Of a stretch of DNA of 64,000 bases, positions 1-64,000 are shown piece by piece. A program made the position numbers and the translations under genes. Location: contig CAIOGO010000022.1 of assembly GCA_903857865.1 (NCBI GenBank), forward strand, positions 59,176-123,175, given 5' to 3'. Position 1 is the first letter of the stretch; each line of letters begins with the position of its first letter. The notes beneath the pieces are model-generated. The model searched no databases and was not told the origin of the DNA. It saw nothing but the letters and a program-made list of their open reading frames with translations. This DNA is from an uncultured bacterium. Lineage in GTDB: Bacteria > Bipolaricaulota > Bipolaricaulia > UBA7950 > UBA9294.

Positions 1-1
1 G

Positions 2-505
2 GAGATCGAGGCGCAAACCGTCACGCTCATTGCGCCGTCTAAGTCGTTCAACATCGCGGGTCTGCACTCGGCCGTCGCCATCATCCCCAACAAGGAACTG
101 CGCGAGAAGGTCGTGCAAGCGAAGCGGGGCCTCGTCCCGAGCGTCAGCATCTTCGGCTATGTGGGTATGCTCGCCGCGTACCGCGACGGAGAGGAGTGGT
201 TCGCCGATGTCTTCGCCTACGTAGAGAAGAACCGCGACTTCGTGCGCGAGTTCGTTGCACGCGAGATGCCGGGAGTCGCCGTCAGCCCGATCGAGGGAAC
301 GTACCTCGCGTGGCTCGACTGCCGGGAAGCTGGATTGCATGGCGATCCGTACGAGTTCTTCCTCCGCGAGGCGCGCGTCGCGACCAATCCGGGTCCGATC
401 TTCGGTCCGCAGGGAGAGGGCTTCATCCGCCTCAATTTCGCTTGCCCGCGATCTACCCTGAGCGAAGGCCTGTCGCGCATGCGGGACGCGCTGCGACGTC
501 AGTGA
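2..505 (+). CDS. PatB/MalY-like PLP-dependent aminotransferase (C-terminal part)
   Basis: The window opens inside this gene; about 167 C-terminal residues remain. The segment SKSFNIAGL near the start matches the pyridoxal-phosphate lysine motif of the PatB/MalY branch of class I/II aminotransferases, in which the lysine after S forms the Schiff base. Further on, EGTYLAWLDCR and the ending FIRLNFACPRSTLSEGL are typical of the same branch. Members are C-S (cystathionine) beta-lyases or aminotransferases of cytosolic amino-acid metabolism, and the exact substrate cannot be read from this fragment. It ends about 90 bp before the ABC transporter genes. The family call is secure; the specific reaction is not. 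Confidence 0.85.
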   Translation, partial: EIEAQTVTLIAPSKSFNIAGLHSAVAIIPNKELREKVVQAKRGLVPSVSIFGYVGMLAAYRDGEEWFADVFAYVEKNRDFVREFVAREMPGVAVSPIEGTYLAWLDCREAGLHGDPYEFFLREARVATNPGPIFGPQGEGFIRLNFACPRSTLSEGLSRMRDALRRQ

Positions 506-534
506 CCTCTGCGCCGACAAAGGCGCCAACGCTC

Positions 535-554
535 CTCCCGAATGAGATCGGGAG
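535..554 (+). terminator. Inverted repeat between aminotransferase and ABC genes
   Basis: Perfect 7-bp arms CTCCCGA and TCGGGAG are separated by six bases. It lies 30 bp after the aminotransferase stop and just before a TACAAT -10-like hexamer (565-570) of the next gene. There is no T-run, so it may be a weak terminator or an operator. Confidence 0.3.
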
Positions 555-592
555 ACAGACCCGATACAATCCGCCCTTTGGGAGCGAATGAC

Positions 593-1513
593 ATGACGCA
601 ACCTGTTCTCGAAGTGACATCGATTTCGAAGCAGTTCGAGTCCGTGCGCGCCGTGGACGGCGTCAGTTTCGATGTCGGCCGGGGAGAGATCCTCGGCTAC
701 CTCGGTCCGAACGGTGCCGGGAAGACGACGTCGATCCGCATGATCCTCGGGATCTTCCAGCCCGACGAGGGCGAGATCCGCATCCACATCGACGGCCACT
801 CCGGCCGTCTCCTGAAGGAGCGAACGGGCTATCTGCCCGAGGAGCGCGGCCTCTACGCCGACGCGACGGTCCTCGACGCGCTTGCCTACTTCGCCGAGCT
901 CAAAGGGATGCGGCGCGCGGATGCGCGCCAGCGCGTGATCCAGTGGCTCGGACGGCTCGATCTCCTCGACTGGCAGAACAAGAAGGTGGAGAAGCTGTCG
1001 AAGGGGATGCAGCAGAAGGTCCAGTTCATCGCTGCGGTAGCGCACAAGCCGGACCTCCTCGTCCTCGACGAGCCGTTCTCGGGACTCGATCCGGTCCACC
1101 AGGATCTCATGAAAGACGTCATCCGCGAGCTGCGGGATGGAGGCGCCGCGATCATGCTGTCGGCGCACCAGATGAATCAGGTGGAAGAACTGTGCGACCG
1201 CATCTTCCTCATCCACCATGGGCGCCGCGTCCTCTACGGAAGACTCGACGACATCAAGGCGGCGCACGGCGAGCACGTCGTCCGACTGCGTTTCGAAGGC
1301 ACCGCCGAGGGTCTGGCCAACCTGCCGGGAGTCGCGGAGCTCTCGATCCAGGGGGATCGCGCTTCGCTACGGCTCGAGCGAAATGCCTCTCCGGACGTAT
1401 TCGTTCGTTCGCTGCCTGCTGCGCTCACGATCCGCGAGATCGTGGTCACGCGGCCGCCGCTCCACGATATCTTCGTGCGCACGATCGGGAGGGAAGACAA
1501 TGAAGCTGCGTAG
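593..1513 (+). CDS. ABC transporter ATP-binding protein, NatA-like
   Basis: ATPase subunit of an ABC-2 type exporter, 306 aa. Walker A is GPNGAGKTT at about residues 38-46, the ABC signature is LSKGMQQ at about 137, and Walker B with D-loop is LVLDEPFSGLDP at about 157-168, followed by a switch histidine in LSAHQ. The C-terminal 80 residues form the accessory domain common in NatA/YhaQ-type ATPases. I chose the ATG at 593 because GGGAGCG precedes it and MTQPVLEV starts the fold; an upstream in-frame ATG at 542 would add 17 unrelated residues. The gene overlaps its permease by 14 bp, indicating coupled translation. The substrate is unknown; relatives export Na+, drugs or peptides. Confidence 0.9.
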   Translation: MTQPVLEVTSISKQFESVRAVDGVSFDVGRGEILGYLGPNGAGKTTSIRMILGIFQPDEGEIRIHIDGHSGRLLKERTGYLPEERGLYADATVLDALAYFAELKGMRRADARQRVIQWLGRLDLLDWQNKKVEKLSKGMQQKVQFIAAVAHKPDLLVLDEPFSGLDPVHQDLMKDVIRELRDGGAAIMLSAHQMNQVEELCDRIFLIHHGRRVLYGRLDDIKAAHGEHVVRLRFEGTAEGLANLPGVAELSIQGDRASLRLERNASPDVFVRSLPAALTIREIVVTRPPLHDIFVRTIGREDNEAA

Positions 1514-2366
1514 CGTCATCTCCTGGGAGTTCCGCCACACGATCCGCAGCAAGCAGTTTCTCCTGCTGTCTCTCTTGATCCCGGCGATCGCGACGATTGC
1601 CATCGTCGTGGCCAGCTCCGCCGAAGGAGCCTCGCGCGCGATGGCGGAGCCGCCTCCGCCGTTCATCATTGCCTTGATCCTGGCGATGATCCTGTTCATG
1701 GGCGCGTTCCTGAACGGCGTCATGGCGCTCTACGGCGTGGTGAAGGAGAAGCAGAGCCGAGTCGTCGAGCTCGTCCTGTCGAGCATCTCGGCGCGCGAAA
1801 TGATGGCGGGGAAAGTCATCGGTCTCGGCATCGCCGGGCTTCTTCAGGTCGTCGTGTGGGTGATCGCCGCCTACTTCGTCGCGCGGCAGTTCATGCCCAT
1901 CTCGCTCGCTTCGCTGACGCTCGTGCACTGGATCACCTACCCGATCTACTTCGTCCTCGGGTACCTGCTCATTGCCTCGCTCTACGCTGCGGTGGGCGCG
2001 GTGATGAAAGACGTGCAGTCCGGCGGAGCGTCGAGCATGGTGGGACTGATTCCGTACCTGCCGATCATGTTCGTGGCGTACATCGTCGAACACCCCGACG
2101 CCGTCCTCGTCCGCATCGCCGGATTCATCCCGCCGTTCACGCCGTCGGTGATGATGCTGCGCATCGGCGCTGTCCCGCTCGTGTCCGAAGGGATGAGGCA
2201 AGTGCCGGCGTGGGAAATCGGGCTCAGCATCGTTTCGCTCGGCCTGGGCGTGTGGCTGACGATGCGCTTCGCCGCCCGGATCTTCGAGATCGGACTCCTC
2301 ATGTACGGGAAGACGCCGAGCCCCAGAGAACTCTGGAGATGGATGCGCGCGAAGCGCGCCCCGTAG
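1500..2366 (+). CDS. ABC-2 type permease, NatB-like
   Basis: Membrane partner of the preceding ATPase, 288 aa. The ATG at 1500 lies inside the end of the ATPase gene and begins MKLRSVISWEFRHTIRSKQF, the usual cytoplasmic N-terminus of NatB/YhaP permeases. A hydrophobic segment (LLLSLLIPAIATIAIVVASS) is followed by an external loop and five further membrane segments. The conserved KEKQSRVVELVLSSIS stretch is the coupling region that contacts the ATPase. Together the pair should form an exporter of unknown substrate. The gene ends 2 bp before the convergent cyclase gene. Confidence 0.88.
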   Translation: MKLRSVISWEFRHTIRSKQFLLLSLLIPAIATIAIVVASSAEGASRAMAEPPPPFIIALILAMILFMGAFLNGVMALYGVVKEKQSRVVELVLSSISAREMMAGKVIGLGIAGLLQVVVWVIAAYFVARQFMPISLASLTLVHWITYPIYFVLGYLLIASLYAAVGAVMKDVQSGGASSMVGLIPYLPIMFVAYIVEHPDAVLVRIAGFIPPFTPSVMMLRIGAVPLVSEGMRQVPAWEIGLSIVSLGLGVWLTMRFAARIFEIGLLMYGKTPSPRELWRWMRAKRAP

Positions 2367-2367
2367 T

Positions 2368-3294
2368 CTAGGTCAGCTTGGGACCGCGCAAGCTCTCGAG
2401 CTTGGCGAGGAACCGCCGCGCGTCTTCCTCGCGGATCTGACTGCGGTTGAACGCCAGACGCCGGCCGTCCGGGAGCTCGATTCTGAGTTCCCCGTCGGTG
2501 AACGTCGCGTCGATCTCGTCGAGCCGGTGCTCCACGCCGATGCCGATGCCTCCGAAGCGGCGGGCCGCGTCGGCCCACTTCGGGAGATCGCGGGCGAGCC
2601 GCTCCACCATCTTACGTTTGAGGAACGCCGCGGGGCCCTTCTCGTTGGCTCCGGCGTCGAGCTTTGCTCGGACGGCATCGAGCGCCTCCTCGACCGGCTT
2701 TGCGAACTCGAGCACCAGTCGCTGGTCGTTCGTCAGAATGACATCCAGGCTGTCGTCCGGGAGCGAGAGCACGGCGGCTTCGTCACGCCAGACCACTTCG
2801 TACAGGCGGCTGCGTCCGATACCCTTGATCTTCTTCTCCCCGAGGTCGCGGAAGGCGAAGCCCGAGCTCGCGGAGGAGCGGTCGCGTATCTCCGGCGCGA
2901 CGACGATCTGACACGCTTTGGCCAGATCGGCGAGGCGCTTCGCCAAGTTCACCGAATGTCCGAACAGGTCGCCGCCGGTTCGGATCGCCGGACCCCATGT
3001 CAGGCCGAACCCGGCGCACAGCGATTCCTCGGGGTGTCCCTCGTTGTACTCGGACAGCGCCCGCTGAGCATCAATGACGCTCAGCACCGCCGCGGTCGAG
3101 TCGTCGAACGACATCATGATGCCGTCGCCATACGTCTTGAGCAGTCGGCCGCCGTGCTCGTCGAGCTCAGCGCGCACAACGGACGCGAAACGCTCGGCGA
3201 CTCGCAACGCCTCGCGATCGCCGCGCTCGGCCGTATAGGAAGTGAAGCCTCTCAGGTCGCCGAATCCAATCGCCAGGGGCTGTTCGTCCGCCAC
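2368..3294 (-). CDS. Class III adenylate/guanylate cyclase-domain protein
   Basis: 308 aa. The N-terminal 170 residues are a class III nucleotidyl cyclase catalytic domain. The first metal aspartate lies in GFGDLRGFT and the second in TYGDGIM, and the later LFGHSVNLAKRL stretch carries the conserved N. The remainder is a charged alpha/beta region of unknown function, richer in E and K. No signal peptide or membrane segment is visible, so the enzyme should be cytosolic. Whether it makes cAMP or cGMP cannot be decided by eye. It is interesting beside the TGTGA-N6-TCACA site at 9001, which would suit a cAMP-binding CRP-family regulator, though no such regulator is present here. Confidence 0.85.
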   Translation of the reverse strand: MADEQPLAIGFGDLRGFTSYTAERGDREALRVAERFASVVRAELDEHGGRLLKTYGDGIMMSFDDSTAAVLSVIDAQRALSEYNEGHPEESLCAGFGLTWGPAIRTGGDLFGHSVNLAKRLADLAKACQIVVAPEIRDRSSASSGFAFRDLGEKKIKGIGRSRLYEVVWRDEAAVLSLPDDSLDVILTNDQRLVLEFAKPVEEALDAVRAKLDAGANEKGPAAFLKRKMVERLARDLPKWADAARRFGGIGIGVEHRLDEIDATFTDGELRIELPDGRRLAFNRSQIREEDARRFLAKLESLRGPKLT

Positions 3295-3388
3295 ACATCC
3301 TCCTTCGCCGCGCCGTAGATTCTAGCGCCCCTGTCGGGTGGCAGGAAGACGGCTGCCGGCCGCGGATCTGGGGAGCGCGGCCGGCGCA

Positions 3389-3541
3389 GCTAGGGAGAAC
3401 GGCGGCTCTGGCGGAGCCGCTAGGGAGAACAGGTCTTCAGACCTGTTCTCCTTCCCGTTGCCCGTTCTTCTGGGGGGGGCGTGCGACAGCGGCCGCCGCT
3501 CGCGCGGCGGCTTGGGAGAAGGGGCTACAAGCCCCTTCTCC
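3389..3541. repeat. Cluster of three GGAGAA hairpins
   Basis: Three strong hairpins sit between the cyclase start and the end of the large exported-protein gene. The first is GCGGCTC/GAGCCGC (about 3400-3420). The second is a perfect 13-bp stem beginning GGAGAACAGG (3424-3436 with 3439-3451, two-base loop). The third is a perfect 12-bp stem GGAGAAGGGGCT (3515-3526 with 3530-3541, loop ACA). The first two units are each introduced by CTAGGGAGAAC. The third could end transcription of the minus-strand operon, but there is no clear T-run. The same style of element recurs elsewhere in the window. Confidence 0.75.
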
Positions 3542-3566
3542 TTGGATATTCTCGATGGATGGCCCG

Positions 3567-6500
3567 CTATCGGCGGATGAACAGCGTGCCCTTCCCGGAG
3601 AAGCGGCTCGTCCCCGCCGAGGCCGAGATGACATAGATGTAGGCCCCATTGGCGACAAGATCGCCGCGCTCCGATCGGCCGTCCCAGATGGCGGAGAGCG
3701 CATCCACAGCTTCACCCGACCACACGAGGTGACCCTGCAGGTCGTACACGGCCACCGTGAGGAGGTCCGCCAGACCTTGCCCAGCGAAGGCAAAGGCGAT
3801 GTCGCCCTCGGACGGGTTCGGGGTGGCGTAGAACCGATCTACGCGCAACTCGCCGGCGACCACCTTGATGCTCGCCGAACTCGCGTCGGTCGGGTCGGTC
3901 GGATCGACGTAGGACGCGGTGATGGTCTCGCCGGGCGCAGCCTGAAGGTCGAGTCCTACGGTGATGAACGATCCGGGAGCTGCTCCGGCCAGAGGAGCGA
4001 GGTCGTAAGCGACACCGTTGATGGTTACGGCGTCGTTGATCGTCCCCGCGCCGGCGAGCGTCAGGTCGTCGACGCGAACGTAGACGAACTCGCCCTCGAC
4101 GTACGCGGCGACGGGATTCCCGGTCGCGTCGACGAACGTCGTGGTCGACCGCCCGACGGGCTCGGCCCCACCGATGGAGACCTTGATCGAGATCCACGCG
4201 ACGTCCGAGTGGTTCGTCGGATCCTGGTAGGCGGCGAGGATCGTGTCGCCCGGCAGGACACCGAGAGACGGAGCGCACGGGTACTGGCTCACGAGGTCAA
4301 TGCAGGTCACGCTCACAAACTCGCCCGTGTCCGTCCCCGTTTCGAACAGGTCGAACGGCGCCCATCGTCCGTTCCGCGGGTTGAGCACGTAGAGCTTCGC
4401 CCACGTTCCGTTCCCGACGATGTTTGTGTCGCCCAACAGGTCGTTCACCAGGTGGGCGTCAACGTCGAGGTAGCCGCAATCGGGAGCGTGGTTCGCCGCC
4501 AGGTCCATCGGCCCCATCGGGATGTTCTGATGCCCGTCCCAGAATCCGGCCACACGCTCGCGGCGCTGTTGGTCCTCGTTCTGGTCGGGATCGATCACCT
4601 GCACGAACACGCAGTCGCTGTTGACGTACCCCGAGGCGGGGTTTCCTGAGCGGTCGAGGAACCGCATGTTGATCTCGTCCCCGTCGTAGACCTGCGTGTC
4701 GGCGACTTCGAATACGGCAAACGAGACGTCGTTGGCGACGCGCGCCGACGCGATGGCCGGCGGGAACGACGTCGCGGTGTCCTGATCGCCCAGTCCGGCC
4801 AGCGCCTCTTCAGCGTAGACCACGTCGTTGTACCGCGCGTAGATCGAATCCTCGTTGAACGCTTCGAGGTCCCAGTTGTCGAGTTGCAGGGAGTAGCCGC
4901 CATCCTGTCCCGGATCGCCGATTCCGAGCGCGTCCCACACGGGCGAGAGCGACAGTCCGGAGTTGGAGAAGAAGACGGGCGAGTTGCTCGACAGCTCGTC
5001 GAGGATGAGCCACTCGGTGTCGTCGATCTCGTGCGGGTCGCAGACTTGAGCGACAACCTGTTCCGGGCAGCACGCCTCGACGTTGGCGTTCGCGTCCACG
5101 ACCTCGACGTACACCGGGTCGCGGCCGATCCAGAAGACGTCTTGGCTATTGCGCGCGTAGTCCGTGAAGTGAAGGGTGCTGTGGTTTCGCTCCCCGATGT
5201 AGGCCGTCGCGAGCTTGAAGTCGTCTTGATCGTTCGGGTCGATGTAGTAGGCGACAAGCACGTCGCGCACGTTGAGTTCCGTGAATCCCAGATCGTGGAG
5301 AATGCTGTTGATTCGGAACTCGAAGACGCCGGTGTTCGCCCCCGTCTCGGTGGCGTAGAACATGATGCGGGTCACGCCGCCCGTCGTCGCCGTGGCGAAC
5401 GACACCGGCATCTTGTCGGCTTCCGTCGGATAGTGGACGTAGTACGTCCCATCGGCGTTTGGCTGACGGCTTCCGTCATTGCGGAGGTTGACGTCGGCCG
5501 TGGTGAGGCCGCTGTCGTAGATGTTGCACCACAAGAGGGCCTGATCGGCCGGCGTCCCGATCAGGTCGACGACACCCCCCCAGCGGTTGATGGCCCAGAA
5601 GTCACTGGCGCTGGTCGGCTTGGCAGGGGAGATCACTGACCCAGCGGCCCAATTCCACGATCCTGGGTTCACGAGGATGAACACGGGCACCATCTCGGCT
5701 TTGCCCGGATGAAGATTCTCATCCGGGTCGGTGATCGTCACCGTCGCCGCCTCGTTTCCATCGGGATACACCTCGCGTGACCAGGCGATCTCCGCTTCCG
5801 TGTCGAAGATCTTGGCGCGCGCCAGAGCCACGTCGCCAGGGTCGTTCTGATCGACGTAGAGTCCGACGAGCGTGTCCATGTTCTCGAATCGCCCGAGCAT
5901 GTAGTCCTTCAAGCGTGCCAGGGAGCTGCCGTTCGGCAGGTACGCGTCGCCTCCAGGGATGAACGAGGCGCGCGCATCCACGAATTGGAGCACCGCGTTG
6001 TCGAGTTGCAGGGAAACCGTCTGCGTGGGGATCGTCAGCGCGCTCACCCAGACACGGTCATCGCCTTCGTCGCCCGGGTCCACGGCGGTGTCGGCATAGA
6101 GGTAGCCGCCCCACTGGAAGTCGGTCGGCTCGACGGAGCCGGGTCCGCGGCCGTCGACCGGCCCGACGATGTGAGCGTAGTCGCGCCCATCGTGGGAGTA
6201 GTCCACGCGCGTTCCGATCTGGAACGGCCGCGCGCTCACGAAGAGGCCCGTCGATCGATTGGTCTCCTCGAGGTAGTCGGCTCCAAGCCACCCTGCCGAC
6301 GCACCGGGCCAGTGGCCCTTGTGCGGCGAGTAGTCCACATCGCCGAATTCCGCTTCGCCCACGCCGTCTTCATCGATGTCCGCGCCGGACCGGTCGATGT
6401 AGCTCTTCCACACGATGTGCGCACCCGTCTTGGCGTCGATCACCTTGATGTCCGTCCACACCTTGTCGCGCACGTCGCAGTCGATGTCCTCATCCGGATC

Positions 6501-6668
6501 GCGGACGACAATCCAGATGTGCTCTCCCTCCTGAATCCTCGACACCCGGGTCTCCCCGTTTTTGTCGGCGGAGAAGTAGAGCTCCGCTTCCGTTCCTGCG
6601 GCAGTGGCCGCCCAAAGGGACGCGAGGAGAAGCGCGGCCACGGGAATGGCGCATCTTGTTCGTTTCAT
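3567..6668 (-). CDS. Large exported protein with repeated Ig-like domains and FlgD-like C-terminus
   Basis: 1033 aa. It starts MKRTRC with a clear signal peptide (AALLLASLWAATAAG). At least five repeats share a strand of the type V-x-V-x-D-x-D/N-x-N, for example IWIVVRDPDEDI, VYVEVVDANANVE, VFVQVIDPDQNED and VYVRVDDL; these look like tandem beta-sandwich domains with acidic, possibly Ca-binding, loops. The C-terminal 90 residues begin YATPNPSEGD and end in VYDLQGHLVWSG...WDGRSERG, like the FlgD-type Ig or T9SS-style C-terminal domain. It has no IPTL-CTERM tail itself but is the last gene of the exosortase H operon, its ATG overlapping the upstream stop as ATGA. Probably a surface or S-layer-like protein; function not known. 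Confidence 0.75.
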   Translation of the reverse strand: MKRTRCAIPVAALLLASLWAATAAGTEAELYFSADKNGETRVSRIQEGEHIWIVVRDPDEDIDCDVRDKVWTDIKVIDAKTGAHIVWKSYIDRSGADIDEDGVGEAEFGDVDYSPHKGHWPGASAGWLGADYLEETNRSTGLFVSARPFQIGTRVDYSHDGRDYAHIVGPVDGRGPGSVEPTDFQWGGYLYADTAVDPGDEGDDRVWVSALTIPTQTVSLQLDNAVLQFVDARASFIPGGDAYLPNGSSLARLKDYMLGRFENMDTLVGLYVDQNDPGDVALARAKIFDTEAEIAWSREVYPDGNEAATVTITDPDENLHPGKAEMVPVFILVNPGSWNWAAGSVISPAKPTSASDFWAINRWGGVVDLIGTPADQALLWCNIYDSGLTTADVNLRNDGSRQPNADGTYYVHYPTEADKMPVSFATATTGGVTRIMFYATETGANTGVFEFRINSILHDLGFTELNVRDVLVAYYIDPNDQDDFKLATAYIGERNHSTLHFTDYARNSQDVFWIGRDPVYVEVVDANANVEACCPEQVVAQVCDPHEIDDTEWLILDELSSNSPVFFSNSGLSLSPVWDALGIGDPGQDGGYSLQLDNWDLEAFNEDSIYARYNDVVYAEEALAGLGDQDTATSFPPAIASARVANDVSFAVFEVADTQVYDGDEINMRFLDRSGNPASGYVNSDCVFVQVIDPDQNEDQQRRERVAGFWDGHQNIPMGPMDLAANHAPDCGYLDVDAHLVNDLLGDTNIVGNGTWAKLYVLNPRNGRWAPFDLFETGTDTGEFVSVTCIDLVSQYPCAPSLGVLPGDTILAAYQDPTNHSDVAWISIKVSIGGAEPVGRSTTTFVDATGNPVAAYVEGEFVYVRVDDLTLAGAGTINDAVTINGVAYDLAPLAGAAPGSFITVGLDLQAAPGETITASYVDPTDPTDASSASIKVVAGELRVDRFYATPNPSEGDIAFAFAGQGLADLLTVAVYDLQGHLVWSGEAVDALSAIWDGRSERGDLVANGAYIYVISASAGTSRFSGKGTLFIRR

Positions 6669-7294
6669 TCGGTCCTTCCTTCCCTGGGTGTCCAAGCGAT
6701 GGCTCCCTCGGTCCCTGCGGCTCGCTGGGGCCGCAGGACGTTGCCTGGCGCGGAGGCCTGGAGTGCCGCGAACGCGCGTCTCCATGCCCCGATCGTGAAG
6801 GCCAGCCAGATGACGATGGGCGACGCCTCCCACAGCAGGCGAACCGCCAGTTGGGCGATCTCCCGCGTGCCTCCCGCGGTGAGTCCGGCGGCGCTGTACG
6901 ACAGCTCGACGGAGACGACCACGTAGAGGACGTGGAGGGCGAACAGCGCGGCGACACCGCCCGCCGCCAACGCCACGCGGCGCCCCCATCGGAGGTTGGG
7001 CGTCGCGAGGAACAGGGCGAGGAGCGGAACCACAGCGAAAAACGCGTATCGATCAAAGAACATGAACGGCGCGACGCGATCCTGACCGACGCGGCGGTAG
7101 GCCCAGACCGTGTCGCCCTGCGGGCTCACGACCGTCACATCGTCGCGCTCGACCCACCGGAATGCGGGCTGAGCGACGGCCGAGACCGCCGTGCCGTAAC
7201 GAGGGGCGACGAACGTCCAGACGGCGACAAGGACGGCGAGGGCGACGACGAAGACGAGCGCGAAGCGCCCCACGAGTCGGAGGGAAGCTCTCAT
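6665..7294 (-). CDS. Exosortase H-associated membrane protein
   Basis: 209 aa, with four or five predicted membrane segments. The first is LVFVVALAVLVAVWTFVAP near the N-terminus, an extracytoplasmic part of about 60 residues follows, then three or four closely spaced hydrophobic helices. It lies directly downstream of the exosortase H gene, overlapping it as ATGA (start 7294), and upstream of the large exported protein, again overlapping as ATGA. Proteins of this size and layout accompany XrtH in many genomes and are named only by that association. The role is inferred from context; no catalytic motif is visible. Confidence 0.7.
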   Translation of the reverse strand: MRASLRLVGRFALVFVVALAVLVAVWTFVAPRYGTAVSAVAQPAFRWVERDDVTVVSPQGDTVWAYRRVGQDRVAPFMFFDRYAFFAVVPLLALFLATPNLRWGRRVALAAGGVAALFALHVLYVVVSVELSYSAAGLTAGGTREIAQLAVRLLWEASPIVIWLAFTIGAWRRAFAALQASAPGNVLRPQRAAGTEGAIAWTPREGRTE

Positions 7295-7809
7295 GTGGCC
7301 CTCCTTGTCTGGGATCCTGCGCGTCCCGCCCACAGGAGCCACAACGAGACGGCGATCGCGATCACGAGCGATTGCCACACCAACTGGTGCACAAGCTCGA
7401 GCGCCGTTCGCCAGTACCTGCCGACGTAGTACAGCGAGGCGAGACGTACGACGTTGACAAGGAACAAGCCGACGAGGCCGACGCCGGTGCCAACGAGGCG
7501 CGCCCGCCACGATGTCGGGAACGCGACCACGGCGGCGAGGAAGAGGCCGGTGACGAAGAGCCCCGTGCACGCCGTGACAACCGAGATTCCGAACTCGTGT
7601 GACAGGATGTCCGTGCCCTGCGCAACGGTGTGGTTTCCGAGGACGTTGAGCACGGCGCTCGTCACGACCGCAAACGCGCGGCGAACAACGGCGGTCGCTG
7701 CGTCGTTCGACAAGACGAGAACGAGCGCTCCGAGCACGGCGCCGGCGCCGAGCGCCGAGGCGGCGGCGCGACGCCATGCGGGAACGTGTCGGTCCTCGCG
7801 CCGGCTCAC
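7291..7809 (-). CDS. xrtH: Exosortase H (IPTLxxWG-CTERM transpeptidase)
   Basis: 172 aa, multi-pass membrane protein. The exosortase catalytic triad is visible in order: Cys81 in VVTACTG, Arg122 in NVVRLASLYYVG and His141 in ELVHQLVWQ, each at the end of a hydrophobic helix. Exosortases cut C-terminal sorting signals at the membrane and are thought to transfer the protein to a surface acceptor. The small size and the IPTL-type substrate encoded immediately upstream identify the H subclass. I chose the GTG at 7809 because GTGA overlaps the stop of the substrate gene and gives a family-sized protein; a longer upstream reading would lie inside the substrate gene. Confidence 0.85.
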   Translation of the reverse strand: MSRREDRHVPAWRRAAASALGAGAVLGALVLVLSNDAATAVVRRAFAVVTSAVLNVLGNHTVAQGTDILSHEFGISVVTACTGLFVTGLFLAAVVAFPTSWRARLVGTGVGLVGLFLVNVVRLASLYYVGRYWRTALELVHQLVWQSLVIAIAVSLWLLWAGRAGSQTRRAT

Positions 7810-8879
7810 GCTCGGCCCCTCACAGCGTGCGCCCTTCGGCCCTGGAGGCGCCACGCGAACGCGATGACGAACGCAACGGAGAGCCCGATCATTCCCCACT
7901 CGGTCAGGCTTGGCGCGTCGATCGTGCCCGTGAGGGGAATCGGAAGCTCCGACTCCTGCACCGTGACGCACGTCGGGTCATCGTCCTCCGCTGTCGCCGG
8001 GTCGTCGGTGGGCTCGCTCGCGTCGACGGTTCCGTCGCGGTTGGAGTCCCAGCGGACGAAGCCCTGGTTGCAGAGCGCCGTTCCCGCTTCGACATCGTTC
8101 CCGATGCGCGCCTTGAACGTCAGCCGGACCGTGCCGCCGGCCGGGATCGAGCCGTCCCAGACGATCGAGTCGCCGGTTACGGCCGCAGTGCCGCGGTCCG
8201 CCTGGATGAAGCCCGTCGCCGACAGGCCGACGGGCAGCGTGTCGGTGAACTCGTGCTCCGGCCCGTCGGTCAGGTTGGCGCAGCCCTCGTTCACGATGAC
8301 GACCTCATAGCGAATGGTGTCGCCCGGGTTGGGGGTGCCGCCGTCCACGTCGACGGCCGTCTTGGTTGCCTCGACGTAGGGTGCGTTGGGGCGGACGAGG
8401 ACCTCGAACTCCTCTAGGTTGTTGTCCTCGTTCAGTTCCGCGACGGTCCCCCCGGAGTCGGCCCGTACGATGATGCGATGAGTTCCGGGAGGGACTCCGT
8501 CGGTGTCCCATGTGAACGTCAGTCTCACGAACTCGCAGCCGAGGAGCTTGTCGACGTGCCGCGTGGCAATCGGATGCGACGGATCGTCCCAGTAGACCGC
8601 GACATCGAACGGGCCTGCGTCGCCACAGCTCAGGTTGTCGATCGTTACGGTGATCGTCACTTTTCCGCCCTCGCAGACGTCGCCCGACGTCTCCTGGACG
8701 GAAGTTGCACCGCCGGAGAGGACTACGCCGGGGGCGGGGAACCAGAGGTCGGGGGACTTCACGCACGGCTCCTCAGCCGACGCACTGCCTGCCGCGAAGA
8801 GCAGGACGGAGAGCGCAAGCAGCGAACCCACCCCAGACATCCTTCCCCAACGTTCGATTCGCTTGTTCAATTGCACCAC
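7806..8879 (-). CDS. IPTL-CTERM surface protein with CARDB and DUF11-like domains
   Basis: About 357 aa. A signal peptide (LLALSVLLFAAGSASA) is followed by a CARDB-like domain (about residues 60-160, with AELNEDNNLEEFEV) and a DUF11-like repeat (about 165-290, NPGDTIRYEVVIVNEG). The C-terminus has the tripartite sorting signal: motif APSLTEWGMI, hydrophobic helix, then RLQGRR. This is a good match to IPTL-CTERM, the recognition sequence of exosortase H, whose gene follows with a GTGA overlap. The start is uncertain: AAGGGAG precedes GTG codons at 8879 and 8876, a TTG at 8870 is better spaced, and ATG at 8840 is also possible. Likely a cell-surface adhesin-type substrate. Confidence 0.85.
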   Translation of the reverse strand: MVQLNKRIERWGRMSGVGSLLALSVLLFAAGSASAEEPCVKSPDLWFPAPGVVLSGGATSVQETSGDVCEGGKVTITVTIDNLSCGDAGPFDVAVYWDDPSHPIATRHVDKLLGCEFVRLTFTWDTDGVPPGTHRIIVRADSGGTVAELNEDNNLEEFEVLVRPNAPYVEATKTAVDVDGGTPNPGDTIRYEVVIVNEGCANLTDGPEHEFTDTLPVGLSATGFIQADRGTAAVTGDSIVWDGSIPAGGTVRLTFKARIGNDVEAGTALCNQGFVRWDSNRDGTVDASEPTDDPATAEDDDPTCVTVQESELPIPLTGTIDAPSLTEWGMIGLSVAFVIAFAWRLQGRRAHAVRGRA

Positions 8880-9398
8880 TCCCTTCTCGCGCGCGAGTCT
8901 CGCCTCGTACGGCAGACAGCCGGTGCTGAGACTCCCAGCAAGGCTGACCAGAGGCTAGCTGAGTCCCTCTGTGATGGGCATGACGCTCGACGGCCGGGGG
9001 TGTGATCTTCGTCACAGTGGGAATCGGAACTGATGGGGGGCTGGGAGGTGACCGGTGTCCTGCCTATCCCGCTAGGGCAGCGGGGCACGCGCTCCCTCCA
9101 TGTCCCTCATGCCCCCCCAGTCCTCGCGCTAAGTTCCTAGATGCAAGCGGCAAGAAGCTCTCGAACAACGTGAAGTTGCCGATGGTCTTGGAGTTCTTGT
9201 GGAGCGACTTGCCTGCGGCGAAGCCCAGTTCCTCGCAGGCTGTGCACAACGCAAGCAGGGCGGCGCCAGGGCCAGAACTGCCTGCACAGAGCTGGAAACA
9301 CAGACATAACGCAGACAGGAACGCGATGACCTGCGACTCTGCGGTTTGTCTGGTCTTGCATCGTTGAGGTACTGTTGCCTTGGTATTGGGGGCAAGAC
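8880..9398. other. 519-bp gap upstream of the exosortase operon
   Basis: I see no convincing gene here: open frames on both strands lack ribosome binding sites and recognisable residues. It holds the probable control region of the exosortase operon, including the CRP-like palindrome at 9001-9016 and a weaker half-match TGTGATGGGCATGACG at 8970-8985. Confidence 0.5.
9001..9016 (-). promoter_or_regulatory. CRP/FNR-family-like operator
   Basis: The sequence reads TGTGA, six bases, TCACA, a perfect match to the CRP half-site pattern. It is centred about 130 bp upstream of the start of the IPTL-CTERM gene. A weaker similar site lies 31 bp closer. No CRP gene is in the window, so the binding protein is inferred. 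Confidence 0.45.
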
Positions 9399-9746
9399 AT
9401 GAAATACAGATCGTCGGTGGTGGCGTTCGCCAAGGCGGTAATGTGTGACGCGGCCCAATATCGCGGGGACGAGATTCGCCAGGTCGTGCGGGGAATTGAC
9501 ATGGATTCGGCTTCGTTCAAGAGCGTGCTGGAGCAGGCGCTATCAGCGCACGACGCGGCATTTGTCAAAGCCGCCAAGTCGATCATCCCAGAGGGTGATT
9601 GGCAGGAGATCATCGACTACGTCTGCAAGTACCGTGACACATACGGGTTCGCTTCTCCGGTTCCCGGCACGAACAAGAACGCCCTCCTCTTGTTCCCGTG
9701 GGTGGCCGCAGTCGCGATATGCGCACTAGACGACATCGGGAGGTAG
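9399..9746 (+). CDS. Hypothetical protein
   Basis: 115 aa, starting MKYRSSVVAF. It is mixed alpha-helical, with charged stretches such as YRGDEIRQVVRGIDMDSASF and a C-terminal hydrophobic patch LLLFPWVAAVAICAL. I do not recognise a family. The start at 9399 lacks a strong ribosome binding site. The next gene begins 3 bp after its stop with a good one, suggesting a two-gene unit. Composition is less GC-biased than the neighbouring housekeeping genes. Confidence 0.45.
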   Translation: MKYRSSVVAFAKAVMCDAAQYRGDEIRQVVRGIDMDSASFKSVLEQALSAHDAAFVKAAKSIIPEGDWQEIIDYVCKYRDTYGFASPVPGTNKNALLLFPWVAAVAICALDDIGR

Positions 9747-9749
9747 AGA

Positions 9750-9986
9750 ATGGGACAGGACGAGGACAAGAAGACAGTCGAAGGACAGCCTCTGGGTACG
9801 GGGCATGCCCACCAGGGAACGCGGCAAGAGAAGATCTTGACTGGCTCGGAAGAGGTCAGGAAGCTAGCAGAGGACTTCGAGTACAGGCCCCCAAGAAACC
9901 TCAGGCCAATCCTCCCAGAAGAGAACGCTACTCAGGCTTCCGCCCATCAAGAAACTCAACAAGAGCCACCTCCGCAGAAGGAGTGA
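9750..9986 (+). CDS. Small hydrophilic hypothetical protein
   Basis: 78 aa, very polar and probably disordered (rich in E, Q, K and P, ending EPPPQKE). A GGGAGG six bases before the ATG and the 3-bp gap from the preceding gene support translation. Its last 59 bp overlap, tail to tail, the DUF6338-like gene on the other strand, which is unusual in this window. No function can be assigned. Confidence 0.4.
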   Translation: MGQDEDKKTVEGQPLGTGHAHQGTRQEKILTGSEEVRKLAEDFEYRPPRNLRPILPEENATQASAHQETQQEPPPQKE

Positions 9987-10560
9987 TGAGAATGCCGGGG
10001 CCATCGTGGGCGCTCTTCACCATGCTGCCTGCGGCGTAGATCGTCACGGGCTCGCCGCCGATCGGACCACGCACAAGATAGATGCTCGTCTGGGTTCCCG
10101 AAGCCGAATAGTACTTCGGGACGCCCATGATTCGGCGGCCGTCCTTCAGGTGAACAAGAGCCCATGCCCCCGCCTCTTCCGCGTGCTGGAACGCATCGAC
10201 CCACGTGTTCACGGTACCCTTCTTGGACCATCTTGACCTGAATAGCAGGGCCTGCCACAGCTTCCGCAACCAAGCCGCTCCCGTGAGAGCGCCAAGCAGG
10301 AGCGCCAGCGCCACGGCCACCGGAATAGTCATGGGGTTGAATGACGTCTTGATCGGGAACGGAGTCATTCCAAGCGGCTGGAGCGCAAGCAGTGCGCAGA
10401 AGATAACTGCATCATAGACGGCCGCCGAGACTAGTAGGCGCTTCACATCTCGTTCTCCCGTCTCCAATAGGGCATCACGGATGAGAACGGCGATTAGGCC
10501 GGGCAGCAAGGCCAGTCCCGCGAGTATGGCCGCAGTTCCAGACAGCTGTAGGTCCCACAA
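9928..10560 (-). CDS. DUF6338-like membrane protein
   Basis: 210 aa. Three hydrophobic helices lie in the first 105 residues (AILAGLALLPGLIAVLI, AVYDAVIFCALLAL, IPVAVALALLLGALTGAAWL). A cytoplasmic C-terminal domain follows, containing WVDAF...WALVHLKDGRRIMGVPKYYS and YLVRGP. This helix-then-beta layout with a W..V.L.DG..I.G signature resembles the DUF6338 family, whose role is not known; they appear in accessory islands. The gene stops inside the convergent small gene and starts 9 bp after the end of purB on the same strand, so it may be cotranscribed. Confidence 0.6.
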   Translation of the reverse strand: MWDLQLSGTAAILAGLALLPGLIAVLIRDALLETGERDVKRLLVSAAVYDAVIFCALLALQPLGMTPFPIKTSFNPMTIPVAVALALLLGALTGAAWLRKLWQALLFRSRWSKKGTVNTWVDAFQHAEEAGAWALVHLKDGRRIMGVPKYYSASGTQTSIYLVRGPIGGEPVTIYAAGSMVKSAHDGPGILITPSAEVALVEFLDGRKPE

Positions 10561-10569
10561 ATTCCCCTC

Positions 10570-11928
10570 CTACGTGGCTAACCACGAACGAGCATCGGCT
10601 ACGACGCGGCGGCAGAGATCGGCCGAGAGACCGACATAGTCCGTTGGTCGCAGCTCGAGCAGGCGACGCTTCGTCTCCTGCGGCACGTCGAGTGACTTGA
10701 GCCAGGCGTGCAGGTCGCCGAGTTGAAGGGCGCGACCTCGAGTGGCCTCGCGAAGCTTCTCGTAGGGATCCTCGAGTCCTACGGCGCGCAAGATCGTCTG
10801 GTACGCCTCGGTCAGCGTCTCCGGCGTGGCGTCGACGCGCTCACGGGCGGCGCGCTCGTCGAGCGAGACGCGGCCAAGGCCCTTGAGAGTCTGCTCCGCT
10901 GCCAAGTACGCGTGCGCTAGGGCGACGCCAATGGTGCGCTTGACGGAGGAGTCGGAGAGGTCGCGCTGCATCCGGGAGTGCGTCAGCTTGTCGGAGAGAG
11001 TGTGGAGTAGCGCGGTGGACACCGTCAGGTTCCCTTCGCTGTTCTCGAAGTGGATCGGGTTCACCTTGTGAGGCATCGTCGACGAGCCGACCTCGCCGGG
11101 AACCGCAGCCTGAACGACATCGCCGTGCGAGATGTACTCCCACATGTCGAGATCGAGGTCGAAGAGAACGCCGTTGATGCGCGAGACCATGCCGAAGTAC
11201 TCGGCGAGCCCGTCGCCGTCGTCGATCTGCGTTGTGCACGGGATGGGGTCCAGGCCCAGCGACTGGACGAACCGTTCCGAGAAGGCGATCCAGTCGTTCT
11301 GCGGGAACGCCGTCGCAAGCGCGGCGTGCGTGCCCGTCGCTCCGGCGAACTTGCCGCGGAAGCGGAAGCGCTCAAGCGCGCGCCCCTGGCGCACGAGGCG
11401 CGCGATGAAGACGGCGAGCTCTTTGCCGAACGTGGTCGGCGACGCGGGTTGCCCGTGAGTGCGGGCCGGGAAGGGCGCATCGGCCCATCGCTCCGCGTAG
11501 GTCGCGAGAAGGTCGATCAGCCGTCGTAGTTGCGGAATCTGCTCGCGATCCCGGTAGCGCGAGAAGAGGCGTCCGTAGGCGAGGTTCGTGACGTCTTCGG
11601 AGGTGAGGCCGAAGTGGATGAGGTTCGGGTGAGCCAGCCCAAGCTTCTCGCGCAAGAAGAGCTCGCAGGCCTTCACGTCGTGCTGGGTCGTCTTCTCGAT
11701 CGTCTTGATGCGCGCGAACTCCTCGTCCGACAGCTGGCCGATTGCGCACTTCACGCGGGCTCTTTCGTCCTTTGACAGCCGCGGCAGGAGCGCGGTCTCG
11801 TCGAGCGCGAGGAGGTAGGAGACTTCCACCTCGCAGCGAGCCTGCATCAGGGCGTGCTCCGAGAAGTACTCGCCGAGGTGGCCCACCACGCCGGCGTACC
11901 GTCCGTCGAGCGGCGAGATCTCATGCAT
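10570..11928 (-). CDS. purB: Adenylosuccinate lyase
   Basis: 452 aa, cytosolic. It splits SAICAR to AICAR plus fumarate and adenylosuccinate to AMP plus fumarate in purine synthesis. The fumarase/aspartase signature SSTMPHKVNPIHFEN is present at about residues 280-295, as are the N-terminal SPLDGRY and the TSEDV and THGQPA loops holding active-site histidines. Size is close to E. coli PurB (456). I chose the ATG at 11928, preceded by GGAGGC. It follows guaB with an 8-bp gap, forming a purine operon. Fumarate released here would feed the fumarase encoded farther along. Confidence 0.95.
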   Translation of the reverse strand: MHEISPLDGRYAGVVGHLGEYFSEHALMQARCEVEVSYLLALDETALLPRLSKDERARVKCAIGQLSDEEFARIKTIEKTTQHDVKACELFLREKLGLAHPNLIHFGLTSEDVTNLAYGRLFSRYRDREQIPQLRRLIDLLATYAERWADAPFPARTHGQPASPTTFGKELAVFIARLVRQGRALERFRFRGKFAGATGTHAALATAFPQNDWIAFSERFVQSLGLDPIPCTTQIDDGDGLAEYFGMVSRINGVLFDLDLDMWEYISHGDVVQAAVPGEVGSSTMPHKVNPIHFENSEGNLTVSTALLHTLSDKLTHSRMQRDLSDSSVKRTIGVALAHAYLAAEQTLKGLGRVSLDERAARERVDATPETLTEAYQTILRAVGLEDPYEKLREATRGRALQLGDLHAWLKSLDVPQETKRRLLELRPTDYVGLSADLCRRVVADARSWLAT

Positions 11929-11936
11929 GGCGCCTC

Positions 11937-13427
11937 CTACGTGCTCCAACTGGAGAGCGAATCGGCCTCGGCGCCGAGCTGCAGAATGTCGTGCACCTTG
12001 CCTTCGCGGATGGAAAGCGCGGACACGAGCTCCAATTCCGCGCTTGCATGCAACTCGGCGATCGTCGCGCAGCCGCACGACGCCACCGCCGCCTTCACCT
12101 TGCTAACGAGAAGGGCCACGTTCTCGTGCAGCTTCCCGGCGTACTCGACGAACCCCTCCACGCCCTCCACGAAGGCGGCCTGCCGGTAGCGAGCCGGACT
12201 CCACTCGCGCGCCCGTGCCGATCCTTCGCCCCAGTAGGGCTTCATCACGCGATCGTTGATCCGCACGGTCTCCGTTGGCGATTCCTCCATGCGTGCGAAG
12301 AAGCGGCCCATCATCACGGCGTCCGCACCTAGGGCGAGGGCGATGATGACGTCCTTCGAGTTCACGATGCCTCCGTCGGCAATGACAGGAACATGGATCC
12401 CGGTTCGCGCGCGGTGGCGATCCCGCGCTTCGACGACCTTCATCACCGCGGTGGCGAGGCCGCGTCCGGTGCCCTTCTGCTCCTGGGTAATGCAGATCGA
12501 CCCTCCGCCCATGCCCACTTTGACCGCTCCTGCGCCGGACGCGACGAGGTAGTCGAATCCTTCGCCGGTGATCACGTTCCCGCCAACGACGGGAAGGCTT
12601 GGAACACGGCGGCGAATCCATTCGATCGTTTCGCGCTGGAAGACGGAGTGTCCGTCCGAGGAGTCGATGACCAAGACGTCGACTCCTGCCTCGACGAGCG
12701 CCGGGACTCGTTCGTGGTAGTCGTGGGTGTTGATCGCGGCCACGGCGAGGAGCCGTTTCCTTTCGTCGACGACCTGGTCGGGGTTGTCGAGGTGGTCCTC
12801 GATGTCCTTGCGGAAGACGAGCGACAAGAGCCGGTCCTCGGGATCCACGATCGGGAGCACGGAGCGGTGGCCTTCGATGAGGAGCTCGTTCGCTTCCCCG
12901 AGATCGGTGATCCCGACGCCGACATCGAGCTGCGCGCGTGGAACCATCCGCTCCTTGGCCGGGACGTCGGCATGAATGCGCGCGTCGTAGTCCCGGCGAG
13001 TGATCAAGCCGAGAAGACGGCCATCATCGTCGACGACGGGGAACGTCGAGAATCCCTCCTGGCGCCGCAGAGCGTCGACCTCGCACAGCAGCGTCTCCGG
13101 ACGGATGGTTCGCGGCTCGACGAAGCCCGCCTTGTGGGCCTTGATCTTCGCCGCCATGGCGGCCTCGTCCTCTATCGCTTGCGAGCAGAAGATGACGGCC
13201 GCGCCTCCCAGCTTGGCCAACTCGATGCCCATCCGCGGACCGGACACCGACTGCATGGCCGCCGCAAGGACCGGCGTCTTGAGGAGGACGGCGCTGCCGT
13301 CCGGGCGAAGAACGAGCGGGCTGGCCAGTGTGACCCTGTCGATGGAGGTTTCGCTCGTTGTGAGGCCCGGCAGGAGCCGGAACTCGGTCAACGTTCTTGA
13401 GGGTTCCATGTGTACGCGACGTGCCAT
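11937..13427 (-). CDS. guaB: IMP dehydrogenase
   Basis: 496 aa. It oxidises IMP to XMP with NAD+, the first committed step to GMP. A TIM barrel is interrupted by a CBS pair at about residues 108-225. The catalytic cysteine is Cys312 in GGGSICITQE. The flap region reads KPYWGEGSARAREW, the longer variant seen in clostridial-type enzymes rather than the E. coli form. GGGAGG lies six bases before the ATG. GMP reductase, a close relative, lacks the CBS pair, which favours the dehydrogenase. It lies 160 bp downstream of the hydrogenase operon and is followed at once by purB. Confidence 0.92.
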   Translation of the reverse strand: MARRVHMEPSRTLTEFRLLPGLTTSETSIDRVTLASPLVLRPDGSAVLLKTPVLAAAMQSVSGPRMGIELAKLGGAAVIFCSQAIEDEAAMAAKIKAHKAGFVEPRTIRPETLLCEVDALRRQEGFSTFPVVDDDGRLLGLITRRDYDARIHADVPAKERMVPRAQLDVGVGITDLGEANELLIEGHRSVLPIVDPEDRLLSLVFRKDIEDHLDNPDQVVDERKRLLAVAAINTHDYHERVPALVEAGVDVLVIDSSDGHSVFQRETIEWIRRRVPSLPVVGGNVITGEGFDYLVASGAGAVKVGMGGGSICITQEQKGTGRGLATAVMKVVEARDRHRARTGIHVPVIADGGIVNSKDVIIALALGADAVMMGRFFARMEESPTETVRINDRVMKPYWGEGSARAREWSPARYRQAAFVEGVEGFVEYAGKLHENVALLVSKVKAAVASCGCATIAELHASAELELVSALSIREGKVHDILQLGAEADSLSSWST

Positions 13428-13587
13428 CGTGCCTCCCGGGTCTTCCGCCTTCCTTTGTACTCAGGGGGAGTCTGCGCTGCAAGAACCGGACCCTCGATGG
13501 GCCGCGCGTCGCCGCGAGAAGGAGAACGCGGCTGGTGCAGTCGGCGAAAGGAATCTCTCGTCGCCGCGGCCGGCCGCGCGGATGAGC

Positions 13588-14877
13588 CTACGCTCCAGCG
13601 CCGCAGGGTTTCGCCATGCGGGCCTCGAACTCCTCGCGGAACGAGTCCACGGCCGTCTGAATGGGAAGAATCGGCGACTGGCCGAGCGGGCAGAGAGATG
13701 TCGCTTGCATCGTCCTCGCCACCTCAACGAGTCGCTCGAGATCGTCGGCGGTTGCCGCGCCGCTCCGGATCCGCTCCGACAGAGTGACCAGAACCGAGGC
13801 ACCCACTCGACAGGGAACGCACTGCCCGCACGACTCATGGCGGAAGAATCGCAGAATTCCGTGCAGGAGCTCGACGACGGATGCATCCTCGTCGAGCACA
13901 AGGATGGCTCCGGATCCAAGCACCCCGCCGCGCTCTTTGGCACCGTCGAAGTCCATCGGCATCTCGAGGGCGCCGGGTCCAACGATCGCTCCGGCCGCGC
14001 CTCCGAGCAGAGCAGCCTTGAACCGCTTCCCAGCACGGATCCCGCCTCCGAATGCCTCAATGAGCGTGCGGAGAGGGGTCCCCATCTCCACTTCCACTGC
14101 CTTCGGAGTCTCAACGTCTCCCAGGATCTGGAACACCTTGGTCCCGGGGCTCGAGGCCGTCCCGAAGCCGCGGAACCAGTCCGCGCCACGCGCGATGATG
14201 GCGGGCACGTTGGCCAGGGTCTCGACGTTGTTCACCACGGTCGGCTTCTTCCACAGGCCGACCGAGCCCGGATACGGCGGCTTGAGGCGCGGATAGCCGC
14301 GCTTGCCCTCGATGGATTCGATGAGCGACGTTTCTTCGCCGCAGACGTAGGCGCCGGCGCCCTTCTTGACTTCGATGTCAAACGCGAAGCTGGAGCCGAG
14401 AACGGCGTCCCCAAGATACCCGCCAGCGCGGGCATCGTCGATCGCCTTCTGGATCCGGCGGATGGAGAGGCTGTACTCGCCGCGGATGTACACGTAGCCC
14501 TTGGAGGCTCCGACGGCGTACCCGGCCAGCATCATGCCCTCTAGGAGCTTGTGCGGATCCCCTTCGAGGATAAGTCGATCCTTGAAGGTTCCCGGCTCGC
14601 CCTCGTCTGCGTTGCAGACGATGTACTTGACATCGCCCGGCGCGGTGAACGACCACTTCACGCCGGTCGGAAAGCCGGCGCCGCCGCGCCCGCGCAGTCC
14701 CGAGCGTTTGATCTCGGCGGTGATCTCGGCGGACGGCCGCTTCTCGCGGACAACCTGGGTGACGGCCTTGTACGCGCCGGCCTTCACGGCCTCGCTCAGG
14801 CTTTCCGGATCGATCCGGCCGCAGTTCTCAAGCACGATCCGCGTCTCTTTCGCGGGGGCGCGGCTACCTGGTTGCAT
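13588..14877 (-). CDS. hoxF: NAD-reducing hydrogenase diaphorase subunit HoxF (NuoF-like)
   Basis: 429 aa. It binds NAD(H), FMN and a 4Fe-4S cluster and passes electrons between NAD and the Fe-S chain. Visible motifs are GLRGRGGAGFPTGVKW (NAD/FMN site, about residues 60-76), CNADEGEPGTFKDR (about 92-105), GAGAYVCGEETSLIESIEG (about 175-193) and the cluster ligands ESCGQCVPCR with SLCPLG. Unlike many HoxF proteins, the NuoE-type domain is not fused but encoded by the gene before it, with a 14-bp overlap. It is the last gene of the hydrogenase operon. By sequence alone it could be NuoF of complex I; the adjacent HoxY and HoxH decide. Confidence 0.9.
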   Translation of the reverse strand: MQPGSRAPAKETRIVLENCGRIDPESLSEAVKAGAYKAVTQVVREKRPSAEITAEIKRSGLRGRGGAGFPTGVKWSFTAPGDVKYIVCNADEGEPGTFKDRLILEGDPHKLLEGMMLAGYAVGASKGYVYIRGEYSLSIRRIQKAIDDARAGGYLGDAVLGSSFAFDIEVKKGAGAYVCGEETSLIESIEGKRGYPRLKPPYPGSVGLWKKPTVVNNVETLANVPAIIARGADWFRGFGTASSPGTKVFQILGDVETPKAVEVEMGTPLRTLIEAFGGGIRAGKRFKAALLGGAAGAIVGPGALEMPMDFDGAKERGGVLGSGAILVLDEDASVVELLHGILRFFRHESCGQCVPCRVGASVLVTLSERIRSGAATADDLERLVEVARTMQATSLCPLGQSPILPIQTAVDSFREEFEARMAKPCGAGA

Positions 14878-15325
14878 CGCTCCTCCTCACCTCGGCGATC
14901 ACGCTCAGCACCTTCTCCTTCGTCAGGGCTCCATAGATCCTGTCGTCCACCATCATCGCCGGTCCCTCCGCGCAGGCGCCGAGGCAGCTCGTGGTCTCCA
15001 GCGTGAACGCGCCGTCGGGCGCCGTCTCGCCGACCGCGACGCCGAGATCCTCAGCGAGGATGTCGAGAAGAGTCTCGCCTCCCAAGAGTTGGCATGGCGG
15101 AGACTCGCACAGGCGGATGATGTGCCGGCCGCGCGGCATTCGGCTGTACATCGTGTAGAACGTCGCCGTGCTCACGACCTCCGACAGCGGAGCGCCAAGG
15201 TACTCGGCCGCCGCCTGCAGCGCCTCGTCCGACAGGTGGTGCTGCGGATCCGCGTCTTGGATCGCGTGCAGGATGTCCAAGAGGGACTCCATCGACCGGG
15301 GAAACTTCCGCAAGAGCTCGTTCAC
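14864..15325 (-). CDS. hoxE: NAD-reducing hydrogenase subunit HoxE (NuoE-like)
   Basis: 153 aa, thioredoxin-fold 2Fe-2S protein. Ligand pairs are C-x4-C in CESPPCQLLGG and C-x3-C in TTSCLGACAEGPAMM. TFYTMYSRMPRGRHIIRLC is typical of the NuoE/HoxE family. It starts with ATG inside the end of hoxW (ATGA overlap at 15322-15325) and overlaps hoxF. Transfers electrons with HoxF in the diaphorase half of the enzyme. Confidence 0.9.
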   Translation of the reverse strand: MNELLRKFPRSMESLLDILHAIQDADPQHHLSDEALQAAAEYLGAPLSEVVSTATFYTMYSRMPRGRHIIRLCESPPCQLLGGETLLDILAEDLGVAVGETAPDGAFTLETTSCLGACAEGPAMMVDDRIYGALTKEKVLSVIAEVRRSDATR

Positions 15326-15777
15326 GCATCCTCCTCAAGCACACCACCATGCGGTGCTGAACAGCCGAGCCAGCGGAGCGCCATCCGGCGCGCCTCGGGT
15401 ACCGCGCACTCGGCCTCCGGGCTGAGAGATTCGCCGAACGGAAACGCTCGTGCCGGCACCGTGAGCAGCCACCCCTCGGGCGCCCGGCCGTGGACCAGCC
15501 TCGTCCATTGCAGGAGCGCCTCGGGCGACAGCGCGTGCCCAAGAAGCGCGGCCTCCGCCGCGGGCTCAAGCGGGGACAACCGGACCGTGTCGTCCGTGGC
15601 GTGCGCGTCGATGAAGAGCACGCGTTCAGCGTCGCGCAATCGATCCGCAAGCTCCGGGGTCAATTGATGGACCGCGATGGTCTCCGCGTCCGGCCGCGGC
15701 GGAAGAGCCCCGACGACGCGGATTCCTACGCCGTCGTCGCCTCGCAACTCGTTTCCGATGCCCACGATGAGGTCCAT
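15322..15777 (-). CDS. hoxW: Hydrogenase maturation endopeptidase (HoxW/HycI type)
   Basis: 151 aa. It begins with the family signature IVGIGNELRGDDGVGIRVV. The conserved Glu and Asp that contact nickel are in NELRGDD, and the second metal aspartate is in VLFIDAHA. Such proteases remove the C-terminal tail of the NiFe large subunit once nickel is inserted. Here it lies 4 bp after hoxH and overlaps hoxE, placing maturation inside the structural operon. HoxH has an uncleaved tail, as expected. No hyp genes for metal-centre assembly are in the window. Confidence 0.88.
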   Translation of the reverse strand: MDLIVGIGNELRGDDGVGIRVVGALPPRPDAETIAVHQLTPELADRLRDAERVLFIDAHATDDTVRLSPLEPAAEAALLGHALSPEALLQWTRLVHGRAPEGWLLTVPARAFPFGESLSPEAECAVPEARRMALRWLGCSAPHGGVLEEDA

Positions 15778-15781
15778 GTCT

Positions 15782-17200
15782 CTAGTCCCGCGAGAGCGTC
15801 GCCTCCACTTCGCCCTGCGCGTTCACGATCTCGACGCGCAGCGGCATCCGCCCCACCGCGTGGACCGAGCAGGACAGGCAGGGGTCGTAGGCGCGGATCC
15901 CGCCCTCGATGCGGTTGAGGATTCCCTCGCTTACCTTCCCCTTCTTGATGTAGATCTTGGCGATCTCCCGGATCGCGCGGTTCATCGCCAGATTGTTGTG
16001 ACCGGTCGACACGATGAGGTTCAGCTTCTCGATGATGCCGTTCTGGTCGACCCAGTAGTGGTGAATGAGGGTCCCACGCGGCGCCTCATGGACTCCGACG
16101 CCCTCGCGAGCGTTCACGCCCGCCTCGGCGCGGATCGCCGGGGAGGTGATACGGTCGTCTGCCAGGAGTTCGGCCATCTCCTCGATCGCGGCGAGGATCT
16201 CGATCAGGCGCGCGTAGTGGTAGTCGAACACGCGCCCCGACCGGCCGCCCGATTGCGCGCGGAACTCCTCGAGCTCGGCCTGGGCGAGAGGTGTATCGAA
16301 TCGGTCGCAGGCGTTGATGCGCCCGAGAGGTCCGACGCGGTACATGCCTTCCGGGTACCCCATCGGTTGGTAGTAGGGGAACTTGAGGTAGGTCCAGGGC
16401 TCCGACGCTTCCTGGATAATCTCCGCGTACTGAGCCGGGTTGTGCTCGCGAACGACCCGCCCCTTGGCGTCGACGATGCGCAACACGCCCTCGTAGTGCT
16501 CCCAGGCGCCATCCTGACGCACGAGTCCCATGTAGAGGCTCGGGTAGTCGCCGAGCACGTCGCGTTCCTTCGTATCTCCGAATGCGGACTTGAACAGGGC
16601 CAGCGTCTCCTGGATCGTGGTCCGGGCCTCGGGCAGCCTTTCGGTCATCCAGGCGCGGTCTTCCTGCGACAGCGCTTGGTTTACGCCGCCCGGCACGGCC
16701 CACGCGGGATGGATGCGCTTCCCGCCAAGGCGGTCGATGGCCTCTTGGCCGAACGCGCGCAGGCGGATTCCCTTCCGCGCGAGGTCCGGGCGCGCGGCGA
16801 TGAGCCCGACGACGTTGCGCGTTGCCGGATCGCAGTCCCACCCGAGGAGGAAGTCCGGCGCCGAGAGGTAGAAGAAGCTGAGGGCGTGGGACTGTACGAG
16901 CTGAGCGAGGTTCATCAGGCGTCGTAGGAGTTGGGCCGTCTCCGGAATCCTGACCGCCAGAATCGCGTCGCAGGCCTTCGCCGATGCCAGGATGTGGCTG
17001 ACTGGGCAAATGCCGCAGATCCTCGCGGTGAGGCCAGGCATCTCCCACATCGTGCGGCCAACGCAGAACTGCTCGAACCCGCGGAGCTCCGTGACGTGGA
17101 ACTGCGCGTCGCGGACATCGCCCGCCGAATCCAGGAACACGGTGATCTTGCCGTGACCCTCGATGCGCGTCACCGGTTCAATGTGAATCTGCCTTTCCAT
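15782..17200 (-). CDS. hoxH: NiFe hydrogenase large subunit
   Basis: 472 aa, carries the NiFe active site. The N-terminal ligand motif is RICGIC (Cys62, Cys65) followed by PVSH, and the C-terminal motif is DPCLSCSVH (Cys441, Cys444, His447). About 25 residues after that histidine should be removed by HoxW. I chose the ATG at 17200 (AGGA upstream; [17 protein letters not shown] is the usual start); 38 more in-frame codons upstream overlap hoxY and look unrelated. With a short HoxY and a diaphorase module this fits the group 3d bidirectional enzymes, which link H2 to NAD in the cytoplasm. Confidence 0.93.
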
Positions 17201-17217
17201 CGTTCCTGTCCTTCTGG

Positions 17218-17754
17218 CTATCCGAACTTGAGGTCGGAGCCGACGAGCTCCGGGGTTTCTCCGTCGAGCAGCGCGAGAATCACCTTGGCGATCAGCCCGG
17301 CTGGCGGCGGACACCCATGCACGAAGAAGTCCACGGGAATCACCTCAGCGAGCGGCGAAACGCGCCCGAGCAGCCGCGGAACCACGTCGAACGGCAGGGC
17401 GCCGTTGGACGTTGCCGGCGAGCCATAGATCGCTTGGATCATCTGGTTGGAGTCGAAGCCGTTGCGCAGCGCCGGCACGTTGCCCGTGACCGCGCAGTCC
17501 CCCAACGCTACGATGATCTTCGACTTCTCGCGCGCCGTGCGCACGAGGTGCAGGTGCTCCTCGTTTGCGACGGCGCCCTCGATCAACGTCACGTCGACAC
17601 CATCCTCGGGAAACGCTTTGAGATCCGTCAACGGGCTGTTGCGGAGGTCGATGCGCGCCGCGAGGTCGATCAGCGTCTCGTCGATATCAAGGAGCGACAT
17701 GTGACAGCCGGCGCACCCGCTGAACCACATCGTCGCGACTCGAACCTTAGCCAT
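17218..17754 (-). CDS. hoxY: NiFe hydrogenase small subunit
   Basis: 178 aa, short as in soluble group 3 enzymes, with only the proximal 4Fe-4S cluster. Ligands are in [29 protein letters not shown] and VHGCPPPAG. There is no Tat signal or membrane anchor, so it is cytoplasmic. Its start overlaps the end of hoxU by 8 bp, and hoxH starts 18 bp after its stop. Carries electrons between the NiFe site and HoxU. Confidence 0.92.
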
Positions 17755-18445
17755 GGGACCTCCTCTCGGCGAGGTGGGCGACGACGTCCGGCTTCTTCCT
17801 CATCTCCGCGTTGCTCGCTCCCTTGAGGACGAGGGCTCCTGTCGGGCACACGTCCACGCACTTCCCGCATCCCGTGCATGTCTCCGCCTGTCCCCAGTCG
17901 ACATCGAGGTCGGTGATCACGCGTACCGCGCTCCCGCGCTCCGCGAAGTCCCACGTGCGTGCGCCTTCGATCTCGCCGCACGCGCGCACGCATCGGCCGC
18001 AGACGACGCAACGATCGCGGTCGATGAGGAATCGAGGATGACTTGCGTCAACCCGATTCCGCGGAAACGCGTAGGGAATCCGCACGGATTGCATGCCGAC
18101 CTCACACGCCAGGTCTTGGAGTTCACATCCCCCGCTTGACACGCAGAACGAGCAGACGTGATTCCCCTCGGCGAACAGCAACTCAACGATCATGCGCCGA
18201 TGCGCTCGGACCGCCTCGGTGTCCGTCAGGATTTCCATCCCCTCCGCGACGTTCGTTGTGCACGCCGTCACGAACTGGCCCCGCACGTCGACGATGCACA
18301 CGCGGCACGCGCCGACGTCCGTCAGTCCCTTCAGATGGCACAGCGTCGGGATTCGAATCCCGTTTTCTTCGGCGGCGTCGAGGATCGTCCTTCCGGGGCT
18401 CGTCGCGATGCCCCGACCGTCGATCTTTATCGTGACACGTTCCAC
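17747..18445 (-). CDS. hoxU: NAD-reducing hydrogenase Fe-S subunit HoxU (NuoG N-terminal-like)
   Basis: 232 aa, the usual HoxU length. A 2Fe-2S ferredoxin domain comes first (TLCHLKGLTDVGACRVC), then a His-Cys cluster region (HVCSFCVSSGGCELQ), then two 4Fe-4S sets (RDRCVVCGRCVRACGE and CTGCGKCVDVCPTG). It wires HoxY to HoxF and HoxE. It is the first gene of the operon here, whereas hox operons usually begin with E and F. About 230 bp of gene-free sequence upstream (18446-18674) should hold the promoter, but I found no clear -35/-10 pair. Confidence 0.9.
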   Translation of the reverse strand: MERVTIKIDGRGIATSPGRTILDAAEENGIRIPTLCHLKGLTDVGACRVCIVDVRGQFVTACTTNVAEGMEILTDTEAVRAHRRMIVELLFAEGNHVCSFCVSSGGCELQDLACEVGMQSVRIPYAFPRNRVDASHPRFLIDRDRCVVCGRCVRACGEIEGARTWDFAERGSAVRVITDLDVDWGQAETCTGCGKCVDVCPTGALVLKGASNAEMRKKPDVVAHLAERRSHG

Positions 18446-18674
18446 ACTTCGCCTCCCACCCCTCGTGGCCGCGCTTCCCGGCGGACCCAGCCGCGTCGTG
18501 AGTGCCGGCCCAACCCGGCCTCTCCCTCGAGGGTTCCAAGTTGAGGCCCAGCGGCCTTCTCCGCCCTCCCGGGCAGCCGGCGCGCCGACTCCAAATGCTA
18601 TCCGGTCCTCCTTCGGTCTTCACGCGGGGAGGTCAAACGGCCGTTCTTGTTGCGCAGACTCGGATGCGCCCTCG

Positions 18675-19916
18675 CTACGACCCGAACTTCGGACAACGAT
18701 TCGCAAGGCTCATGAGCATCGGCAGGACCTGCCCGCTGAAGCGCAGGAGGCCGCCTCGCGCGGCCGTGTGCTCGTTGAACGACGTCACATCATCCCGACG
18801 AACGTTCGGGCCGACGAAGAGGACGGGCACCGGATCCGCCGTGTGGTCGCCGTAGTCGATCGACGTTGTGTGGTCTCCCGTGAACGCGAGGTGGGTGCTC
18901 TTCCAGTCGATGCGCTCGACGAGCGGAGCGATGAACTCCGCGTCGATGCGTTCGATGAACGCCGTCTTCGCGGCCGCGTTCTGGTCGTGTGCCGCGTTGT
19001 CGGTGCCCTTGATGTGGACGAAGACGAGGTCGTACGTCGCGAGTGCGGCCAACGTCGCCTCGGCCTTGGCGCGGAGGTCCGTGTCCAGGCCCCCCGTGGC
19101 GCCGGGCACATCGATCGAATCGAGCCCGCAAGCCAGAGCGACTCCGCGATAGAGGGCTCCGCCCGCGATCACCGCGCCGCGGACGCCGTAGATCGACGGA
19201 ATGGAGGGGATGTGCGGGCAGTCGGCGGCGCCGCGCACGAGCAGGATGTTGGCCGGCAGCTTGCCCGCTGCGGCGCGCTCCCGATTGAGAGGGAGATCCT
19301 TGAGGAGTTCGTAGCTCTGCCGGGTCAACTCGTTCACCGCCGCGGCCGTCCGCTTGGCCGCGGCGCCGTCGGCCGTCGGCCCTGCGGTGCGCATCGTTGC
19401 CCCCACCTCGTGCGGGTCGGTCTCGCTGACGTGGGGCGAGAGGTCCTTGCCGCGCAGTAGAAGGGCCCCACGGTGCTCGGTGGAGGCGCGGAATTGGATC
19501 TCCACGCCGGGCGTCTTCAACCGCATCGTGCCAAGAGTCGCCGCCAGTTCTTCTTGCCCAGACTCAATGCGTCCGGCGCGTCGATCGACGAGGCGCAACC
19601 CATCCTTCGACGCCTCGACGGTGGCGAAGTTGGCGCGAAAGCAGATGTCGCCGGGGCGCACGTCGAGGCCGATGCCCAAGCATTCGAACACTCCGCGGCC
19701 GGTGTACAGCTCGTGGGGGTTGTAGCCGAGCAAAGACAGATGAGCCGTGTCGCTTCCCGGACGAATGCCGGGGCCGATAGGATCGACGAGGCCGACCGCT
19801 CCGCGGTCGGTTAGCTCGTCGAGATGCGGCGTTCGCGCCGCTTCGAGGCACGTGCGCCCATCCATGTCCGTCGGTCGCCCGCCGAGCCCGTCGGCGATGA
19901 CGAGGATTCCCTTCAT
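18675..19916 (-). CDS. apgM: 2,3-bisphosphoglycerate-independent phosphoglycerate mutase, archaeal type
   Basis: 413 aa, cytosolic, interconverts 3- and 2-phosphoglycerate. It is a member of the alkaline-phosphatase superfamily. The N-terminal metal site is in LVIADGLGGRP and the nucleophilic serine in RPGSDTAHLSLLGY (about residue 54). C-terminal metal ligands are in HIKGTDNAAHD and FTGDHTTSIDYGDHTADPVP. The ApgM form is common in archaea and scattered deep bacteria, and differs from E. coli GpmI. GGAGGGGGGAC precedes the ATG. It diverges from the fumarase genes across 156 bp. Confidence 0.93.
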   Translation of the reverse strand: MKGILVIADGLGGRPTDMDGRTCLEAARTPHLDELTDRGAVGLVDPIGPGIRPGSDTAHLSLLGYNPHELYTGRGVFECLGIGLDVRPGDICFRANFATVEASKDGLRLVDRRAGRIESGQEELAATLGTMRLKTPGVEIQFRASTEHRGALLLRGKDLSPHVSETDPHEVGATMRTAGPTADGAAAKRTAAAVNELTRQSYELLKDLPLNRERAAAGKLPANILLVRGAADCPHIPSIPSIYGVRGAVIAGGALYRGVALACGLDSIDVPGATGGLDTDLRAKAEATLAALATYDLVFVHIKGTDNAAHDQNAAAKTAFIERIDAEFIAPLVERIDWKSTHLAFTGDHTTSIDYGDHTADPVPVLFVGPNVRRDDVTSFNEHTAARGGLLRFSGQVLPMLMSLANRCPKFGS

Positions 19917-20072
19917 GTCCCCCCTCCCTCAGCGTTCACGAAGACGGTATCCAACGCGCCGTGGCTTTTCAATTCGCTTCCCTAGCGAGATCCCGTGTCA
20001 TCGTCGAGGCGACGGTGCCCTGGAATCTCGGCCGTCCGTCCGACAGAATGAGGCGCGCTGAAAGGGGGGACG

Positions 20073-20939
20073 ATGCCCGCAGGAGCACTCTGGAGCGACG
20101 CATTGGTCGAGGCCATTCGCCGCGCGTCCATCTCGCTCCCATCCGATGTCGTCGCCGGCCTGCGGCGCGCGCTTGAGGGTGAGACGACGGAGCTCGCGCG
20201 GCTGCAGCTGGAGACGATGCTCGAAAATGCCCGCGTGGCGCGCGAGAACGGCCTCCCCTTGTGCCAGGACACGGGCACGCCCGTCTTCTTCGTCCACGCC
20301 GGAACCGAGAGCCCGTGGCTCGCCGACCTCCCGGGCGCACTCGTCGACGCGGTGCGCGTAGCGACCGACTCGATTCCTCTTCGGCCGAGCGCCATCGACC
20401 CCTTCACGAACCGCAATGTGGGGAACGTCGGCCGCGGAGTTCCCGTCATCGATTGGGATCTCGTGCCCGGCGAGGAGATCGTAGTCACGTACGTCGCCAA
20501 GGGAGGCGGAAGCGAGAACGCGTCCGGTCTCCTCTTCGTCCAGCCGGGCGGAGGATCCACCGCCGTGTTGCGAGCCGTCTTGGCCCACGTCGTACGCGTC
20601 GCGCCACGCGCCTGCCCGCCCGTCGTCGTTGGGGTCGGCATCGGCGGCACGGCGGATCTCGCGCTGCGTCTCGCCAAGCGGGCGCTTGTGCGACGGCTCG
20701 ACGAGCACCATGCGGATCCGTCGATCGCTGCGTTCGAGTCCGAGCTTCTCGACGCGGTCAACCGATCGGGGATCGGCCCGATGGGGCTCGGCGGAGCGTG
20801 CACGGCGCTCGCCGTTCACGCCGACTTCGCCTACCGGCATCCGGCGTCCCTGCCGGTTGGCGTTGCGCTGCAGTGCTGGGTCGATCGGCGAGTGACCGTG
20901 CGCATCCCGGCGAGTGGGATCGCGGAGGTCGTCGAGTGA
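20073..20939 (+). CDS. Fumarate hydratase (class I) alpha subunit or L-tartrate dehydratase alpha
   Basis: 288 aa, the N-terminal half of class I 4Fe-4S hydro-lyases. Cluster cysteines lie in GLPLCQDTGTPVFF, in a later CPPVVVGVGIGGT and in GLGGACTALAVH. The segment NPFT-like DPFTNRNVGNVGRG binds substrate. A split alpha/beta arrangement is typical of anaerobes, archaea and thermophiles. The ATG is preceded by AAAGGGGGGACG. It overlaps the beta gene as GTGA. With malic enzyme next, fumarase in the malate/fumarate node is more likely than tartrate dehydratase. Confidence 0.88.
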   Translation: MPAGALWSDALVEAIRRASISLPSDVVAGLRRALEGETTELARLQLETMLENARVARENGLPLCQDTGTPVFFVHAGTESPWLADLPGALVDAVRVATDSIPLRPSAIDPFTNRNVGNVGRGVPVIDWDLVPGEEIVVTYVAKGGGSENASGLLFVQPGGGSTAVLRAVLAHVVRVAPRACPPVVVGVGIGGTADLALRLAKRALVRRLDEHHADPSIAAFESELLDAVNRSGIGPMGLGGACTALAVHADFAYRHPASLPVGVALQCWVDRRVTVRIPASGIAEVVE

Positions 20940-21538
20940 TCCGCAAGGTTGTGCTGCCCGTCTCTCTCGCCGAGGTCGCCTCGTGGTGCGTCGGTGATGT
21001 CTTGTCTCTGTCCGGAGTCATCCTCACGGCGCGTGACCTGGCCCATCGTCGCATCTTGGAGGCATGCCTCCAAGGGGCCGGCGAGCGTGGCCTCGACCTC
21101 CCGTTTGATCCGACCGGCCTTCCCATCTTCCACTGCGGGCCGCTTGCTCGGCGTGACGGCGTTCGGTGGACGATCACCGGGCTTGGACCTACCACGAGCG
21201 CGCGCATGGAGTCGACGACCCCGGCGATCATGGCCCGCTTTGCAGCGCCCTTCCTCATCGGGAAGGGCGGGATGGGGCCAGCCACACGCGCCGCCCTCGT
21301 TGAGCGCGGCGCCGCCTACCTTGCGGCCGTTGGTGGGACCGGTGCGCTCGGCGCTCGCGCGGTCGTCGAGGTGCTGAGCGTGGCGTGGCTTGAGGAACTC
21401 GGGATGCCTGACGCGGTCTGGATTCTTCGCCTGAACGAGTACGGGCCGCTCGTCGTCACGATGGACTCGCAGGGGCGCGATCTCCACGAGGAGGTCGTCC
21501 GCGCTGCGGAGAGAACCCTTGGCAACGCGCCTCGATGA
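20936..21538 (+). CDS. Fumarate hydratase (class I) beta subunit
   Basis: 200 aa, the C-terminal half of the class I hydro-lyase. I chose the GTG at 20936, which overlaps the alpha stop (GTGA) and gives VIRKVVLPVSLAEVASWCVGD, the normal beginning. Family motifs are GLPIFHCGPL, GPTTSARMESTTPAIM and LIGKGGM, followed by AAYLAAVGGTGAL. It pairs with the alpha subunit in one enzyme; both are needed to hold the cluster and substrate. The malic-enzyme gene follows after 60 bp. Confidence 0.88.
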   Translation: MIRKVVLPVSLAEVASWCVGDVLSLSGVILTARDLAHRRILEACLQGAGERGLDLPFDPTGLPIFHCGPLARRDGVRWTITGLGPTTSARMESTTPAIMARFAAPFLIGKGGMGPATRAALVERGAAYLAAVGGTGALGARAVVEVLSVAWLEELGMPDAVWILRLNEYGPLVVTMDSQGRDLHEEVVRAAERTLGNAPR

Positions 21539-21598
21539 GGCCGCGCGCCGCAGCGCGCGCTACGATGGTGCTGCCCCTAAGAGGAACGAGGAGGGCTC

Positions 21599-22963
21599 AT
21601 GGCCGAGCGGAAGCCGGTGTCTCCTGAAGACGAACGTGTGAAGCGGGCCGCCGCCCCCGGCGAGAGGGCGCCTCGGCTGCATGCCTTCTACCGCGGCAAG
21701 ATCGAGGCGTCGGTAAAGTGCGCGATCACGAGCTTCGATGACCTCTCCGTGTGGTACACGCCCGGCGTCGCCGCTCCCTGCAAGGAAATCGCGGCCGACC
21801 CGTCGAAGCTGCGCGACTACACTAACGTTGCGAACGCTGTGGCCGTCGTGTCGGACGGCTCGCGCGTCCTCGGGCTTGGCAACATCGGCGCCCGCGCCAG
21901 CCTCCCCGTCATGGAAGGGAAAGCCCTCCTCTTCAAGTACTTGGGCGGCGTCGGCGCGTTCCCGATCGTGCTCGACACCCAAGACGAGGACGAGATCGTG
22001 CAGGCCGTGCGCTGGATCGCCCCCGGCTTCGGCGGGATCAACCTCGAGGACATCGCGACGCCCAAGTGCTTCCCAATTCTCGACCGGTTGCGGGCCGAGC
22101 TCGACATCCCGGTCTGGCACGACGACCAGCAGGGCACGGCGGCCGTCACACTCGCTGGCCTAGTCAACGCGCTCAAGCTCGTCGGGAAGCGTCTCGACCG
22201 GGTGACGATCGCCCTCCTCGGGTGTGGCGCCGCCGGCGCGGCCACGCTCCGCGTGCTTGTTGCGGCCGGCGCCAAGGCCGGTAACGTGCGCGTCGTCGAC
22301 ATCGTCGATGGTGCGCCCGCCGTGCTTGGCAAGAGCCACGATCTCGAGCGCCTCTTCCCGCACCGCGGCGCTCTTCTCGCGCGTACCAACGCCGACGGAC
22401 TCCGCGGATCCACAGCCGATGCTCTCGCGGGCGCCGACGTCGTCATCGCGTTCACCAAACCGGGGCCGGACACGATCCAGAAGGATTGGCTCCGGCGAAT
22501 GAACCCTCGCGGCATCGGCTTCTTCATGGCCAACCCCGTGCCCGAGATCTGGCCGTGGGAGGCTGCCGACGCGGGACTCGCCATCGTCGGCACCGGGCGC
22601 GGCGACTTCCCGAACCAGATCAACAACTCGCTCGGCTTCCCCGGCATCTTTCGCGGCACGCTCGACGTCTGCGCAGCGACGATCACCGACGAGATGGCCA
22701 TCGCCGCAGCCTACGCCATCGCCAAGACGGCCGAGGATCGTGGCCTGCGTGAGGATTCGGTTCTCCCGACGATGATGGAGACGGAGACATTCGTGAACCA
22801 GGCCGTGGCCGTGGGCCTGAAGGCGATCGAGCAGGGCATCGCGCGCCGCATCTTGACCGAGGCTGAGCTGCGTGCCGAAGCGAAGCTTCGCATCTGCCGT
22901 GCGCAGAACGAGACAGCGCTCCTCCAGCGCGAGGGTATCATCCCCCCGCCCCCGGCGACGTAG
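21599..22963 (+). CDS. NAD(P)-dependent malic enzyme
   Basis: 454 aa. It decarboxylates malate to pyruvate and CO2 with NAD(P). The family run is clear: LSVWYTPGVAAPCKEI (tyrosine acid/base, about residues 44-59), a lysine in MEGKALLFK, GINLEDIATPKCF and VWHDDQQGTAAV (metal ligands), then the Rossmann GCGAAGAA at about 206. It is the short form without the phosphotransacetylase-like C-terminal domain. GGAGGGCTC precedes the ATG and a TACGAT -10-like hexamer lies at about 21561. It completes a fumarate-malate-pyruvate route with the adjacent fumarase. Confidence 0.93.
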   Translation: MAERKPVSPEDERVKRAAAPGERAPRLHAFYRGKIEASVKCAITSFDDLSVWYTPGVAAPCKEIAADPSKLRDYTNVANAVAVVSDGSRVLGLGNIGARASLPVMEGKALLFKYLGGVGAFPIVLDTQDEDEIVQAVRWIAPGFGGINLEDIATPKCFPILDRLRAELDIPVWHDDQQGTAAVTLAGLVNALKLVGKRLDRVTIALLGCGAAGAATLRVLVAAGAKAGNVRVVDIVDGAPAVLGKSHDLERLFPHRGALLARTNADGLRGSTADALAGADVVIAFTKPGPDTIQKDWLRRMNPRGIGFFMANPVPEIWPWEAADAGLAIVGTGRGDFPNQINNSLGFPGIFRGTLDVCAATITDEMAIAAAYAIAKTAEDRGLREDSVLPTMMETETFVNQAVAVGLKAIEQGIARRILTEAELRAEAKLRICRAQNETALLQREGIIPPPPAT

Positions 22964-23002
22964 AGGGGGCGCTGCCGCCCACCTAGATGGAATCGGTAGA
23001 GT

Positions 23003-23041
23003 CTATAGTTCTTGGCCCACTATAGATGGCCGTGCTAGAAT
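23003..23041 (+). promoter_or_regulatory. Promoter and dyad operator of the AbrB-PhoU gene
   Basis: -35 TTGGCC (23012-23017) and -10 TAGAAT (23036-23041) are spaced by 18 bp, about 22 bp before the GTG start. A perfect inverted repeat, CTATAGT (23003-23009) and ACTATAG (23019-23025), straddles the -35, as a repressor operator would. Confidence 0.6.
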
Positions 23042-23063
23042 GCGCCTCGACACAGGAGGCACG

Positions 23064-24074
23064 GTGTTCCAGCGCAAAGTGCAGAAGACGGGCGGATCGA
23101 CGTACTTCGTGACGCTCCCCAAGGAGTGGGCCGACGAGGTGGGCATCCGCCCCCAGGCCCTAGTGCAACTCATTCCGAGCGACTCCGGTGCGCTTCTCCT
23201 CGTCCCCGAGGGGCTGCCGGCGCGCAACCGCTGCACGGTCACCATCGGGGACTGGGACTTCGACCGTCTGCAGCGGGAGATCATTTCGCGCTACATCGTG
23301 GGATTCGATGTCATCGAGGTGGAGTCTGACCGCATCCGCACCGAACAGCGCCGGATGGTGCGCGAGATCGCGCAGGCGCTCATCGGCCTCGAGATCCTCG
23401 ACGAGTCGCAGAAGACGCTCACGCTGCACGTGCTGGTCAACGTGCGCGACTTCCCGGTGGAACGGACCCTCCGGCGCGTGTTCGATATCGCGCTCGCCAT
23501 GGCCACCGATGCCGTGAGCGCCTTCTGCAAGCACGACGTGGAACTCGCTCGCGATGTCGTGGAGCGCGACGACGACGTGGACCGCCTCGTTCTCCTCGTC
23601 GCGAGGCAGTTCAGCCTCCTGTTGCGTGACCTGGTCTCGGAAGAGGACTACGGTCTATCGCGACTCCAGTTTTCGAACTACAACGCCGTGGTCGACCAGC
23701 TCGAACGCGTCGCCGACCATGCCGGCAAGATCTCGGAAGCTACGCTGGCACTCGAGACCCCCATTCGGCCAGCCGCCGCCAAGGAAATCGTGGCGCGAGC
23801 CGAGGATTCGATGAGCATCCTGCGGCGCGCTGTCCAGGCGTTCGTTGACCAGAGCACGGATCTTGCGAACCAGGTGCTCGCCGAGCGAGAGCGCGAGGAG
23901 CGGCTGTTCTCTGTCACCCGCCGAACGATTGGCGACAAGCACCCCGAGGAGGCGCCGTCGATCAGCATCGCCCTCGACAGCCTACTGCGGATCCGCGAGT
24001 ACGGGTTCAACATCGCCGAGCATGCGTTGGACGTTCCGGCGGCGTCCCACGTTCGCGGACGGCCGACAGCCTAG
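23064..24074 (+). CDS. AbrB-domain PhoU-type phosphate regulator
   Basis: 336 aa. Residues 1-45 are a SpoVT/AbrB DNA-binding fold (VQKTGGSTYFVTLPKEWADEVGI). The rest is a PhoU-like helical repeat, with E/D-rich metal-binding faces such as VERDDDVDRLV and the typical DQLERVADHAGKISE. This AbrB-PhoU fusion is common in archaea and some deep bacteria and probably senses phosphate-transporter state while binding DNA. I chose the GTG at 23064 because AGGAGG lies four bases before it; an ATG at 23040 has no such site. It is convergent with pstB, and the two TAG stops share one CTAG. Confidence 0.85.
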   Translation: MFQRKVQKTGGSTYFVTLPKEWADEVGIRPQALVQLIPSDSGALLLVPEGLPARNRCTVTIGDWDFDRLQREIISRYIVGFDVIEVESDRIRTEQRRMVREIAQALIGLEILDESQKTLTLHVLVNVRDFPVERTLRRVFDIALAMATDAVSAFCKHDVELARDVVERDDDVDRLVLLVARQFSLLLRDLVSEEDYGLSRLQFSNYNAVVDQLERVADHAGKISEATLALETPIRPAAAKEIVARAEDSMSILRRAVQAFVDQSTDLANQVLAEREREERLFSVTRRTIGDKHPEEAPSISIALDSLLRIREYGFNIAEHALDVPAASHVRGRPTA

Positions 24075-24898
24075 CCGAACCGCCCGCAGAGGTAGTCGGC
24101 GACTTGCTCGTTGCAGGGGTGCTCGAACACCGTCTTCGTCGGTCCGAACTCGGCGAGGACGCCCTCGGCGAGCAGCACGGCGACGTGATCGCTCAGGCGG
24201 CCCGCCTGCTGCAGGTTGTGGGTGACGATTACGACCGTGAGCTCCTTGGCCAGTTCGCGCGTCGTCGCTTCGATGCGGTCGGTGGCCTTCGGGTCGAGGG
24301 CCGAGCACGGCTCGTCCATGAGTAAGACGGAAGGACGCACGGCGAGAGATCGCGCGATGCACAGGCGTTGCTGCTGCCCGCCGGAGAGCGAGAAAGCGCT
24401 CTTCTTCAGGTTGTCCTTCACTTCGTCCCACAGGGCAGCGCGTCGCAGACTCTCTTCGACGATGTCTCGTAGCTCAGCGCGGTTGCGATTTCCGTGGACG
24501 CGCGGGCCGTAGGCGACGTTGTCGAAGATCGACTTCGGGAACGGGTTCGGGCGTTGGAACACCATGCCGATGTGCCGCCGCACCGCGACCGGATCGGCTT
24601 TCAGGAGATCCTGGCCGAGGAATCGGACTGTGCCTCCGGAGCGCGTGTTGGGATAAAGCTCGTTCATTCGGTTGAAGGCTCGAAGGAGTGTGCTCTTCCC
24701 ACAGCCCGACGGTCCCATGATCGCCGTCACGCCATCGAGCGGGATCGAGAGGCTCACGTCGCGCAACGCCTGTTCCTTGCCGTAGAAGAAGCTGAACCGC
24801 TCCGTTTCGATGACGGCAGTTGAGTTCAGATTGCGTTCCAGCCACTCTCGCGTCGCGTCCAAGTTCCGTGCCGTTGTCCCGGCGTTCTCTACTACCAT
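24071..24898 (-). CDS. pstB: Phosphate ABC transporter ATP-binding protein
   Basis: 275 aa. Walker A is GPSGCGKST (about residues 61-69), the Q-loop VFQRPNPFPKS is PstB-specific, the signature is LSGGQQQR and Walker B is VLLMDEPCSALDP. An N-terminal extension of about 25 residues precedes the nucleotide-binding domain. The ATG at 24898 follows GGAGGAGGAAGCA and overlaps the end of pstA by 7 bp. It powers phosphate import through PstC and PstA. It is the last gene of the pst operon. Confidence 0.95.
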   Translation of the reverse strand: MVVENAGTTARNLDATREWLERNLNSTAVIETERFSFFYGKEQALRDVSLSIPLDGVTAIMGPSGCGKSTLLRAFNRMNELYPNTRSGGTVRFLGQDLLKADPVAVRRHIGMVFQRPNPFPKSIFDNVAYGPRVHGNRNRAELRDIVEESLRRAALWDEVKDNLKKSAFSLSGGQQQRLCIARSLAVRPSVLLMDEPCSALDPKATDRIEATTRELAKELTVVIVTHNLQQAGRLSDHVAVLLAEGVLAEFGPTKTVFEHPCNEQVADYLCGRFG

Positions 24899-25773
24899 TG
24901 CTTCCTCCTCCGCACGCGGGCTCGCCACGTGACCGCGCCCAAGTTGACCAGCATCACCATGCCCAACAAGACGAGAGCCGCACCAAACTGGAGACTCCGC
25001 GTCTTGTAGTAGTTCGGGCTTTCCGTCGCCATCACGAAGATGTGGTACGGGAGGGCCATCACCTTGTCGGACAGTGTCTCCGGCAGCCGGCTCATGTAGA
25101 ACGCGGCGGCAGTGAACATGATCGGCGCCGTCTCGCCGATCGCGCGGCTGACCCCGAGAATCACACCGGTCAGAATCCCAGGGATCGCCGACGGCAGGAC
25201 GACGGTGCGTACCGCGTGCCACTTTGTTGCTCCGAGGGCGAGTGCCCCCTCGCGGAATGACATCGGAACAGCTCCCAACGCTTCCTCCGCAGCGCGAATC
25301 AGGATCGGCAAGATGAGGAGCGCGAGGGTCAGCGCGCCCGCGAGGAGGGAGACTCCGAGCCCGAGGACCTTGACGAAGAAAGCGAGGCCGAGAAGCCCGA
25401 ACACGATCGACGGGACTCCGGCCAAGCTGTTCACTCCGACGCGAATGACCCGGACCCACAGGCCGCCGCGCGAGTACTCCGAGAGCCAGATGGCCGACGC
25501 CACGGCGAGCGGGAGCGAGAGGAGCACGGCGCCCGCCGTGAGATAGAAACTGCCGACGAGCGCGGGGTAGATCCCGCCCTCGGTCATCATCTTGCGCGGG
25601 AACGAGGCTAGGAACTGCCACGACAGGGCGCTCGCACCGTTCGAGATCATCGAGTAGAGGATCGCACCGAGGGCGAGGAACGCGGAGACCGTGGAGAGAG
25701 TGAGGAGAGCAAACGCGATGCGCTGGACCACTCGCTTGCGCCGTTGTCCTTCCGCCGCGACCTGCGCGATCAT
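24892..25773 (-). CDS. pstA: Phosphate ABC transporter permease PstA
   Basis: 293 aa with six predicted membrane helices. The binding-protein-dependent permease motif is EALGAVPMSFREGALALGATKW, which docks on PstB, and GVSRAIGETAPIMFTA is the PstA-type stretch. The ATG at 25773 overlaps the pstC stop (ATGA). An in-frame reading extends far upstream through pstC but is not real. Confidence 0.95.
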   Translation of the reverse strand: MIAQVAAEGQRRKRVVQRIAFALLTLSTVSAFLALGAILYSMISNGASALSWQFLASFPRKMMTEGGIYPALVGSFYLTAGAVLLSLPLAVASAIWLSEYSRGGLWVRVIRVGVNSLAGVPSIVFGLLGLAFFVKVLGLGVSLLAGALTLALLILPILIRAAEEALGAVPMSFREGALALGATKWHAVRTVVLPSAIPGILTGVILGVSRAIGETAPIMFTAAAFYMSRLPETLSDKVMALPYHIFVMATESPNYYKTRSLQFGAALVLLGMVMLVNLGAVTWRARVRRRKQW

Positions 25774-26738
25774 CTCCCGTGCTTCCTTGCGAGTCGGCCG
25801 CGGAACCACTCCGCGAGGCCGTTGGTCACGAGAGCGATGAGGAGAAGGATCACGCCGAGCGCGAAGAGCGCGTGGTAGTGCGTGCTGCCCATTGCCGTCT
25901 CTCCCATCTCCAGGGCGATCGCGCCCGTCAGCGTTCGGACGGGCTTCAAGAGCGATGCCGTGATCTGCGGCGCGTTTCCTGCGACCATGAGCACGGCCAT
26001 CGTTTCGCCGATCGCTCGCCCCATGCCAAGGATGGCGGCGCCGATCAGTCCCGAGAACGCCGCGGGGAAGGTCACGCGGCGGATCGTCTGCCAACGGCTG
26101 GCGCCGAGGGCCATCGACGCCTCGCGGTACGAGTTCGGCACGGCGGTCAGCGCGTCTTCGGCCAGGCTGGCGATCGTGGGGAGCGCCATGATCCCGAGGA
26201 TGACCGACGCCGTGAGCGCCGTGCGCCCCGTGCTGAGGCCAAAGGCTCTCTGGAACGCCGGAGCGACGATCATCAGGCCGAAGAAACCGTAGAGGACCGA
26301 CGGGACTCCGGCAAGAAGCTCCAGCACCGACTTCGCGACATCCTTCATCCACCGCGGAGCCACTTCAGCAATGAACGCCGCGGCGGCGAACCCGAGAGGG
26401 ATGGCAAACACGAGTGCGGCGACCGTCACGAGGGCGGACCCCGCGATCATCGGCAGCGCCCCATAGCTGGCCGGATCGCCCGTGGGGTTCCAGCGCGTGC
26501 CGAAGAGCCCGCCGAGTCCGATTTCGCGCAGAACGGGAACCGCCTCGCGGAAGATGAAGAAGAGGATCAGTCCTAAGGCAACAAGCGACACGGAAGCTAG
26601 AGCGAGAAACACGGGGCGATCCCAGCGCTCTTTGAGGATCGTCACGAGTCCGCGGAAGCCGGCCTTGCGAATCGGTCGGAGGTCGAGGGGTGGACCCGCG
26701 GTGCCGTGGTCTCCTAGCGCACCCGCCCACTTACGCAT
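25770..26738 (-). CDS. pstC: Phosphate ABC transporter permease PstC
   Basis: 322 aa with six membrane helices after a 40-residue cytoplasmic N-terminus. PstC-type motifs are LLAGVPSVLYGFFGL, the ATPase-coupling loop ALTAVPNSYREASMALGAS and GMGRAIGETMAVLMVAGN. AGGAGG precedes the ATG by 9 bases. A separate promoter lies just upstream at 26770-26797, so pstCAB can be transcribed independently of pstS. Confidence 0.95.
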   Translation of the reverse strand: MRKWAGALGDHGTAGPPLDLRPIRKAGFRGLVTILKERWDRPVFLALASVSLVALGLILFFIFREAVPVLREIGLGGLFGTRWNPTGDPASYGALPMIAGSALVTVAALVFAIPLGFAAAAFIAEVAPRWMKDVAKSVLELLAGVPSVLYGFFGLMIVAPAFQRAFGLSTGRTALTASVILGIMALPTIASLAEDALTAVPNSYREASMALGASRWQTIRRVTFPAAFSGLIGAAILGMGRAIGETMAVLMVAGNAPQITASLLKPVRTLTGAIALEMGETAMGSTHYHALFALGVILLLIALVTNGLAEWFRGRLARKHGR

Positions 26739-26769
26739 CCGCCGAGCCTCCTACTCACACAGTCACTGA

Positions 26770-26797
26770 AGTATATAGTCGCTCTGGAGAAATACAA
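26770..26797 (-). promoter_or_regulatory. Promoter of pstCAB
   Basis: On the minus strand, TTGTAT (26797-26792), 16 bp, then TATACT (26775-26770), about 30 bp before the pstC start. The 9-mer CTATATACT containing the -10 is identical in the pstS promoter. Confidence 0.65.
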
Positions 26798-26859
26798 GGC
26801 ATCTCCTCTTGTCTGGACGCGGAGATGTACGCACCCCTGGGTGGGGCGACAAGGGAACG

Positions 26860-26886
26860 AGGACGCCGAGCCGCGCCCAGCGTCCT
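26860..26886 (-). terminator. Hairpin between pstS and pstC
   Basis: Arms AGGACGC and GCGTCCT with a 13-base loop lie 17 bp after the pstS stop. There is no T-run in the minus direction. It may protect or trim the pstS message or partly stop transcription, allowing more PstS than permease to be made. Confidence 0.4.
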
Positions 26887-26902
26887 TTGGCCCTTTCTTG
26901 CC

Positions 26903-27730
26903 CTAGGGGAGGGCGCGAATGGGGGCGAATCCCATCTCGAGGACGAGGCGTTGGCCGTCGTCGGAGAGAATCCACATGAGCACATTGAACGCGGGTCCCG
27001 TGGGGAAGCCGTTCGTCACCATGAACAACGGCCGGGCGACGGGGAATGTGCGATCGAGCGCGGTCTGCACCGTGGCTGGAATGCCACCGACGGCGACAGC
27101 CTTCACCGAGTCGTTGAGATACCCGAGGCCCACGTAGCCGATCGCGTTCGGGTTGCCGGCCACTTCGTTGGCTACATCGGCGTTCGATGACGTGTACACG
27201 GCCCCTGTGGTGACGGCCGCGCCTTTGAGGATGAGGTCGCTCCACGAGCCGTACGTGCCGGACGAACTGTCGCGCGAGACGACGAGGATGGGGGCATTCG
27301 TCCCGCCAACCTCGCTCCAGTTCGTGATCTCACCCGCGTAGATCTGTCTCAGTTGTGCTATCGTCAGGTCCGAGACAGGGTTCGATGGATGGACGATCGG
27401 GGAAAGCGCATCGTTCGCGATGTACCACATCATCGGGTGCACGCCTCTCGCGACGGCTGCAGCGTACTCCTCGGCCTTCAGGGCGCGCGACGAGTCGCAG
27501 ATCATGGTCGTGCCGTCGATCAGATTCGTGATCCCGACGGCCGACCCGCCGCCCGAGACTTCGATCTCGTAGATCCCCGCGTACGCCTCGGCCACCGCCT
27601 GCGCGATCGGGAGAACCGTCGTCGAACCGCTCATCGTCACGTCAGCCGCGCTGACCGCAAGGCCGAACGTGAAGAGTCCCGCCACGAGCGTCGCCACCAC
27701 TCCTGTCTGGAACATCCGACGTCTTGCCAT
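26903..27730 (-). CDS. pstS: Phosphate-binding protein PstS
   Basis: 275 aa. A signal peptide (VVATLVAGLFTFGLAVSAADVT) precedes a type II periplasmic-binding fold. Phosphate-binding segments are visible: MSGSTTVLPIAQA near the N-terminus, GGGSAVGITNLIDGTTMICDSSR (in part) and the loop RDSSSGTYGSW at about residue 155. There is no lipobox, so it is a soluble exported protein rather than a lipoprotein. AAAGGCGG precedes the ATG. It delivers phosphate to PstCA. Confidence 0.95.
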   Translation of the reverse strand: MARRRMFQTGVVATLVAGLFTFGLAVSAADVTMSGSTTVLPIAQAVAEAYAGIYEIEVSGGGSAVGITNLIDGTTMICDSSRALKAEEYAAAVARGVHPMMWYIANDALSPIVHPSNPVSDLTIAQLRQIYAGEITNWSEVGGTNAPILVVSRDSSSGTYGSWSDLILKGAAVTTGAVYTSSNADVANEVAGNPNAIGYVGLGYLNDSVKAVAVGGIPATVQTALDRTFPVARPLFMVTNGFPTGPAFNVLMWILSDDGQRLVLEMGFAPIRALP

Positions 27731-27766
27731 GTTGACCGCCTTTCGTAATATGTAGTTGTTGGCGGT

Positions 27767-27795
27767 AGTATATAGATAAGCGACACAATATGCAA
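27767..27795 (-). promoter_or_regulatory. Promoter of pstS
   Basis: On the minus strand, TTGCAT (27795-27790), 17 bp, then TATACT (27772-27767), about 37 bp before the ATG. It has near-consensus geometry and the same CTATATACT 9-mer as the pstC promoter. Confidence 0.7.
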
Positions 27796-27881
27796 ACCGG
27801 CAGTGGAGTGCATATCAGAACGCGGCTTGGGGCCCCAGGCGCAAGGCGTTGCGAGAGACGAGCGCTATACTCAGCAGCGCC

Positions 27882-28322
27882 ATGGCACCGAAAAAGGCGA
27901 CAAGAGGGACAGGATCAACGTTCCTCTTCCTGTGCCGGCACAACGCGGTGCGCTTGCAGATGGCCGAGGTGCTACTTCGCACCCGTTTCCCGGGTCGGTA
28001 CGAGCCGGCAAGCGCGGGGATCGCGCCTTCGGGCATCCATCCGCTGGCGATTGCCGTTCTCGAGGAGATCGGCGTCTCGACTCTTGGTCTACGGCCGAAG
28101 CACGTCGAGGAGTACTTGGGTCGAAGCTTCGATGTGGTGGCAACCGTCTGCGGCCAGGACGAGCCTTCGTGCCCATTCTTCCCTGGAGGCCGTCAGATCC
28201 ATCGTGTGTTCAGCGATCCCAGTTCGGCGTTGGGCACGGACGAAGAACGGCTCGCTGCGTTTCGCAACACCCGCAATGAGATCGATTCCTGGATCGGCGA
28301 TGCGTTCGGAGCGCGCTGCTAG
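27882..28322 (+). CDS. Arsenate reductase-like / low-molecular-weight phosphatase family protein
   Basis: 146 aa. The CX5R phosphate-binding loop is FLCRHNAVRLQMAE (C-R-H-N-A-V-R). Downstream, PSCPFFPGGRQIHRVFSDPS carries a second cysteine as in thioredoxin-coupled ArsC. The loop is divergent from the usual CTGNSCRS, so activity on arsenate or phosphotyrosine is uncertain. It diverges from pstS across 150 bp, which fits arsenate detoxification beside a phosphate importer. A TATACT lies at 27866-27871, only ten bases before the ATG, and there is no ribosome binding site, so the message is probably leaderless. Confidence 0.8.
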   Translation: MAPKKATRGTGSTFLFLCRHNAVRLQMAEVLLRTRFPGRYEPASAGIAPSGIHPLAIAVLEEIGVSTLGLRPKHVEEYLGRSFDVVATVCGQDEPSCPFFPGGRQIHRVFSDPSSALGTDEERLAAFRNTRNEIDSWIGDAFGARC

Positions 28323-28350
28323 GCGCGGCTGCGGCGTGTCGCGACCTTGC

Positions 28351-28578
28351 TTAGGTCGCAGGCGGGGTCACAGCCCCGCGCGCGTTCCAGTTGCGCGCGG
28401 CGTCGGCAATCGCTTCCGGGCCGAGGACGTGCTGATACGTCGACCGCATCTTGGCCGGGCACTTCGTGCAGGAGACGTAGCCGTTGTAGTCGATCTCGTC
28501 AGCCTGTGTGATCGTGGCGGAGCGACACCAACCGCGTGCCTCCCCACCGCAGAACGGACACGGCTTGAGCTTGAACAT
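28351..28578 (-). CDS. Lar-like small zinc-ribbon protein
   Basis: 75 aa, starting MFKLKPCPFCGGEARGW and continuing to VSCTKCPAKM, two CxxC pairs that should bind zinc. The ending EAIADAARNWNAR matches the Lar/restriction-alleviation family, small proteins common in phages and mobile DNA. GGGGAGGGC precedes the ATG. The TAA stop lies in the loop of a hairpin (GCGACC/GGTCGC, 28341-28359) shared with the end of the convergent phosphatase-like gene. The function in this host is unknown. Confidence 0.7.
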   Translation of the reverse strand: MFKLKPCPFCGGEARGWCRSATITQADEIDYNGYVSCTKCPAKMRSTYQHVLGPEAIADAARNWNARGAVTPPAT

Positions 28579-28729
28579 GCGCCCTCCCCGGCACGGTTTG
28601 CCGGAATCATCCTTCATCCGGGAGCATATCGAGAAGCTTCGCGGGACCGCAGGACGCGCTTCCCGCGGGAGTCGGCCACCTGACCTGCCGTAGCTCCAGC
28701 GCAAATCGGGGCTCCCGATCTGCTGTGCA

Positions 28730-28758
28730 TTGACTGCTCGCCGCGGCGCACCTATGCT
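28730..28758 (+). promoter_or_regulatory. Promoter of the PNPOx-like gene
   Basis: TTGACT (28730-28735), 17 bp, TATGCT (28753-28758). A perfect 8-bp inverted repeat GCCACGTC/GACGTGGC follows at 28761-28786, placing it over the transcript start as an operator or 5' hairpin. Confidence 0.65.
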
Positions 28759-28811
28759 CGGCCACGTCGAGCGAGCCCGACGTGGCTAGTGGCTAGAGAA
28801 AGGGTGGAACG

Positions 28812-29249
28812 ATGAGCGCATCGATTGCCGAGGTCCAGAAGGAAGTGTGGAGTCTCTTCAAGCCCAACCAGTGCGTGTATCTTGCGACTGCCGAAGCCGA
28901 CCAACCGCGCGTGCGGCCGGTCACGCTCTTGAACATCGAGCAGAAGTTCTGGATTGCCACGGGAAGGAGGAGCGCGAAGGCCCGTCAGATCCTGCGCAAT
29001 CCGAACGTCGAGTTCTGCCTTCCGCTCACCGAGACGTGCGGCACGGGGTACCTGCGCGTCGCCGGCGTGGCCACCGCGGAGAAGGATCCCGAAACGCGGC
29101 GAAGGATCGGCGAGCAAATCTCGTTCCTGCGCGAGTACTGGTCCGGCCCCGACGATCCGAACGTCATTCTCATTCGGATCACCAGAGTCGAGATCGAGTA
29201 CCTGAAGCCGGGGGAGATGACGGCCGTCACCTTCCTCGTTCAACCCTAG
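28812..29249 (+). CDS. Pyridoxamine 5'-phosphate oxidase-like FMN-binding protein
   Basis: 145 aa, split-barrel flavin-binding fold. It has the typical order: CVYLATAEADQPRVRPVTL (first strands), FWIATGRRSAKARQILRNPNVEFCL (flavin phosphate contacts) and GYLRVAGVATAEKDPE. Such short members are often F420- or FMN-binding reductases rather than true PdxH, so the substrate is open. AAAGGGTGG precedes the ATG. It has its own promoter and is followed by the direct-repeat region. Confidence 0.8.
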   Translation: MSASIAEVQKEVWSLFKPNQCVYLATAEADQPRVRPVTLLNIEQKFWIATGRRSAKARQILRNPNVEFCLPLTETCGTGYLRVAGVATAEKDPETRRRIGEQISFLREYWSGPDDPNVILIRITRVEIEYLKPGEMTAVTFLVQP

Positions 29250-29251
29250 TA

Positions 29252-29425
29252 GGTACGCTCAGCCGATGTGAGGGCGCCGCGTTGCCCGAGAACCGGTCAG
29301 GCCTCTTGGCAGACAGACCGGCATGCACGTTCAGAAGCGGGTAAGAGCCCCGAAGGTACGTGCAGCCAGCGCAAGGGCAACGCGTTGCCCAAGAACCAGT
29401 CAGACCTCTTGGCAGACTGACCGGC
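29252..29425 (+). repeat. Two 71-bp direct repeats, period 103 bp
   Basis: Copies at 29252-29322 and 29355-29425 align without gaps at roughly 80% identity. Each contains GCGTTGCCC(G/A)AGAACC and a hairpin around CCTCTTGGCAGAC (arms CCGGTC/GACCGG in copy 1; GTCAG/CTGAC in copy 2). Copy 2 overlaps the -35 of the molybdenum-hydroxylase operon. They look like a duplicated operator. Confidence 0.75.
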
Positions 29426-29437
29426 GTCTACTATGAT
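29409..29437 (+). promoter_or_regulatory. Promoter of the molybdenum-hydroxylase operon
   Basis: TTGGCA (29409-29414), 17 bp, TATGAT (29432-29437), close to consensus. The -35 lies inside direct-repeat copy 2 and its dyad, so repression by a protein binding the repeat is likely. The first gene starts 89 bp downstream. Confidence 0.7.
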
Positions 29438-29525
29438 AAGTCCGACAGAGCTGATAGACGCGCGATCTCTAGCAGGGTCGCGCGTCGTCACTCCCCCGCG
29501 GGTCGAACGCGGAAAGGAGCCGCTT

Positions 29526-30380
29526 GTGCTCGGACGTTTCGACTACCAGAGACCGTCGACGTTGCCGGAGGCTGGCAGATTGCTTGCCGGGAACGATGGG
29601 CCGGCGGCGGTCCTCGCCGGAGGGACAGATCTTCTCGTCGACATCCGCGGCCGACGCCACGATCCCCGCATCCTCGTGGACATCAAGCGGATCGATGCGC
29701 TGCGGCGCCTTGACGTGGATTCTGCCGGCGCCCTGACGATTGGGGCGGCGGTCCCTTTGAATGAGATCATCGAGCGCGCGGCCATCCGACGGACACTCCC
29801 GGGCCTCGTGCAGGCGGCCGAGTCGATCGCAACGTATCAGCTTCGGAATCGCGCCACGGCCGTCGGCAACCTGTGCAACGCCTCGCCGGCCGCCGACATG
29901 GCGCCCATCCTCCTCGCGCTTGGAGCAGATCTCATGGCCTGGAGTCCACACGGCGAGAGGACGATGCCCCTCTCAAGTCTCTTCGTGGGTGTGAAGAAAA
30001 CATGCCTCGCGGCGGACGAGATCGCGACGGAGCTCCGTATTCTCGCGCCCGAGCCTGGCCTGCGGTCGGGATTCCTCAAGCAGCAGCGACTGCGTGGGCA
30101 CGACCTCGCGGTCTCGAGCGCCGCGGGGACGTACGCGCCGTCGACTGGGGTCCTGCGCCTGGCCGTCGGAAGTTGCGCCCCGACGCCGCTCCTCCTGGAG
30201 CCGATTGAGGTTGGGCGTTCGTCGAAGGCGGTCGTTGAGGAGAAGGCCGTGCGGGCGGTTCAGGCGGCCATGCGGCCGATTAGCGACACCCGCGCGTCGG
30301 CCGACTACCGGCGGGCGGTGCTCCCGGTCCTCGTGAAGCGCCTCGTTGCCGACCTGCTTGCGGAAGGAGGCGCGCCATAG
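29526..30380 (+). CDS. Molybdenum hydroxylase FAD-binding subunit (CoxM/XdhB-like)
   Basis: 284 aa. FAD-binding motifs of the CO dehydrogenase/xanthine dehydrogenase medium subunit are present: VLAGGTDLLVDIRG (about residues 34-47), then TYQLRNRATAVGNLCNASPAADMAP (pyrophosphate and isoalloxazine contacts, in part). I chose the GTG at 29526, preceded by AAAGGAG; an upstream ATG at 29433 overlaps the promoter -10. It passes electrons from the 2Fe-2S subunit to an acceptor such as NAD or quinone. First gene of a five-gene string. Confidence 0.9.
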   Translation: MLGRFDYQRPSTLPEAGRLLAGNDGPAAVLAGGTDLLVDIRGRRHDPRILVDIKRIDALRRLDVDSAGALTIGAAVPLNEIIERAAIRRTLPGLVQAAESIATYQLRNRATAVGNLCNASPAADMAPILLALGADLMAWSPHGERTMPLSSLFVGVKKTCLAADEIATELRILAPEPGLRSGFLKQQRLRGHDLAVSSAAGTYAPSTGVLRLAVGSCAPTPLLLEPIEVGRSSKAVVEEKAVRAVQAAMRPISDTRASADYRRAVLPVLVKRLVADLLAEGGAP

Positions 30381-30397
30381 ACCACACGATCCGCGTC

Positions 30398-30982
30398 ATG
30401 GTCAACGGTCACATGGAGACGGCGTCCGTGCCGTCAGGGCTGACGCTGCTCGAGTTCCTCCGCGATCGCCTCTACCTCACGGGGACGAAGGAGGGCTGCG
30501 GCATCGGCGAGTGCGGCGCATGCACCGTGCTGCTCGACGAGAAGCCGGTCACGGCATGCCTCGTCCTCGCCGTGGAGGCTGACGGGTGCACCGTCGAGAC
30601 GGTCGAGGGCGAGGCGGCGGACGGCCAACTCTCCGTCCTGCAGCGCGCGTTCGTCGAGACCGGCGCGGTGCAGTGCGGCTTCTGCACGCCGGGGATGATC
30701 ATGTCGGCCCGCGGCCTCCTGCGCCGAGACCCGAACCCGAGCGACAACGAGATCGTCGAAGCGATGGCCGGCAACCTCTGTCGCTGCACGGGCTACGCGG
30801 CCATTCTCGAGGCCGTACGGCTTGCCGCGGTCGCGGTCGCGGCCCAGCGTGCGGCTGGACCGCTTACGGGAGAAACCGTAGGGTCCCAGCCTGCGGCTGA
30901 GACCCTTATGGGAGAAACCGGCACGGAACGCCGCCGGTTTCTCCGAGGCGCGGAATCGACTCGGAAGGATGGTCGGCGATGA
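30398..30982 (+). CDS. Molybdenum hydroxylase 2Fe-2S subunit (CoxS/XdhC-like)
   Basis: 194 aa from the first ATG. Ferredoxin-type ligands are GCGIGECGACTVLLD and a later C; the second cluster is QCGFCTPGM with GNLCRCTGY. Family proteins normally have a few more residues before VMVNG. In this frame DHTIRV lies directly upstream, following an ATA codon at 30377 with GGAAGGAGG six bases before it, so a non-canonical ATA start, or a base change from ATG, is likely. The last 45 residues are a tail encoded by hairpin repeats, with GPLTGETVG and TLMGETG. It is the electron relay between the Mo site and FAD. Confidence 0.88.
   Translation: MVNGHMETASVPSGLTLLEFLRDRLYLTGTKEGCGIGECGACTVLLDEKPVTACLVLAVEADGCTVETVEGEAADGQLSVLQRAFVETGAVQCGFCTPGMIMSARGLLRRDPNPSDNEIVEAMAGNLCRCTGYAAILEAVRLAAVAVAAQRAAGPLTGETVGSQPAAETLMGETGTERRRFLRGAESTRKDGRR
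30841..30944. repeat. Hairpin repeats inside the 3' end of the 2Fe-2S subunit gene
   Basis: Three hairpins in tandem lie in coding DNA: GCCCAGC/GGCTGG-type arms near 30842-30860, a bipartite stem AGGGTC..GACCCT around 30880-30906, and a perfect 11-bp stem GGAGAAACCGG (30911-30921 with 30934-30944). GGGAGAAACCG also occurs at 30868. They encode an extra C-terminal tail and keep the frame open. Confidence 0.7.
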
Positions 30983-33324
30983 CCCGCGAGCTTCGAGTCG
31001 TCGGAACGTCCGTGCTGCGGGATGATGCGATCGACAAAGTCACCGGCGCCGCGCGCTACACGACCGACCTCGCGTTCCCGGGCATGCTGCATGCGGCCAT
31101 CCTCACCTCGCCTCACGCCTCGGCCCGCATCGTGCATGTCGACCTTGAGGCGGCGCGCGCCGTGCCCGGCGTCCGAGCTGTGCTCGCTGGAAGCGACCTC
31201 GATGTTCGCCTCGGCCTCTACCTCCGCGACAAGCGGATCCTTGCCCGCGACGTCGTCCGCTATCAGGGCGAGCCGGTGGCCGCCGTGGCCGCCGACACGC
31301 TCGACGCTGCCCGCGAGGCCTGCCGTCGCATCCGCGTCGAGTACGACGAGCTTCCGGCCGTGTTCGACCCGCGTGACGCGATGGCGGCGGACGCGCCGCT
31401 CGTCCACCCCGATCTCGCGAGCTACGACCACATGCGCGGCGTCTTCTTCCCGAAGCCGGGAACGAACGTCGCCCACCACCAGAAGATCCGCAAGGGCGAC
31501 GTCCGAGCGTCTCTCGCCGCGGCCGACGTCCGCATCGAAGCTTCGTTCTACAATCCGCCGGTGCAGCATGTGCCGATGGAGACACACGCGTCCATCGCGC
31601 AGGCGTTGCCGGAGAGTCGCGTCGAGATCTGGACGTCGAGCCAGTCGCCCTACACCGTGCGTCACCTCCTGAGTGCCTGCCTCGGCCTGCCGCACGCGGC
31701 CATTCGGGTCCACGTGCCCTACGTCGGCGGCGGGTTCGGTGGCAAGGCCGGCCTCGGCCTCGAGCCGCTTGCCACGGTCCTGTCGAGGGCGGCCGGAGGG
31801 CGTCCCGTCCTTGTCACCGCGACGCGCGAGCAGGAATTCAACACGACCCCCTCGCGGCAGGGGCTGCACTCGACGATCAAGATCGGCGCGACGCGCGACG
31901 GCCGGATCACGGCGCTCGAAGCAACCTACGTCTGGGACGCCGGCGCCTACGCCGACTACGGCGTCAACGTCGGCCGAGCCGCCGCTTACTCCGGCGCCGG
32001 GCCGTACGCCATCGACCACTGCTCGATTGACTCCTATGTCGTCTACACGAACAAGGTCTACGGCACAGCCTATCGCGGCTTCGGGCACCTCGAGGTCCTG
32101 TGGGGCATCGAGCGCGCGATGGATCAGATGGCGCGAAAGCTCGGCCTCGACCCGGCCGAGTTCCGTCGCCGCAATCTCCTCAAGGAAGGGGCCACGACGA
32201 TCACCGGCGAGCTCTTCACTGCTGGGCACGGCAAGCCGGTCGAGTGCCTCGATGCCGTCGCCAAGGCCATTGACTGGGGCCGACCGTCCGGCGCACCCAG
32301 TGCTCCGCACAAGGTGCGCGGCAAAGGGATTGCCATGTTGCACAAGGCGCCGGCCATGCCGACGTACACGTCGTGCGCCGCGGTCATCAAGCTTGACGAA
32401 GACGGCGCCGCCGACGTGCTCGTGTCCGGCGTCGACTACGGCCAGGGAACCTACACGGTGCTTCGACAGATAGCAGCCGAGGAGCTCGGCCTACCCATCG
32501 GCAAGGTTCACCTCACCTGGGACTGCGACACCGCGCTCACGCCCTACGACTGGCAGACCGTGGCCAGCCGCTTCTCCTACATGGGCGGGAACGCCGTGAT
32601 CGAGGCTGCCGCCGATTGCCTAAGGCAACTCACAGCCGTTGCGGCGCAGGCTCTCGGCGTCGCCCCCGAGACAATCGTCTGTCAGGACGAGGTGGCCTTC
32701 CCGGCCGCCGAGCCCGACCGCGCGATTTCCTACAAGGACCTCGCGCTTGGCTACACATTCCCGAACGGGAACGCCATCGGCGGGCCGATCATCGGCCACG
32801 GGCGGTTCATCGCCACCGGACTGACGCACCTTGACCCTGAGACCGGGCAAGGCCGACCGGCACAGTTCTGGACCTACGGCGCCCACGCGGTCGAGATCGA
32901 GGTCGACACGGAAACGGGCGAGATCGAGATCCTGCATATTGCGACCGCCGTCGACGCGGGCAAGGTGCTGAACCCGCTCTCGTGCACCGGCCAGGTCATC
33001 GGCGGCGTCGTGCAGGGCCTCGGCTCGACACTCCTCGAGGGCTTCCAGTTCGACGACAAGGGACGGCTCCTCAACCCGAGCTTCGTCGACTACAAGATCC
33101 CGACCGCCAAGGACCTGCCGCGCCGGATGACGCCGATCTTCCTCGAGAACCCGCAGTCCGGCGGACCGTACGGCGCCCGCGGGGTCGCCGAGCACCCGAT
33201 GATCTCCGTGCCGTCCGCTATCGGCAACGCGCTCGCCGACGCGCTTGGGATCGACTACACCGTCCTCCCGCTCTCGCCCGAACGGGTGCTCCTGGGCATT
33301 CAGAAGAGGGAGAAGACGCCGTGA
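30979..33324 (+). CDS. Molybdenum hydroxylase catalytic subunit (xanthine dehydrogenase family)
   Basis: 781 aa. It holds the molybdopterin cofactor. Family signatures are VTGAARYTTDLAFPGMLHAAIL at the N-terminus (in part), VRYQGEPVAAVAAD, the Mo-cofactor glycines in YVGGGFGGKAG (about residue 250), YGTAYRGFGHLEVLWGIERAMD, and the catalytic glutamate in GARGVAEHPMISV near the C-terminus. It lacks the AYRG-CSFR loop of CO dehydrogenase, so a purine- or N-heterocycle-type hydroxylase is more likely. It starts with ATGA overlap and ends in a GTGA overlap with fdrA, tying it to FdrA and DUF1116. Substrate inferred only from context. Confidence 0.9.
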   Translation: MTRELRVVGTSVLRDDAIDKVTGAARYTTDLAFPGMLHAAILTSPHASARIVHVDLEAARAVPGVRAVLAGSDLDVRLGLYLRDKRILARDVVRYQGEPVAAVAADTLDAAREACRRIRVEYDELPAVFDPRDAMAADAPLVHPDLASYDHMRGVFFPKPGTNVAHHQKIRKGDVRASLAAADVRIEASFYNPPVQHVPMETHASIAQALPESRVEIWTSSQSPYTVRHLLSACLGLPHAAIRVHVPYVGGGFGGKAGLGLEPLATVLSRAAGGRPVLVTATREQEFNTTPSRQGLHSTIKIGATRDGRITALEATYVWDAGAYADYGVNVGRAAAYSGAGPYAIDHCSIDSYVVYTNKVYGTAYRGFGHLEVLWGIERAMDQMARKLGLDPAEFRRRNLLKEGATTITGELFTAGHGKPVECLDAVAKAIDWGRPSGAPSAPHKVRGKGIAMLHKAPAMPTYTSCAAVIKLDEDGAADVLVSGVDYGQGTYTVLRQIAAEELGLPIGKVHLTWDCDTALTPYDWQTVASRFSYMGGNAVIEAAADCLRQLTAVAAQALGVAPETIVCQDEVAFPAAEPDRAISYKDLALGYTFPNGNAIGGPIIGHGRFIATGLTHLDPETGQGRPAQFWTYGAHAVEIEVDTETGEIEILHIATAVDAGKVLNPLSCTGQVIGGVVQGLGSTLLEGFQFDDKGRLLNPSFVDYKIPTAKDLPRRMTPIFLENPQSGGPYGARGVAEHPMISVPSAIGNALADALGIDYTVLPLSPERVLLGIQKREKTP

Positions 33325-34925
33325 ACGAGATCCTGGTCGAGCGCGGCCGTTACTTTGACTCCGTCTTCCTCATGCGCATCAGCCGAGAGCTGGAGGCGAT
33401 TCCCGGAGTCCGCCGCGCGGTCGTCGCCATGGGAACGCCGGCCAATCTTGCCGCCCTGGAGAGCGTCGGATTCAAGCTCACGGCCGAGGCCGTCGGCCCG
33501 CGGGCCGGCCCCTCGCCAGGAGACGCCTCCGCAGGGACGTCTCCCCTAGCCGGCCCGCAGGCCGGCCTCCGAGCCGACGATCTCGTGACCGCTCTCGACG
33601 CCGAGAGTCCCGACGCGTTCGAGGCAGCGAAGCGGAGGCTCGTCGAGCTTCTCGCGGCGGGCACCGAGGAAAGCGAGAAGACCGAGGATCGTCCGACGAC
33701 GCTCGACGAAGCGCTCGCCATCGATGCAACGGCCAACCTCGCCTTGATCTCGGTTCCCGGCGCGTACGCGGCCGCCGAGGCGCGGCACGCGCTGCGCCGC
33801 GGCCTCCACGTGATGCTCTTCTCTGACAACGTGACCGTCGAGGACGAGATCGCGCTGAAGGATGAGGCCGCAGCCCGAGGCCTCCTCGTGATGGGCCCCG
33901 ACTGTGGCACCGCGATCCTCAACGGCGTGCCGCTCGGATTTGCCAACGTCGTGCGCCGTGGCGCCATCGGCCTCGTCGGGGCGTCGGGCACCGGGATTCA
34001 GGAAGTGTCCTCTCTCATCGACCGGTTGGGCGGCGGGATCTCCCAGGCCATCGGTATGGGAGGCAGGGACCTCTCAGAACGGGTTGGCGCCCGATCCACG
34101 CTCGCGGCCATCGGCCTTCTGGCCTCTGACCCAGCGACCGCGATCCTCGTAGTCGTCTCCAAAGCGCCTGCCAAGGCGGTGGCCGACCGCGTGATCGCTC
34201 GGCTGCGCGAAGCCGGGAAGCCGGCCGTCGTGCAGTTCGTCGGGGCAGCAACCCGCACAGCCGAAGGCGCGATCACTTTCGCCGACACGCTGGACGCCGC
34301 CGCGCGCGCCGCCTGCCGACTTGCCGGCGTCGAGGTTCCGGTGGAAGCGACGCTCCTGAATCTTCCGCGGGCTCACTTCCAGCCTGAGCTGAAGCGGGGG
34401 CTGCGCCCCCTGCGGGGCCTCTTCTGCGGCGGCACGCTTGCGCAGGAGGCGTGGGTTGTCCTGCACCAGGGCGGGCTCGAGGTGCGATCGAACGTCGCCG
34501 TCGACCCCGCGCTGAAGGTGAAGCCTGGAGCCAAAGTCCGCGGCCACGTCATCTGGGACCTTGGCGACGACGCGTTCACCGTCGGCCGACCCCACCCGAT
34601 GATCGAACCTGCGCTGCGCGATGACCTTGTTGCGGCCGCGCTCGGCGATCCCGGCGTGGCCGTCGTCCTCGTCGACTGCGTCCTCGGCTACGGAGCACAC
34701 CGCGACCCCGCCGGAAGCCTTGGCGCGGCCGTGGTCAACGGAAAGGTGGCGGGAACGCAGAGCGTCGTGATTGCCTCGATCACCGGCACGGAGCGCGATC
34801 CGCAGGGCTACCGCGAGCAACGCCGCACGCTCGAAGCGGCCGGAATCCTCGTCCTTGACAGCAACGCACTCGCTGCGAGATTGGCTCTGGACCTCGTGAG
34901 GCGTGCCGGAGGAGGTGGCGCATGA
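33321..34925 (+). CDS. fdrA: FdrA / AllF-like acyl-CoA synthetase-fold protein
   Basis: 534 aa. It resembles FdrA, a succinyl-CoA-synthetase-like protein that in E. coli works with YlbE (AllG) and YlbF (AllH) as an oxamate carbamoyltransferase in allantoin breakdown. Visible landmarks are VERGRYFDSVFLMRIS, LMGPDCGTAILNG-like VMGPDCGTAILNG, GASGTGIQEVSSLIDRLGGGISQAIGMGGRDLS (in part) and FCGGTLAQEA. The GTG at 33321 overlaps the upstream stop. Residues about 59-84 (GPRAGPSPGDASAG and beyond) come from an inserted hairpin element and are unlikely to belong to the ancestral protein. The AllH partner and a carbamate kinase are not seen in the window. Confidence 0.82.
   Translation: MNEILVERGRYFDSVFLMRISRELEAIPGVRRAVVAMGTPANLAALESVGFKLTAEAVGPRAGPSPGDASAGTSPLAGPQAGLRADDLVTALDAESPDAFEAAKRRLVELLAAGTEESEKTEDRPTTLDEALAIDATANLALISVPGAYAAAEARHALRRGLHVMLFSDNVTVEDEIALKDEAAARGLLVMGPDCGTAILNGVPLGFANVVRRGAIGLVGASGTGIQEVSSLIDRLGGGISQAIGMGGRDLSERVGARSTLAAIGLLASDPATAILVVVSKAPAKAVADRVIARLREAGKPAVVQFVGAATRTAEGAITFADTLDAAARAACRLAGVEVPVEATLLNLPRAHFQPELKRGLRPLRGLFCGGTLAQEAWVVLHQGGLEVRSNVAVDPALKVKPGAKVRGHVIWDLGDDAFTVGRPHPMIEPALRDDLVAAALGDPGVAVVLVDCVLGYGAHRDPAGSLGAAVVNGKVAGTQSVVIASITGTERDPQGYREQRRTLEAAGILVLDSNALAARLALDLVRRAGGGGA
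33495..33569. repeat. Nested hairpin element inserted in frame in fdrA
   Basis: Outer arms GCGGGCCGG (33500-33508) and CCGGCCCGC (33550-33558) enclose an inner stem GGAGACG/CGTCTCC (33519-33525 with 33538-33544). On the other strand it reads GGCTAGGGGAGACG, the same lead-in as the intergenic hairpins. It is a Gly/Ala/Pro-rich insertion in the protein. Confidence 0.65.
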
Positions 34926-36370
34926 CGAGAGACTTCCTTCAAAGCCAGCTCCGTGTCGTGAACCTCGGCCTCGCGTCGTTTGCCGACAGCTTGCGCGCGG
35001 CCGGCGCGCCTGTCGTTCACGTCGACTGGCGGCCGCCGGCCGGCGGCGATCCTGAGCTGGCGCGCATTCTCGACGACTTGCGTTCCGAGGATGGATCCGG
35101 CTGGAGGGAGCCGATTGCGTCGGCGAACGCGGAGGTCGTCGCCAAGCTTCTCGCCGCCGAGCCGCACGTCGTCGGCATCGGCCGCGCCGGCGACGTCGTC
35201 CCGGGCATGACCGACCGCACGATTCTGCACGCCGGCCCGCCGATCGTGTGGGACGCCATGTGCGGCCCGATGCGCGGCGCCGTGATCGGCGGCCTCCTCT
35301 ACGAAGAGCTGGCTGCGTCGCCCGAAGAAGCCGCCGAGCTTGCGGCATCCGGCGAGATCCGCTTCAGCCCGTGCCACCATCACCAGGCCGTCGGCCCCAT
35401 GGCCGGAGTCGTGACGGCGTCGATGCCGGTGTGGATCGTCGAGAACGCCGCGTTCGGCAACCGCGCCTTCTGCACCCTCAACGAGGGTCTCGGCAAGGTT
35501 CTGCGCTACGGCGCGTACTCCGAGGAGGTCTTGGTCCGCCTCGTCTGGATGCGCGACGTGCTTGCGCCCCTTCTCGTCAAAGCGCTCCGGAAGCACGGGC
35601 CGCTCGACCTGCGTAGCCTCCTCGCGCAAGCGCTGCAGATGGGCGACGAGGGTCACAACCGCAATCGGGCTGGCACGTCGCTCGTGATCCGCGAGCTTGC
35701 GCCGCACCTCGTTCGCCTGACCGCGCGGCGCGACGACGTCGCACGCGTCTTCGAGTTCCTGAATGCGAACGACCACTTTTTCCTCAACCTCAGCATGCCG
35801 GCCGCCAAGTGCGCGCTTGACGCTGCAGCCGACGTGCCGGGAAGCTCGCTCGTGACCGTCATGGCGCGCAACGGCGTCGAGTTCGGCATTCGACTCTCCG
35901 GAACCGGCGACCGCTGGTTCACCGCGCCGGCACCACGGGTCGACGGCCTCTACCTTCCCGGTTACAGCGCCGCCGACGCCGCGCCTGACATCGGCGACTC
36001 GGCGATCACCGAAACCGGCGGCTACGGCGGCTTTGCCATGGCCGCCGCGCCCGCCATCGTCCAGTTTGTCGGCGGCAGCCCCGAGAAGGCGCTCGAGACG
36101 ACGCGCCGCATGCGCAAGATCACGCTCGCGGAGAGCAACGCGTACCGCATCCCGGCCCTCGGCTTCCGCGGCACGCCGACCGGCATCGACGTACTGCGCG
36201 TTGTCGAGACGGGCGTCTTGCCCGCCATCAACACCGGCATCGCCCACAAGGAACCCGGCGTCGGCATGGTCGGCGCCGGCCTCGTCATCCCGCCGTTCGA
36301 CTGCTTCGCCCAGGGCGTCAGGGCTTTGGCGAGTTCGCTCCTTCAGCAACCCTCGGAGCGCGCAGACTAG
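34922..36370 (+). CDS. DUF1116 (YlbE/AllG-like) protein
   Basis: 482 aa, starting with an ATGA overlap on fdrA. It has the DUF1116 pattern: WRPPAGGDPEL, VVGIGRAGDVVPGMTDRTILHAGPPI (in part), CGPMRGAVIGG, the His cluster PCHHHQAVGPMAGV and FRGTPTGIDVLRVVETG near the end. In E. coli the relative is a subunit of oxamic transcarbamylase with FdrA. Here fdrA and this gene follow a molybdenum hydroxylase, suggesting one pathway from an N-heterocycle to a carbamoyl intermediate. The exact reaction is inferred from E. coli. Confidence 0.85.
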   Translation: MTRDFLQSQLRVVNLGLASFADSLRAAGAPVVHVDWRPPAGGDPELARILDDLRSEDGSGWREPIASANAEVVAKLLAAEPHVVGIGRAGDVVPGMTDRTILHAGPPIVWDAMCGPMRGAVIGGLLYEELAASPEEAAELAASGEIRFSPCHHHQAVGPMAGVVTASMPVWIVENAAFGNRAFCTLNEGLGKVLRYGAYSEEVLVRLVWMRDVLAPLLVKALRKHGPLDLRSLLAQALQMGDEGHNRNRAGTSLVIRELAPHLVRLTARRDDVARVFEFLNANDHFFLNLSMPAAKCALDAAADVPGSSLVTVMARNGVEFGIRLSGTGDRWFTAPAPRVDGLYLPGYSAADAAPDIGDSAITETGGYGGFAMAAAPAIVQFVGGSPEKALETTRRMRKITLAESNAYRIPALGFRGTPTGIDVLRVVETGVLPAINTGIAHKEPGVGMVGAGLVIPPFDCFAQGVRALASSLLQQPSERAD

Positions 36371-36443
36371 ATCAGCCAGAATGGCCGTCGGTCTCTTCCC
36401 CGAGTAGTATGGACCAGTGTCTTCTCCAAATGGGGTGAGGTAG

Positions 36444-37517
36444 ATGGACATGAAATCGGAGTTGTACGAGCTGTGCCAGCGCGTGCCAGACCTGGCCGCG
36501 AAGGTCCGCACCGAGGAGGCTACGAAGCATGGTCTGGTCCTCCCGTTCATCAAAGCCCTCGGCTACAACGTCTTCGATCCCGCCGAGGTGGTCCCTGAGT
36601 TCATAGCCGACATCGGAGAGAAGAAGGGCGAGAAGGTGGATTACGCCATTCTTATGGATGGGAAGCCTATTCTTCTCTTCGAGTGCAAGACCTGCGGCGA
36701 GCAGCTTGAGCCTCAGCGAGCCATACAGCTTCAGCGCTACTTCCAAGGCGTAGCGAGCGTCAGGTTCGGAATTCTCACGGACGGGCTCGTTTATCGATTC
36801 TACTCCGACCTAGAACGCCCAAACGTCATGGACGCGAAACCGTTCCTTGAGATCAATCTCCAGAGCCTTACGGACGATGACGTTGAGCAACTCCGGAGAT
36901 TCTCGAAGCAGTCGTTCAACGTAGCTGACATCCTCGGAACCGCTGGTGCCCTCAAGTACACGCGCGAGATTCGGCAGCTACTGGAGACCGAGTTCGACAC
37001 GCCAAGTGACGACTTTCTCGAGTTCCTGACGCGGCGCGTCTATGGTGGGAACTTCACTAAGGCGGCTCTCGCGCGCTTCGTCCCCATCGTACAGAAGGCA
37101 CTTCGGGAGTTCGTGAACGGCCGAATCACACGCACCCTGGAAGCAGCTAGGGATCTTCAGGCGAGCGGACGCGCCGCGGAAGAGGCTGAGAGTGCGGGTA
37201 CAGGTGAGGAGTTGGTGACGACAAGCCACGAGTTGCAGGGCTACTACATTGTCAAAGCCATCCTGAGTCCCCACGTTGACCTCGGCCGGGTTGCGATCCG
37301 AGATGTCCAGAGCTACTGCGGTATCCTTCTTGACGACAGCAACCGCAAGCCTATCTGCCGACTGCACTCTAACGACCAGAACAAACTCCGGCTAGGCCTT
37401 TTCGATGCTGCGAAGCAGGAGGAACGTGTGCCGCTCCAACGCGTTGACGACATCTACAAGTACGCTGACCGCATTCGAGAGGTCGTGCGGAGCTACGATT
37501 CGCAGGAGAAGGTGTGA
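36444..37517 (+). CDS. HsdR N-terminal-domain (type I restriction nuclease-like) protein
   Basis: 357 aa. The first 170 residues match the HsdR_N nuclease domain: TEEATKHGLVLPFIKALGYNVFDP, then the PD-(D/E)XK core EKVDYAILMDGKPILLFECK with D, E and K in place, then RYFQGVASVRFGILTDG. There is no helicase part. The C-terminal half is helical with a late beta region of unknown function. Solitary proteins of this kind are common in bacterial genomes and prophages; a defence role is plausible but unproven. It sits between DUF1116 and the cyclase gene and breaks what looks like a single catabolic string. GGTGAGGTAG precedes the ATG. Confidence 0.75.
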   Translation: MDMKSELYELCQRVPDLAAKVRTEEATKHGLVLPFIKALGYNVFDPAEVVPEFIADIGEKKGEKVDYAILMDGKPILLFECKTCGEQLEPQRAIQLQRYFQGVASVRFGILTDGLVYRFYSDLERPNVMDAKPFLEINLQSLTDDDVEQLRRFSKQSFNVADILGTAGALKYTREIRQLLETEFDTPSDDFLEFLTRRVYGGNFTKAALARFVPIVQKALREFVNGRITRTLEAARDLQASGRAAEEAESAGTGEELVTTSHELQGYYIVKAILSPHVDLGRVAIRDVQSYCGILLDDSNRKPICRLHSNDQNKLRLGLFDAAKQEERVPLQRVDDIYKYADRIREVVRSYDSQEKV

Positions 37518-37595
37518 GGGGAGGCGTGCGAAAGACGCGACAGTCCTCCAAGCTACGAGCTGCATGCCACAGGCTGCCGCTTGTCTTTTCGAGTC

Positions 37596-37645
37596 GGGCG
37601 GCAGCTAGGGTCGAAGCTCCCTGCGGTCACTTCGACAGGCCGCCC
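37596..37645. repeat. Nested hairpin upstream of the cyclase gene
   Basis: Outer arms GGGCGGC/GCCGCCC (37596-37602, 37639-37645) and inner arms GTCGAAG/CTTCGAC (37610-37616, 37630-37636), with GCTAGGG between the left arms. It ends just before the ribosome binding site AGGAGG of the next gene, so it would form in the leader RNA. Confidence 0.65.
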
Positions 37646-37659
37646 CAGGAGGTAAGGCA

Positions 37660-38529
37660 ATGAAACTCATCGATCTGACGATCCCTCTCTCGATCGCCAC
37701 GCCGCCGTGGCCGACCTACGAGCCCCTGCAGGTGAAGTACTTCAAGCGGCTCGCGCCCAATGGCGCGAACGGGCAACTCGTCACGCACTCGAACCACGTC
37801 GGCACGCACCTCGACGGCGAGATCCACTTCTACACCCCGGGCAAGGACATTGCCCAGCTCAGCCTTGACTTCCTCGTTCACGAGGGCGTCATCGTCGACC
37901 TCTCCGACGCCGTCGGCGACTACGACATCTACACGTCCGCGATGATCGAGGAACGTGTCGAGGTGAAGGAAGGCGACATCCTCATCCTCCACACCGGCTA
38001 CCACCACTACGGCTGGGACCAGCCGACGGCTGACGAAGTGCGGTACATGGTCAAGCACCCCGGACCCGACCGCGAGTTTGCGCTGTGGTGCCGCGAGAAG
38101 AAGATTCGCTGGATCGGCGTCGACTGCGGCTCGGCCGACCACCCGATGAACACCATCATCCGTGACTGGATGCCGCGCCAAGCGAAGGAAGCCGACGCTC
38201 ACTTCCGCGCCAAGTACGGCCAGCCGCTGGCCGAGCGGTTCGACCCCGGCAAGTACCAGCTCATGCACATCGAGCTCTTCTGCCACGGCATCATTCACGC
38301 CGAGTGCCTCGGCGGCGACATCGACCTGCTCCTCAATCAGCGCGCTGTCATCGGCTGCTTCCCGTGGCGTTTCGTCGACGGCGAAAGCTCGATCGCGCGC
38401 ATCGTCGCCATGGTCGATGACGACCGCCACGCCGAGCTGATGCAGATCAAGTCCGAGTGCGTCTTGACCAAGCACGGCGACGTCGCCGGAGCGAAGAATC
38501 CACAGTTGCATGAGGTCGGGCGAACGTAG
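37660..38529 (+). CDS. Cyclase-family (kynurenine formamidase-like) metal hydrolase
   Basis: 289 aa, cytosolic. The cyclase-family signature HVGTHLDGEIHF is at about residues 46-57, giving the His/Asp metal ligands; LIDLTIPLS opens the protein as usual and WIGVDCGSADHPMN follows. These enzymes open cyclic or N-formyl amides. It is longer than the paralogue at 57550 (211 aa), with an inserted region after residue 120. CCAGGAGGTAAGGCA precedes the ATG. Its position after the molybdenum hydroxylase, FdrA and DUF1116 genes suggests ring opening in the same pathway. The stop codon lies in a perfect 10-bp stem. Confidence 0.85.
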   Translation: MKLIDLTIPLSIATPPWPTYEPLQVKYFKRLAPNGANGQLVTHSNHVGTHLDGEIHFYTPGKDIAQLSLDFLVHEGVIVDLSDAVGDYDIYTSAMIEERVEVKEGDILILHTGYHHYGWDQPTADEVRYMVKHPGPDREFALWCREKKIRWIGVDCGSADHPMNTIIRDWMPRQAKEADAHFRAKYGQPLAERFDPGKYQLMHIELFCHGIIHAECLGGDIDLLLNQRAVIGCFPWRFVDGESSIARIVAMVDDDRHAELMQIKSECVLTKHGDVAGAKNPQLHEVGRT

Positions 38530-38749
38530 GCGTTGCCTACGTTCGCCTAGGGCAGAAGCTGGTCTTCGGTTGCTTCTGCTGGACGCACGTAGCCAGAGCC
38601 TCTAGCGGAAGCATCACAGCTCATTGCTTCCGCCCCAGGTGAAGGCCAGTCTCGTTCGGGCCTTCACCCGTGTGGCTAGGGGTCGAAGGCTGCTCGACGG
38701 CGCGCGGGGCGAGGAGCTAGGGCGGAAGCCGATGAGTGGCTGCTTCCGC
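38521..38749. repeat. Tandem array of five to six hairpins
   Basis: Successive stems: CGAACGTAGG/CCTACGTTCG (38521-38545), GCAGAAGC/GCTTCTGC (38552-38579), GCGGAAGC/GCTTCCGC (38605-38633), GGTGAAGGCC/GGCCTTCACC (38638-38668), a weak GTCGA stem near 38683, and GCGGAAGC/GCTTCCGC (38722-38749). Units lie about 30-55 bp apart, and most are preceded by CTAG or CTAGGG. Stem sequences differ while the layout is kept. The array fills most of the gap between the cyclase and radical SAM genes; no gene is seen in it. Confidence 0.75.
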
Positions 38750-38923
38750 GCTCAGCGGGAGTCGAGGTGATGCACATCACAGTCGCGGACAGATCTCCAG
38801 GACGTGACGTGCATCACGTCCGCGCCGCTTCTGCTCAGCGTGATGCGCATCACGCAATGGATGTCGCCACGGTGGGGGGCAGATGCTGTATCGGATGCCA
38901 AGAGTAAAGATTTGACCCCGGCG
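38716..38923 (+). repeat. Flanking repeat, copy 1
   Basis: It begins GCTAGGGCGGAAGCC and ends AGAGTAAAGATTTGACCCCGG (in part). It contains three GTGAyG-yr-CATCAC palindromes at 38767-38780, 38804-38817 and 38840-38853. A diverged second copy in the same orientation lies at 42287-42449. The TGACCCC end is shared with the ends of the RAYT element at 40754-41664. Confidence 0.7.
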
Positions 38924-38962
38924 CCCTTTGCGGAGAGGAGGGGAACAAGATATCCTTCAGGT

Positions 38963-40570
38963 ATGCCTGATGGCGAGAATGGTGATCTGTCTCGTGTAAC
39001 TCGGGTGTCCCTTCGCAACAAGCATAGCGCACCGAGTGAGAGAGAGGCCTCGGCGCGGAGGAAGTTCTACGTGCCGTCAAGGTACAACCACTTTCTCCGT
39101 GACGGGGACCGCTGGCTCGGTGCCAACCTGCTGTCCGGGGCTGTGATGAACCTGCGGGACGATGACTGCGCGCTCGTTCATCGCCTCTTGGCAATGAAGG
39201 TCAGACCACGCCAGCTCCCTGAGCGGGTGCTCTATGACATGCTCGTCAAGTCTCGTTTTCTCGTTCCGGCGGACTCTGATGAGACTGCGTACTTGAAACA
39301 GCTGTTTGCGGTTGGAAAGCAGTGCCGGGTAGGGTTCTCGCTGGGTCTTGTCGTCACGTTGGCGTGCAACTTCAGGTGCGTCTACTGCTATCAGGACCAT
39401 CGTCGCGCGATCATGGGTACCGACGTGCAGGACGCTGTCATGGCTCTGCTCAGGAAAGCGCTGCCGGGGAAGGAACACTTCACGGCATCGTGGTTCGGCG
39501 GTGAGCCACTGTTGAAGCCCAGGGTGATCACCGACCTCGGGCGACGGATGATTCAGTTGTGTGACTCTCTGGGTGTGAACTACGACTGCGTGTTAACGAC
39601 AAACGGCTATTTGCTCACACGAGCCAACATCGCGATGCTGGCAGCCGGCCGAGTCAGCCACATTCAGATCACCTTGGACGGACCGCGCGAGTTGCACGAC
39701 GTCACTCGACATCTCCAGGACGGGTCGGGCACCTATGAGGTCATCATGGCGAACCTCGGGAATCTGGTGAGGACTCTGCCTGAGGTGCCGATAACCATTC
39801 GCTGTAACATAACTGCCAGCTCCATGGCCGCCGGCGAGCACGCATGGAGCAGGCTTCTGTCGGACTTGGAGCCGTACAGGCGGTCGGTCTCGCTCACCAT
39901 TTGCCCGGCAATTCCGAGCAGGACGTCAAACGCGCACTGCATATCGAAGAGCCAGTTCGGGGATTTCTATGGCCACGTATCGACGATGATGGAGGAGAGA
40001 GGCTTCAGAGTAGCTTCGGATGGGCCCTCCCCAGGCGCCGTCTCCTGCGGCGCCATCCCGAGGCTGAACTGGCTCATAGGCCCTACCGGGCATGTCTCCA
40101 AGTGCACGGTGGGAGCGGACGAAACGGACGGCTATCTCGGGCGACTTGGGCCGGACGGCACGATCGACCTCTCAGCCGAGGCAGCGAGATGGCTGAATTT
40201 CTCACCGTTTCGTCTCAAGAAGTGTCGTGAATGCAGTGTTCTTCCCCTCTGCATGGGAGGCTGTGTGATTGTTCCATTTGACGATCCGCACGTAGACAGA
40301 TGTGACATCAAGACTAACGTGCTGATGTATGTGAAGAGCAACCTACCCAGAAAGGAGGTGATTGATATGACCGTACCGCAGTTCAACCTTGAGCGCGTGG
40401 AGAAAGCTCTCGAACAAAGCGCGACGGAGTACTACACGAGCCTGTTTGTTCAAGCGGGCATCCCTAAGGATGTTGCCTCGAAGGCAGCAATGGTGTGCGC
40501 CACTAACAAGTGCAAGGGGCCTGGCTTCCAGCCTGGTGGCCAGGCTCTACAGGCGCTCGTAACGACCTGA
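38963..40570 (+). CDS. Radical SAM/SPASM peptide maturase with C-terminal precursor-like extension
   Basis: 535 aa from the ATG at 38963. The N-terminal region FYVPSRYNHFLRDGDRWLGANLLSGA is typical of peptide-modifying SPASM enzymes. The radical SAM cluster motif is CNFRCVYC at about residues 135-142, and FGGEPLL and TTNGYLL follow. The SPASM domain has C-x-AIPRLNWLIGPTGHVSKC and CRECSVLPLCMGGC, ligands for auxiliary 4Fe-4S clusters. The enzyme should end soon after DRCDIKTNVLMYVKSNL, but no stop follows; the frame runs on through a 67-residue peptide with its own ribosome binding site. The start is uncertain (GTG at 39005 is an alternative). It lies between two direct repeats, suggesting acquisition. 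Confidence 0.85.
   Translation: MPDGENGDLSRVTRVSLRNKHSAPSEREASARRKFYVPSRYNHFLRDGDRWLGANLLSGAVMNLRDDDCALVHRLLAMKVRPRQLPERVLYDMLVKSRFLVPADSDETAYLKQLFAVGKQCRVGFSLGLVVTLACNFRCVYCYQDHRRAIMGTDVQDAVMALLRKALPGKEHFTASWFGGEPLLKPRVITDLGRRMIQLCDSLGVNYDCVLTTNGYLLTRANIAMLAAGRVSHIQITLDGPRELHDVTRHLQDGSGTYEVIMANLGNLVRTLPEVPITIRCNITASSMAAGEHAWSRLLSDLEPYRRSVSLTICPAIPSRTSNAHCISKSQFGDFYGHVSTMMEERGFRVASDGPSPGAVSCGAIPRLNWLIGPTGHVSKCTVGADETDGYLGRLGPDGTIDLSAEAARWLNFSPFRLKKCRECSVLPLCMGGCVIVPFDDPHVDRCDIKTNVLMYVKSNLPRKEVIDMTVPQFNLERVEKALEQSATEYYTSLFVQAGIPKDVASKAAMVCATNKCKGPGFQPGGQALQALVTT
40349..40362 (+). promoter_or_regulatory. Exceptional internal Shine-Dalgarno
   Basis: AGAAAGGAGGTGAT is complementary to the complete usual 3' end of bacterial 16S rRNA over 14 bases. 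GGAGG ends eight bases before an in-frame ATG at 40367. It lies inside the maturase frame and is the strongest ribosome binding site I saw in the window. Confidence 0.8.
40367..40570 (+). CDS. Candidate RiPP precursor peptide, nested in frame in the maturase gene
   Basis: 67 aa if translated from its own ATG. A leader-like amphipathic first part (FNLERVEKALEQSATEYYTS) is followed by AGIPKDVASKAA and a C-terminal part CATNKCKGPGFQPGGQ (Cys44 and Cys49, Gly/Pro-rich), ending ALQALVTT. This looks like a leader followed by a core with a C-x4-C pair, as in thioether-type peptides made by radical SAM/SPASM enzymes. I know no matching named family. It shares the reading frame and stop of the maturase, so it would be made both as a free peptide and as the C-terminus of the enzyme. 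Function inferred. Confidence 0.6.
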   Translation: MTVPQFNLERVEKALEQSATEYYTSLFVQAGIPKDVASKAAMVCATNKCKGPGFQPGGQALQALVTT

Positions 40571-40606
40571 ACCTGATAGCACAGACCGGAACTCCGCGCA
40601 GGAGGG

Positions 40607-40647
40607 GGAACCGGAGATGATGGCCGGTAATTCTGCCTTCCGGTTCC
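40607..40647 (+). terminator. Hairpin after the maturase/peptide gene
   Basis: Arms GGAACCGGA (40607-40615) and TCCGGTTCC (40639-40647), with CTCCTTGGTCTT after. Likely the end of the maturase transcript, though the T-content is modest. Confidence 0.45.
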
Positions 40648-40679
40648 TCCTTGGTCTTCAACGTCGCAGCAGGATAGGT

Positions 40680-40710
40680 AGCAGCCCGACTTGACGCAAG
40701 TCGGGCTGCT
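40680..40710. repeat. Perfect 13-bp stem hairpin
   Basis: AGCAGCCCGACTT (40680-40692), loop GACGC, and its exact complement (40698-40710), 44 bp before the RAYT left end. There is no T-run. It could be a second terminator or a REP-type target of the transposase. Confidence 0.6.
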
Positions 40711-40753
40711 GGGTGACGCAGCGAGAGGGGGCTACCATTGGGCGTTGGGCGAT

Positions 40754-41664
40754 GGGGTCAGGTCTTGTAATCGCGTACTGTCTGTGCTAGGCTGGCGTCA
40801 TGGCTCGCCCCCTCCGGATTGAGTACCCCGGCGCTGTCTACCATGTGACCTGTCGCGGCAACGCACGGGAGAAGGTCTTCCTTGTCGATCCCGATCGAGA
40901 GCTCTTCCTTGAAGTGTTCGCGGAAGTTGTAGAGCGCTTTAGCTGGCGCTGCCATGCGTACTGTCAGATGACGAACCACTACCACCTGCTGATCGAGACG
41001 ATTGAGCCCACCCTGTCGCATGGCATGCGACAACTGAACGGTGTCTACACCCAGGAGTTCAACCGCCGGCATCGTCGCACGGGACATGTCTTCCAGGGAC
41101 GTTTCAAAGCCATTCTCGTCGAGCGCGACGCCTATCTCCTCGAGCTTGGACGCTATGTTGTCCTGAATCCCGTTCGCGCCAAGATGGTGCGGAGGGCGCA
41201 AGACTGGCCGTGGTCAAGCTTCCGTGCGACGGCCGGCCTTGAGGACGTGCCCTTCTTCCTCGCCACAGACTGGATTCTCGAGCAGTTCGCGACATCGAAG
41301 GCGAAAGCGCAGAAGGCATACCGCAAGTTCGTCTCGGAAGGCCGTGGCGTCCCGGTGTGGGAGCACCTCCGCGGGCAGATCTACCTCGGCAGCGACACGT
41401 TCATCGAGGAACACGCGCCGGAACTGCCTCCAGTTCGCGAGATTCCGAAGACCCAGGTCCAGGTCCGTCGGCCGCCGCTCTCGGCCATTGTTGCCGACCC
41501 GAAAGACGCCGCGAGCATTGCACGCGCATACATCGAGCACCACTACGCCCAGCACGAGATCGCCAGCCACCTCGGCGTTCACTACTCGACGATCAGTCGA
41601 CGACTCCGAGCCTCCTGCGTGCCGCGGACTCGCAACATGGTACGCGATTACAAGACCTGACCCC
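40754..41664 (+). mobile_element. REP-associated tyrosine transposase element with 25-bp inverted ends
   Basis: A perfect 25-bp inverted repeat bounds the element: left end 40754-40778 starting GGGGTCAGGTCTTG, right end 41640-41664 ending CAAGACCTGACCCC. The transposase stop codon lies in the right end. Directly beyond the right end the remaining part of a HigB toxin frame begins, so insertion or an associated deletion removed the toxin's 5' half; no matching toxin sequence is left of the element. Confidence 0.8.
40800..41660 (+). CDS. REP-associated tyrosine transposase (Y1/HUH family)
   Basis: 286 aa, single-strand DNA transposase. It starts MARPLRIEYPGAVYHVTCRGN, the standard RAYT opening. 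The HUH-type histidines are His60 and His62 in MTNHYHLLIE, and the region with the catalytic tyrosine follows around RYVVLNPVRAKMV. The C-terminal 80 residues contain a helix-turn-helix-like EIASHLGVHYSTISRRL. Such enzymes are linked to spread of REP hairpins in bacterial chromosomes. The gene is intact and may be active. Confidence 0.92.
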   Translation: MARPLRIEYPGAVYHVTCRGNAREKVFLVDPDRELFLEVFAEVVERFSWRCHAYCQMTNHYHLLIETIEPTLSHGMRQLNGVYTQEFNRRHRRTGHVFQGRFKAILVERDAYLLELGRYVVLNPVRAKMVRRAQDWPWSSFRATAGLEDVPFFLATDWILEQFATSKAKAQKAYRKFVSEGRGVPVWEHLRGQIYLGSDTFIEEHAPELPPVREIPKTQVQVRRPPLSAIVADPKDAASIARAYIEHHYAQHEIASHLGVHYSTISRRLRASCVPRTRNMVRDYKT

Positions 41665-41666
41665 GC

Positions 41667-41912
41667 ACGCACTATGCGGACTACCTGCGGGACGGGATCT
41701 ACGAGCTGCGGGTGCGAGTCTCGACGACCCGCTACAGGGTTCTGTACTTCTTCTGCGACAGGACGGACATCGTGCTTGCTCACGCGATTGTGAAGGAGTC
41801 GGCGCGGGTTCCTAGGGCTGAGATCGACCGAGCTGTTCGCTGCATGGAAAACTGGATCGGGAGGAGACATGAGGACCCACAGGGAGTACCTCGCGAGCGA
41901 GCTCAAGGATGA
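41667..41912 (+). pseudogene. HigB/RelE-type toxin, 5'-truncated
   Basis: An open frame of about 81 residues encodes the C-terminal part of a Gp49/HigB toxin: HADYLRDGIYELR-like HYADYLRDGIYELRVRVS, then YRVLYFFCDRTDIVLAHAIVKES and a final helix AEIDRAVRCMENW. The usual first 45 residues are missing and the frame begins at the RAYT right end. No ribosome binding site or start remains except an internal GTG at 41712. It overlaps the antitoxin gene by 44 bp. RelE-fold toxins cut mRNA on the ribosome; this one is presumably dead. Confidence 0.75.
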
Positions 41913-42189
41913 GGCGTTCGCACGCGAGTTCCGCCGCGAGAAAGCACAGCTGCGGATTGCCTACGACATCCAGACCACGCGGCAACGCCTTGGACTGACG
42001 CAGAAAGACCCTGCCGGGATGGCGGGCGTGACGCAGCAGATGGTGTCACGCATCGAAACAACGAGGACGCCCAACATGACTCACGGCTCGATATGCAAGA
42101 TCGCTGAAGTGCTCGGCATGGATGTGGGACTCGTCGCGCGCCGTCCAGCCCGCGTCGCCGCGAAGACGGGCAAGAAGGTGCGCGCCTGA
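41869..42189 (+). CDS. HigA-like XRE-family antitoxin
   Basis: 106 aa. The helix-turn-helix is TRQRLGLTQKDPAGMAGVTQQMVSRIE at about residues 38-63, followed by ICKIAEVLGMDVGLV. The N-terminal YLASELKDEAFAREFRREKAQL is the usual HigA/HTH-XRE antitoxin lead. GGGAGGAGAC precedes the ATG. It is the partner of the truncated toxin upstream. An orphan antitoxin could still repress or neutralise related toxins. Confidence 0.8.
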   Translation: MRTHREYLASELKDEAFAREFRREKAQLRIAYDIQTTRQRLGLTQKDPAGMAGVTQQMVSRIETTRTPNMTHGSICKIAEVLGMDVGLVARRPARVAAKTGKKVRA

Positions 42190-42286
42190 CGGCTGCGAAG
42201 GGGGCCGCCCTATCAGAGTATCCAATCCTCAGCCCAGACGATGGTGTTGGGGGTGAAGGGCTACTCGGCGTTGTGGCCCGGCCGTA

Positions 42287-42449
42287 GCTAGGGCGGAAGC
42301 CGACGAGTGGCTGCTTCCGTGTGCTCGATAGAGGACGGAGGTAATGCGTATCACGTTCGCTGAAGGTTACGTGCGTCACACGATGGACGGCGCCACGGTG
42401 AGTGGCAGATGGTGCATCGGATGCCAAGAGTAAAGATCTGACCCCGGCG
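42287..42449 (+). repeat. Flanking repeat, copy 2
   Basis: Starts GCTAGGGCGGAAGCCGACGA and ends AGTAAAGATCTGACCCCGG, matching copy 1 at both ends. It holds two decayed palindromes, GTAATGCGTATCAC (42341-42354) and GTTACGTGCGTCAC (42366-42379). The hairpin stem GGAAGC/GCTTCC is retained. It closes a 3.5-kb segment containing the maturase, RAYT and HigBA remnant. Confidence 0.7.
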
Positions 42450-42462
42450 TCCCGGCCGAGTC

Positions 42463-43311
42463 TCAGACGCTCAAGCCAAGATCGTCTTTGCACCAACTGG
42501 AGACGACAGCCGCCACTGCATGACGGTTGGCGAAGTCCACTGGCTTGTAGATCTTCCCGCCGATATCTGACGGCATCGACGGAGCCGTACGGTCTTTCAG
42601 GAGAGCGCACCTCCGGCCGGTCATGAGCATCGCACCGACCTCACTCAAGACGTTGTAGTTCAAACCACGGCCAAGTCTGTCCTCAAACAAGCCAATGCCA
42701 AATCTACACGCCCACATGTGCGCCGCAACGTTTCCATGGATGTCATCAACCAGCTGGCGATCCGATGCCAGGTGCAACTCAAGCCCCGACTCAGAGACAA
42801 CCCGACGAATGTGCGGGATGAGTTCTGCAAGAACGTCGGCCTCCTCATCCTCACGAGCGGAGGGGAAACGCGTCATGAGGAGGACATTGGTCTCAAATGC
42901 GTGTTCGGCCAAGAAACGTTGGATTGCCCCCGCCCATACGCCCGGGCAGAGCTCCGGCGGCACAACCGAGTGCAGAGCGTTCCCGAAGAAGCTTCCGCTG
43001 TACTCCTGAGTGGTGACCGCCGGTTTCTTCCAGTCCGTTCTGCCCAGCCCAGCAGCAACTGCTGCCCTACCCGAGGGTGAGACTGCATATGCCTTGTCCT
43101 TCTTGACCAAGTACTTAGCCACCACCAGCCGACCGAGAGATGCGTGGAGATTCCCCGGCTTCGGTAGTCTAAGGGCAGCGTACAGTTCCACGACATCCTG
43201 AGGTGAGATCCAGCCCGCCGGTGATCGCTGTCCCGCAATGCTGCATAAGGCCAGAACCTGGTCGCTAGGACGGAGAAGTTGCAGCGCAAGAGCGCTCTGC
43301 TCGTTGCTCAG
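42463..43311 (-). CDS. Winged-helix protein with TIR/SLOG-like Rossmann domain
   Basis: 282 aa if started at CTG 43311. GGAGGTG lies six bases before that CTG, and CTGA overlaps the upstream stop, the same arrangement as the ATGA junctions elsewhere; the first conventional start (GTG 43191) would cut through the winged-helix domain. Residues about 15-90 look like a winged helix (ISPQDVVELYAALRLPKPGNLHASLGRLV). The C-terminal half has LLMTRFPSAREDEEADV, then ADR-like LASDRQLVDDIHGNV and GLNYNVLSEVGAMLMTGRRCALL. The last resembles the NPNVxYELG segment of TIR, SLOG and deoxyribosyltransferase-like domains, with a glutamate in the catalytic position. NAD- or nucleotide-directed defence is a reasonable guess. 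Confidence 0.55.
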   Translation of the reverse strand: MSNEQSALALQLLRPSDQVLALCSIAGQRSPAGWISPQDVVELYAALRLPKPGNLHASLGRLVVAKYLVKKDKAYAVSPSGRAAVAAGLGRTDWKKPAVTTQEYSGSFFGNALHSVVPPELCPGVWAGAIQRFLAEHAFETNVLLMTRFPSAREDEEADVLAELIPHIRRVVSESGLELHLASDRQLVDDIHGNVAAHMWACRFGIGLFEDRLGRGLNYNVLSEVGAMLMTGRRCALLKDRTAPSMPSDIGGKIYKPVDFANRHAVAAVVSSWCKDDLGLSV

Positions 43312-43895
43312 CTTGCACCTCCACTGGCCAGTCCGTCAACAAGCGTTCTCAACCTTTCTTCACCGACCTTGTTGAGCCTTACCTGTCGCTTCTGACCCAC
43401 TCCCCTTGAGCTGAACACGTCCTGCATCGTCTTCAGTGCCGACGCGAAGTTGGCTTGATCGTACTTCCCGTAGTGCTCGCACACTTCCCGGATACTAGCA
43501 GAGCTGGTCCACTCCTCGATTCCGCCAACCTGTCTGCCCCCAGCAACGAGAAGAGCGATCTGCTTTGCCGCAGGGGACTTCCCCGCATCGAGCTTTCCGA
43601 CCGGCACCACTGGCATCAACCCGCTGTCGTCGAACGCGTACACCTCCTTCACCCGGTCCAGCCCGACGTTCAACTTCTGCGCAATGCGCTGCAAAGGCTG
43701 GTCCGAGCCCGTATCGGGCGTGCCGCTCCTGCCCCCGGTTGGCCCCTTGGCATCCGCAGGGGCCTCCACTCCGCTGCCACCGCGCAGGAAGAAGTCGATA
43801 GCTCTCTCAAACGCGACTGCCTGAAGCGCATCGGGTAGTTCGGCCTCACGGACTGCACTCCACGACTCCTTTAGTACGTCCCTCATGTTCGTCAT
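43308..43895 (-). CDS. Partner protein of the winged-helix/Rossmann module
   Basis: 195 aa. GGAGG five bases before the ATG at 43895 fixes the start. The N-terminal helix (MRDVLKESWSAVREAELPDALQ) is followed by a Gly/Pro-rich linker with GGSGVEAPADAKGPTGGRSG, a middle part FDDSGLMPVVPVGKL, and a C-terminal domain AKQIALLVAGGRQVGGIEEWTSSASIREVCEHYGKYD (in part), probably another winged helix. I do not know a functional name for it. It overlaps the next gene as CTGA, so the two are coupled. A perfect dyad 31 bp upstream may be an autoregulatory operator. Confidence 0.6.
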   Translation of the reverse strand: MTNMRDVLKESWSAVREAELPDALQAVAFERAIDFFLRGGSGVEAPADAKGPTGGRSGTPDTGSDQPLQRIAQKLNVGLDRVKEVYAFDDSGLMPVVPVGKLDAGKSPAAKQIALLVAGGRQVGGIEEWTSSASIREVCEHYGKYDQANFASALKTMQDVFSSRGVGQKRQVRLNKVGEERLRTLVDGLASGGAS

Positions 43896-44573
43896 CCTAC
43901 CCTCCATCTGCAGCTCTGCAATTGATGTCGACAATCGACACCACATGATCTTGACGAAGTATACCCCGCGCGTCACCTCACGTCAAGGAGTTGGAAATAG
44001 CGGCCATATCTTGTCACGGAGCAATCGATTGGTGATAGTTCCACTTCCATTGCACAGTGGCATATGCTGCAGGGATCGGACGTTGCGCATCGGCCATGGC
44101 ATGTCTAGACGATGTGCACCAGTGTCACTGTCCATTGCATGGCATGAGGCGGCCATCCATTTCTCTCAGTTGGCGGCAGCGCCACAAGACGCAGAGGCTG
44201 GCTAATGCTTACTGTGACTGAAGTGTGCCGTAGAGATATGCATGCTGTTCTTCGGACACGACGGCGACACTATTCTGCATACCAATACGAAGCACACCAA
44301 CAGCCGTCTCGTCTCTGCCACTTCACCCGCACCTCGAGACAGCTGGGGCGGCGCAGCAGCCCGCGCCCAGCAGGTGGGGAGCAGCCTCATCGGTCCCTCC
44401 GCGGGAGCACGTCACCTCAGTTGGATTCGGAGTCGCCCGCTACGTCACAGCATGCGCTGAACTGAAGTTGTGTCGAGCTGCGGAGTCTGCGGCTTGACGA
44501 TTCCCAAAGGCGTTGCCAGAATCGGTCTTGTATCCACGACATACACGTTGTGTCACGCGCCCCGAGGAGCGAA
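43896..44573. other. 678-bp gap, no gene seen
   Basis: The stretch is richer in A and T than its surroundings. Short open frames exist on both strands, but none has a ribosome binding site or recognisable residues. It should hold the promoters of the divergent module (minus) and AbrB-like gene (plus). Probably part of the acquired segment. Confidence 0.4.
43926..43940 (-). promoter_or_regulatory. Dyad upstream of the two-gene module
   Basis: TGTCGA, three bases, TCGACA: perfect 6-bp arms, 31 bp upstream of the first gene's ATG. Suits a winged-helix repressor site. Confidence 0.4.
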
Positions 44574-44888
44574 ATGGAACCCGAGAAGCAGAAGCGGTTC
44601 TACGGTGCGGTGACGGTGAGCGAGCGCGGGCAGATTGTGGTGCCCGCCGCGGCCGGTCGGGACTTCAACATCCAGCTGGACGACAAGCTTCTAGTGTTCG
44701 GCGATCTGGACCAGGGAGTAGCCCTCGCGCCGTTCGGCATTTTGCGGAAGACGATGCAGGGGGCAATGGACTTCCTGCACGAGGCAGGTCCGGCAGTGTC
44801 GGCTTGGGTGATCGGGCAGATCTTGTTTCTTGACATCACACGGGAGCGCGTGCAGCTCCTCGCGCCTCAAGCGTGTCCAGCCGTCTAG
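44574..44888 (+). CDS. SpoVT/AbrB-domain protein
   Basis: 104 aa. Residues 10-55 form a swapped-hairpin AbrB domain (YGAVTVSERGQIVVPAAAGRDFNI, in part). The C-terminal half is a hydrophobic helix region (VSAWVIGQILFLDITRERVQLL) of unknown role, longer than in a simple antitoxin. GAGGAGCGAA precedes the ATG at 44574. It could be a DNA-binding regulator; no toxin gene lies next to it. Its TAG stop and that of the convergent gene share one CTAG. Confidence 0.75.
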   Translation: MEPEKQKRFYGAVTVSERGQIVVPAAAGRDFNIQLDDKLLVFGDLDQGVALAPFGILRKTMQGAMDFLHEAGPAVSAWVIGQILFLDITRERVQLLAPQACPAV

Positions 44889-45949
44889 GTCTTCTGCAAC
44901 TCGATGAAGACATGACGGTCGACTGCGCGGCGCGACAGGACCTCGAACCCGGCTGCCTCCGCCAGTTGCTGATAGTAGGCTGCATCCCGACCTTCGGATG
45001 GCCAGCGAACGCCGTAGTTGTTCGAGATCGTCTCTCCGTCCGCCAGTTCTACGGTGACGGGGAAGATGGCGACGTCTTCGTCCTCGTTCGTGCGAGGGGG
45101 CAGGACTGTGTCCCAGATGAGGAAGCGGCCGCCGGGCGCGAGGACACGGAAGACCTCCTCGAAGACGCGCTGGTGGTCTTCGTTTCCCATGTACATGAGG
45201 GTGAAGAACGAAGTCGCTGTCTGGAGAGTGCTGTCGAGGAACTGGAGATCCCGAGCGTCCATCACGATCTTGAGCGGGCCGGCGGGTGCTTCCTCCAGTT
45301 CTTCCTTGAGGCGATCGATGGCGATGACCCGCTCGCCCGCGATGAGACCGATGATGCCTCCTCCGCCACCGCCGATGTCGAGGATGGTCCCGGAGGTCGG
45401 TAGGCCGTCCACGACAACGTGCTGGCGCTCGAAGGTGTGCGTTCGGTTGTCCGCATCCTCGCTGAGGCTCTTACGCATCTGGAAATCCCTAGTCTCGGTT
45501 GGCGCTTCGTCTTCCGCGAACCCCAGCTTCTTGTAGAGGGCACGCGCCGGAGCGTTGTCGGCGCGCACGTAGAGGACGACGTTGCGGATGCCATCCGCTT
45601 TCAGAGAGTCGAGCATCCGCTCGAGGATCGCGCGGCCCAATCCCCGGCCGCGGTGCGCCTCGTGCACGTAGATGTCGAAGAGCAGACACGTGTCTGCTGG
45701 TATGCCTGGGGCGACGCCAACCCAGACGAATCCAAGCTCCTCTCCAGTCTCATCCCGGGCGATCCGGAACGCGTGGTTCGGCGTGTCCATGCCATTCGGA
45801 AGGAGCATGGGAATCATCGCCTCGAGCTGGGCGCGCTCGGTCTCGGGATCGGTGCCATTCACCCAGGCACGATCCTTCGCCTGGCGCTCGGCCGAGAGCG
45901 CGAACCAGCGATCGAACTCCTCCCGAGTCGGTCGATCGAGATGGATCAT
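44885..45949 (-). CDS. GNAT acetyltransferase-SAM methyltransferase fusion
   Basis: 354 aa. Residues about 1-165 are a GNAT domain with the acetyl-CoA loop HEAHRGRGLGRAILERML and the late NAPARALYKKLGF. Residues about 170-354 are a class I methyltransferase: ILDIGGGGGGIIGLIAGE (SAM motif I), VIAIDRLKEEL (motif II), FFTLMYMGNEDHQRVFEEVFRVLAPGGRFLIWD (in part). GGGAGG lies before the ATG at 45949; an earlier GTG or ATG would add an unrelated lead. I know neither substrate. The fusion implies two modifications of one target or antibiotic. Monocistronic by position. Confidence 0.8.
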   Translation of the reverse strand: MIHLDRPTREEFDRWFALSAERQAKDRAWVNGTDPETERAQLEAMIPMLLPNGMDTPNHAFRIARDETGEELGFVWVGVAPGIPADTCLLFDIYVHEAHRGRGLGRAILERMLDSLKADGIRNVVLYVRADNAPARALYKKLGFAEDEAPTETRDFQMRKSLSEDADNRTHTFERQHVVVDGLPTSGTILDIGGGGGGIIGLIAGERVIAIDRLKEELEEAPAGPLKIVMDARDLQFLDSTLQTATSFFTLMYMGNEDHQRVFEEVFRVLAPGGRFLIWDTVLPPRTNEDEDVAIFPVTVELADGETISNNYGVRWPSEGRDAAYYQQLAEAAGFEVLSRRAVDRHVFIELQKT

Positions 45950-46048
45950 GCGGTGCCTCCCTGCCTCGTACGCAGCAGTCCGCCCAATGAGTCGCAGTCT
46001 TGTGGCCTGGGGTTCAATCGTGCCCACACGGGGGCTCAGCCGAGGCTC

Positions 46049-46636
46049 CTAGCCCCTCTTCAGGTCTTTGCCGATCTCGAACGCCTGGCCGATGCGTTCG
46101 TCGAGTGCCCAGTAGCTGTGGACCTGCTTCCCGCGACTCGGATCGGGTGCGTAGAAGAAGGGTTGGATGCGCGTCACGTCGGGGACTCTGTCCTGCGTAA
46201 ACTCCTCGTTTGCGTACACGGCAACGACTTCGCCGACGTACACGGTGTGAACAGGGCGCACGAGCGTCTGCACGACGCGACACTCGACGTTGACCGGGCA
46301 CTCTTGGATCATCGGCGCGGTCTTGAGCTCTCCGTAGAACGTCTCGAACAGCGTCGCCTTCTCGCCGGTTCGACCGCTCGTCATGCCGCAGAAGTCGACT
46401 TCCTTCACTTGGCCGGCCGTCGGCTGGTTGATGCTGAACGTGCGATTCTGTTCGAGCCCCGTCCTCGAGTACTGCTCGTGCCCGACCGAGATCGACATCA
46501 TGTCATAGCACAGCCACCCGATGAGGCCGATCGTGATGAAGTTCGGCTTGTCGTCGACGTTCACGCCGACGAGCATCGGGGTATACGGGAACACGAGATT
46601 CTTCACGGCTCGCAGCTCTAGCTTCTTCTTCTCCAC
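46049..46636 (-). CDS. Flavin reductase-like FMN-binding protein
   Basis: 196 aa from the GTG at 46636 (AGAGGTG upstream). It has the flavoredoxin/flavin-reductase split barrel: PYTPMLVGVNVDDKPNFITIGLIGWLCYDMMSISVG (in part), RTGLEQNRTFSINQP, DFCGMTSGRTGEKATLF and ECPVNVECRV. It probably binds FMN and reduces a small substrate or partner protein with NAD(P)H. Related proteins occur in anaerobes as electron carriers. It lies 100 bp upstream of the GNAT fusion on the same strand. Confidence 0.82.
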   Translation of the reverse strand: MEKKKLELRAVKNLVFPYTPMLVGVNVDDKPNFITIGLIGWLCYDMMSISVGHEQYSRTGLEQNRTFSINQPTAGQVKEVDFCGMTSGRTGEKATLFETFYGELKTAPMIQECPVNVECRVVQTLVRPVHTVYVGEVVAVYANEEFTQDRVPDVTRIQPFFYAPDPSRGKQVHSYWALDERIGQAFEIGKDLKRG

Positions 46637-46902
46637 GGAGCACCTCTGCCGCCATCGTACTGCGGACGGTCTCGCCACCGTCTCGGGTGCGCGCCCACAG
46701 GAGCTCGAGCCGCATGCTCTCGACTGCTCATGAGAAGGGGGCGGCTTGTGGCCGGCCTACATGAGGATATCCCTGTTTGCTTCCATCTCTCGTTCATACG
46801 ATGATGTATGTCGATGAGTTCCGGCGAGCGGGCGCGGCCAGACTGGATCCGCGGGCGACCCTCCCCTGAGGGAGGGCGACGGCCGGAACGAGGAGGTTGC
46901 CC

Positions 46903-49059
46903 GTGACGCCCTCTGTCACGCTTGTCGTAGCTCTTGTAGCGGGTTTCCTGTTCTTGTTCGTGATCCTGAAGTCGATCCGCAGCATCGGACCGACGGACGT
47001 AGGTCTCGTCCTGAAGCGCGTCAGTTTCAAGAAGCTCAAGGGCGATAACCCGATCGCGTTTCGCGGTGAGGCGGGGTACCAGGCGGATCTGCTTCGGGCC
47101 GGTCTGTGGTTCAAGCTCTGGCCTATCTACAAGGTCACCCGGCATCCGATGGTCCAGGTGCCGGCCGGCGAGATCGGTGTGGTGATTGCCCAGGTGGGAC
47201 AGAGCCTGGCGGAGGGACAGAAGTCAGGGATCTACAAGCCCGTATTCGGCGACTTCTCCGACGTCCGGGCGTTCGTCGAGAACGGCGGGCAGAAGGGTCC
47301 GCAGCGGCCGACGCTGCGCCCCGGGTCGGTCCTTGCCATCAACCCTGCCGCGTTTCTCGTGCGTACGGCAAGCGCCATGTACGGGCTCCCCATCTCCAAG
47401 GAGGCGCTCGAAAAGGTGCGGGCACTTCCCTCCGAACGGTTCAAGCAGGTGGTCATTCGTCCGCAGGTCATCGTGGGGTCATCCGAGCAGCAGGAGATCG
47501 GTGCCCTCCACGTCCACGACCAGCTCATCCAGAACGTCGAGAAACGCAACGTCTTCGCGGTAGATGAGGATGCGCGTCGCGGGACGCCACCCGCGGCGGA
47601 GGCGTCGTCGTCGAAGCCTTCGGCGGAACAGGTCTCCCGGTCCTTCAACGATCCGATGCGGGGCAAGGTGAAGTTGGTGGATGTGATCGGCATCGTGCGC
47701 GTCCATGAGGGCCCGCCGCTCGAGCCGGGCGACATCGCGTGCCGCATCGGCGGGTTCGACGATACTCGCAAGCGGGAGGAATCGGGAGCAACGGATTCCC
47801 AGCTTGCGGACTTGATCATGGATAGCAAGGTCAAGCTCCACGACAACTACCAGAACTTCCAAGCGTTCCTCGATGCCGGAGGAAGGATCGGCCTGCAGCA
47901 CGATCCCCTCTTGTATGGAACGTTCAACCTGAACCCGTACCTGGTCGAGGTGGAACTCGTCCCGATGCTCGTCGTGGAGCAGGGGCAAGTGGCCGTGATC
48001 AAGTCGTACGTCGGACTCGTTCCGCAAGACACGTCGGGAGAGGCGTTCCGCTTTGGCACGCTCGTCCGGCCCGGCCATCGAGGCATTTGGCAAGAGACGG
48101 TGCGTACGGGCAAGTACGCCATCAACCCGCGCTGCTACGACGCGGAGATCGTTCCCACCTCGATCCTTACGCTGAACTGGGCGACGCAGGTCTCGGAAGC
48201 CCACAAGCTCGACCGGCACCTGAGCCAGATCGTGGCCAAGAGCCGCGAAGGCTTCGTGTTCAAGATCGACCTGCAGGTGCAGATCCACGTGCCCGACACG
48301 ATGGCATCGCGCGTCATCTCCGCGGTCGGAACGATGCAGAACCTCGTCAACGAAGTCTTGCAGGCTGCCGTGGGGAACCACTTCCGCGATAAACTGCAGA
48401 GCATGCCGGCCATCCAGTTCATCGAGAACCGGCAGAAAGTGCAGGAGGAGGCGTTCCAGCACATCATGAAGCAGCTGCAGGTGTACAACGTTGACACCCG
48501 CGGCGTCTTCATTCAGGACGTCATTCTGCCCGAGGAGCTGACTAAGGTGCTCACGGAGCGCGAGATTGCGAACCAGCAGATCCTCACCCTGCAGAAGCAG
48601 CAGGCGGCGGAGACCGCGCGCATTTCGACCGAGCAACAGCGCGGATTGGCCGACCAGCAGGCGGCGTTGGCGCGATCGAGCGTCGGCATCGAAATCGCCG
48701 GGAACACCGCGGCCGCCAGGATGCAGGAGGCGCAGGGAGAGGCCACCTACCTGGAAAGAGTGGGAACGGCCAGGGGAGCCGAAGTGCGGGCCGTGGCGCT
48801 GGCCAAGGCCGACGGCTACCTGCGGCAGACCGAGGCTCTCGGACGAGACGGCACCACGCTCGTCAACGCGATCCAGGCGCTGGCTTCGAGCCAGCAGCCG
48901 TTCGTTCCCGAGGTGTACGTCTCGGGCGGTAGCGGCGGCGACCAGGGGGCGATGAGCGCGTTCTTCGCCTCCCTCACGGGCTTGGCGCGGGCCGGGAAGC
49001 TCGGCGAAGTGCTGTCGGCTGCTGGCGTCAAGGTGGAACCCGGCGAGAAGAAAGCCTAG
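46903..49059 (+). CDS. Flotillin-like SPFH-domain membrane protein
   Basis: 718 aa, much longer than typical flotillins. An N-terminal anchor (LVVALVAGFLFLFVILKSI) is followed by SPFH/band-7 segments: ALHVHDQLIQ, VPAGEIGVVIAQVG near the start, MLVVEQGQVAVIKSYVGLV at about 350, and FKIDLQVQIHVPD...VGTMQNLVNEVLQAAVGNHF. A coiled coil at about 550-650 is rich in A, E and Q (QKQQAAETARISTEQQRG). It ends in a Gly-rich, hydrophobic tail. Such proteins form membrane scaffolds. AGGAGG lies six bases before the GTG at 46903. A strong terminator follows. Confidence 0.85.
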   Translation: MTPSVTLVVALVAGFLFLFVILKSIRSIGPTDVGLVLKRVSFKKLKGDNPIAFRGEAGYQADLLRAGLWFKLWPIYKVTRHPMVQVPAGEIGVVIAQVGQSLAEGQKSGIYKPVFGDFSDVRAFVENGGQKGPQRPTLRPGSVLAINPAAFLVRTASAMYGLPISKEALEKVRALPSERFKQVVIRPQVIVGSSEQQEIGALHVHDQLIQNVEKRNVFAVDEDARRGTPPAAEASSSKPSAEQVSRSFNDPMRGKVKLVDVIGIVRVHEGPPLEPGDIACRIGGFDDTRKREESGATDSQLADLIMDSKVKLHDNYQNFQAFLDAGGRIGLQHDPLLYGTFNLNPYLVEVELVPMLVVEQGQVAVIKSYVGLVPQDTSGEAFRFGTLVRPGHRGIWQETVRTGKYAINPRCYDAEIVPTSILTLNWATQVSEAHKLDRHLSQIVAKSREGFVFKIDLQVQIHVPDTMASRVISAVGTMQNLVNEVLQAAVGNHFRDKLQSMPAIQFIENRQKVQEEAFQHIMKQLQVYNVDTRGVFIQDVILPEELTKVLTEREIANQQILTLQKQQAAETARISTEQQRGLADQQAALARSSVGIEIAGNTAAARMQEAQGEATYLERVGTARGAEVRAVALAKADGYLRQTEALGRDGTTLVNAIQALASSQQPFVPEVYVSGGSGGDQGAMSAFFASLTGLARAGKLGEVLSAAGVKVEPGEKKA

Positions 49060-49103
49060 AAAACGTTGGCCGCCGCGTTGAGTGGCAGCGCAAAGTGCTG
49101 TAG

Positions 49104-49133
49104 GGCCCCGCGCCGAGCGCGGGGCCTCTTCTT
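49104..49133 (+). terminator. Rho-independent terminator
   Basis: Perfect 10-bp GC stem GGCCCCGCGC (49104-49113) and GCGCGGGGCC (49117-49126), loop CGA, then TCTTCTT. It ends the flotillin-like gene 45 bp after its stop. Confidence 0.8.
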
Positions 49134-49186
49134 GCGCTGTCTCGCGCAGTTGGCTAGGCTCAGCTTGCGTCGCGAAGGAGGAGGAC

Positions 49187-50737
49187 ATGGCGGGTGGGGA
49201 AGCGAGCGGGACGAGGAAGTCGATCGCCATCATCGGCGGAGGCGTCGCGGGGCTGTGCGCCGGCTGCTACGCCCAAATGAACGGCTACGAAGCCACGGTT
49301 TACGAGATGCACAGCCTTCCCGGCGGCGTCTGCACCGCGTGGAAGCGGAACGGCTACACCGTCGACAGCTGCATCCATTGGCTGCTCGGCTCCGGTCCCG
49401 CGTCCGGGTTCCACAAGCTGTGGAGAGAAGTAGGGGCGCTTAGAGGACTCACGATCGTCGACCTTGACGAGTTCATGCGCGTCGAGTGTAAGGGAAGTCC
49501 CGCCCTCGTCTTCTATCGCGACGTCGATCGCCTCGAACGGCACCTGCTCGAGCTTGGACCCGAGGACGCGAAGCCGATCCGAGAGCTGACGAACGCCATT
49601 CGCAAGTTCACGCGATTCGACATGCCGGTTGACAAGGCGCCCGAGCTGTACACGGTGTGGGACAAGTTCCTGATGGGCGCGCGCATGGTGCCTCTCGGCC
49701 CGGCGTTCATGAAGTGGCGCAAGGTCACCGTCGCGGACTTCGCGAAGCGCCTGAAGAGCCCCGCTCTCCGCGAAGCGTTCGGGGCGATGCTTGGCGAGTT
49801 CGACTCCTTCCCGATGCTCGGCCTGATCATGCCGCTCGCGTGGCAAGAGATGAAGACGGCGGGGTATCCCCTCGGCGGCTCGATGCCGTTCGTCCGCAAC
49901 ATCGAGAAGCGGTTGCTCGATCTTGGCGGGCAGATACGATACTCATCCAGGGTATCGCAGATCCTTGTGGAGGAAGGCGTCGGTGGCTCTGTCGCTCGAG
50001 CGGTCGGGGTGCGGCTTGTCGACGGAACCGAGCACCGCGCCGATGTGGTCATCTCCGCCGCCGACGGGCGCACGACGATCTTCGACATGCTTGGCGGCCG
50101 TTTCGCAGACGACGCCGTGCGCAAGCCCTACGAAGGAGGCATGACGCCCTTCTCGCCGCTTCTCTATGTGGGCCTCGGTATCGCCGATCCTCTCGACGGC
50201 ATCCCGCAGGTCGGCTCAGGCATCAGCTTCCCGCTCGACCCGAAGGTCGAGATCGACGGAAAGGCGAGGGATCGGCTGTCGATGATGGTCTACAACTTCG
50301 ATCCCGCGCTTGCCCCCGCCGGAAAGACGACGGTCATCGTCATGATCAGCGCCGACTACGACCGCTGGAAGGCGCTGCGCGAGGATCCTGTGCGCTACCG
50401 CGCCGAGAAGGAGCTCGCGGCAGAGCGCGTCATCGACGCCCTCGAGCAGCGCATTCCCGGGATCCGGGCAAAGGTCGAGATGCGCGACGTCGCAACGCCG
50501 GTGACGTGGGAACGCTACACCGGCAACTGGCGCGGAAGCTACGAGGGCTGGCTGATGACCGGGCAGTCGCTCGGAAAGCAGATGTCGAAGACGCTTCCTG
50601 GGCTTTCCGGGTTCTACATGGTCGGCCAGTGGGTCGCACCCGGTGGCGGACTGCCGCCGGCAGTCTCCACCGGACGGCACGTCGTGCAGATCCTGTGCAA
50701 GAACGACGGCAGACGTTTCGTCGCGCTGGAGCCGTAG
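49187..50737 (+). CDS. CrtI/phytoene desaturase-like FAD oxidoreductase
   Basis: 516 aa. The FAD dinucleotide motif IIGGGVAGLCAGCYAQMNGYEATVYE begins at about residue 15, with PGGVCTAWKRNGYTVDSCIHWL after it. The C-terminal FAD region is FYMVGQWVAPGGGLPPAVSTGRHV. The overall pattern is of the CrtI/retinol-saturase-like NAD(P)/FAD oxidoreductases. No carotenoid genes are near, so the substrate may be another lipid. AAGGAGGAGGAC precedes the ATG. There is no signal peptide. Confidence 0.85.
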   Translation: MAGGEASGTRKSIAIIGGGVAGLCAGCYAQMNGYEATVYEMHSLPGGVCTAWKRNGYTVDSCIHWLLGSGPASGFHKLWREVGALRGLTIVDLDEFMRVECKGSPALVFYRDVDRLERHLLELGPEDAKPIRELTNAIRKFTRFDMPVDKAPELYTVWDKFLMGARMVPLGPAFMKWRKVTVADFAKRLKSPALREAFGAMLGEFDSFPMLGLIMPLAWQEMKTAGYPLGGSMPFVRNIEKRLLDLGGQIRYSSRVSQILVEEGVGGSVARAVGVRLVDGTEHRADVVISAADGRTTIFDMLGGRFADDAVRKPYEGGMTPFSPLLYVGLGIADPLDGIPQVGSGISFPLDPKVEIDGKARDRLSMMVYNFDPALAPAGKTTVIVMISADYDRWKALREDPVRYRAEKELAAERVIDALEQRIPGIRAKVEMRDVATPVTWERYTGNWRGSYEGWLMTGQSLGKQMSKTLPGLSGFYMVGQWVAPGGGLPPAVSTGRHVVQILCKNDGRRFVALEP

Positions 50738-50758
50738 CGTCGTGACGATTCGCTGAGT

Positions 50759-51803
50759 CTAGGGCAATCCCCAGATGCGGATTGGGGAGTTCCCGGTCCG
50801 GGACTCGTAGCGACCGCTTCCGTTCGCAAGCTTCGTCCCGTCGGGCGAGAACGCGACGGGCCCAGACGTCGTAGCCGGAACTCGAGAGCGTGGATACGGC
50901 CTCGCCCGTCGTGGGATTCCACAGGCCGAGTCTGCCGGCGGCCCCGGTCGTTGCGAGCAGGGTCCCGTCCGGCGACCACGACACGCCGCGCGTCCACGAG
51001 AGCGACACGCGGAAGCTCCGCACCTCGACCCTCTCCGCCGGGTCCCACAGGCGGACGTAGCCGTCGTGCCCGGCGGTGGCGATCTGTCGGCCGTCGGGCG
51101 ACCAGGCGACGCCGTTGATGTCGTTGCGGGCGTAGGTCGTGGCTCGGAGGACGGCAAGAGGCGCGCCGGTCGCTGCATCCCAGATCCGAAGCGCGAAGTC
51201 CAGGCCTCCCGACGCGAGTCGGGTGCCGTCCGGAGACCAGGCGATCGCGATGACCTCTGTGGACAACCCGCCTTCGACGTGTCCCGGCCACTCTGCGACG
51301 ATGCGCAGATCGCTCGAATCGAGGAGTACGATCGTGCCGTCGCCTTCGCCGAGGGCCAGCCGTGCTCCGTTAGGAGACCAAGCGACGCAGAGAGTGCACT
51401 GCACGAGGCGACCGAGCTCGGCCAGCATCTCGCCTGTCTTAGCGTTCCAGATGCGGACCATGCTGCCACAACGTACGGTGACGACGCGCGTTCCATCCGG
51501 CGACCATGCGACGCCCCACCGACTGGCCGTTCCCTCTTCCAGTATGAGGAGCGAGGTTCCCGTCTGAGCATCCCAGATGTGGGCCGTTCCGTCCGAGCTC
51601 CCCGTCGCGATGCGCGATCCGTCCGGCGACCACGCGATGGAGTAGACGGCGCCGAGATGGCCGGTCAGTTGGCTTGTCTCGACGACCTGGCCCGCCGACT
51701 GGGGTTCGATCACAGGACTCGCGGCTGTTGACGCTGCAGCGAGTGAGAGAAGGCCGATTGTGAGAACGAGACTCCACGCAGACTTCCGGATGGTCCGGGA
51801 CAT
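50759..51803 (-). CDS. Exported WD40 beta-propeller protein, frameshifted in the last blade
   Basis: A signal peptide (SLVLTIGLLSLAAASTAAS) starts at the ATG at 51803 with AAGGAGGAGC before it. Six WD40 repeats are read in one frame, each with a W/F-SPDG core, such as VYSIAWSPDGSRIATGSSDG, VIAIAWSPDGTRLASGG and RGVSWSPDGTLLATTG. The seventh, GPVAFSPDGTKLANGSG through RIWGLP and a stop at 50759, is in a different frame; the switch falls near 50858-50870 around GTCTGGGCCC. A seven-bladed propeller is expected, so a one-base indel (mutation or sequencing error) is likely. Without it, translation would run on opposite the oxidoreductase gene. Confidence 0.75.
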
Positions 51804-51983
51804 GCTCCTCCTTGGGAACGAACACATCTCCGCATGCTTGGGCACTGCCCCCACGTGCCGCCTGATGTCCCGCACCCCATGCTGCAGGGAGTTTCTACGC
51901 GAGAACCGCCACAGGTGCAAGGAGTCCCGGCACGGAGACCCGGAATACCCGAGGTCTCACAGCTTGCGAATTCGTCCCTGGGC

Positions 51984-53351
51984 CTAGGGGCTCGTCATGC
52001 GAGCGTCAAGCGTTCCAAGGCCGCGTGTGGAGAGGTAGAAGGGCTTCGCCGTCCCCTTCGCGAATCCGCTGTGGTAGGGAGTCTCCTTGCCTGCCGCGGC
52101 TCGCTGCGCGAAATAGCTGTAGAAGCTCATCGCTTCGCGGGAGAGAAGGGCGTCAGAGACGATGATCGTCGCGACCCGGAACGCGTGGGGGCTGTGCGCT
52201 GCGTCCGGCACACGCGCCCCGACCTGCCGAACGATGTCCTGAATCGTCACCGTCTGGAGTTGCCCCTGCCATGTTCCGCCCCCGCACAAGGAGAAGAGGT
52301 CGGTTGACGTCGTTCCGCGCGGGAAGACCACGTGAGTCCCGACTTGGTCTGCAGGGAGGAGGCCCATCAGATAGAGGTCCAGGTCCGTGAAGACAGGGGC
52401 GTCGTAGCGCTGCGTCAGCGTCGCTCCTCCCGCGGCGGGAGTCACGACGCACGGGAACTGAAGTCCTTGTCCGCTTTCTGACTCTGCGAACCCCATGATG
52501 CCACTTGCGAGGTCGGAGAGAGGCCAGTGGGGGATCGCGTAGTTGAGCGGCGCGAAGGGGAGAAAGTTGACCCACTGATGTCCAAGCTCGTGCTGGAACG
52601 CGGCCTCCGCCGGGTCGAAGAGGTTACCGTTGGGGAACATCGTGATTCCGAGGAGCCGCCCCGCGCTTCCGTAGGTCCGCGAGGTGTCAAACGGCGTGAT
52701 GCCAATCCCGCGCACGTCGCTCTTCACTGCGAAGTGGTAGCGATTCTGAAAGTAGCCAGGGACTGCGATGACGCTCACAAAGTCGAAGTCGTCGGCGAAG
52801 AGGTCGTAGAAGCGGCGGAGAACGGACGTGATGTCGAACCCGTTCGTCAGGACGAAGTCGCGGTCGACGAGGTTCACGAGGTAGTCCGTACGCTGGGCGT
52901 CGGATGCGATAGATGTCACGGCGAGAAGCGGGATGTCATTCGTCAGGACGTCGGCGAACACGTTGCCTCGGGTCGCGAGCGTGGTGCCGTCGTAGACTTC
53001 GACGTAGCCGACCTCAGCGCGAAAGACGTCATCTGGTTTCAAGAGCGGCACGATGTCCGAGGCCGCGAGGCTGAGAGTGTAGACACTGTCACCGCGGACG
53101 CGATCGCCGCCCGTTCCGTCGTCACGTAGAGTTCGATGGATCGTCGACCCATCCGGTGCGTTGAGAATGAGCACGACGCGCGTTGGCGACCCCGTCACCT
53201 TCACCTCGTAGAGGACGTTGCCCGCGAGCCCCGACGGGATCACGAGCGGATCGAACGCGGAGTAGACAAGTCCAGGTGAAGCTACCGCCATACCCCCAAT
53301 CCAGCTCATCCCGAGGCCGACCATGCACGCCCACACTACGTTGCGTCTCAT
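51984..53351 (-). CDS. Secreted zinc metallopeptidase-like protein
   Basis: 455 aa. It starts MRRNVVWACM with a signal peptide ending near VASPG. Residues 30-130 look like a beta-sandwich (VTGSPTRVVLILNAPDGS). The zincin motif HELGH is at residues 253-257 in AAFQHELGHQWVNF. A possible third ligand cannot be fixed, though a later LASGIMGFAES resembles a Met-turn. I do not recognise a named peptidase family. GGGGGGAGCG precedes the ATG. It lies 180 bp upstream of the WD40 gene on the same strand. Confidence 0.7.
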   Translation of the reverse strand: MRRNVVWACMVGLGMSWIGGMAVASPGLVYSAFDPLVIPSGLAGNVLYEVKVTGSPTRVVLILNAPDGSTIHRTLRDDGTGGDRVRGDSVYTLSLAASDIVPLLKPDDVFRAEVGYVEVYDGTTLATRGNVFADVLTNDIPLLAVTSIASDAQRTDYLVNLVDRDFVLTNGFDITSVLRRFYDLFADDFDFVSVIAVPGYFQNRYHFAVKSDVRGIGITPFDTSRTYGSAGRLLGITMFPNGNLFDPAEAAFQHELGHQWVNFLPFAPLNYAIPHWPLSDLASGIMGFAESESGQGLQFPCVVTPAAGGATLTQRYDAPVFTDLDLYLMGLLPADQVGTHVVFPRGTTSTDLFSLCGGGTWQGQLQTVTIQDIVRQVGARVPDAAHSPHAFRVATIIVSDALLSREAMSFYSYFAQRAAAGKETPYHSGFAKGTAKPFYLSTRGLGTLDARMTSP

Positions 53352-53503
53352 GCTACGCTCCCCCCTTCGCACTGCCCGAAGAATAGTGGAGGCGTCCCTC
53401 CAAGCCAATGGCGGCGCTCGGGCGCCGCACGCGAGCCCGAGGGCGAGGTGAGCTTGTACAATGCCGGCGACATCACCATCCCCGAATACACAAGGAGCGC
53501 AAT

Positions 53504-54973
53504 ATGGCCGACGAGGCGACGAAAGAGGACGCGAAGAAGGCGGACGAGGGCAAGGACAAGAAGAGGAAGCTCCTCGGCATCGCACCGGTTGAGACGCACC
53601 ATGAAATGCAGCTCGGGGGGCGGACTCTGAAGTACACGGCGCGCGCCGGCGCCATTCCACTCAAAGACGAGTCCGACGAGACGGAAGCCGAGATCTTCTT
53701 CACGGCCTACGAGCTCGAGGGAGTCAAGGACCGCGCGGCCCGCCCTCTCACCTTCGCCTTCAACGGCGGGCCCGGCTCCGCGTCGATCTGGCTCCACATG
53801 GGCGCTGTGGGGCCGAAGCGCGTGGTGATGGAGAAGGAAGGCTGGATGCCCCGGCCGCCGTTCCGCTACGAAGACAACGCGCAGACGTGGCTTGATCAGA
53901 CCGACCTCGTGTTCATCGATCCTGTCGGGACCGGGTTCAGCCGCGCGGCGAAAGAAGAGCTGGACAAGAAGTTCTGGGGCTACAAGGGCGACATCGAATC
54001 GGTCGGGGAATTCATCCGGCTCTACCTGACGCGCTACGCGCGCTGGACATCGCCGCTCTTCCTCGCCGGCGAAAGCTACGGCACGACGCGCGCCGCCGGG
54101 CTCGCCGGGCACCTCATCGAGCGCGGGATCGCGTTCAACGGAATCGTCCTCATCTCGTCCGCGCTCGATTTCAACGCGTTCCATTTCTCGCGGGCGAACG
54201 ACCTTCCCTACGCGCTGTTCGTTCCGACCTACACAGCCACGGCGTGGTTCCACAAGAAGCTCTCGCCTGCGTTGCAGCAGAAGCCGATCGCGGAGCTGGT
54301 CGCCGAGGTAAAGGCGTGGTCTGAGAACAAGCTGGCGGCGGCGTTGATGAAGGGCGACCGGCTCGACGACGCGGAGAGAAAGGCTTTGGCGAAGAAACTC
54401 GCGGACTACACCGGACTTGACCCCGAGTACGTGCTCGGCACGAATCTGCGCGTCGACATCTTCCGCTTCTGCAAGGAACTGCTGCGCGGTGAGCGCCGCA
54501 GCGTCGGGCGCATCGATTCCCGCTTCAAGGGCGTCGAGGCGCTGGCGGTGACTGAACTCCCGGAGTTCGACCCGTCGATGCTGGCGATCACGCCTCCGTA
54601 TGCCGCGGCCCTCAACCACTATGTGCGAACGGAACTCGGGATCGAGACGGATCTGGTCTACGAAGTGATGAGCGGCAAGGTGAACGAAAAGTGGCAGTGG
54701 GAGAACGGCCAGATGCCTGCGACCGGCGAGGAAGTGCGCACGGCCATCGCCAAGAACCCGTACATGAAAGTCCTTGTCGCGCAGGGGTATTACGACCTCG
54801 CGACGCCCTTGTTCGCGACCGAATACATGATCAGCCACATGAACATCGACGCGAAGCTGCGCGCGAACATCGGGATGACGTACTACGAGTCAGGGCACAT
54901 GTTCTACCTCGACGTCGATTGTCTCGCGGCCTTCAAGGCCGATGTCGATCGGTTCATCAAGGAAGCCGCGTAG
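53504..54973 (+). CDS. S10-family serine carboxypeptidase-like protein without signal peptide
   Basis: 489 aa. The alpha/beta-hydrolase S10 features are clear: FAFNGGPGSASIW (oxyanion), the VFIDPVGTGFS segment, nucleophile Ser191 in AGESYGTTRA, the aspartate in GYYDLATP and the histidine in ESGHMFY. S10 enzymes trim C-terminal residues and are normally secreted or lysosomal. Here the N-terminus is a charged, K/E/D-rich stretch of 25 residues with no signal, so it appears cytoplasmic or anchored in another way. AAGGAGCGCAAT precedes the ATG at 53504. A hairpin follows its stop. Confidence 0.85.
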   Translation: MADEATKEDAKKADEGKDKKRKLLGIAPVETHHEMQLGGRTLKYTARAGAIPLKDESDETEAEIFFTAYELEGVKDRAARPLTFAFNGGPGSASIWLHMGAVGPKRVVMEKEGWMPRPPFRYEDNAQTWLDQTDLVFIDPVGTGFSRAAKEELDKKFWGYKGDIESVGEFIRLYLTRYARWTSPLFLAGESYGTTRAAGLAGHLIERGIAFNGIVLISSALDFNAFHFSRANDLPYALFVPTYTATAWFHKKLSPALQQKPIAELVAEVKAWSENKLAAALMKGDRLDDAERKALAKKLADYTGLDPEYVLGTNLRVDIFRFCKELLRGERRSVGRIDSRFKGVEALAVTELPEFDPSMLAITPPYAAALNHYVRTELGIETDLVYEVMSGKVNEKWQWENGQMPATGEEVRTAIAKNPYMKVLVAQGYYDLATPLFATEYMISHMNIDAKLRANIGMTYYESGHMFYLDVDCLAAFKADVDRFIKEAA

Positions 54974-54980
54974 AAGAAGT

Positions 54981-55010
54981 GCGACGCCGCCGGATGCCTG
55001 GCGGCGTCGC
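54981..55010 (+). terminator. Hairpin after the S10 peptidase gene
   Basis: Perfect 11-bp stem GCGACGCCGCC/GGCGGCGTCGC with an eight-base loop, 7 bp after the stop. No T-run follows; probably a terminator. Confidence 0.5.
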
Positions 55011-55076
55011 GGAGAGGTACGGTGTGCTTCGAGAGGGCGGCCGGATCCACAGGTCCAGCCGCCCCTTCTTCGGGTC

Positions 55077-55748
55077 CTATGGCGTAGTCTGGTCGGCGTC
55101 GGGCGCGACGATCCGACGGAGAAGGAGTTCGTCGAGCCTCTGTGTCAGCGCTTCGAGGCGCGCGACGAGTTGCGGAAGCTTCGGGCCGCTCGGCTCCGCG
55201 GCGTTCGCCTTCTTTGCGACGCGTGTGAGTTGCGCGGCTAGGGCTCGGGCGAGGTCGTGGGCCGCGCGGTCGAAGCGCTCGGCGTCGCGGGCGCTCATCC
55301 CGGACGCCGCGGCGGCGACATACCCGTCAACCCACGTGCGGAGTTCGTCGAGCGTCATCCGCGCCTTGGCGCGCTCAGGACGGTCGCGAGATTCTCCCAC
55401 GATCTCCTCAAGCAGCGCGACGAGGCGGTGGAGCGTCAGGTTGAGCCGGACGACACCCCTGGGGGACGCGGGGTCCTCGCTCTCGTCGCCGAGCGACGCG
55501 AGCACGTCCTCGACGAGCCTCACCGCTTCCTCAACGCGCTGTTCGAGCCGGTTGGCGGCCGGCCGGTCGACGGCCGCGAGCTCCGTCTCGAGGCGAGTGA
55601 GCAGGCCGGCCAGACGTTCGAGAGTGACCTCGAGCGGGCGGGGTTCGTTGGCCGCCGCGTCCTCCGCGGCGAGGACGGGAAAGACCGCCAGCAAGGACAA
55701 GACTACGATGGCGAGCGCCGCAATCTTCGTTCTGGACATTCTTCGCAT
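55077..55748 (-). CDS. Exported helical protein of unknown function
   Basis: 223 aa. A signal peptide (IAALAIVVLSLLAVFPVLAAE) is followed by an almost wholly alpha-helical, Leu/Glu/Arg-rich protein with heptad-like runs (LERLAGLLTRLETELAAVD, RLNLTLHRLVALLEEIV, QLVARLEALTQRLDELLLRR). No catalytic motif is visible. AGGAGG precedes the ATG. It is transcribed away from the membrane regulator at 55897, and the shared spacer contains the 11-bp-phased operator. It resembles in style the exported helical protein at 56845, on the other side of the regulator. Confidence 0.65.
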   Translation of the reverse strand: MRRMSRTKIAALAIVVLSLLAVFPVLAAEDAAANEPRPLEVTLERLAGLLTRLETELAAVDRPAANRLEQRVEEAVRLVEDVLASLGDESEDPASPRGVVRLNLTLHRLVALLEEIVGESRDRPERAKARMTLDELRTWVDGYVAAAASGMSARDAERFDRAAHDLARALAAQLTRVAKKANAAEPSGPKLPQLVARLEALTQRLDELLLRRIVAPDADQTTP

Positions 55749-55828
55749 AGTTCCTCCTAGCGTCGGGGGACATCCCCAGATGCCGACCGCACGGTAGGGT
55801 GTTCGGCGTCGCGTCGGAATCGTCAGAC

Positions 55829-55846
55829 GGTCAACAATCGATCAAC
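55829..55846 (-). promoter_or_regulatory. Tandem direct-repeat operator, site 1
   Basis: On the minus strand GTTGATC-GATT-GTTGACC: two heptamers spaced 11 bp start to start, the phasing used by OmpR/PhoB-type proteins. It is about 90 bp upstream of the 55748 start and about 59 bp upstream of the 55897 start, so it can serve both divergent genes. Confidence 0.6.
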
Positions 55847-55861
55847 GCACGCTGACGCTCC

Positions 55862-55890
55862 TTGCCGGGAGCACGGAACCGCCCTACCCT
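55862..55890 (+). promoter_or_regulatory. Leaderless promoter of the membrane regulator
   Basis: TTGCCG (55862-55867), 17 bp, TACCCT (55885-55890), six bases before the GTG start. No ribosome binding site is present, so the transcript probably begins at the start codon. Confidence 0.5.
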
Positions 55891-55896
55891 CTCAGC

Positions 55897-56790
55897 GTGA
55901 ACGCGATCCCCGTCTGGCTGCGGAATGGCAGGCTGATCGTTGCGGCGAGCGTCGTGATTGTCTGTACCGGCCTCGCCGTCGGGCTGTTCCTCACCTCGTA
56001 TGCGTCGGTCGTCCGATCGTCGTTTCACGAGCGCACCGTGACGTACGCGCAGGCGTTCGCGGCAACCGCCGGGTCATGGCTTGCGCGCGGTGACGTCGAC
56101 GTCGTCGAAACCCTGGCCCAATTCCTCGTTGCGGGTAGCGTCGTTTCCGTCGACGTCGTGGATCCCAGCGGGGTCGCTATCCACTGGGGCTCTGCGATCG
56201 ATGACGCGCCCGCCGGAAACCAGGACAGCGTCGCCGTCGTGCGTCGCGGACCTTCTCACGAGCGGTACCTCGATATCACGACGCCCATTGCGTCGTCTGG
56301 AGGGTACGTTCGCATGGTGGTGGACACGGCGTCGTCCGAGGCCGCGATCCGCCTTGCCGCGACGTTCGGAGCCGTCGGCGCGGTCGTGTTCGATGCCGGC
56401 ATCATTGGGCTCCTCGCGTGGGCCCTCCGAGGGCGACGTCGGGGCAACGTCGACGATGAGGCTTCGCCCGTCGAGGCCGCCGAGCAAGTCGTCGTCGGCG
56501 ATCTCGTCATTGTCCCCACCCGGTGCGCTGCGTCGTTCGCCGGACGGCCGCTTCGGCTGACGCCGAAGCAATACGCGCTCCTCACCGTGCTCGCGAGCGA
56601 GCCGGGGCGCGTGTTCAGCGAGGCGGAGATCCTGTCGGCGGCGTGGCCCGACTCACCCTACGCCGATGCTCGCGACATCAAGCAGTACGTGTACTTGCTG
56701 CGTCGCCGTCTGTCGGAGATCCGCCCCGACGGCCGCGAGGTCATCGTCACGGTTCCCGGCTTCGGCTATCGCCTGGAGGACGGGCGTTGA
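55897..56790 (+). CDS. Membrane-spanning one-component regulator with C-terminal OmpR/PhoB winged helix
   Basis: 297 aa. Membrane helix 1 is LIVAASVVIVCTGLAVGLFL (about residues 13-33). An extracytoplasmic domain of about 110 residues follows (about 34-148; PAS/Cache-like length, with VVSVDVVDPSGVAIHWG), then helix 2 (AVGAVVFDAGIIGLLAWAL) and a linker. The last 100 residues are an OmpR/PhoB-type winged helix (LRLTPKQYALLTVLASEPGRVFSEAEIL, ARDIKQYVYLLRRRL, VPGFGYRLE; first in part). ToxR and CadC have the same parts in the opposite order. There is no receiver or kinase domain. The start is GTG at 55897 without a ribosome binding site. Matching operators lie on both sides. Confidence 0.8.
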   Translation: MNAIPVWLRNGRLIVAASVVIVCTGLAVGLFLTSYASVVRSSFHERTVTYAQAFAATAGSWLARGDVDVVETLAQFLVAGSVVSVDVVDPSGVAIHWGSAIDDAPAGNQDSVAVVRRGPSHERYLDITTPIASSGGYVRMVVDTASSEAAIRLAATFGAVGAVVFDAGIIGLLAWALRGRRRGNVDDEASPVEAAEQVVVGDLVIVPTRCAASFAGRPLRLTPKQYALLTVLASEPGRVFSEAEILSAAWPDSPYADARDIKQYVYLLRRRLSEIRPDGREVIVTVPGFGYRLEDGR

Positions 56791-56803
56791 CCGGCTGTTG
56801 ACC
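56786..56803 (+). promoter_or_regulatory. Tandem direct-repeat operator, site 2
   Basis: GTTGACC-GGCT-GTTGACC, again 11 bp start to start, overlapping the last codons and stop of the regulator and 42 bp upstream of the next gene's GTG. Differs from site 1 by one base in the heptamers. Confidence 0.6.
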
Positions 56804-56844
56804 GAGAGGCGATGGACGAGGGAAGGTAAGACACGGAGGATGAC

Positions 56845-57399
56845 GTGAACGAACGGAGGTCGAAGATGAGACAGGCATGGACTGTGATTGCCGTGGCCGC
56901 GCTCCTCGCCGGACTCGCACAAGGGGCTCTCGGGCAAACGGAACCGCCGCAGCCGATCGAGCAACGCCTTGCGGGATTTGCCGACCGAATGCGCCTCAGC
57001 TTGTCCATGGCCTCCGTCGCTGTGTTCTCGCCGACCGTCAGCGACGCCCACGGGCAAGCGCAACGCCTAATCGCGCTCCTGCGAGGCGACGCGCGCGACG
57101 GGATCCCCGGGCTCGTTGCGGAGGCGGCACTGTTCGCGGACTGGATCGGCTCGCGCCCGTTCGACCCGGAGCCGAGGCGAGTCCTCCTTGGCGCTGCGAC
57201 GAACGTCCAAGCGCTCCTTCGCCTTGCCCTGGATGCGGCGATCGCGGCGAACCGGGATCGCGCGCTGGACAACGCGACGCAGGACCTTCTCCGCGTCTAT
57301 GCCTACCTCGTCGCCGCCTGGGGAAAGCCGATCGACGGAGTCGTCGTGCCGGGTCTCGAGACGTTGCTGCGCGGGTTTGGCGTTGCCGTTACCGCGTGA
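56845..57399 (+). CDS. Exported helical protein of unknown function
   Basis: 184 aa from the GTG at 56845 (GGAGG five bases before); ATG 56866 is an alternative. A signal peptide (TVIAVAALLAGLAQGALGQ) precedes a helical domain with IEQRLAGFADRMRLSLSMASVAVF and ATQDLLRVYAYLVAAWG. No cysteine or catalytic motif is visible. It follows the membrane regulator by 54 bp and has the regulator's putative operator in front of it. Probably a target of that regulator, or part of its signal input. Confidence 0.65.
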   Translation: MNERRSKMRQAWTVIAVAALLAGLAQGALGQTEPPQPIEQRLAGFADRMRLSLSMASVAVFSPTVSDAHGQAQRLIALLRGDARDGIPGLVAEAALFADWIGSRPFDPEPRRVLLGAATNVQALLRLALDAAIAANRDRALDNATQDLLRVYAYLVAAWGKPIDGVVVPGLETLLRGFGVAVTA

Positions 57400-57549
57400 G
57401 TGTCGGCGAATCCCGGGCGCGAGGGGCCCCTCCTTGAGGTGCCATCGGCGTGGCTGTTGCGCCTCCGGTGTTGCAGGTCCCGGGACGTTCGGCGAACGTA
57501 TCGCAGGCTAGCACTGGTTCGCGAGCCTACTCAGAGAGAAGGAAGGGAC

Positions 57550-58185
57550 ATGCTCACACTCATTGATCTCACCCGCCGGCTCACCGCGCGCAGCCTCTCC
57601 TACCCGGGGGATTGCCTCGGCGTCGAGATCCGCGTTGTCGATGCGGGCGACCCCGACGTGCACATGACGCACCTCGCGCACCTCGACATGCACCTCGGGA
57701 CTCACATGGACGCACCACTTCACTTCATCCCGGGGGCTTCCGACATCACGGATCTCGGCATTCCGTTGCGGCCGGCCATCGTCGTCCGATCCCGCGAGCA
57801 CTCAATCCCGGCCCGCGCACTCCCGGCGATTCCGCTGGAAGGCTGCGCGGTCCTGCTCGACACCGACTGGGTTGCGGACCCCGAGTCCCGCGCCTACTTC
57901 GAGGGGTACTCCCACATCTCGCCCGAACTGGCGCGCGAGCTTGTCTCTCGTGGCGCGGCGCTCGTCGGCATCGACACGCCGAGCGCGGATCCGCTTGACC
58001 CTGCGTTGGGCTGTCCGAGTCACCGGATTCTGCTCGGTGCGGGAATCCCGATCGTAGAGGGGCTCTGCAATCTCGGCACGCTGTCGAGCGCGCCGGGGAC
58101 TCTCTGGTTCGCTTGCTTTCCTCTGAAATTGGAGGGCGTCGACGGCTCGCCCGTCCGCGCCGTTGCGTTCACCGGGTCCCTCTAG
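57550..58185 (+). CDS. Cyclase-family hydrolase (kynurenine formamidase-like)
   Basis: 211 aa, normal length for the family. LIDLTRRLTARSLSYPGD opens the protein and the metal motif HLGTHMDAPLHF is at about residues 48-59. GCAVLLDTDW and VGIDTPSADPLD follow, as in kynurenine formamidase and isatin hydrolase. GGAAGGG precedes the ATG. It is a second, smaller paralogue of the gene at 37660; no tryptophan-degradation genes are adjacent, so the substrate is open. Confidence 0.87.
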   Translation: MLTLIDLTRRLTARSLSYPGDCLGVEIRVVDAGDPDVHMTHLAHLDMHLGTHMDAPLHFIPGASDITDLGIPLRPAIVVRSREHSIPARALPAIPLEGCAVLLDTDWVADPESRAYFEGYSHISPELARELVSRGAALVGIDTPSADPLDPALGCPSHRILLGAGIPIVEGLCNLGTLSSAPGTLWFACFPLKLEGVDGSPVRAVAFTGSL

Positions 58186-58344
58186 GCTGTTCGGTTCCGG
58201 GAAGGCACTGCGGGCCACGTGCTGGCGTAGCGGTTGCGGTGCGTGCGCTGGCTCGTATACTGCGCCCGGGTTGTTGCGCCAGGACGGCGGGAGGGGCGGC
58301 TCTCGCGCGGAAGACGCCTCGCGCCGACTGAGACAGGAGGAACC

Positions 58345-59307
58345 GTGTCCGCCACAGAGACGCTGCTTCAGAAGATCGAAGCGTTGGGGTGGCGTGCGGC
58401 CGTCGTGCCGCACGCTCGGCGCGCCGAGGCGATCCACGCGATCGTCGAGCGCCACGAGAAGGGCGAGTTCGATGAAGCCTTCTACCAGGAGTACCTCGCG
58501 CCGATGTTCAGCGAGCCCCTGCCGGAGACCCCAACGCCGCGATCCGTGATCCTGGTTGCCGTTCCGGATCGCCCGGTGCGGATGCAGTTCACGCTCGACG
58601 GATCCCCGTTCACAGTGATCACGGCGCCCGGGTATCTGCGGGCGCCCGAGCCGCGGCCGTCCGTGGCGATTGCAGAGACCCTGAGCTCCTTCGGGTGCTC
58701 CGTCGCGCCCGCCCACGCGCCGCTCAAGACCTTGGGGACGATGTCGGGCTTCTCCCGCTACGGCCGCAACAACATCAGCTACGTCCCGGGTCTTGGCAGC
58801 TTCGTCGCGCTGGCGGCGTTCATCTCGGATCTTGACTGCGACGACGCGCCGGCACAGGCGCAAGAGACGCTGACTCGGTGCGGCGACTGCCATGCTTGCC
58901 GCGATGCCTGTCCGACCGGTGCGATCGGGGAAGATCGTTTCCTCCTTCACGCCGAGCGATGCATCACGTTCTGGAACGAGAAGTCGGGCGAGATCCCATT
59001 CCCGGAGTGGATCGAACCGCAGTGGCACAACGCGCTCGTCGGCTGCCTCATCTGCCAGCGCGCCTGCCCGGAAAACCGGCCGTTCCTCGATTCCTACTTC
59101 GAGGGCCCGTCGTTCGACGAGGCGACGACGCGGCTCCTGCTCGCCGGGGCGAAGAAGGAAGACCTGTCGGACGACGTGCGGCCGGCGCTTGAGGAGTGGA
59201 GGCTCGCCGACTTCCTCGACTATCTGTCGCGGAACCTTGGCGTGCTGGTGAAGAAGGAAGAGCTGCGCAGGACGAGAGGGCGATGCGGGAAAGGAGAGAA
59301 GACATGA
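58345..59307 (+). CDS. QueG-like double 4Fe-4S protein
   Basis: 320 aa. The C-terminal third has two cluster motifs, CGDCHACRDACPTGAI (about residue 177) and CLICQRACPENR (about 234), spaced as in epoxyqueuosine reductase QueG. The N-terminal cobalamin-binding part is divergent but keeps FSRYGRNNISYVPGLGSFVALAA. It is shorter than QueG (379 in E. coli) and lacks the C-terminal HEAT region, so it may be a corrinoid reductase relative rather than QueG. AGGAGG lies before the GTG at 58345. It overlaps the membrane-protein gene as ATGA. Confidence 0.75.
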   Translation: MSATETLLQKIEALGWRAAVVPHARRAEAIHAIVERHEKGEFDEAFYQEYLAPMFSEPLPETPTPRSVILVAVPDRPVRMQFTLDGSPFTVITAPGYLRAPEPRPSVAIAETLSSFGCSVAPAHAPLKTLGTMSGFSRYGRNNISYVPGLGSFVALAAFISDLDCDDAPAQAQETLTRCGDCHACRDACPTGAIGEDRFLLHAERCITFWNEKSGEIPFPEWIEPQWHNALVGCLICQRACPENRPFLDSYFEGPSFDEATTRLLLAGAKKEDLSDDVRPALEEWRLADFLDYLSRNLGVLVKKEELRRTRGRCGKGEKT

Positions 59308-59888
59308 CGACAACGGGAGTCCGCGGGACATTCGCCTCGGTGACGAGGCTCGTCATCCTGGGAATCAGCCTCGGGGTTTCCACCGCGCTCCGCTGGGTGC
59401 GCCTGTTCCCGAACAACGATCCGATCATGGCTGTGATGCTGCCCTGCGCGAAGCGGGGACGTGCCGCCGCCTTCGCGTTCCCTATCGTGGCGATGGTCCT
59501 ATTCGACATCCTGTCACGCAAAGTGGGGATCTGGACCGCCGTTACAGCCGGAACCTACGGACTCCTCGGCCTTGGTTTCTCCTTCGCCTACTCGGCGCTG
59601 GGGAAGCGCGGACGCCGCATCGGGGCTGCAACGTTCCTCGTCTCCGGCGTCGTCGGTGTCCTCGTCTTCGACTTCATCACCGGCCCGATCCTGTCGAGCG
59701 CCATGTTCCGCATGTCGTTCGCTCAGGCGTTCGTCGGGCAGATCCCGTTCACCCTCAAGCACCTTGCGAGCGTGTCCGTGTACGCCCTCGTCGTCAGCCC
59801 TGTCCTCGATTGGATGCTCGGGCACGTCGAGCGGGCCGAGGGCGCGATCGAACGGAGGCTCGCCCAAGCGGCGTCACGCAGTGTGTGA
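59304..59888 (+). CDS. DUF6580/ECF S-component-like membrane protein
   Basis: 194 aa with five or six membrane helices. MAVMLPCAKRGRAAAFAFPIVAMVLFD and the loop-helix pattern resemble the small membrane S-components of ECF vitamin transporters and the DUF6580 group. Its ATG overlaps the stop of the QueG-like gene, implying a shared substrate or cofactor: a corrinoid or a queuosine precursor would fit, as inference only. No ECF ATPases are present here. It ends in a cytoplasmic helix rich in E and R. Confidence 0.65.
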   Translation: MTTTGVRGTFASVTRLVILGISLGVSTALRWVRLFPNNDPIMAVMLPCAKRGRAAAFAFPIVAMVLFDILSRKVGIWTAVTAGTYGLLGLGFSFAYSALGKRGRRIGAATFLVSGVVGVLVFDFITGPILSSAMFRMSFAQAFVGQIPFTLKHLASVSVYALVVSPVLDWMLGHVERAEGAIERRLAQAASRSV

Positions 59889-59918
59889 GCGCGCTGCCGA
59901 GGAACTTCCCTAGAGTTC

Positions 59919-59940
59919 TCGTGTGACGTACATCACACGA
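59919..59940. other. Palindrome in a convergent spacer
   Basis: TCGTGTGA, CGTACA, TCACACGA: perfect 8-bp arms. The core GTGACGTACATCAC matches the palindromes in the flanking repeat at 38.8 kb and also the CRP pattern. It lies between two convergent genes, where a terminator or REP-like unit is more likely than an operator. Confidence 0.45.
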
Positions 59941-59977
59941 CGCGCCGCAGCGCGGCCGACTTAGTCGGCGAGGCCGA

Positions 59978-60604
59978 CTAGTCGGCGTACGGCTTGGCGC
60001 GCAGGCGGCGGGCGACGCCGTTTTTCTTCGCCTCTCGCCGCCACATGATGTTTCCGCCGATGCGGTAGAGCCACGCCGGCATCGCCTTGTTGGCGGCGAG
60101 GTCTGGGGCCGGTCTTCCCTCCGCAAGAGCCTTTCCGATCAGATCGAGCACCTCGTGGGCAGAGCCGCCGTACGTCTCGACGCCGCCGAGGGCGAGTCCG
60201 CCGAGCCAGCGCCACCCGACCTCCGCCGCGAAGCACTCGGCGATGGCGAGGGCCGTTGCATTCTGTTCGCTCTCCGGGAAGCCACACTGGATGATCAGAA
60301 GAATCCGTGTCCGCCCAGCGCCAACGCGCTGTTCGGCGATTCGCTCGAACAAGGCGATGACGGGCGCGGGGAACGAATCGACATAGAGCGGGAGTGACAG
60401 GACCACGAGGTCCGCCCAAGCCACCGCTGCCAGCGCCCGTTCCGTCTCCGTCGGCGAACGTACGACAGCGTGGACGTGGAGCTTGTCGGTCTCGAACCCG
60501 CGCTCCTTCAGGGCGTCGAGCAAGCGGCCGCCAAGACGGCCGGACGTGCTCTGCTCGATCCCCCGCGGACTGCCGACGAGCAAGAGAGCCTTCTTCTCGG
60601 TCAT
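59978..60604 (-). CDS. Flavodoxin-like NAD(P)H-dependent oxidoreductase
   Basis: 208 aa, with the flavodoxin fold. The FMN phosphate loop is LLLVGSPRGIEQSTSGRLGGRLL (in part), and VVLSLPLYVDSFPAPVIALFERI binds the flavin ring side. No Fe-S motif is seen. The C-terminal 30 residues are basic (MWRREAKKNGVARRLRAK), perhaps binding acidic lipid or protein. Its start overlaps the stop of the next upstream gene as ATGA, so the two flavodoxin-like proteins are coexpressed. Confidence 0.75.
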   Translation of the reverse strand: MTEKKALLLVGSPRGIEQSTSGRLGGRLLDALKERGFETDKLHVHAVVRSPTETERALAAVAWADLVVLSLPLYVDSFPAPVIALFERIAEQRVGAGRTRILLIIQCGFPESEQNATALAIAECFAAEVGWRWLGGLALGGVETYGGSAHEVLDLIGKALAEGRPAPDLAANKAMPAWLYRIGGNIMWRREAKKNGVARRLRAKPYAD

Positions 60605-61161
60605 CGTGCCACCGCTTCAATGAGTCCGCGTGCGATTGCCGCAACATCGCTCGTTCCGTCGAGCGCAACAACGGCCGCCGCGGTGCGTGGGCTCCTCCAG
60701 TTGAGTGCGTTGTGCGCGACCAGAGTCTTGAAGATCGCTTCTGCCTCACGGTCCGGCTGCGGCAGAACGCCCAGCCCGATCAGGGAGGGGCAGCGCCGGT
60801 AGCGCCTCTGGTGGTGCGTTTCCCCCTGGACCCGTGCGAAGAACGGCGAGATGTTCGGGATGAACCGATCGACAGCCTTCTTCAGTTCGGACGAGAACCC
60901 GCCGAAGGTCACCGGGGTGACGTACGCGAGGAGATCGGAACGTACCGCCGCTCGCGCGACGGCCCTTCCGTCGTCGTCGATGACGCACTCGCCCGGCGTC
61001 TTGATCCAGCACCCGAAGCAGCCGAGACACGGGGCGATTGTCTTCTCGCGCAGAACGACGACCTCCGTCGCGTACCCCGCCTGAGCAAGTGCGTTCGTCA
61101 GCACAGCAAGAACGCCCTGTCCCTCCTCACCGCGAAACCCGTCGAGCACGAGTGCATTCAT
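60601..61161 (-). CDS. Flavodoxin-family iron-sulfur flavoprotein-like reductase
   Basis: 186 aa. LDGFRGEEGQGVLAVLTNAL is the FMN-binding start and APCLGCFGCWIKTPGECVIDDD is the cysteine-rich stretch typical of NADPH-dependent FMN reductases/iron-sulfur flavoproteins of anaerobes. YVTPVTFGGFSSELKKAVDRFI follows. It has no ribosome binding site; a TTGGCC-17-TACGAT promoter at 61199-61171 ends nine bases before the ATG, so the mRNA is probably leaderless. Role: small electron-transfer or quinone/disulfide reductase; substrate unknown. Confidence 0.78.
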   Translation of the reverse strand: MNALVLDGFRGEEGQGVLAVLTNALAQAGYATEVVVLREKTIAPCLGCFGCWIKTPGECVIDDDGRAVARAAVRSDLLAYVTPVTFGGFSSELKKAVDRFIPNISPFFARVQGETHHQRRYRRCPSLIGLGVLPQPDREAEAIFKTLVAHNALNWRSPRTAAAVVALDGTSDVAAIARGLIEAVAR

Positions 61162-61170
61162 CGTGTCGAG

Positions 61171-61199
61171 ATCGTAGCCAAGGGACGGCGCACGGCCAA
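61171..61199 (-). promoter_or_regulatory. Leaderless promoter of the flavodoxin pair
   Basis: On the minus strand TTGGCC (61199-61194), 17 bp, TACGAT (61176-61171), then nine bases to the ATG at 61161. The -35 hexamer is identical to that proposed for the AbrB-PhoU gene. Confidence 0.5.
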
Positions 61200-61450
61200 C
61201 AGGAGGCCCGGGCGTGGGATGCGACGTGCGCCATGGCGCGCACGCCAGGCCATGCGCTCACGCGGGATGCTCGCAGTCGGTCGACCATGGATGTATCGAG
61301 CGAGAGCGTAATAGCAGACAAGAACAAAGGACAGATGGGGAAAGCAGCGAAAGAAACAGGGGCACAACAAGTACATACTGTAGGCTGTAGTCTTTTCCAT
61401 GTCACCAGAGTATGCTGAGGTTGCGTACGGTCGTGTGCGCAGGAGGCACG

Positions 61451-62497
61451 TTGCGCCGACGTTTTGGATCTGTCCGAATAGCTGCGTTGTTCGCGATCGC
61501 CGTGCTTGTTGGCGGGTGCACGCCGCCGGCGGATCCTCCCGCGGCAGAGGTAAGACTGTCCGTCTCCTTCCTGGATGTGGAGCAAGGCAACTGCATTCTG
61601 ATCATCGCACCGTCCGGAACGGCGGCCCTCGTCGATGCCGGAACCGGGCAGGATGGTGATGCCGCATCGGACACCGACGCAGTGGAGTTCATCCGCGCGC
61701 TGGCGTCCGCAACGGTCGGCTTCCGCCTTGAGTACGTCGTGGCGACTCACTACGACGCGGATCACATCGGGAAACTCGACGATGTGCTCCAGGCTGCGCC
61801 ATCCCTTGTGGCCGATGACTACCAGCTCTATACACGCCTAGGAGGGTGGGTGAAGACGGCGACTCCCTGCGAGGCATATGGCTACATTGAGAGCATCAGC
61901 GCTGACCATCGAGCCGCCATTGCTCCCTCCGACGTCATTGATCTGGGTGGCGGAGTCACTCTGACGTGCTACGCTGCGGGAGGCTCGTACTGGGACGGTA
62001 CGGGCAGCCAAACAGTGGCGCTCGCACCCACCGACGAGAATGGCCGCTCTATTGCGCTCATCCTCGCGTATCGCGATGTCAAGATGTGGTTCGGCGGAGA
62101 TCTGGGGGAAGCCGTCGAGGAAGCTTTGGCTCCGCATCTCCCTGACGTCGACGTGTACGCGGTCGATCATCACGGCTCCAACGGGAGTTCAGCCCCCAAC
62201 TTCCTCCAGGCGCTCAAGCCGGAGTACGCCATCTGCCAGTCAGGGCAGACCAACGGCCATGGGCATCCGAACGAGGAAGCCGTGAGCCGGATCTTGTCAG
62301 TCGTGACGACTGACGGCGTGTCACACCCGCAGTTCATCCAGCAGAACCACGCGAAGCCTGGCGATGTGCGGTCGGATGACAGCCTGGCTTCAGCTATCGC
62401 GGACCCTGATGGGAGCGGTCCTCTTCCAGGCACGATCACTGTCACTACAGACGGGTTCGACATGGTCGTCGCGTGGCCCGAATCGGTGGGCCCATAA
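61451..62497 (+). CDS. ComEC C-terminal-like metallo-beta-lactamase lipoprotein
   Basis: 348 aa from the TTG at 61451, chosen because AGGAGG lies four bases before it; the ATG at 61412 has no such site. A lipoprotein signal (ALFAIAVLVGGC) is followed by a metallo-beta-lactamase domain: VSFLDVEQGNCILI, the metal motif THYDADHIG, and DHHGSNGSSAPNFLQALKP as in the ComEC/Rec2 hydrolase domain. Here it stands alone and is lipid-anchored outside the cell, so a nuclease or phosphodiesterase in the periplasm or on the surface is likely. Confidence 0.82.
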   Translation: MRRRFGSVRIAALFAIAVLVGGCTPPADPPAAEVRLSVSFLDVEQGNCILIIAPSGTAALVDAGTGQDGDAASDTDAVEFIRALASATVGFRLEYVVATHYDADHIGKLDDVLQAAPSLVADDYQLYTRLGGWVKTATPCEAYGYIESISADHRAAIAPSDVIDLGGGVTLTCYAAGGSYWDGTGSQTVALAPTDENGRSIALILAYRDVKMWFGGDLGEAVEEALAPHLPDVDVYAVDHHGSNGSSAPNFLQALKPEYAICQSGQTNGHGHPNEEAVSRILSVVTTDGVSHPQFIQQNHAKPGDVRSDDSLASAIADPDGSGPLPGTITVTTDGFDMVVAWPESVGP

Positions 62498-62615
62498 GAG
62501 CATCAACGGTGCGGAGCGACTGCAGGTGGTATGGGACGCGTGGCGGTTGCCGTTTGCATCGCGAGGACGGGGAGAACGCAGCCGGCCCCAGCACAGAGAT
62601 GCGGCCTGCGGCCGT

Positions 62616-63539
62616 CTAGCTTACCGCGCTATACAAGAGCTCGAGGAACCGCTCGCGACTCGCTTCGAGGACGACGTCCGCGTTCGGCTCGAGGCCGGTC
62701 ACGCGCAGGTGATCGACGACCGTCGCTCCGCGCGTCAGCTCGCTCTTCGTCTCGATGTCGACGCGCAGGCGCTTCACGATCGTGGCGACACTCGGATCGA
62801 GCGCCACGGCCATCGCGATCGGGTCGGGAAGGTCGAATCCCTCCTGTTTGAGGTAGCTCTTGCCGAACTCGCGCAGTCCCTCTTGGATGTCGACGCAGAA
62901 AGCCGCAAGGTCTGAGACCGCGTGGAGCCGTGCTTCGTCCTCCGGACTGAACCGTGCGTGCTTGTGCGACACGTCCCACCCCACCATCTCGATCGGCAGT
63001 CCCGACTCGAAGACGATCTTCGCCGCGTCGGGGTCGACCCAAATGTTGTATTCGGCCGCCGGGACGATGTTCCCGTACCCGAAGCCGATGCCGCCCATGA
63101 TGACGCAGCGCTCGACGTTCGAGGCGAGCGACGGATCGCGCAGGAGGGCCGCCGCAACGTTGGTGAGTGGCCCGAGGGTCACGAGCGTGAGCTTGCCACG
63201 GAAGCGGCGCACTGTCTCGAGCAAGACGTCGACCGCATGTCCCTCGGCCGGCACCCGTCCGATGAGAGGCAGGCCGATGTCGCCGAAGCCGTCCTGCCCG
63301 TGGCAGAACTGCGCCGTCTGCAGCGGGCGTAGCATGGGGCCGGCGATGCCGGCGTAGACGGGAACGCGTGCTCCGCATCGCTCGACGGTGTAGAGGGCGT
63401 TCTGCACACCGATCTCGAGCGGGACGTTCCCCGCGACAACGGTGATCGCCTCGACGCGGACGTCGGGATACTTGAGCGCCATGACGAGCGCCACCGCGTC
63501 GTCCGAAGCGGTGTCGGTGTCAATCACGAAGTGACGCAC
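62616..63539 (-). CDS. Inosine-uridine preferring nucleoside hydrolase
   Basis: 307 aa. The calcium-binding signature FVIDTDTASDDAVALVMAL opens the protein, and the substrate loop NVPLEIGVQNAL, TLGPLTNVAAALLRDPSL, IMGGIGFGYGNIVPAAEYNIWVDPDAA (in part) and DPIAMAVALDP follow. It hydrolyses ribonucleosides to base plus ribose for salvage. I chose the GTG at 63539 because AAGGAGG lies five bases before it; the ATG at 63557 has weaker support. Purine bases released here could feed the molybdenum hydroxylase pathway at 29-36 kb. Confidence 0.9.
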   Translation of the reverse strand: MRHFVIDTDTASDDAVALVMALKYPDVRVEAITVVAGNVPLEIGVQNALYTVERCGARVPVYAGIAGPMLRPLQTAQFCHGQDGFGDIGLPLIGRVPAEGHAVDVLLETVRRFRGKLTLVTLGPLTNVAAALLRDPSLASNVERCVIMGGIGFGYGNIVPAAEYNIWVDPDAAKIVFESGLPIEMVGWDVSHKHARFSPEDEARLHAVSDLAAFCVDIQEGLREFGKSYLKQEGFDLPDPIAMAVALDPSVATIVKRLRVDIETKSELTRGATVVDHLRVTGLEPNADVVLEASRERFLELLYSAVS

Positions 63540-63652
63540 GGGAACCTCCTTGTACATCCCTCCACCATAAGCGGGCCGGGGCCAGAGGCCAAGAGGGCGA
63601 CGAGAAAGGACTCCGCAATCATCCATCCAGTGGCCCTCTAGACAGGCTAGAG

Positions 63653-64000
63653 TGTCCAGTTTCACAGTAGTGTTTGCAGTCGGCGACGGCTGAGGGTTGG
63701 GAGAAGAGAGAGAGTCACCGAAGCAACATTCTCAGGAATCCGCCAAGAGACCTGGGAGGTAGCCCGATGACTCTCGAGGACAAGGTACACGCTTTCCGTC
63801 TGCACGTCCTGCGTCGAGCCGCGGAACTGGGAAACGTCAGCGCCGCCTGTCGTGAGCTGGGGATCTCGCACACCGTCTTCTACCGCTGGAAGAAACGGTT
63901 CTCGATGTACGGTGCCGATGGACTCCATCCGCGTCAGACGGGTACAAGACCTGGGCGCCCTCCTCAGTTGGGGACCATCAAGGAGCGACTGGTCATCGCC
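63653..64000 (+). mobile_element. IS481-like insertion sequence, left part
   Basis: The transposase reading frame begins at 63767 and runs off the window. A TGTCCAGTTTCACAGTAGTG at 63653 could be the left terminal repeat (TGT start), but without the right end this cannot be confirmed. Confidence 0.45.
63767..64000 (+). CDS. Transposase, helix-turn-helix N-terminus (IS481-like), partial
   Basis: The first 78 residues are visible. Helix-turn-helix: AAELGNVSAACRELGISHTVFYRWKKRF, then MYGADGLHPR and the Pro-rich link GRPPQL that leads to the integrase core in IS481/IS3-type transposases. GGGAGG lies seven bases before the ATG. The DDE catalytic part is beyond the window. Confidence 0.7.
   Translation, partial: MTLEDKVHAFRLHVLRRAAELGNVSAACRELGISHTVFYRWKKRFSMYGADGLHPRQTGTRPGRPPQLGTIKERLVIA

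Follow-up and report, generated by a model that had tools for sequence, protein, structure and literature searches.

In the window, by which we mean the whole 64,000-nucleotide stretch of DNA that was analysed, the frame of a radical SAM/SPASM peptide maturase continues, uninterrupted by a stop, through a 67-residue tail, and the start codon of this tail lies behind the strongest predicted ribosome site of the window. On our analysis the tail most likely serves as the precursor of the maturase, made mainly from the internal start, with read-through giving a tethered copy. Fused or split, it is the 67-residue ORF that we would put first among precursor candidates of this maturase.

One open frame with two coding parts

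Translation of the frame (Table 1) yields 535 residues without a stop. The earlier note had claimed exactly such an uninterrupted frame between maturase and peptide, together with a peptide length of 67 residues and a C-x4-C, and translation agrees on each point. Codon usage in the tail scores +0.33 per codon in the proposed frame vs -0.53 and -0.51 in the other two, and the maturase frame scores as coding right up to the ribosome site and then on through the tail.

Table 1. Features of the maturase locus and its surroundings (window positions).
Feature	Position	Strand	Basis or remark
Whole open frame (maturase + tail)	38963..40570	+	ATG as in the earlier note; true start probably downstream
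Radical SAM/SPASM peptide maturase, 432 residues	39071..40366	+	start by site of -9.5 and homologue alignment
CxxxCxxC radical SAM cluster motif, C135/C139/C142	39365..39388	+	invariant columns; PF04055 6.7e-15
SPASM region: C362, C381, C421, C424, C430, C434; further C448	40046..40306	+	alignment of relatives
Shine-Dalgarno sequence, 14/14 complementary to own 16S end	40349..40362	+	pairing
TGA codons of the two other frames: 40359 (+1), 40363 (+2)	40359..40365	+	sequence
67-residue candidate precursor peptide	40367..40570	+	translation, coding score, AlphaFold2
C-x4-C of putative core (peptide Cys44, Cys49)	40496..40513	+	translation
REP-associated tyrosine transposase	40800..41660	+	NF047646 above cut-off
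Transposase inverted terminal repeats, 25-nt, perfect	40754-40778, 41640-41664		
Repeat, left copy, bordering maturase	38715..38926	+	repeat comparison
Repeat, right copy	42286..42452	+	pieces 97% and 82-86% identical

The earlier note had placed the start of the maturase at ATG 38963, where the ribosome site is poor (-4.0 kcal/mol). From its sequence GTG 39071 is more likely to be the true start: a well-spaced GGAGG gives a site of -9.5 kcal/mol, and the resulting reading MPSRYNHF resembles the N-termini M..SKYN of relatives in the alignment. Counted from this GTG, 432 residues precede the tail methionine, compared with 438 positions in the TIGR04463 model and 441 residues in one relative (L002). 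The last cysteine of the SPASM region is residue 448 in long-frame numbering; relatives in the alignment end 11 to about 100 residues past its equivalent. Because every SPASM cysteine falls ahead of residue 449 and a length of 432 residues is in line with homologues, the maturase is, as judged from these comparisons, complete without the tail, and the end near residue 460 given in the earlier note stands.

The assignment as a radical SAM/SPASM maturase was checked in the same way. C135, C139, C142, C362, C381, C421, C424, C430 and C434 form invariant columns in the alignment of relatives, so that both the CxxxCxxC motif and the SPASM cysteines read earlier from the letters are confirmed, and PF04055 matches at 6.7e-15. 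The top NCBIfam models are all RiPP maturases, namely TIGR04463 (213.8 bits, 3.8e-63), Clo7bot (TIGR04334; 188.2 bits) and CefB (NF038107; 145.8 bits). These families share the domain layout, the cluster cysteines and a similar enzyme length with the window's maturase, but its scores fall far under their curated cut-offs of 525, 600 and 600, and at 213.8 bits it lies outside TIGR04463 itself. Viperin profiles (PADLOC) also matched, though less strongly than the maturase families, and we disregarded them.

An AlphaFold2 (AF2) model was computed on a 12-sequence alignment (mean pLDDT 70.7, pTM 0.63). Its catalytic core is confident, and the nearest solved fold is CteB (5why; Foldseek E 1.6e-17). 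At 36-120, where an N-terminal leader-binding (RRE-like) domain would be expected, the model predicts both strands and helices, and as a whole it can be aligned with CteB. The linker 433-480 is of low confidence; helices are predicted at 463-497 and 502-514, the better part being 480-515 with a pLDDT of about 64-79, and the end 516-535 is unstructured at low confidence. For the tail this gives a helical N-terminal part followed by a disordered Gly/Pro end that bears the C-x4-C, and the leader-like helix claimed earlier is recovered as two predicted helices. The picture is compatible with a helical leader and a flexible core behind it; it is weak evidence because the alignment holds no homologues of the tail. 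Taken with sequence and coding score, the model describes a small peptide beside a maturase with a leader-like part and a cysteine-bearing end, as in RiPP systems.

The maturase frame threads between the TGA codons of the two other frames. Since both other frames carry such a TGA, an error of one or two bases within the final maturase codons would make an operon look like a fusion. The locus could thus be an ordinary two-gene operon, its maturase ending at a TGA in or just behind the ribosome site, in which an assembly error or a recent frameshift of this size feigns the fusion, an explanation we regard as unlikely. It has to contend with a recognisable family C-terminus, RCDIKTNVLMYVKS, which continues in the maturase frame to about 40340, and with a positive coding score maintained in that frame up to the site. 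Moreover, there is no long homopolymer in 40313-40357, and the prior chance of an error falling within about 45 bases is small.

The ribosome site of the proposed internal start

The Shine-Dalgarno sequence ahead of ATG 40367 reads AGAAAGGAGGTGAT. The 16S rRNA of this genome (L026) terminates in GGATCACCTCCTTTCT, and hence all 14 bases pair. The claim of complementarity to the whole usual 16S tail therefore holds for the genome's own 16S. The spacing of eight bases given with it is correct for the distance from the GGAGG core to the ATG; the 14-mer as a whole is only 4 bases away. When every ATG, GTG and TTG on both strands of the window was scored for anti-Shine-Dalgarno pairing, the tail start ranked first of 4768 start-like codons with a duplex energy of -23.8 kcal/mol, followed by a site of -17.0. 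Within nine window genes, the best of 226 in-frame start-like codons reaches -13.5 kcal/mol. The same picture emerges from the last 130 codons of 124 radical SAM frames, where apart from the tail start no in-frame site goes beyond -15.1; an internal site of equal strength was found in none of the 123 other frames. The mRNA forms no unusual fold that would mask the site as a hairpin (z -1.25), and 38500-40800 yielded no promoter or terminator evidence.

How much can be built on this site? With the residues LPRKEVID held fixed, equally good pairing arises in 8% of synonymous encodings when codons are drawn by local usage, and in 1.8% when the choice is uniform. The site is therefore exceptional regionally, yet it could be a by-product of those residues, and the argument from site strength depends on the site itself explaining the residue string LPRKEVID. 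Herein lies the case for a rival view: the tail would be an extension of the enzyme's C-terminus with a structural or regulatory role, specific to this lineage, and the site would arise by coincidence from RKEVID and preferred codons. Extensions of 50-100 residues past the last cysteine are in themselves not rare and exist in three relatives (L031, L146 and L147), but their sequences are unlike the tail and its C-x4-C end, and they have no such site. The extension scenario also has to accept that the tail site is the strongest in the window while in-frame codons of window genes stop at -13.5, that the AF2 linker and end are of low confidence and form no packed domain (in a model from a shallow alignment), and that no alternative precursor candidate lies nearby. 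In our judgement it is improbable.

Relatives of the maturase and the genomic setting

A homologue search over genome_contigs, viral contigs, phages, plasmids and about 1,100 genomes from two other phyla returned no close homologues of the whole protein; the best reach about 30-36% identity, and none has the tail. The fusion was found in 1 of the 124 radical SAM frames, in one genome only. Maturases of this kind occur in 11 of 100 genomes of the same phylum, most of them next to a short ORF of 26-39 residues with an exceptional ribosome site and, in all cases, a cysteine. These precursor candidates were picked by position, cysteines and ribosome site, with site energies of -24.6 (L007), -21.3 (L027), -18.2 (L005), -18.1 (L030), -17.2 (L029), -17.1 (L028) and -16.0 kcal/mol (L006). 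In six of these loci (L005, L006, L007, L028, L029 and L030) the peptide ORF precedes the maturase; in L027 it follows directly. None of the five candidate peptides scanned matched a named family. The putative, unnamed peptides of the six upstream cases carry motifs such as CWVYCAGFCIKI, CSVYCSGFCIKI and CCGVICSPYC, and ABC transporter genes lie near several of them. Plasmid-borne relatives likewise have separate Cys-rich peptides adjoining the maturase. The comparison of homologues proposed in the earlier note, for the same extension or a separated peptide gene, thus turned up separate strong-site peptides, in L027 at the equivalent place, but the tail itself in no relative.

L027 deserves closer attention, since direct search ranks its maturase (33% identical) first among the relatives in the phylum. 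The end of this maturase reads CAA GAA AGG GGG TGA AAA TAT ATG, and its TGA is part of the ribosome site. Three codons further on, and in the frame of the maturase, the peptide MTILEVGNDRLAQLSEARSETLATFCNKSGEMFG begins. As in the window, the peptide of L027 and L144 stands directly 3' of the maturase in its frame, behind an exceptional site that overlaps the maturase end; in sequence terms, the window shows the L027 layout minus the stop. The differences are that the TGA inside the site separates two products, that the L027 peptide has 34 residues and no detectable similarity to the tail (no higher than shuffles, p 0.2-0.3), that an ABC transporter follows downstream, and that the maturase has an internal in-frame TGA. 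The operon explanation gains from this comparison, for L027 has just such an arrangement, in which the ribosome site contains a TGA, and none of the other frames among the 124 shows the fusion.

The internal TGA of L027 (- strand, locus positions 1747-1750 approximately; present in L144 too) comes after some 320 codons of the maturase and ahead of the region with the auxiliary-cluster cysteines, and by eye no conserved cysteine aligns with it. A nonsense mutation or an assembly error is therefore likelier than selenocysteine, and this copy of the maturase may be broken or misassembled.

The tail itself stands alone in all comparisons. Against NCBIfam and Pfam, including known RiPP precursor families, it matched no family up to E 1. 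The genome has no second copy or relative of it, the 100 genomes of the phylum no significant relative (best E 0.02), and four chosen genomes none either. Shuffling lent no support to homology with the L027 peptide or the other candidate peptides; the local p of 0.04 against the L029 peptide is uncorrected for seven comparisons. No other small ORF with a comparable ribosome site was found near the window's maturase. The earlier interpretation, a separately made peptide modified by the enzyme, accordingly keeps the support of a complete maturase, an exceptional site and the L027 parallel, but receives none from homology of the tail to any precursor.

The neighbours of the maturase are an HSDR_N-like protein, a cyclase, the transposase, an HTH protein and a GNAT/methyltransferase. 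At 36444-37517 lies the gene for a stand-alone protein with the domain that is N-terminal in the R subunits of type I restriction systems (PF04313); it weakly matches PADLOC mad2. A direct repeat brackets maturase and transposase and occurs elsewhere in the genome only in short pieces; the inverted repeats at 40754-41664 take in the end of the transposase's own coding frame. The low G+C of the maturase stretch (0.59 vs 0.69 near 35000), the flanking repeat copies and the adjoining transposase together suggest that the locus is mobile or recently gained. Unlike its relatives, the maturase has no adjoining transporter or peptidase that would account for processing and export of the peptide; genes for these, if present, would lie farther away.

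A maturase joined to its candidate precursor

Expression of the locus could proceed as follows. Ribosomes would initiate weakly at the 5' end, probably at GTG 39071, and make little maturase. With no stop between the two coding parts, these ribosomes would read on into the tail, so that the maturase would carry, on a flexible linker, a copy of its putative substrate. A second set of ribosomes would load on the very strong internal site and begin at ATG 40367, giving the free 67-residue precursor in excess. Its helical N-terminal part would serve as leader and its Cys/Gly/Pro end as core, which the maturase would cross-link, presumably by a thioether at Cys44 or Cys49. That the tail is the substrate is inferred by analogy with the relatives, and the 67-mer would be translated separately, modified and exported. 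That maturase and precursor share one frame with dual output, the free 67-mer being modified by the maturase, has in our estimate an even chance of being correct. More tentative, and short of an even chance, is the reading as a natural radical SAM maturase-precursor fusion in which a self-tethered enzyme-substrate and a surplus of free precursor are served by the same enzyme.

To our knowledge, the precursor is always a separate gene in known radical SAM RiPP systems, and a search confined to open-licence literature found no published radical SAM maturase fused to its own precursor. The peptide of the TIGR04463, Clo7bot and CefB systems is likewise a separate gene, whereas the window has no intervening stop and a tail without family match. 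CteB, a SCIFF ranthipeptide maturase, makes a thioether on a cysteine of a separate precursor (PMC11002830); it is the nearest solved fold, but identity is about 18%, its precursor is encoded in a separate gene, and a thioether in the product of the window's enzyme is conjectural.

A core peptide and its modifying enzyme do share one polypeptide in the borosins of types I-III (OphMA; PMC8429565). These are a working precedent for an obligate fusion, in which the maturase would act mainly on its own attached core, in cis or as a dimer, and the internal start would be minor. The single continuous frame agrees with such a scheme, and the low-confidence linker of 30-40 residues in the AF2 model might give the end access to the active site. 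Against this, the internal site (-23.8 kcal/mol) is far stronger than that of the maturase (-9.5 or -4.0), which points to surplus free peptide, and no cleavage gene lies nearby; we consider an obligate fusion very unlikely. The borosin enzymes are also fungal methyltransferases without an internal bacterial start, while family profiles identify the window's enzyme as radical SAM/SPASM and not as a borosin N-methyltransferase. The continuous frame would resemble theirs if the tail is a core peptide and no assembly error lies behind the fusion. A precedent for the internal start is Cas11b, a smaller protein made from an internal in-frame start near the 3' end of cas8b (PMC11899642); Cas11b is a complex subunit, whereas the small product proposed here is a putative enzyme substrate.

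Under the preferred reading of a precursor made mainly from its own start and also carried by the maturase, gene finders would report a single long protein at this locus and overlook the peptide. A natural fusion, if real, would give the borosins an equivalent among radical SAM enzymes and would do in nature what engineered leader-enzyme fusions do by design; structural studies would gain a substrate-enzyme unit complete in itself. Such a case would further illustrate how the loss of a stop within a ribosome site, as found in L027, can give rise to a fused enzyme-substrate.
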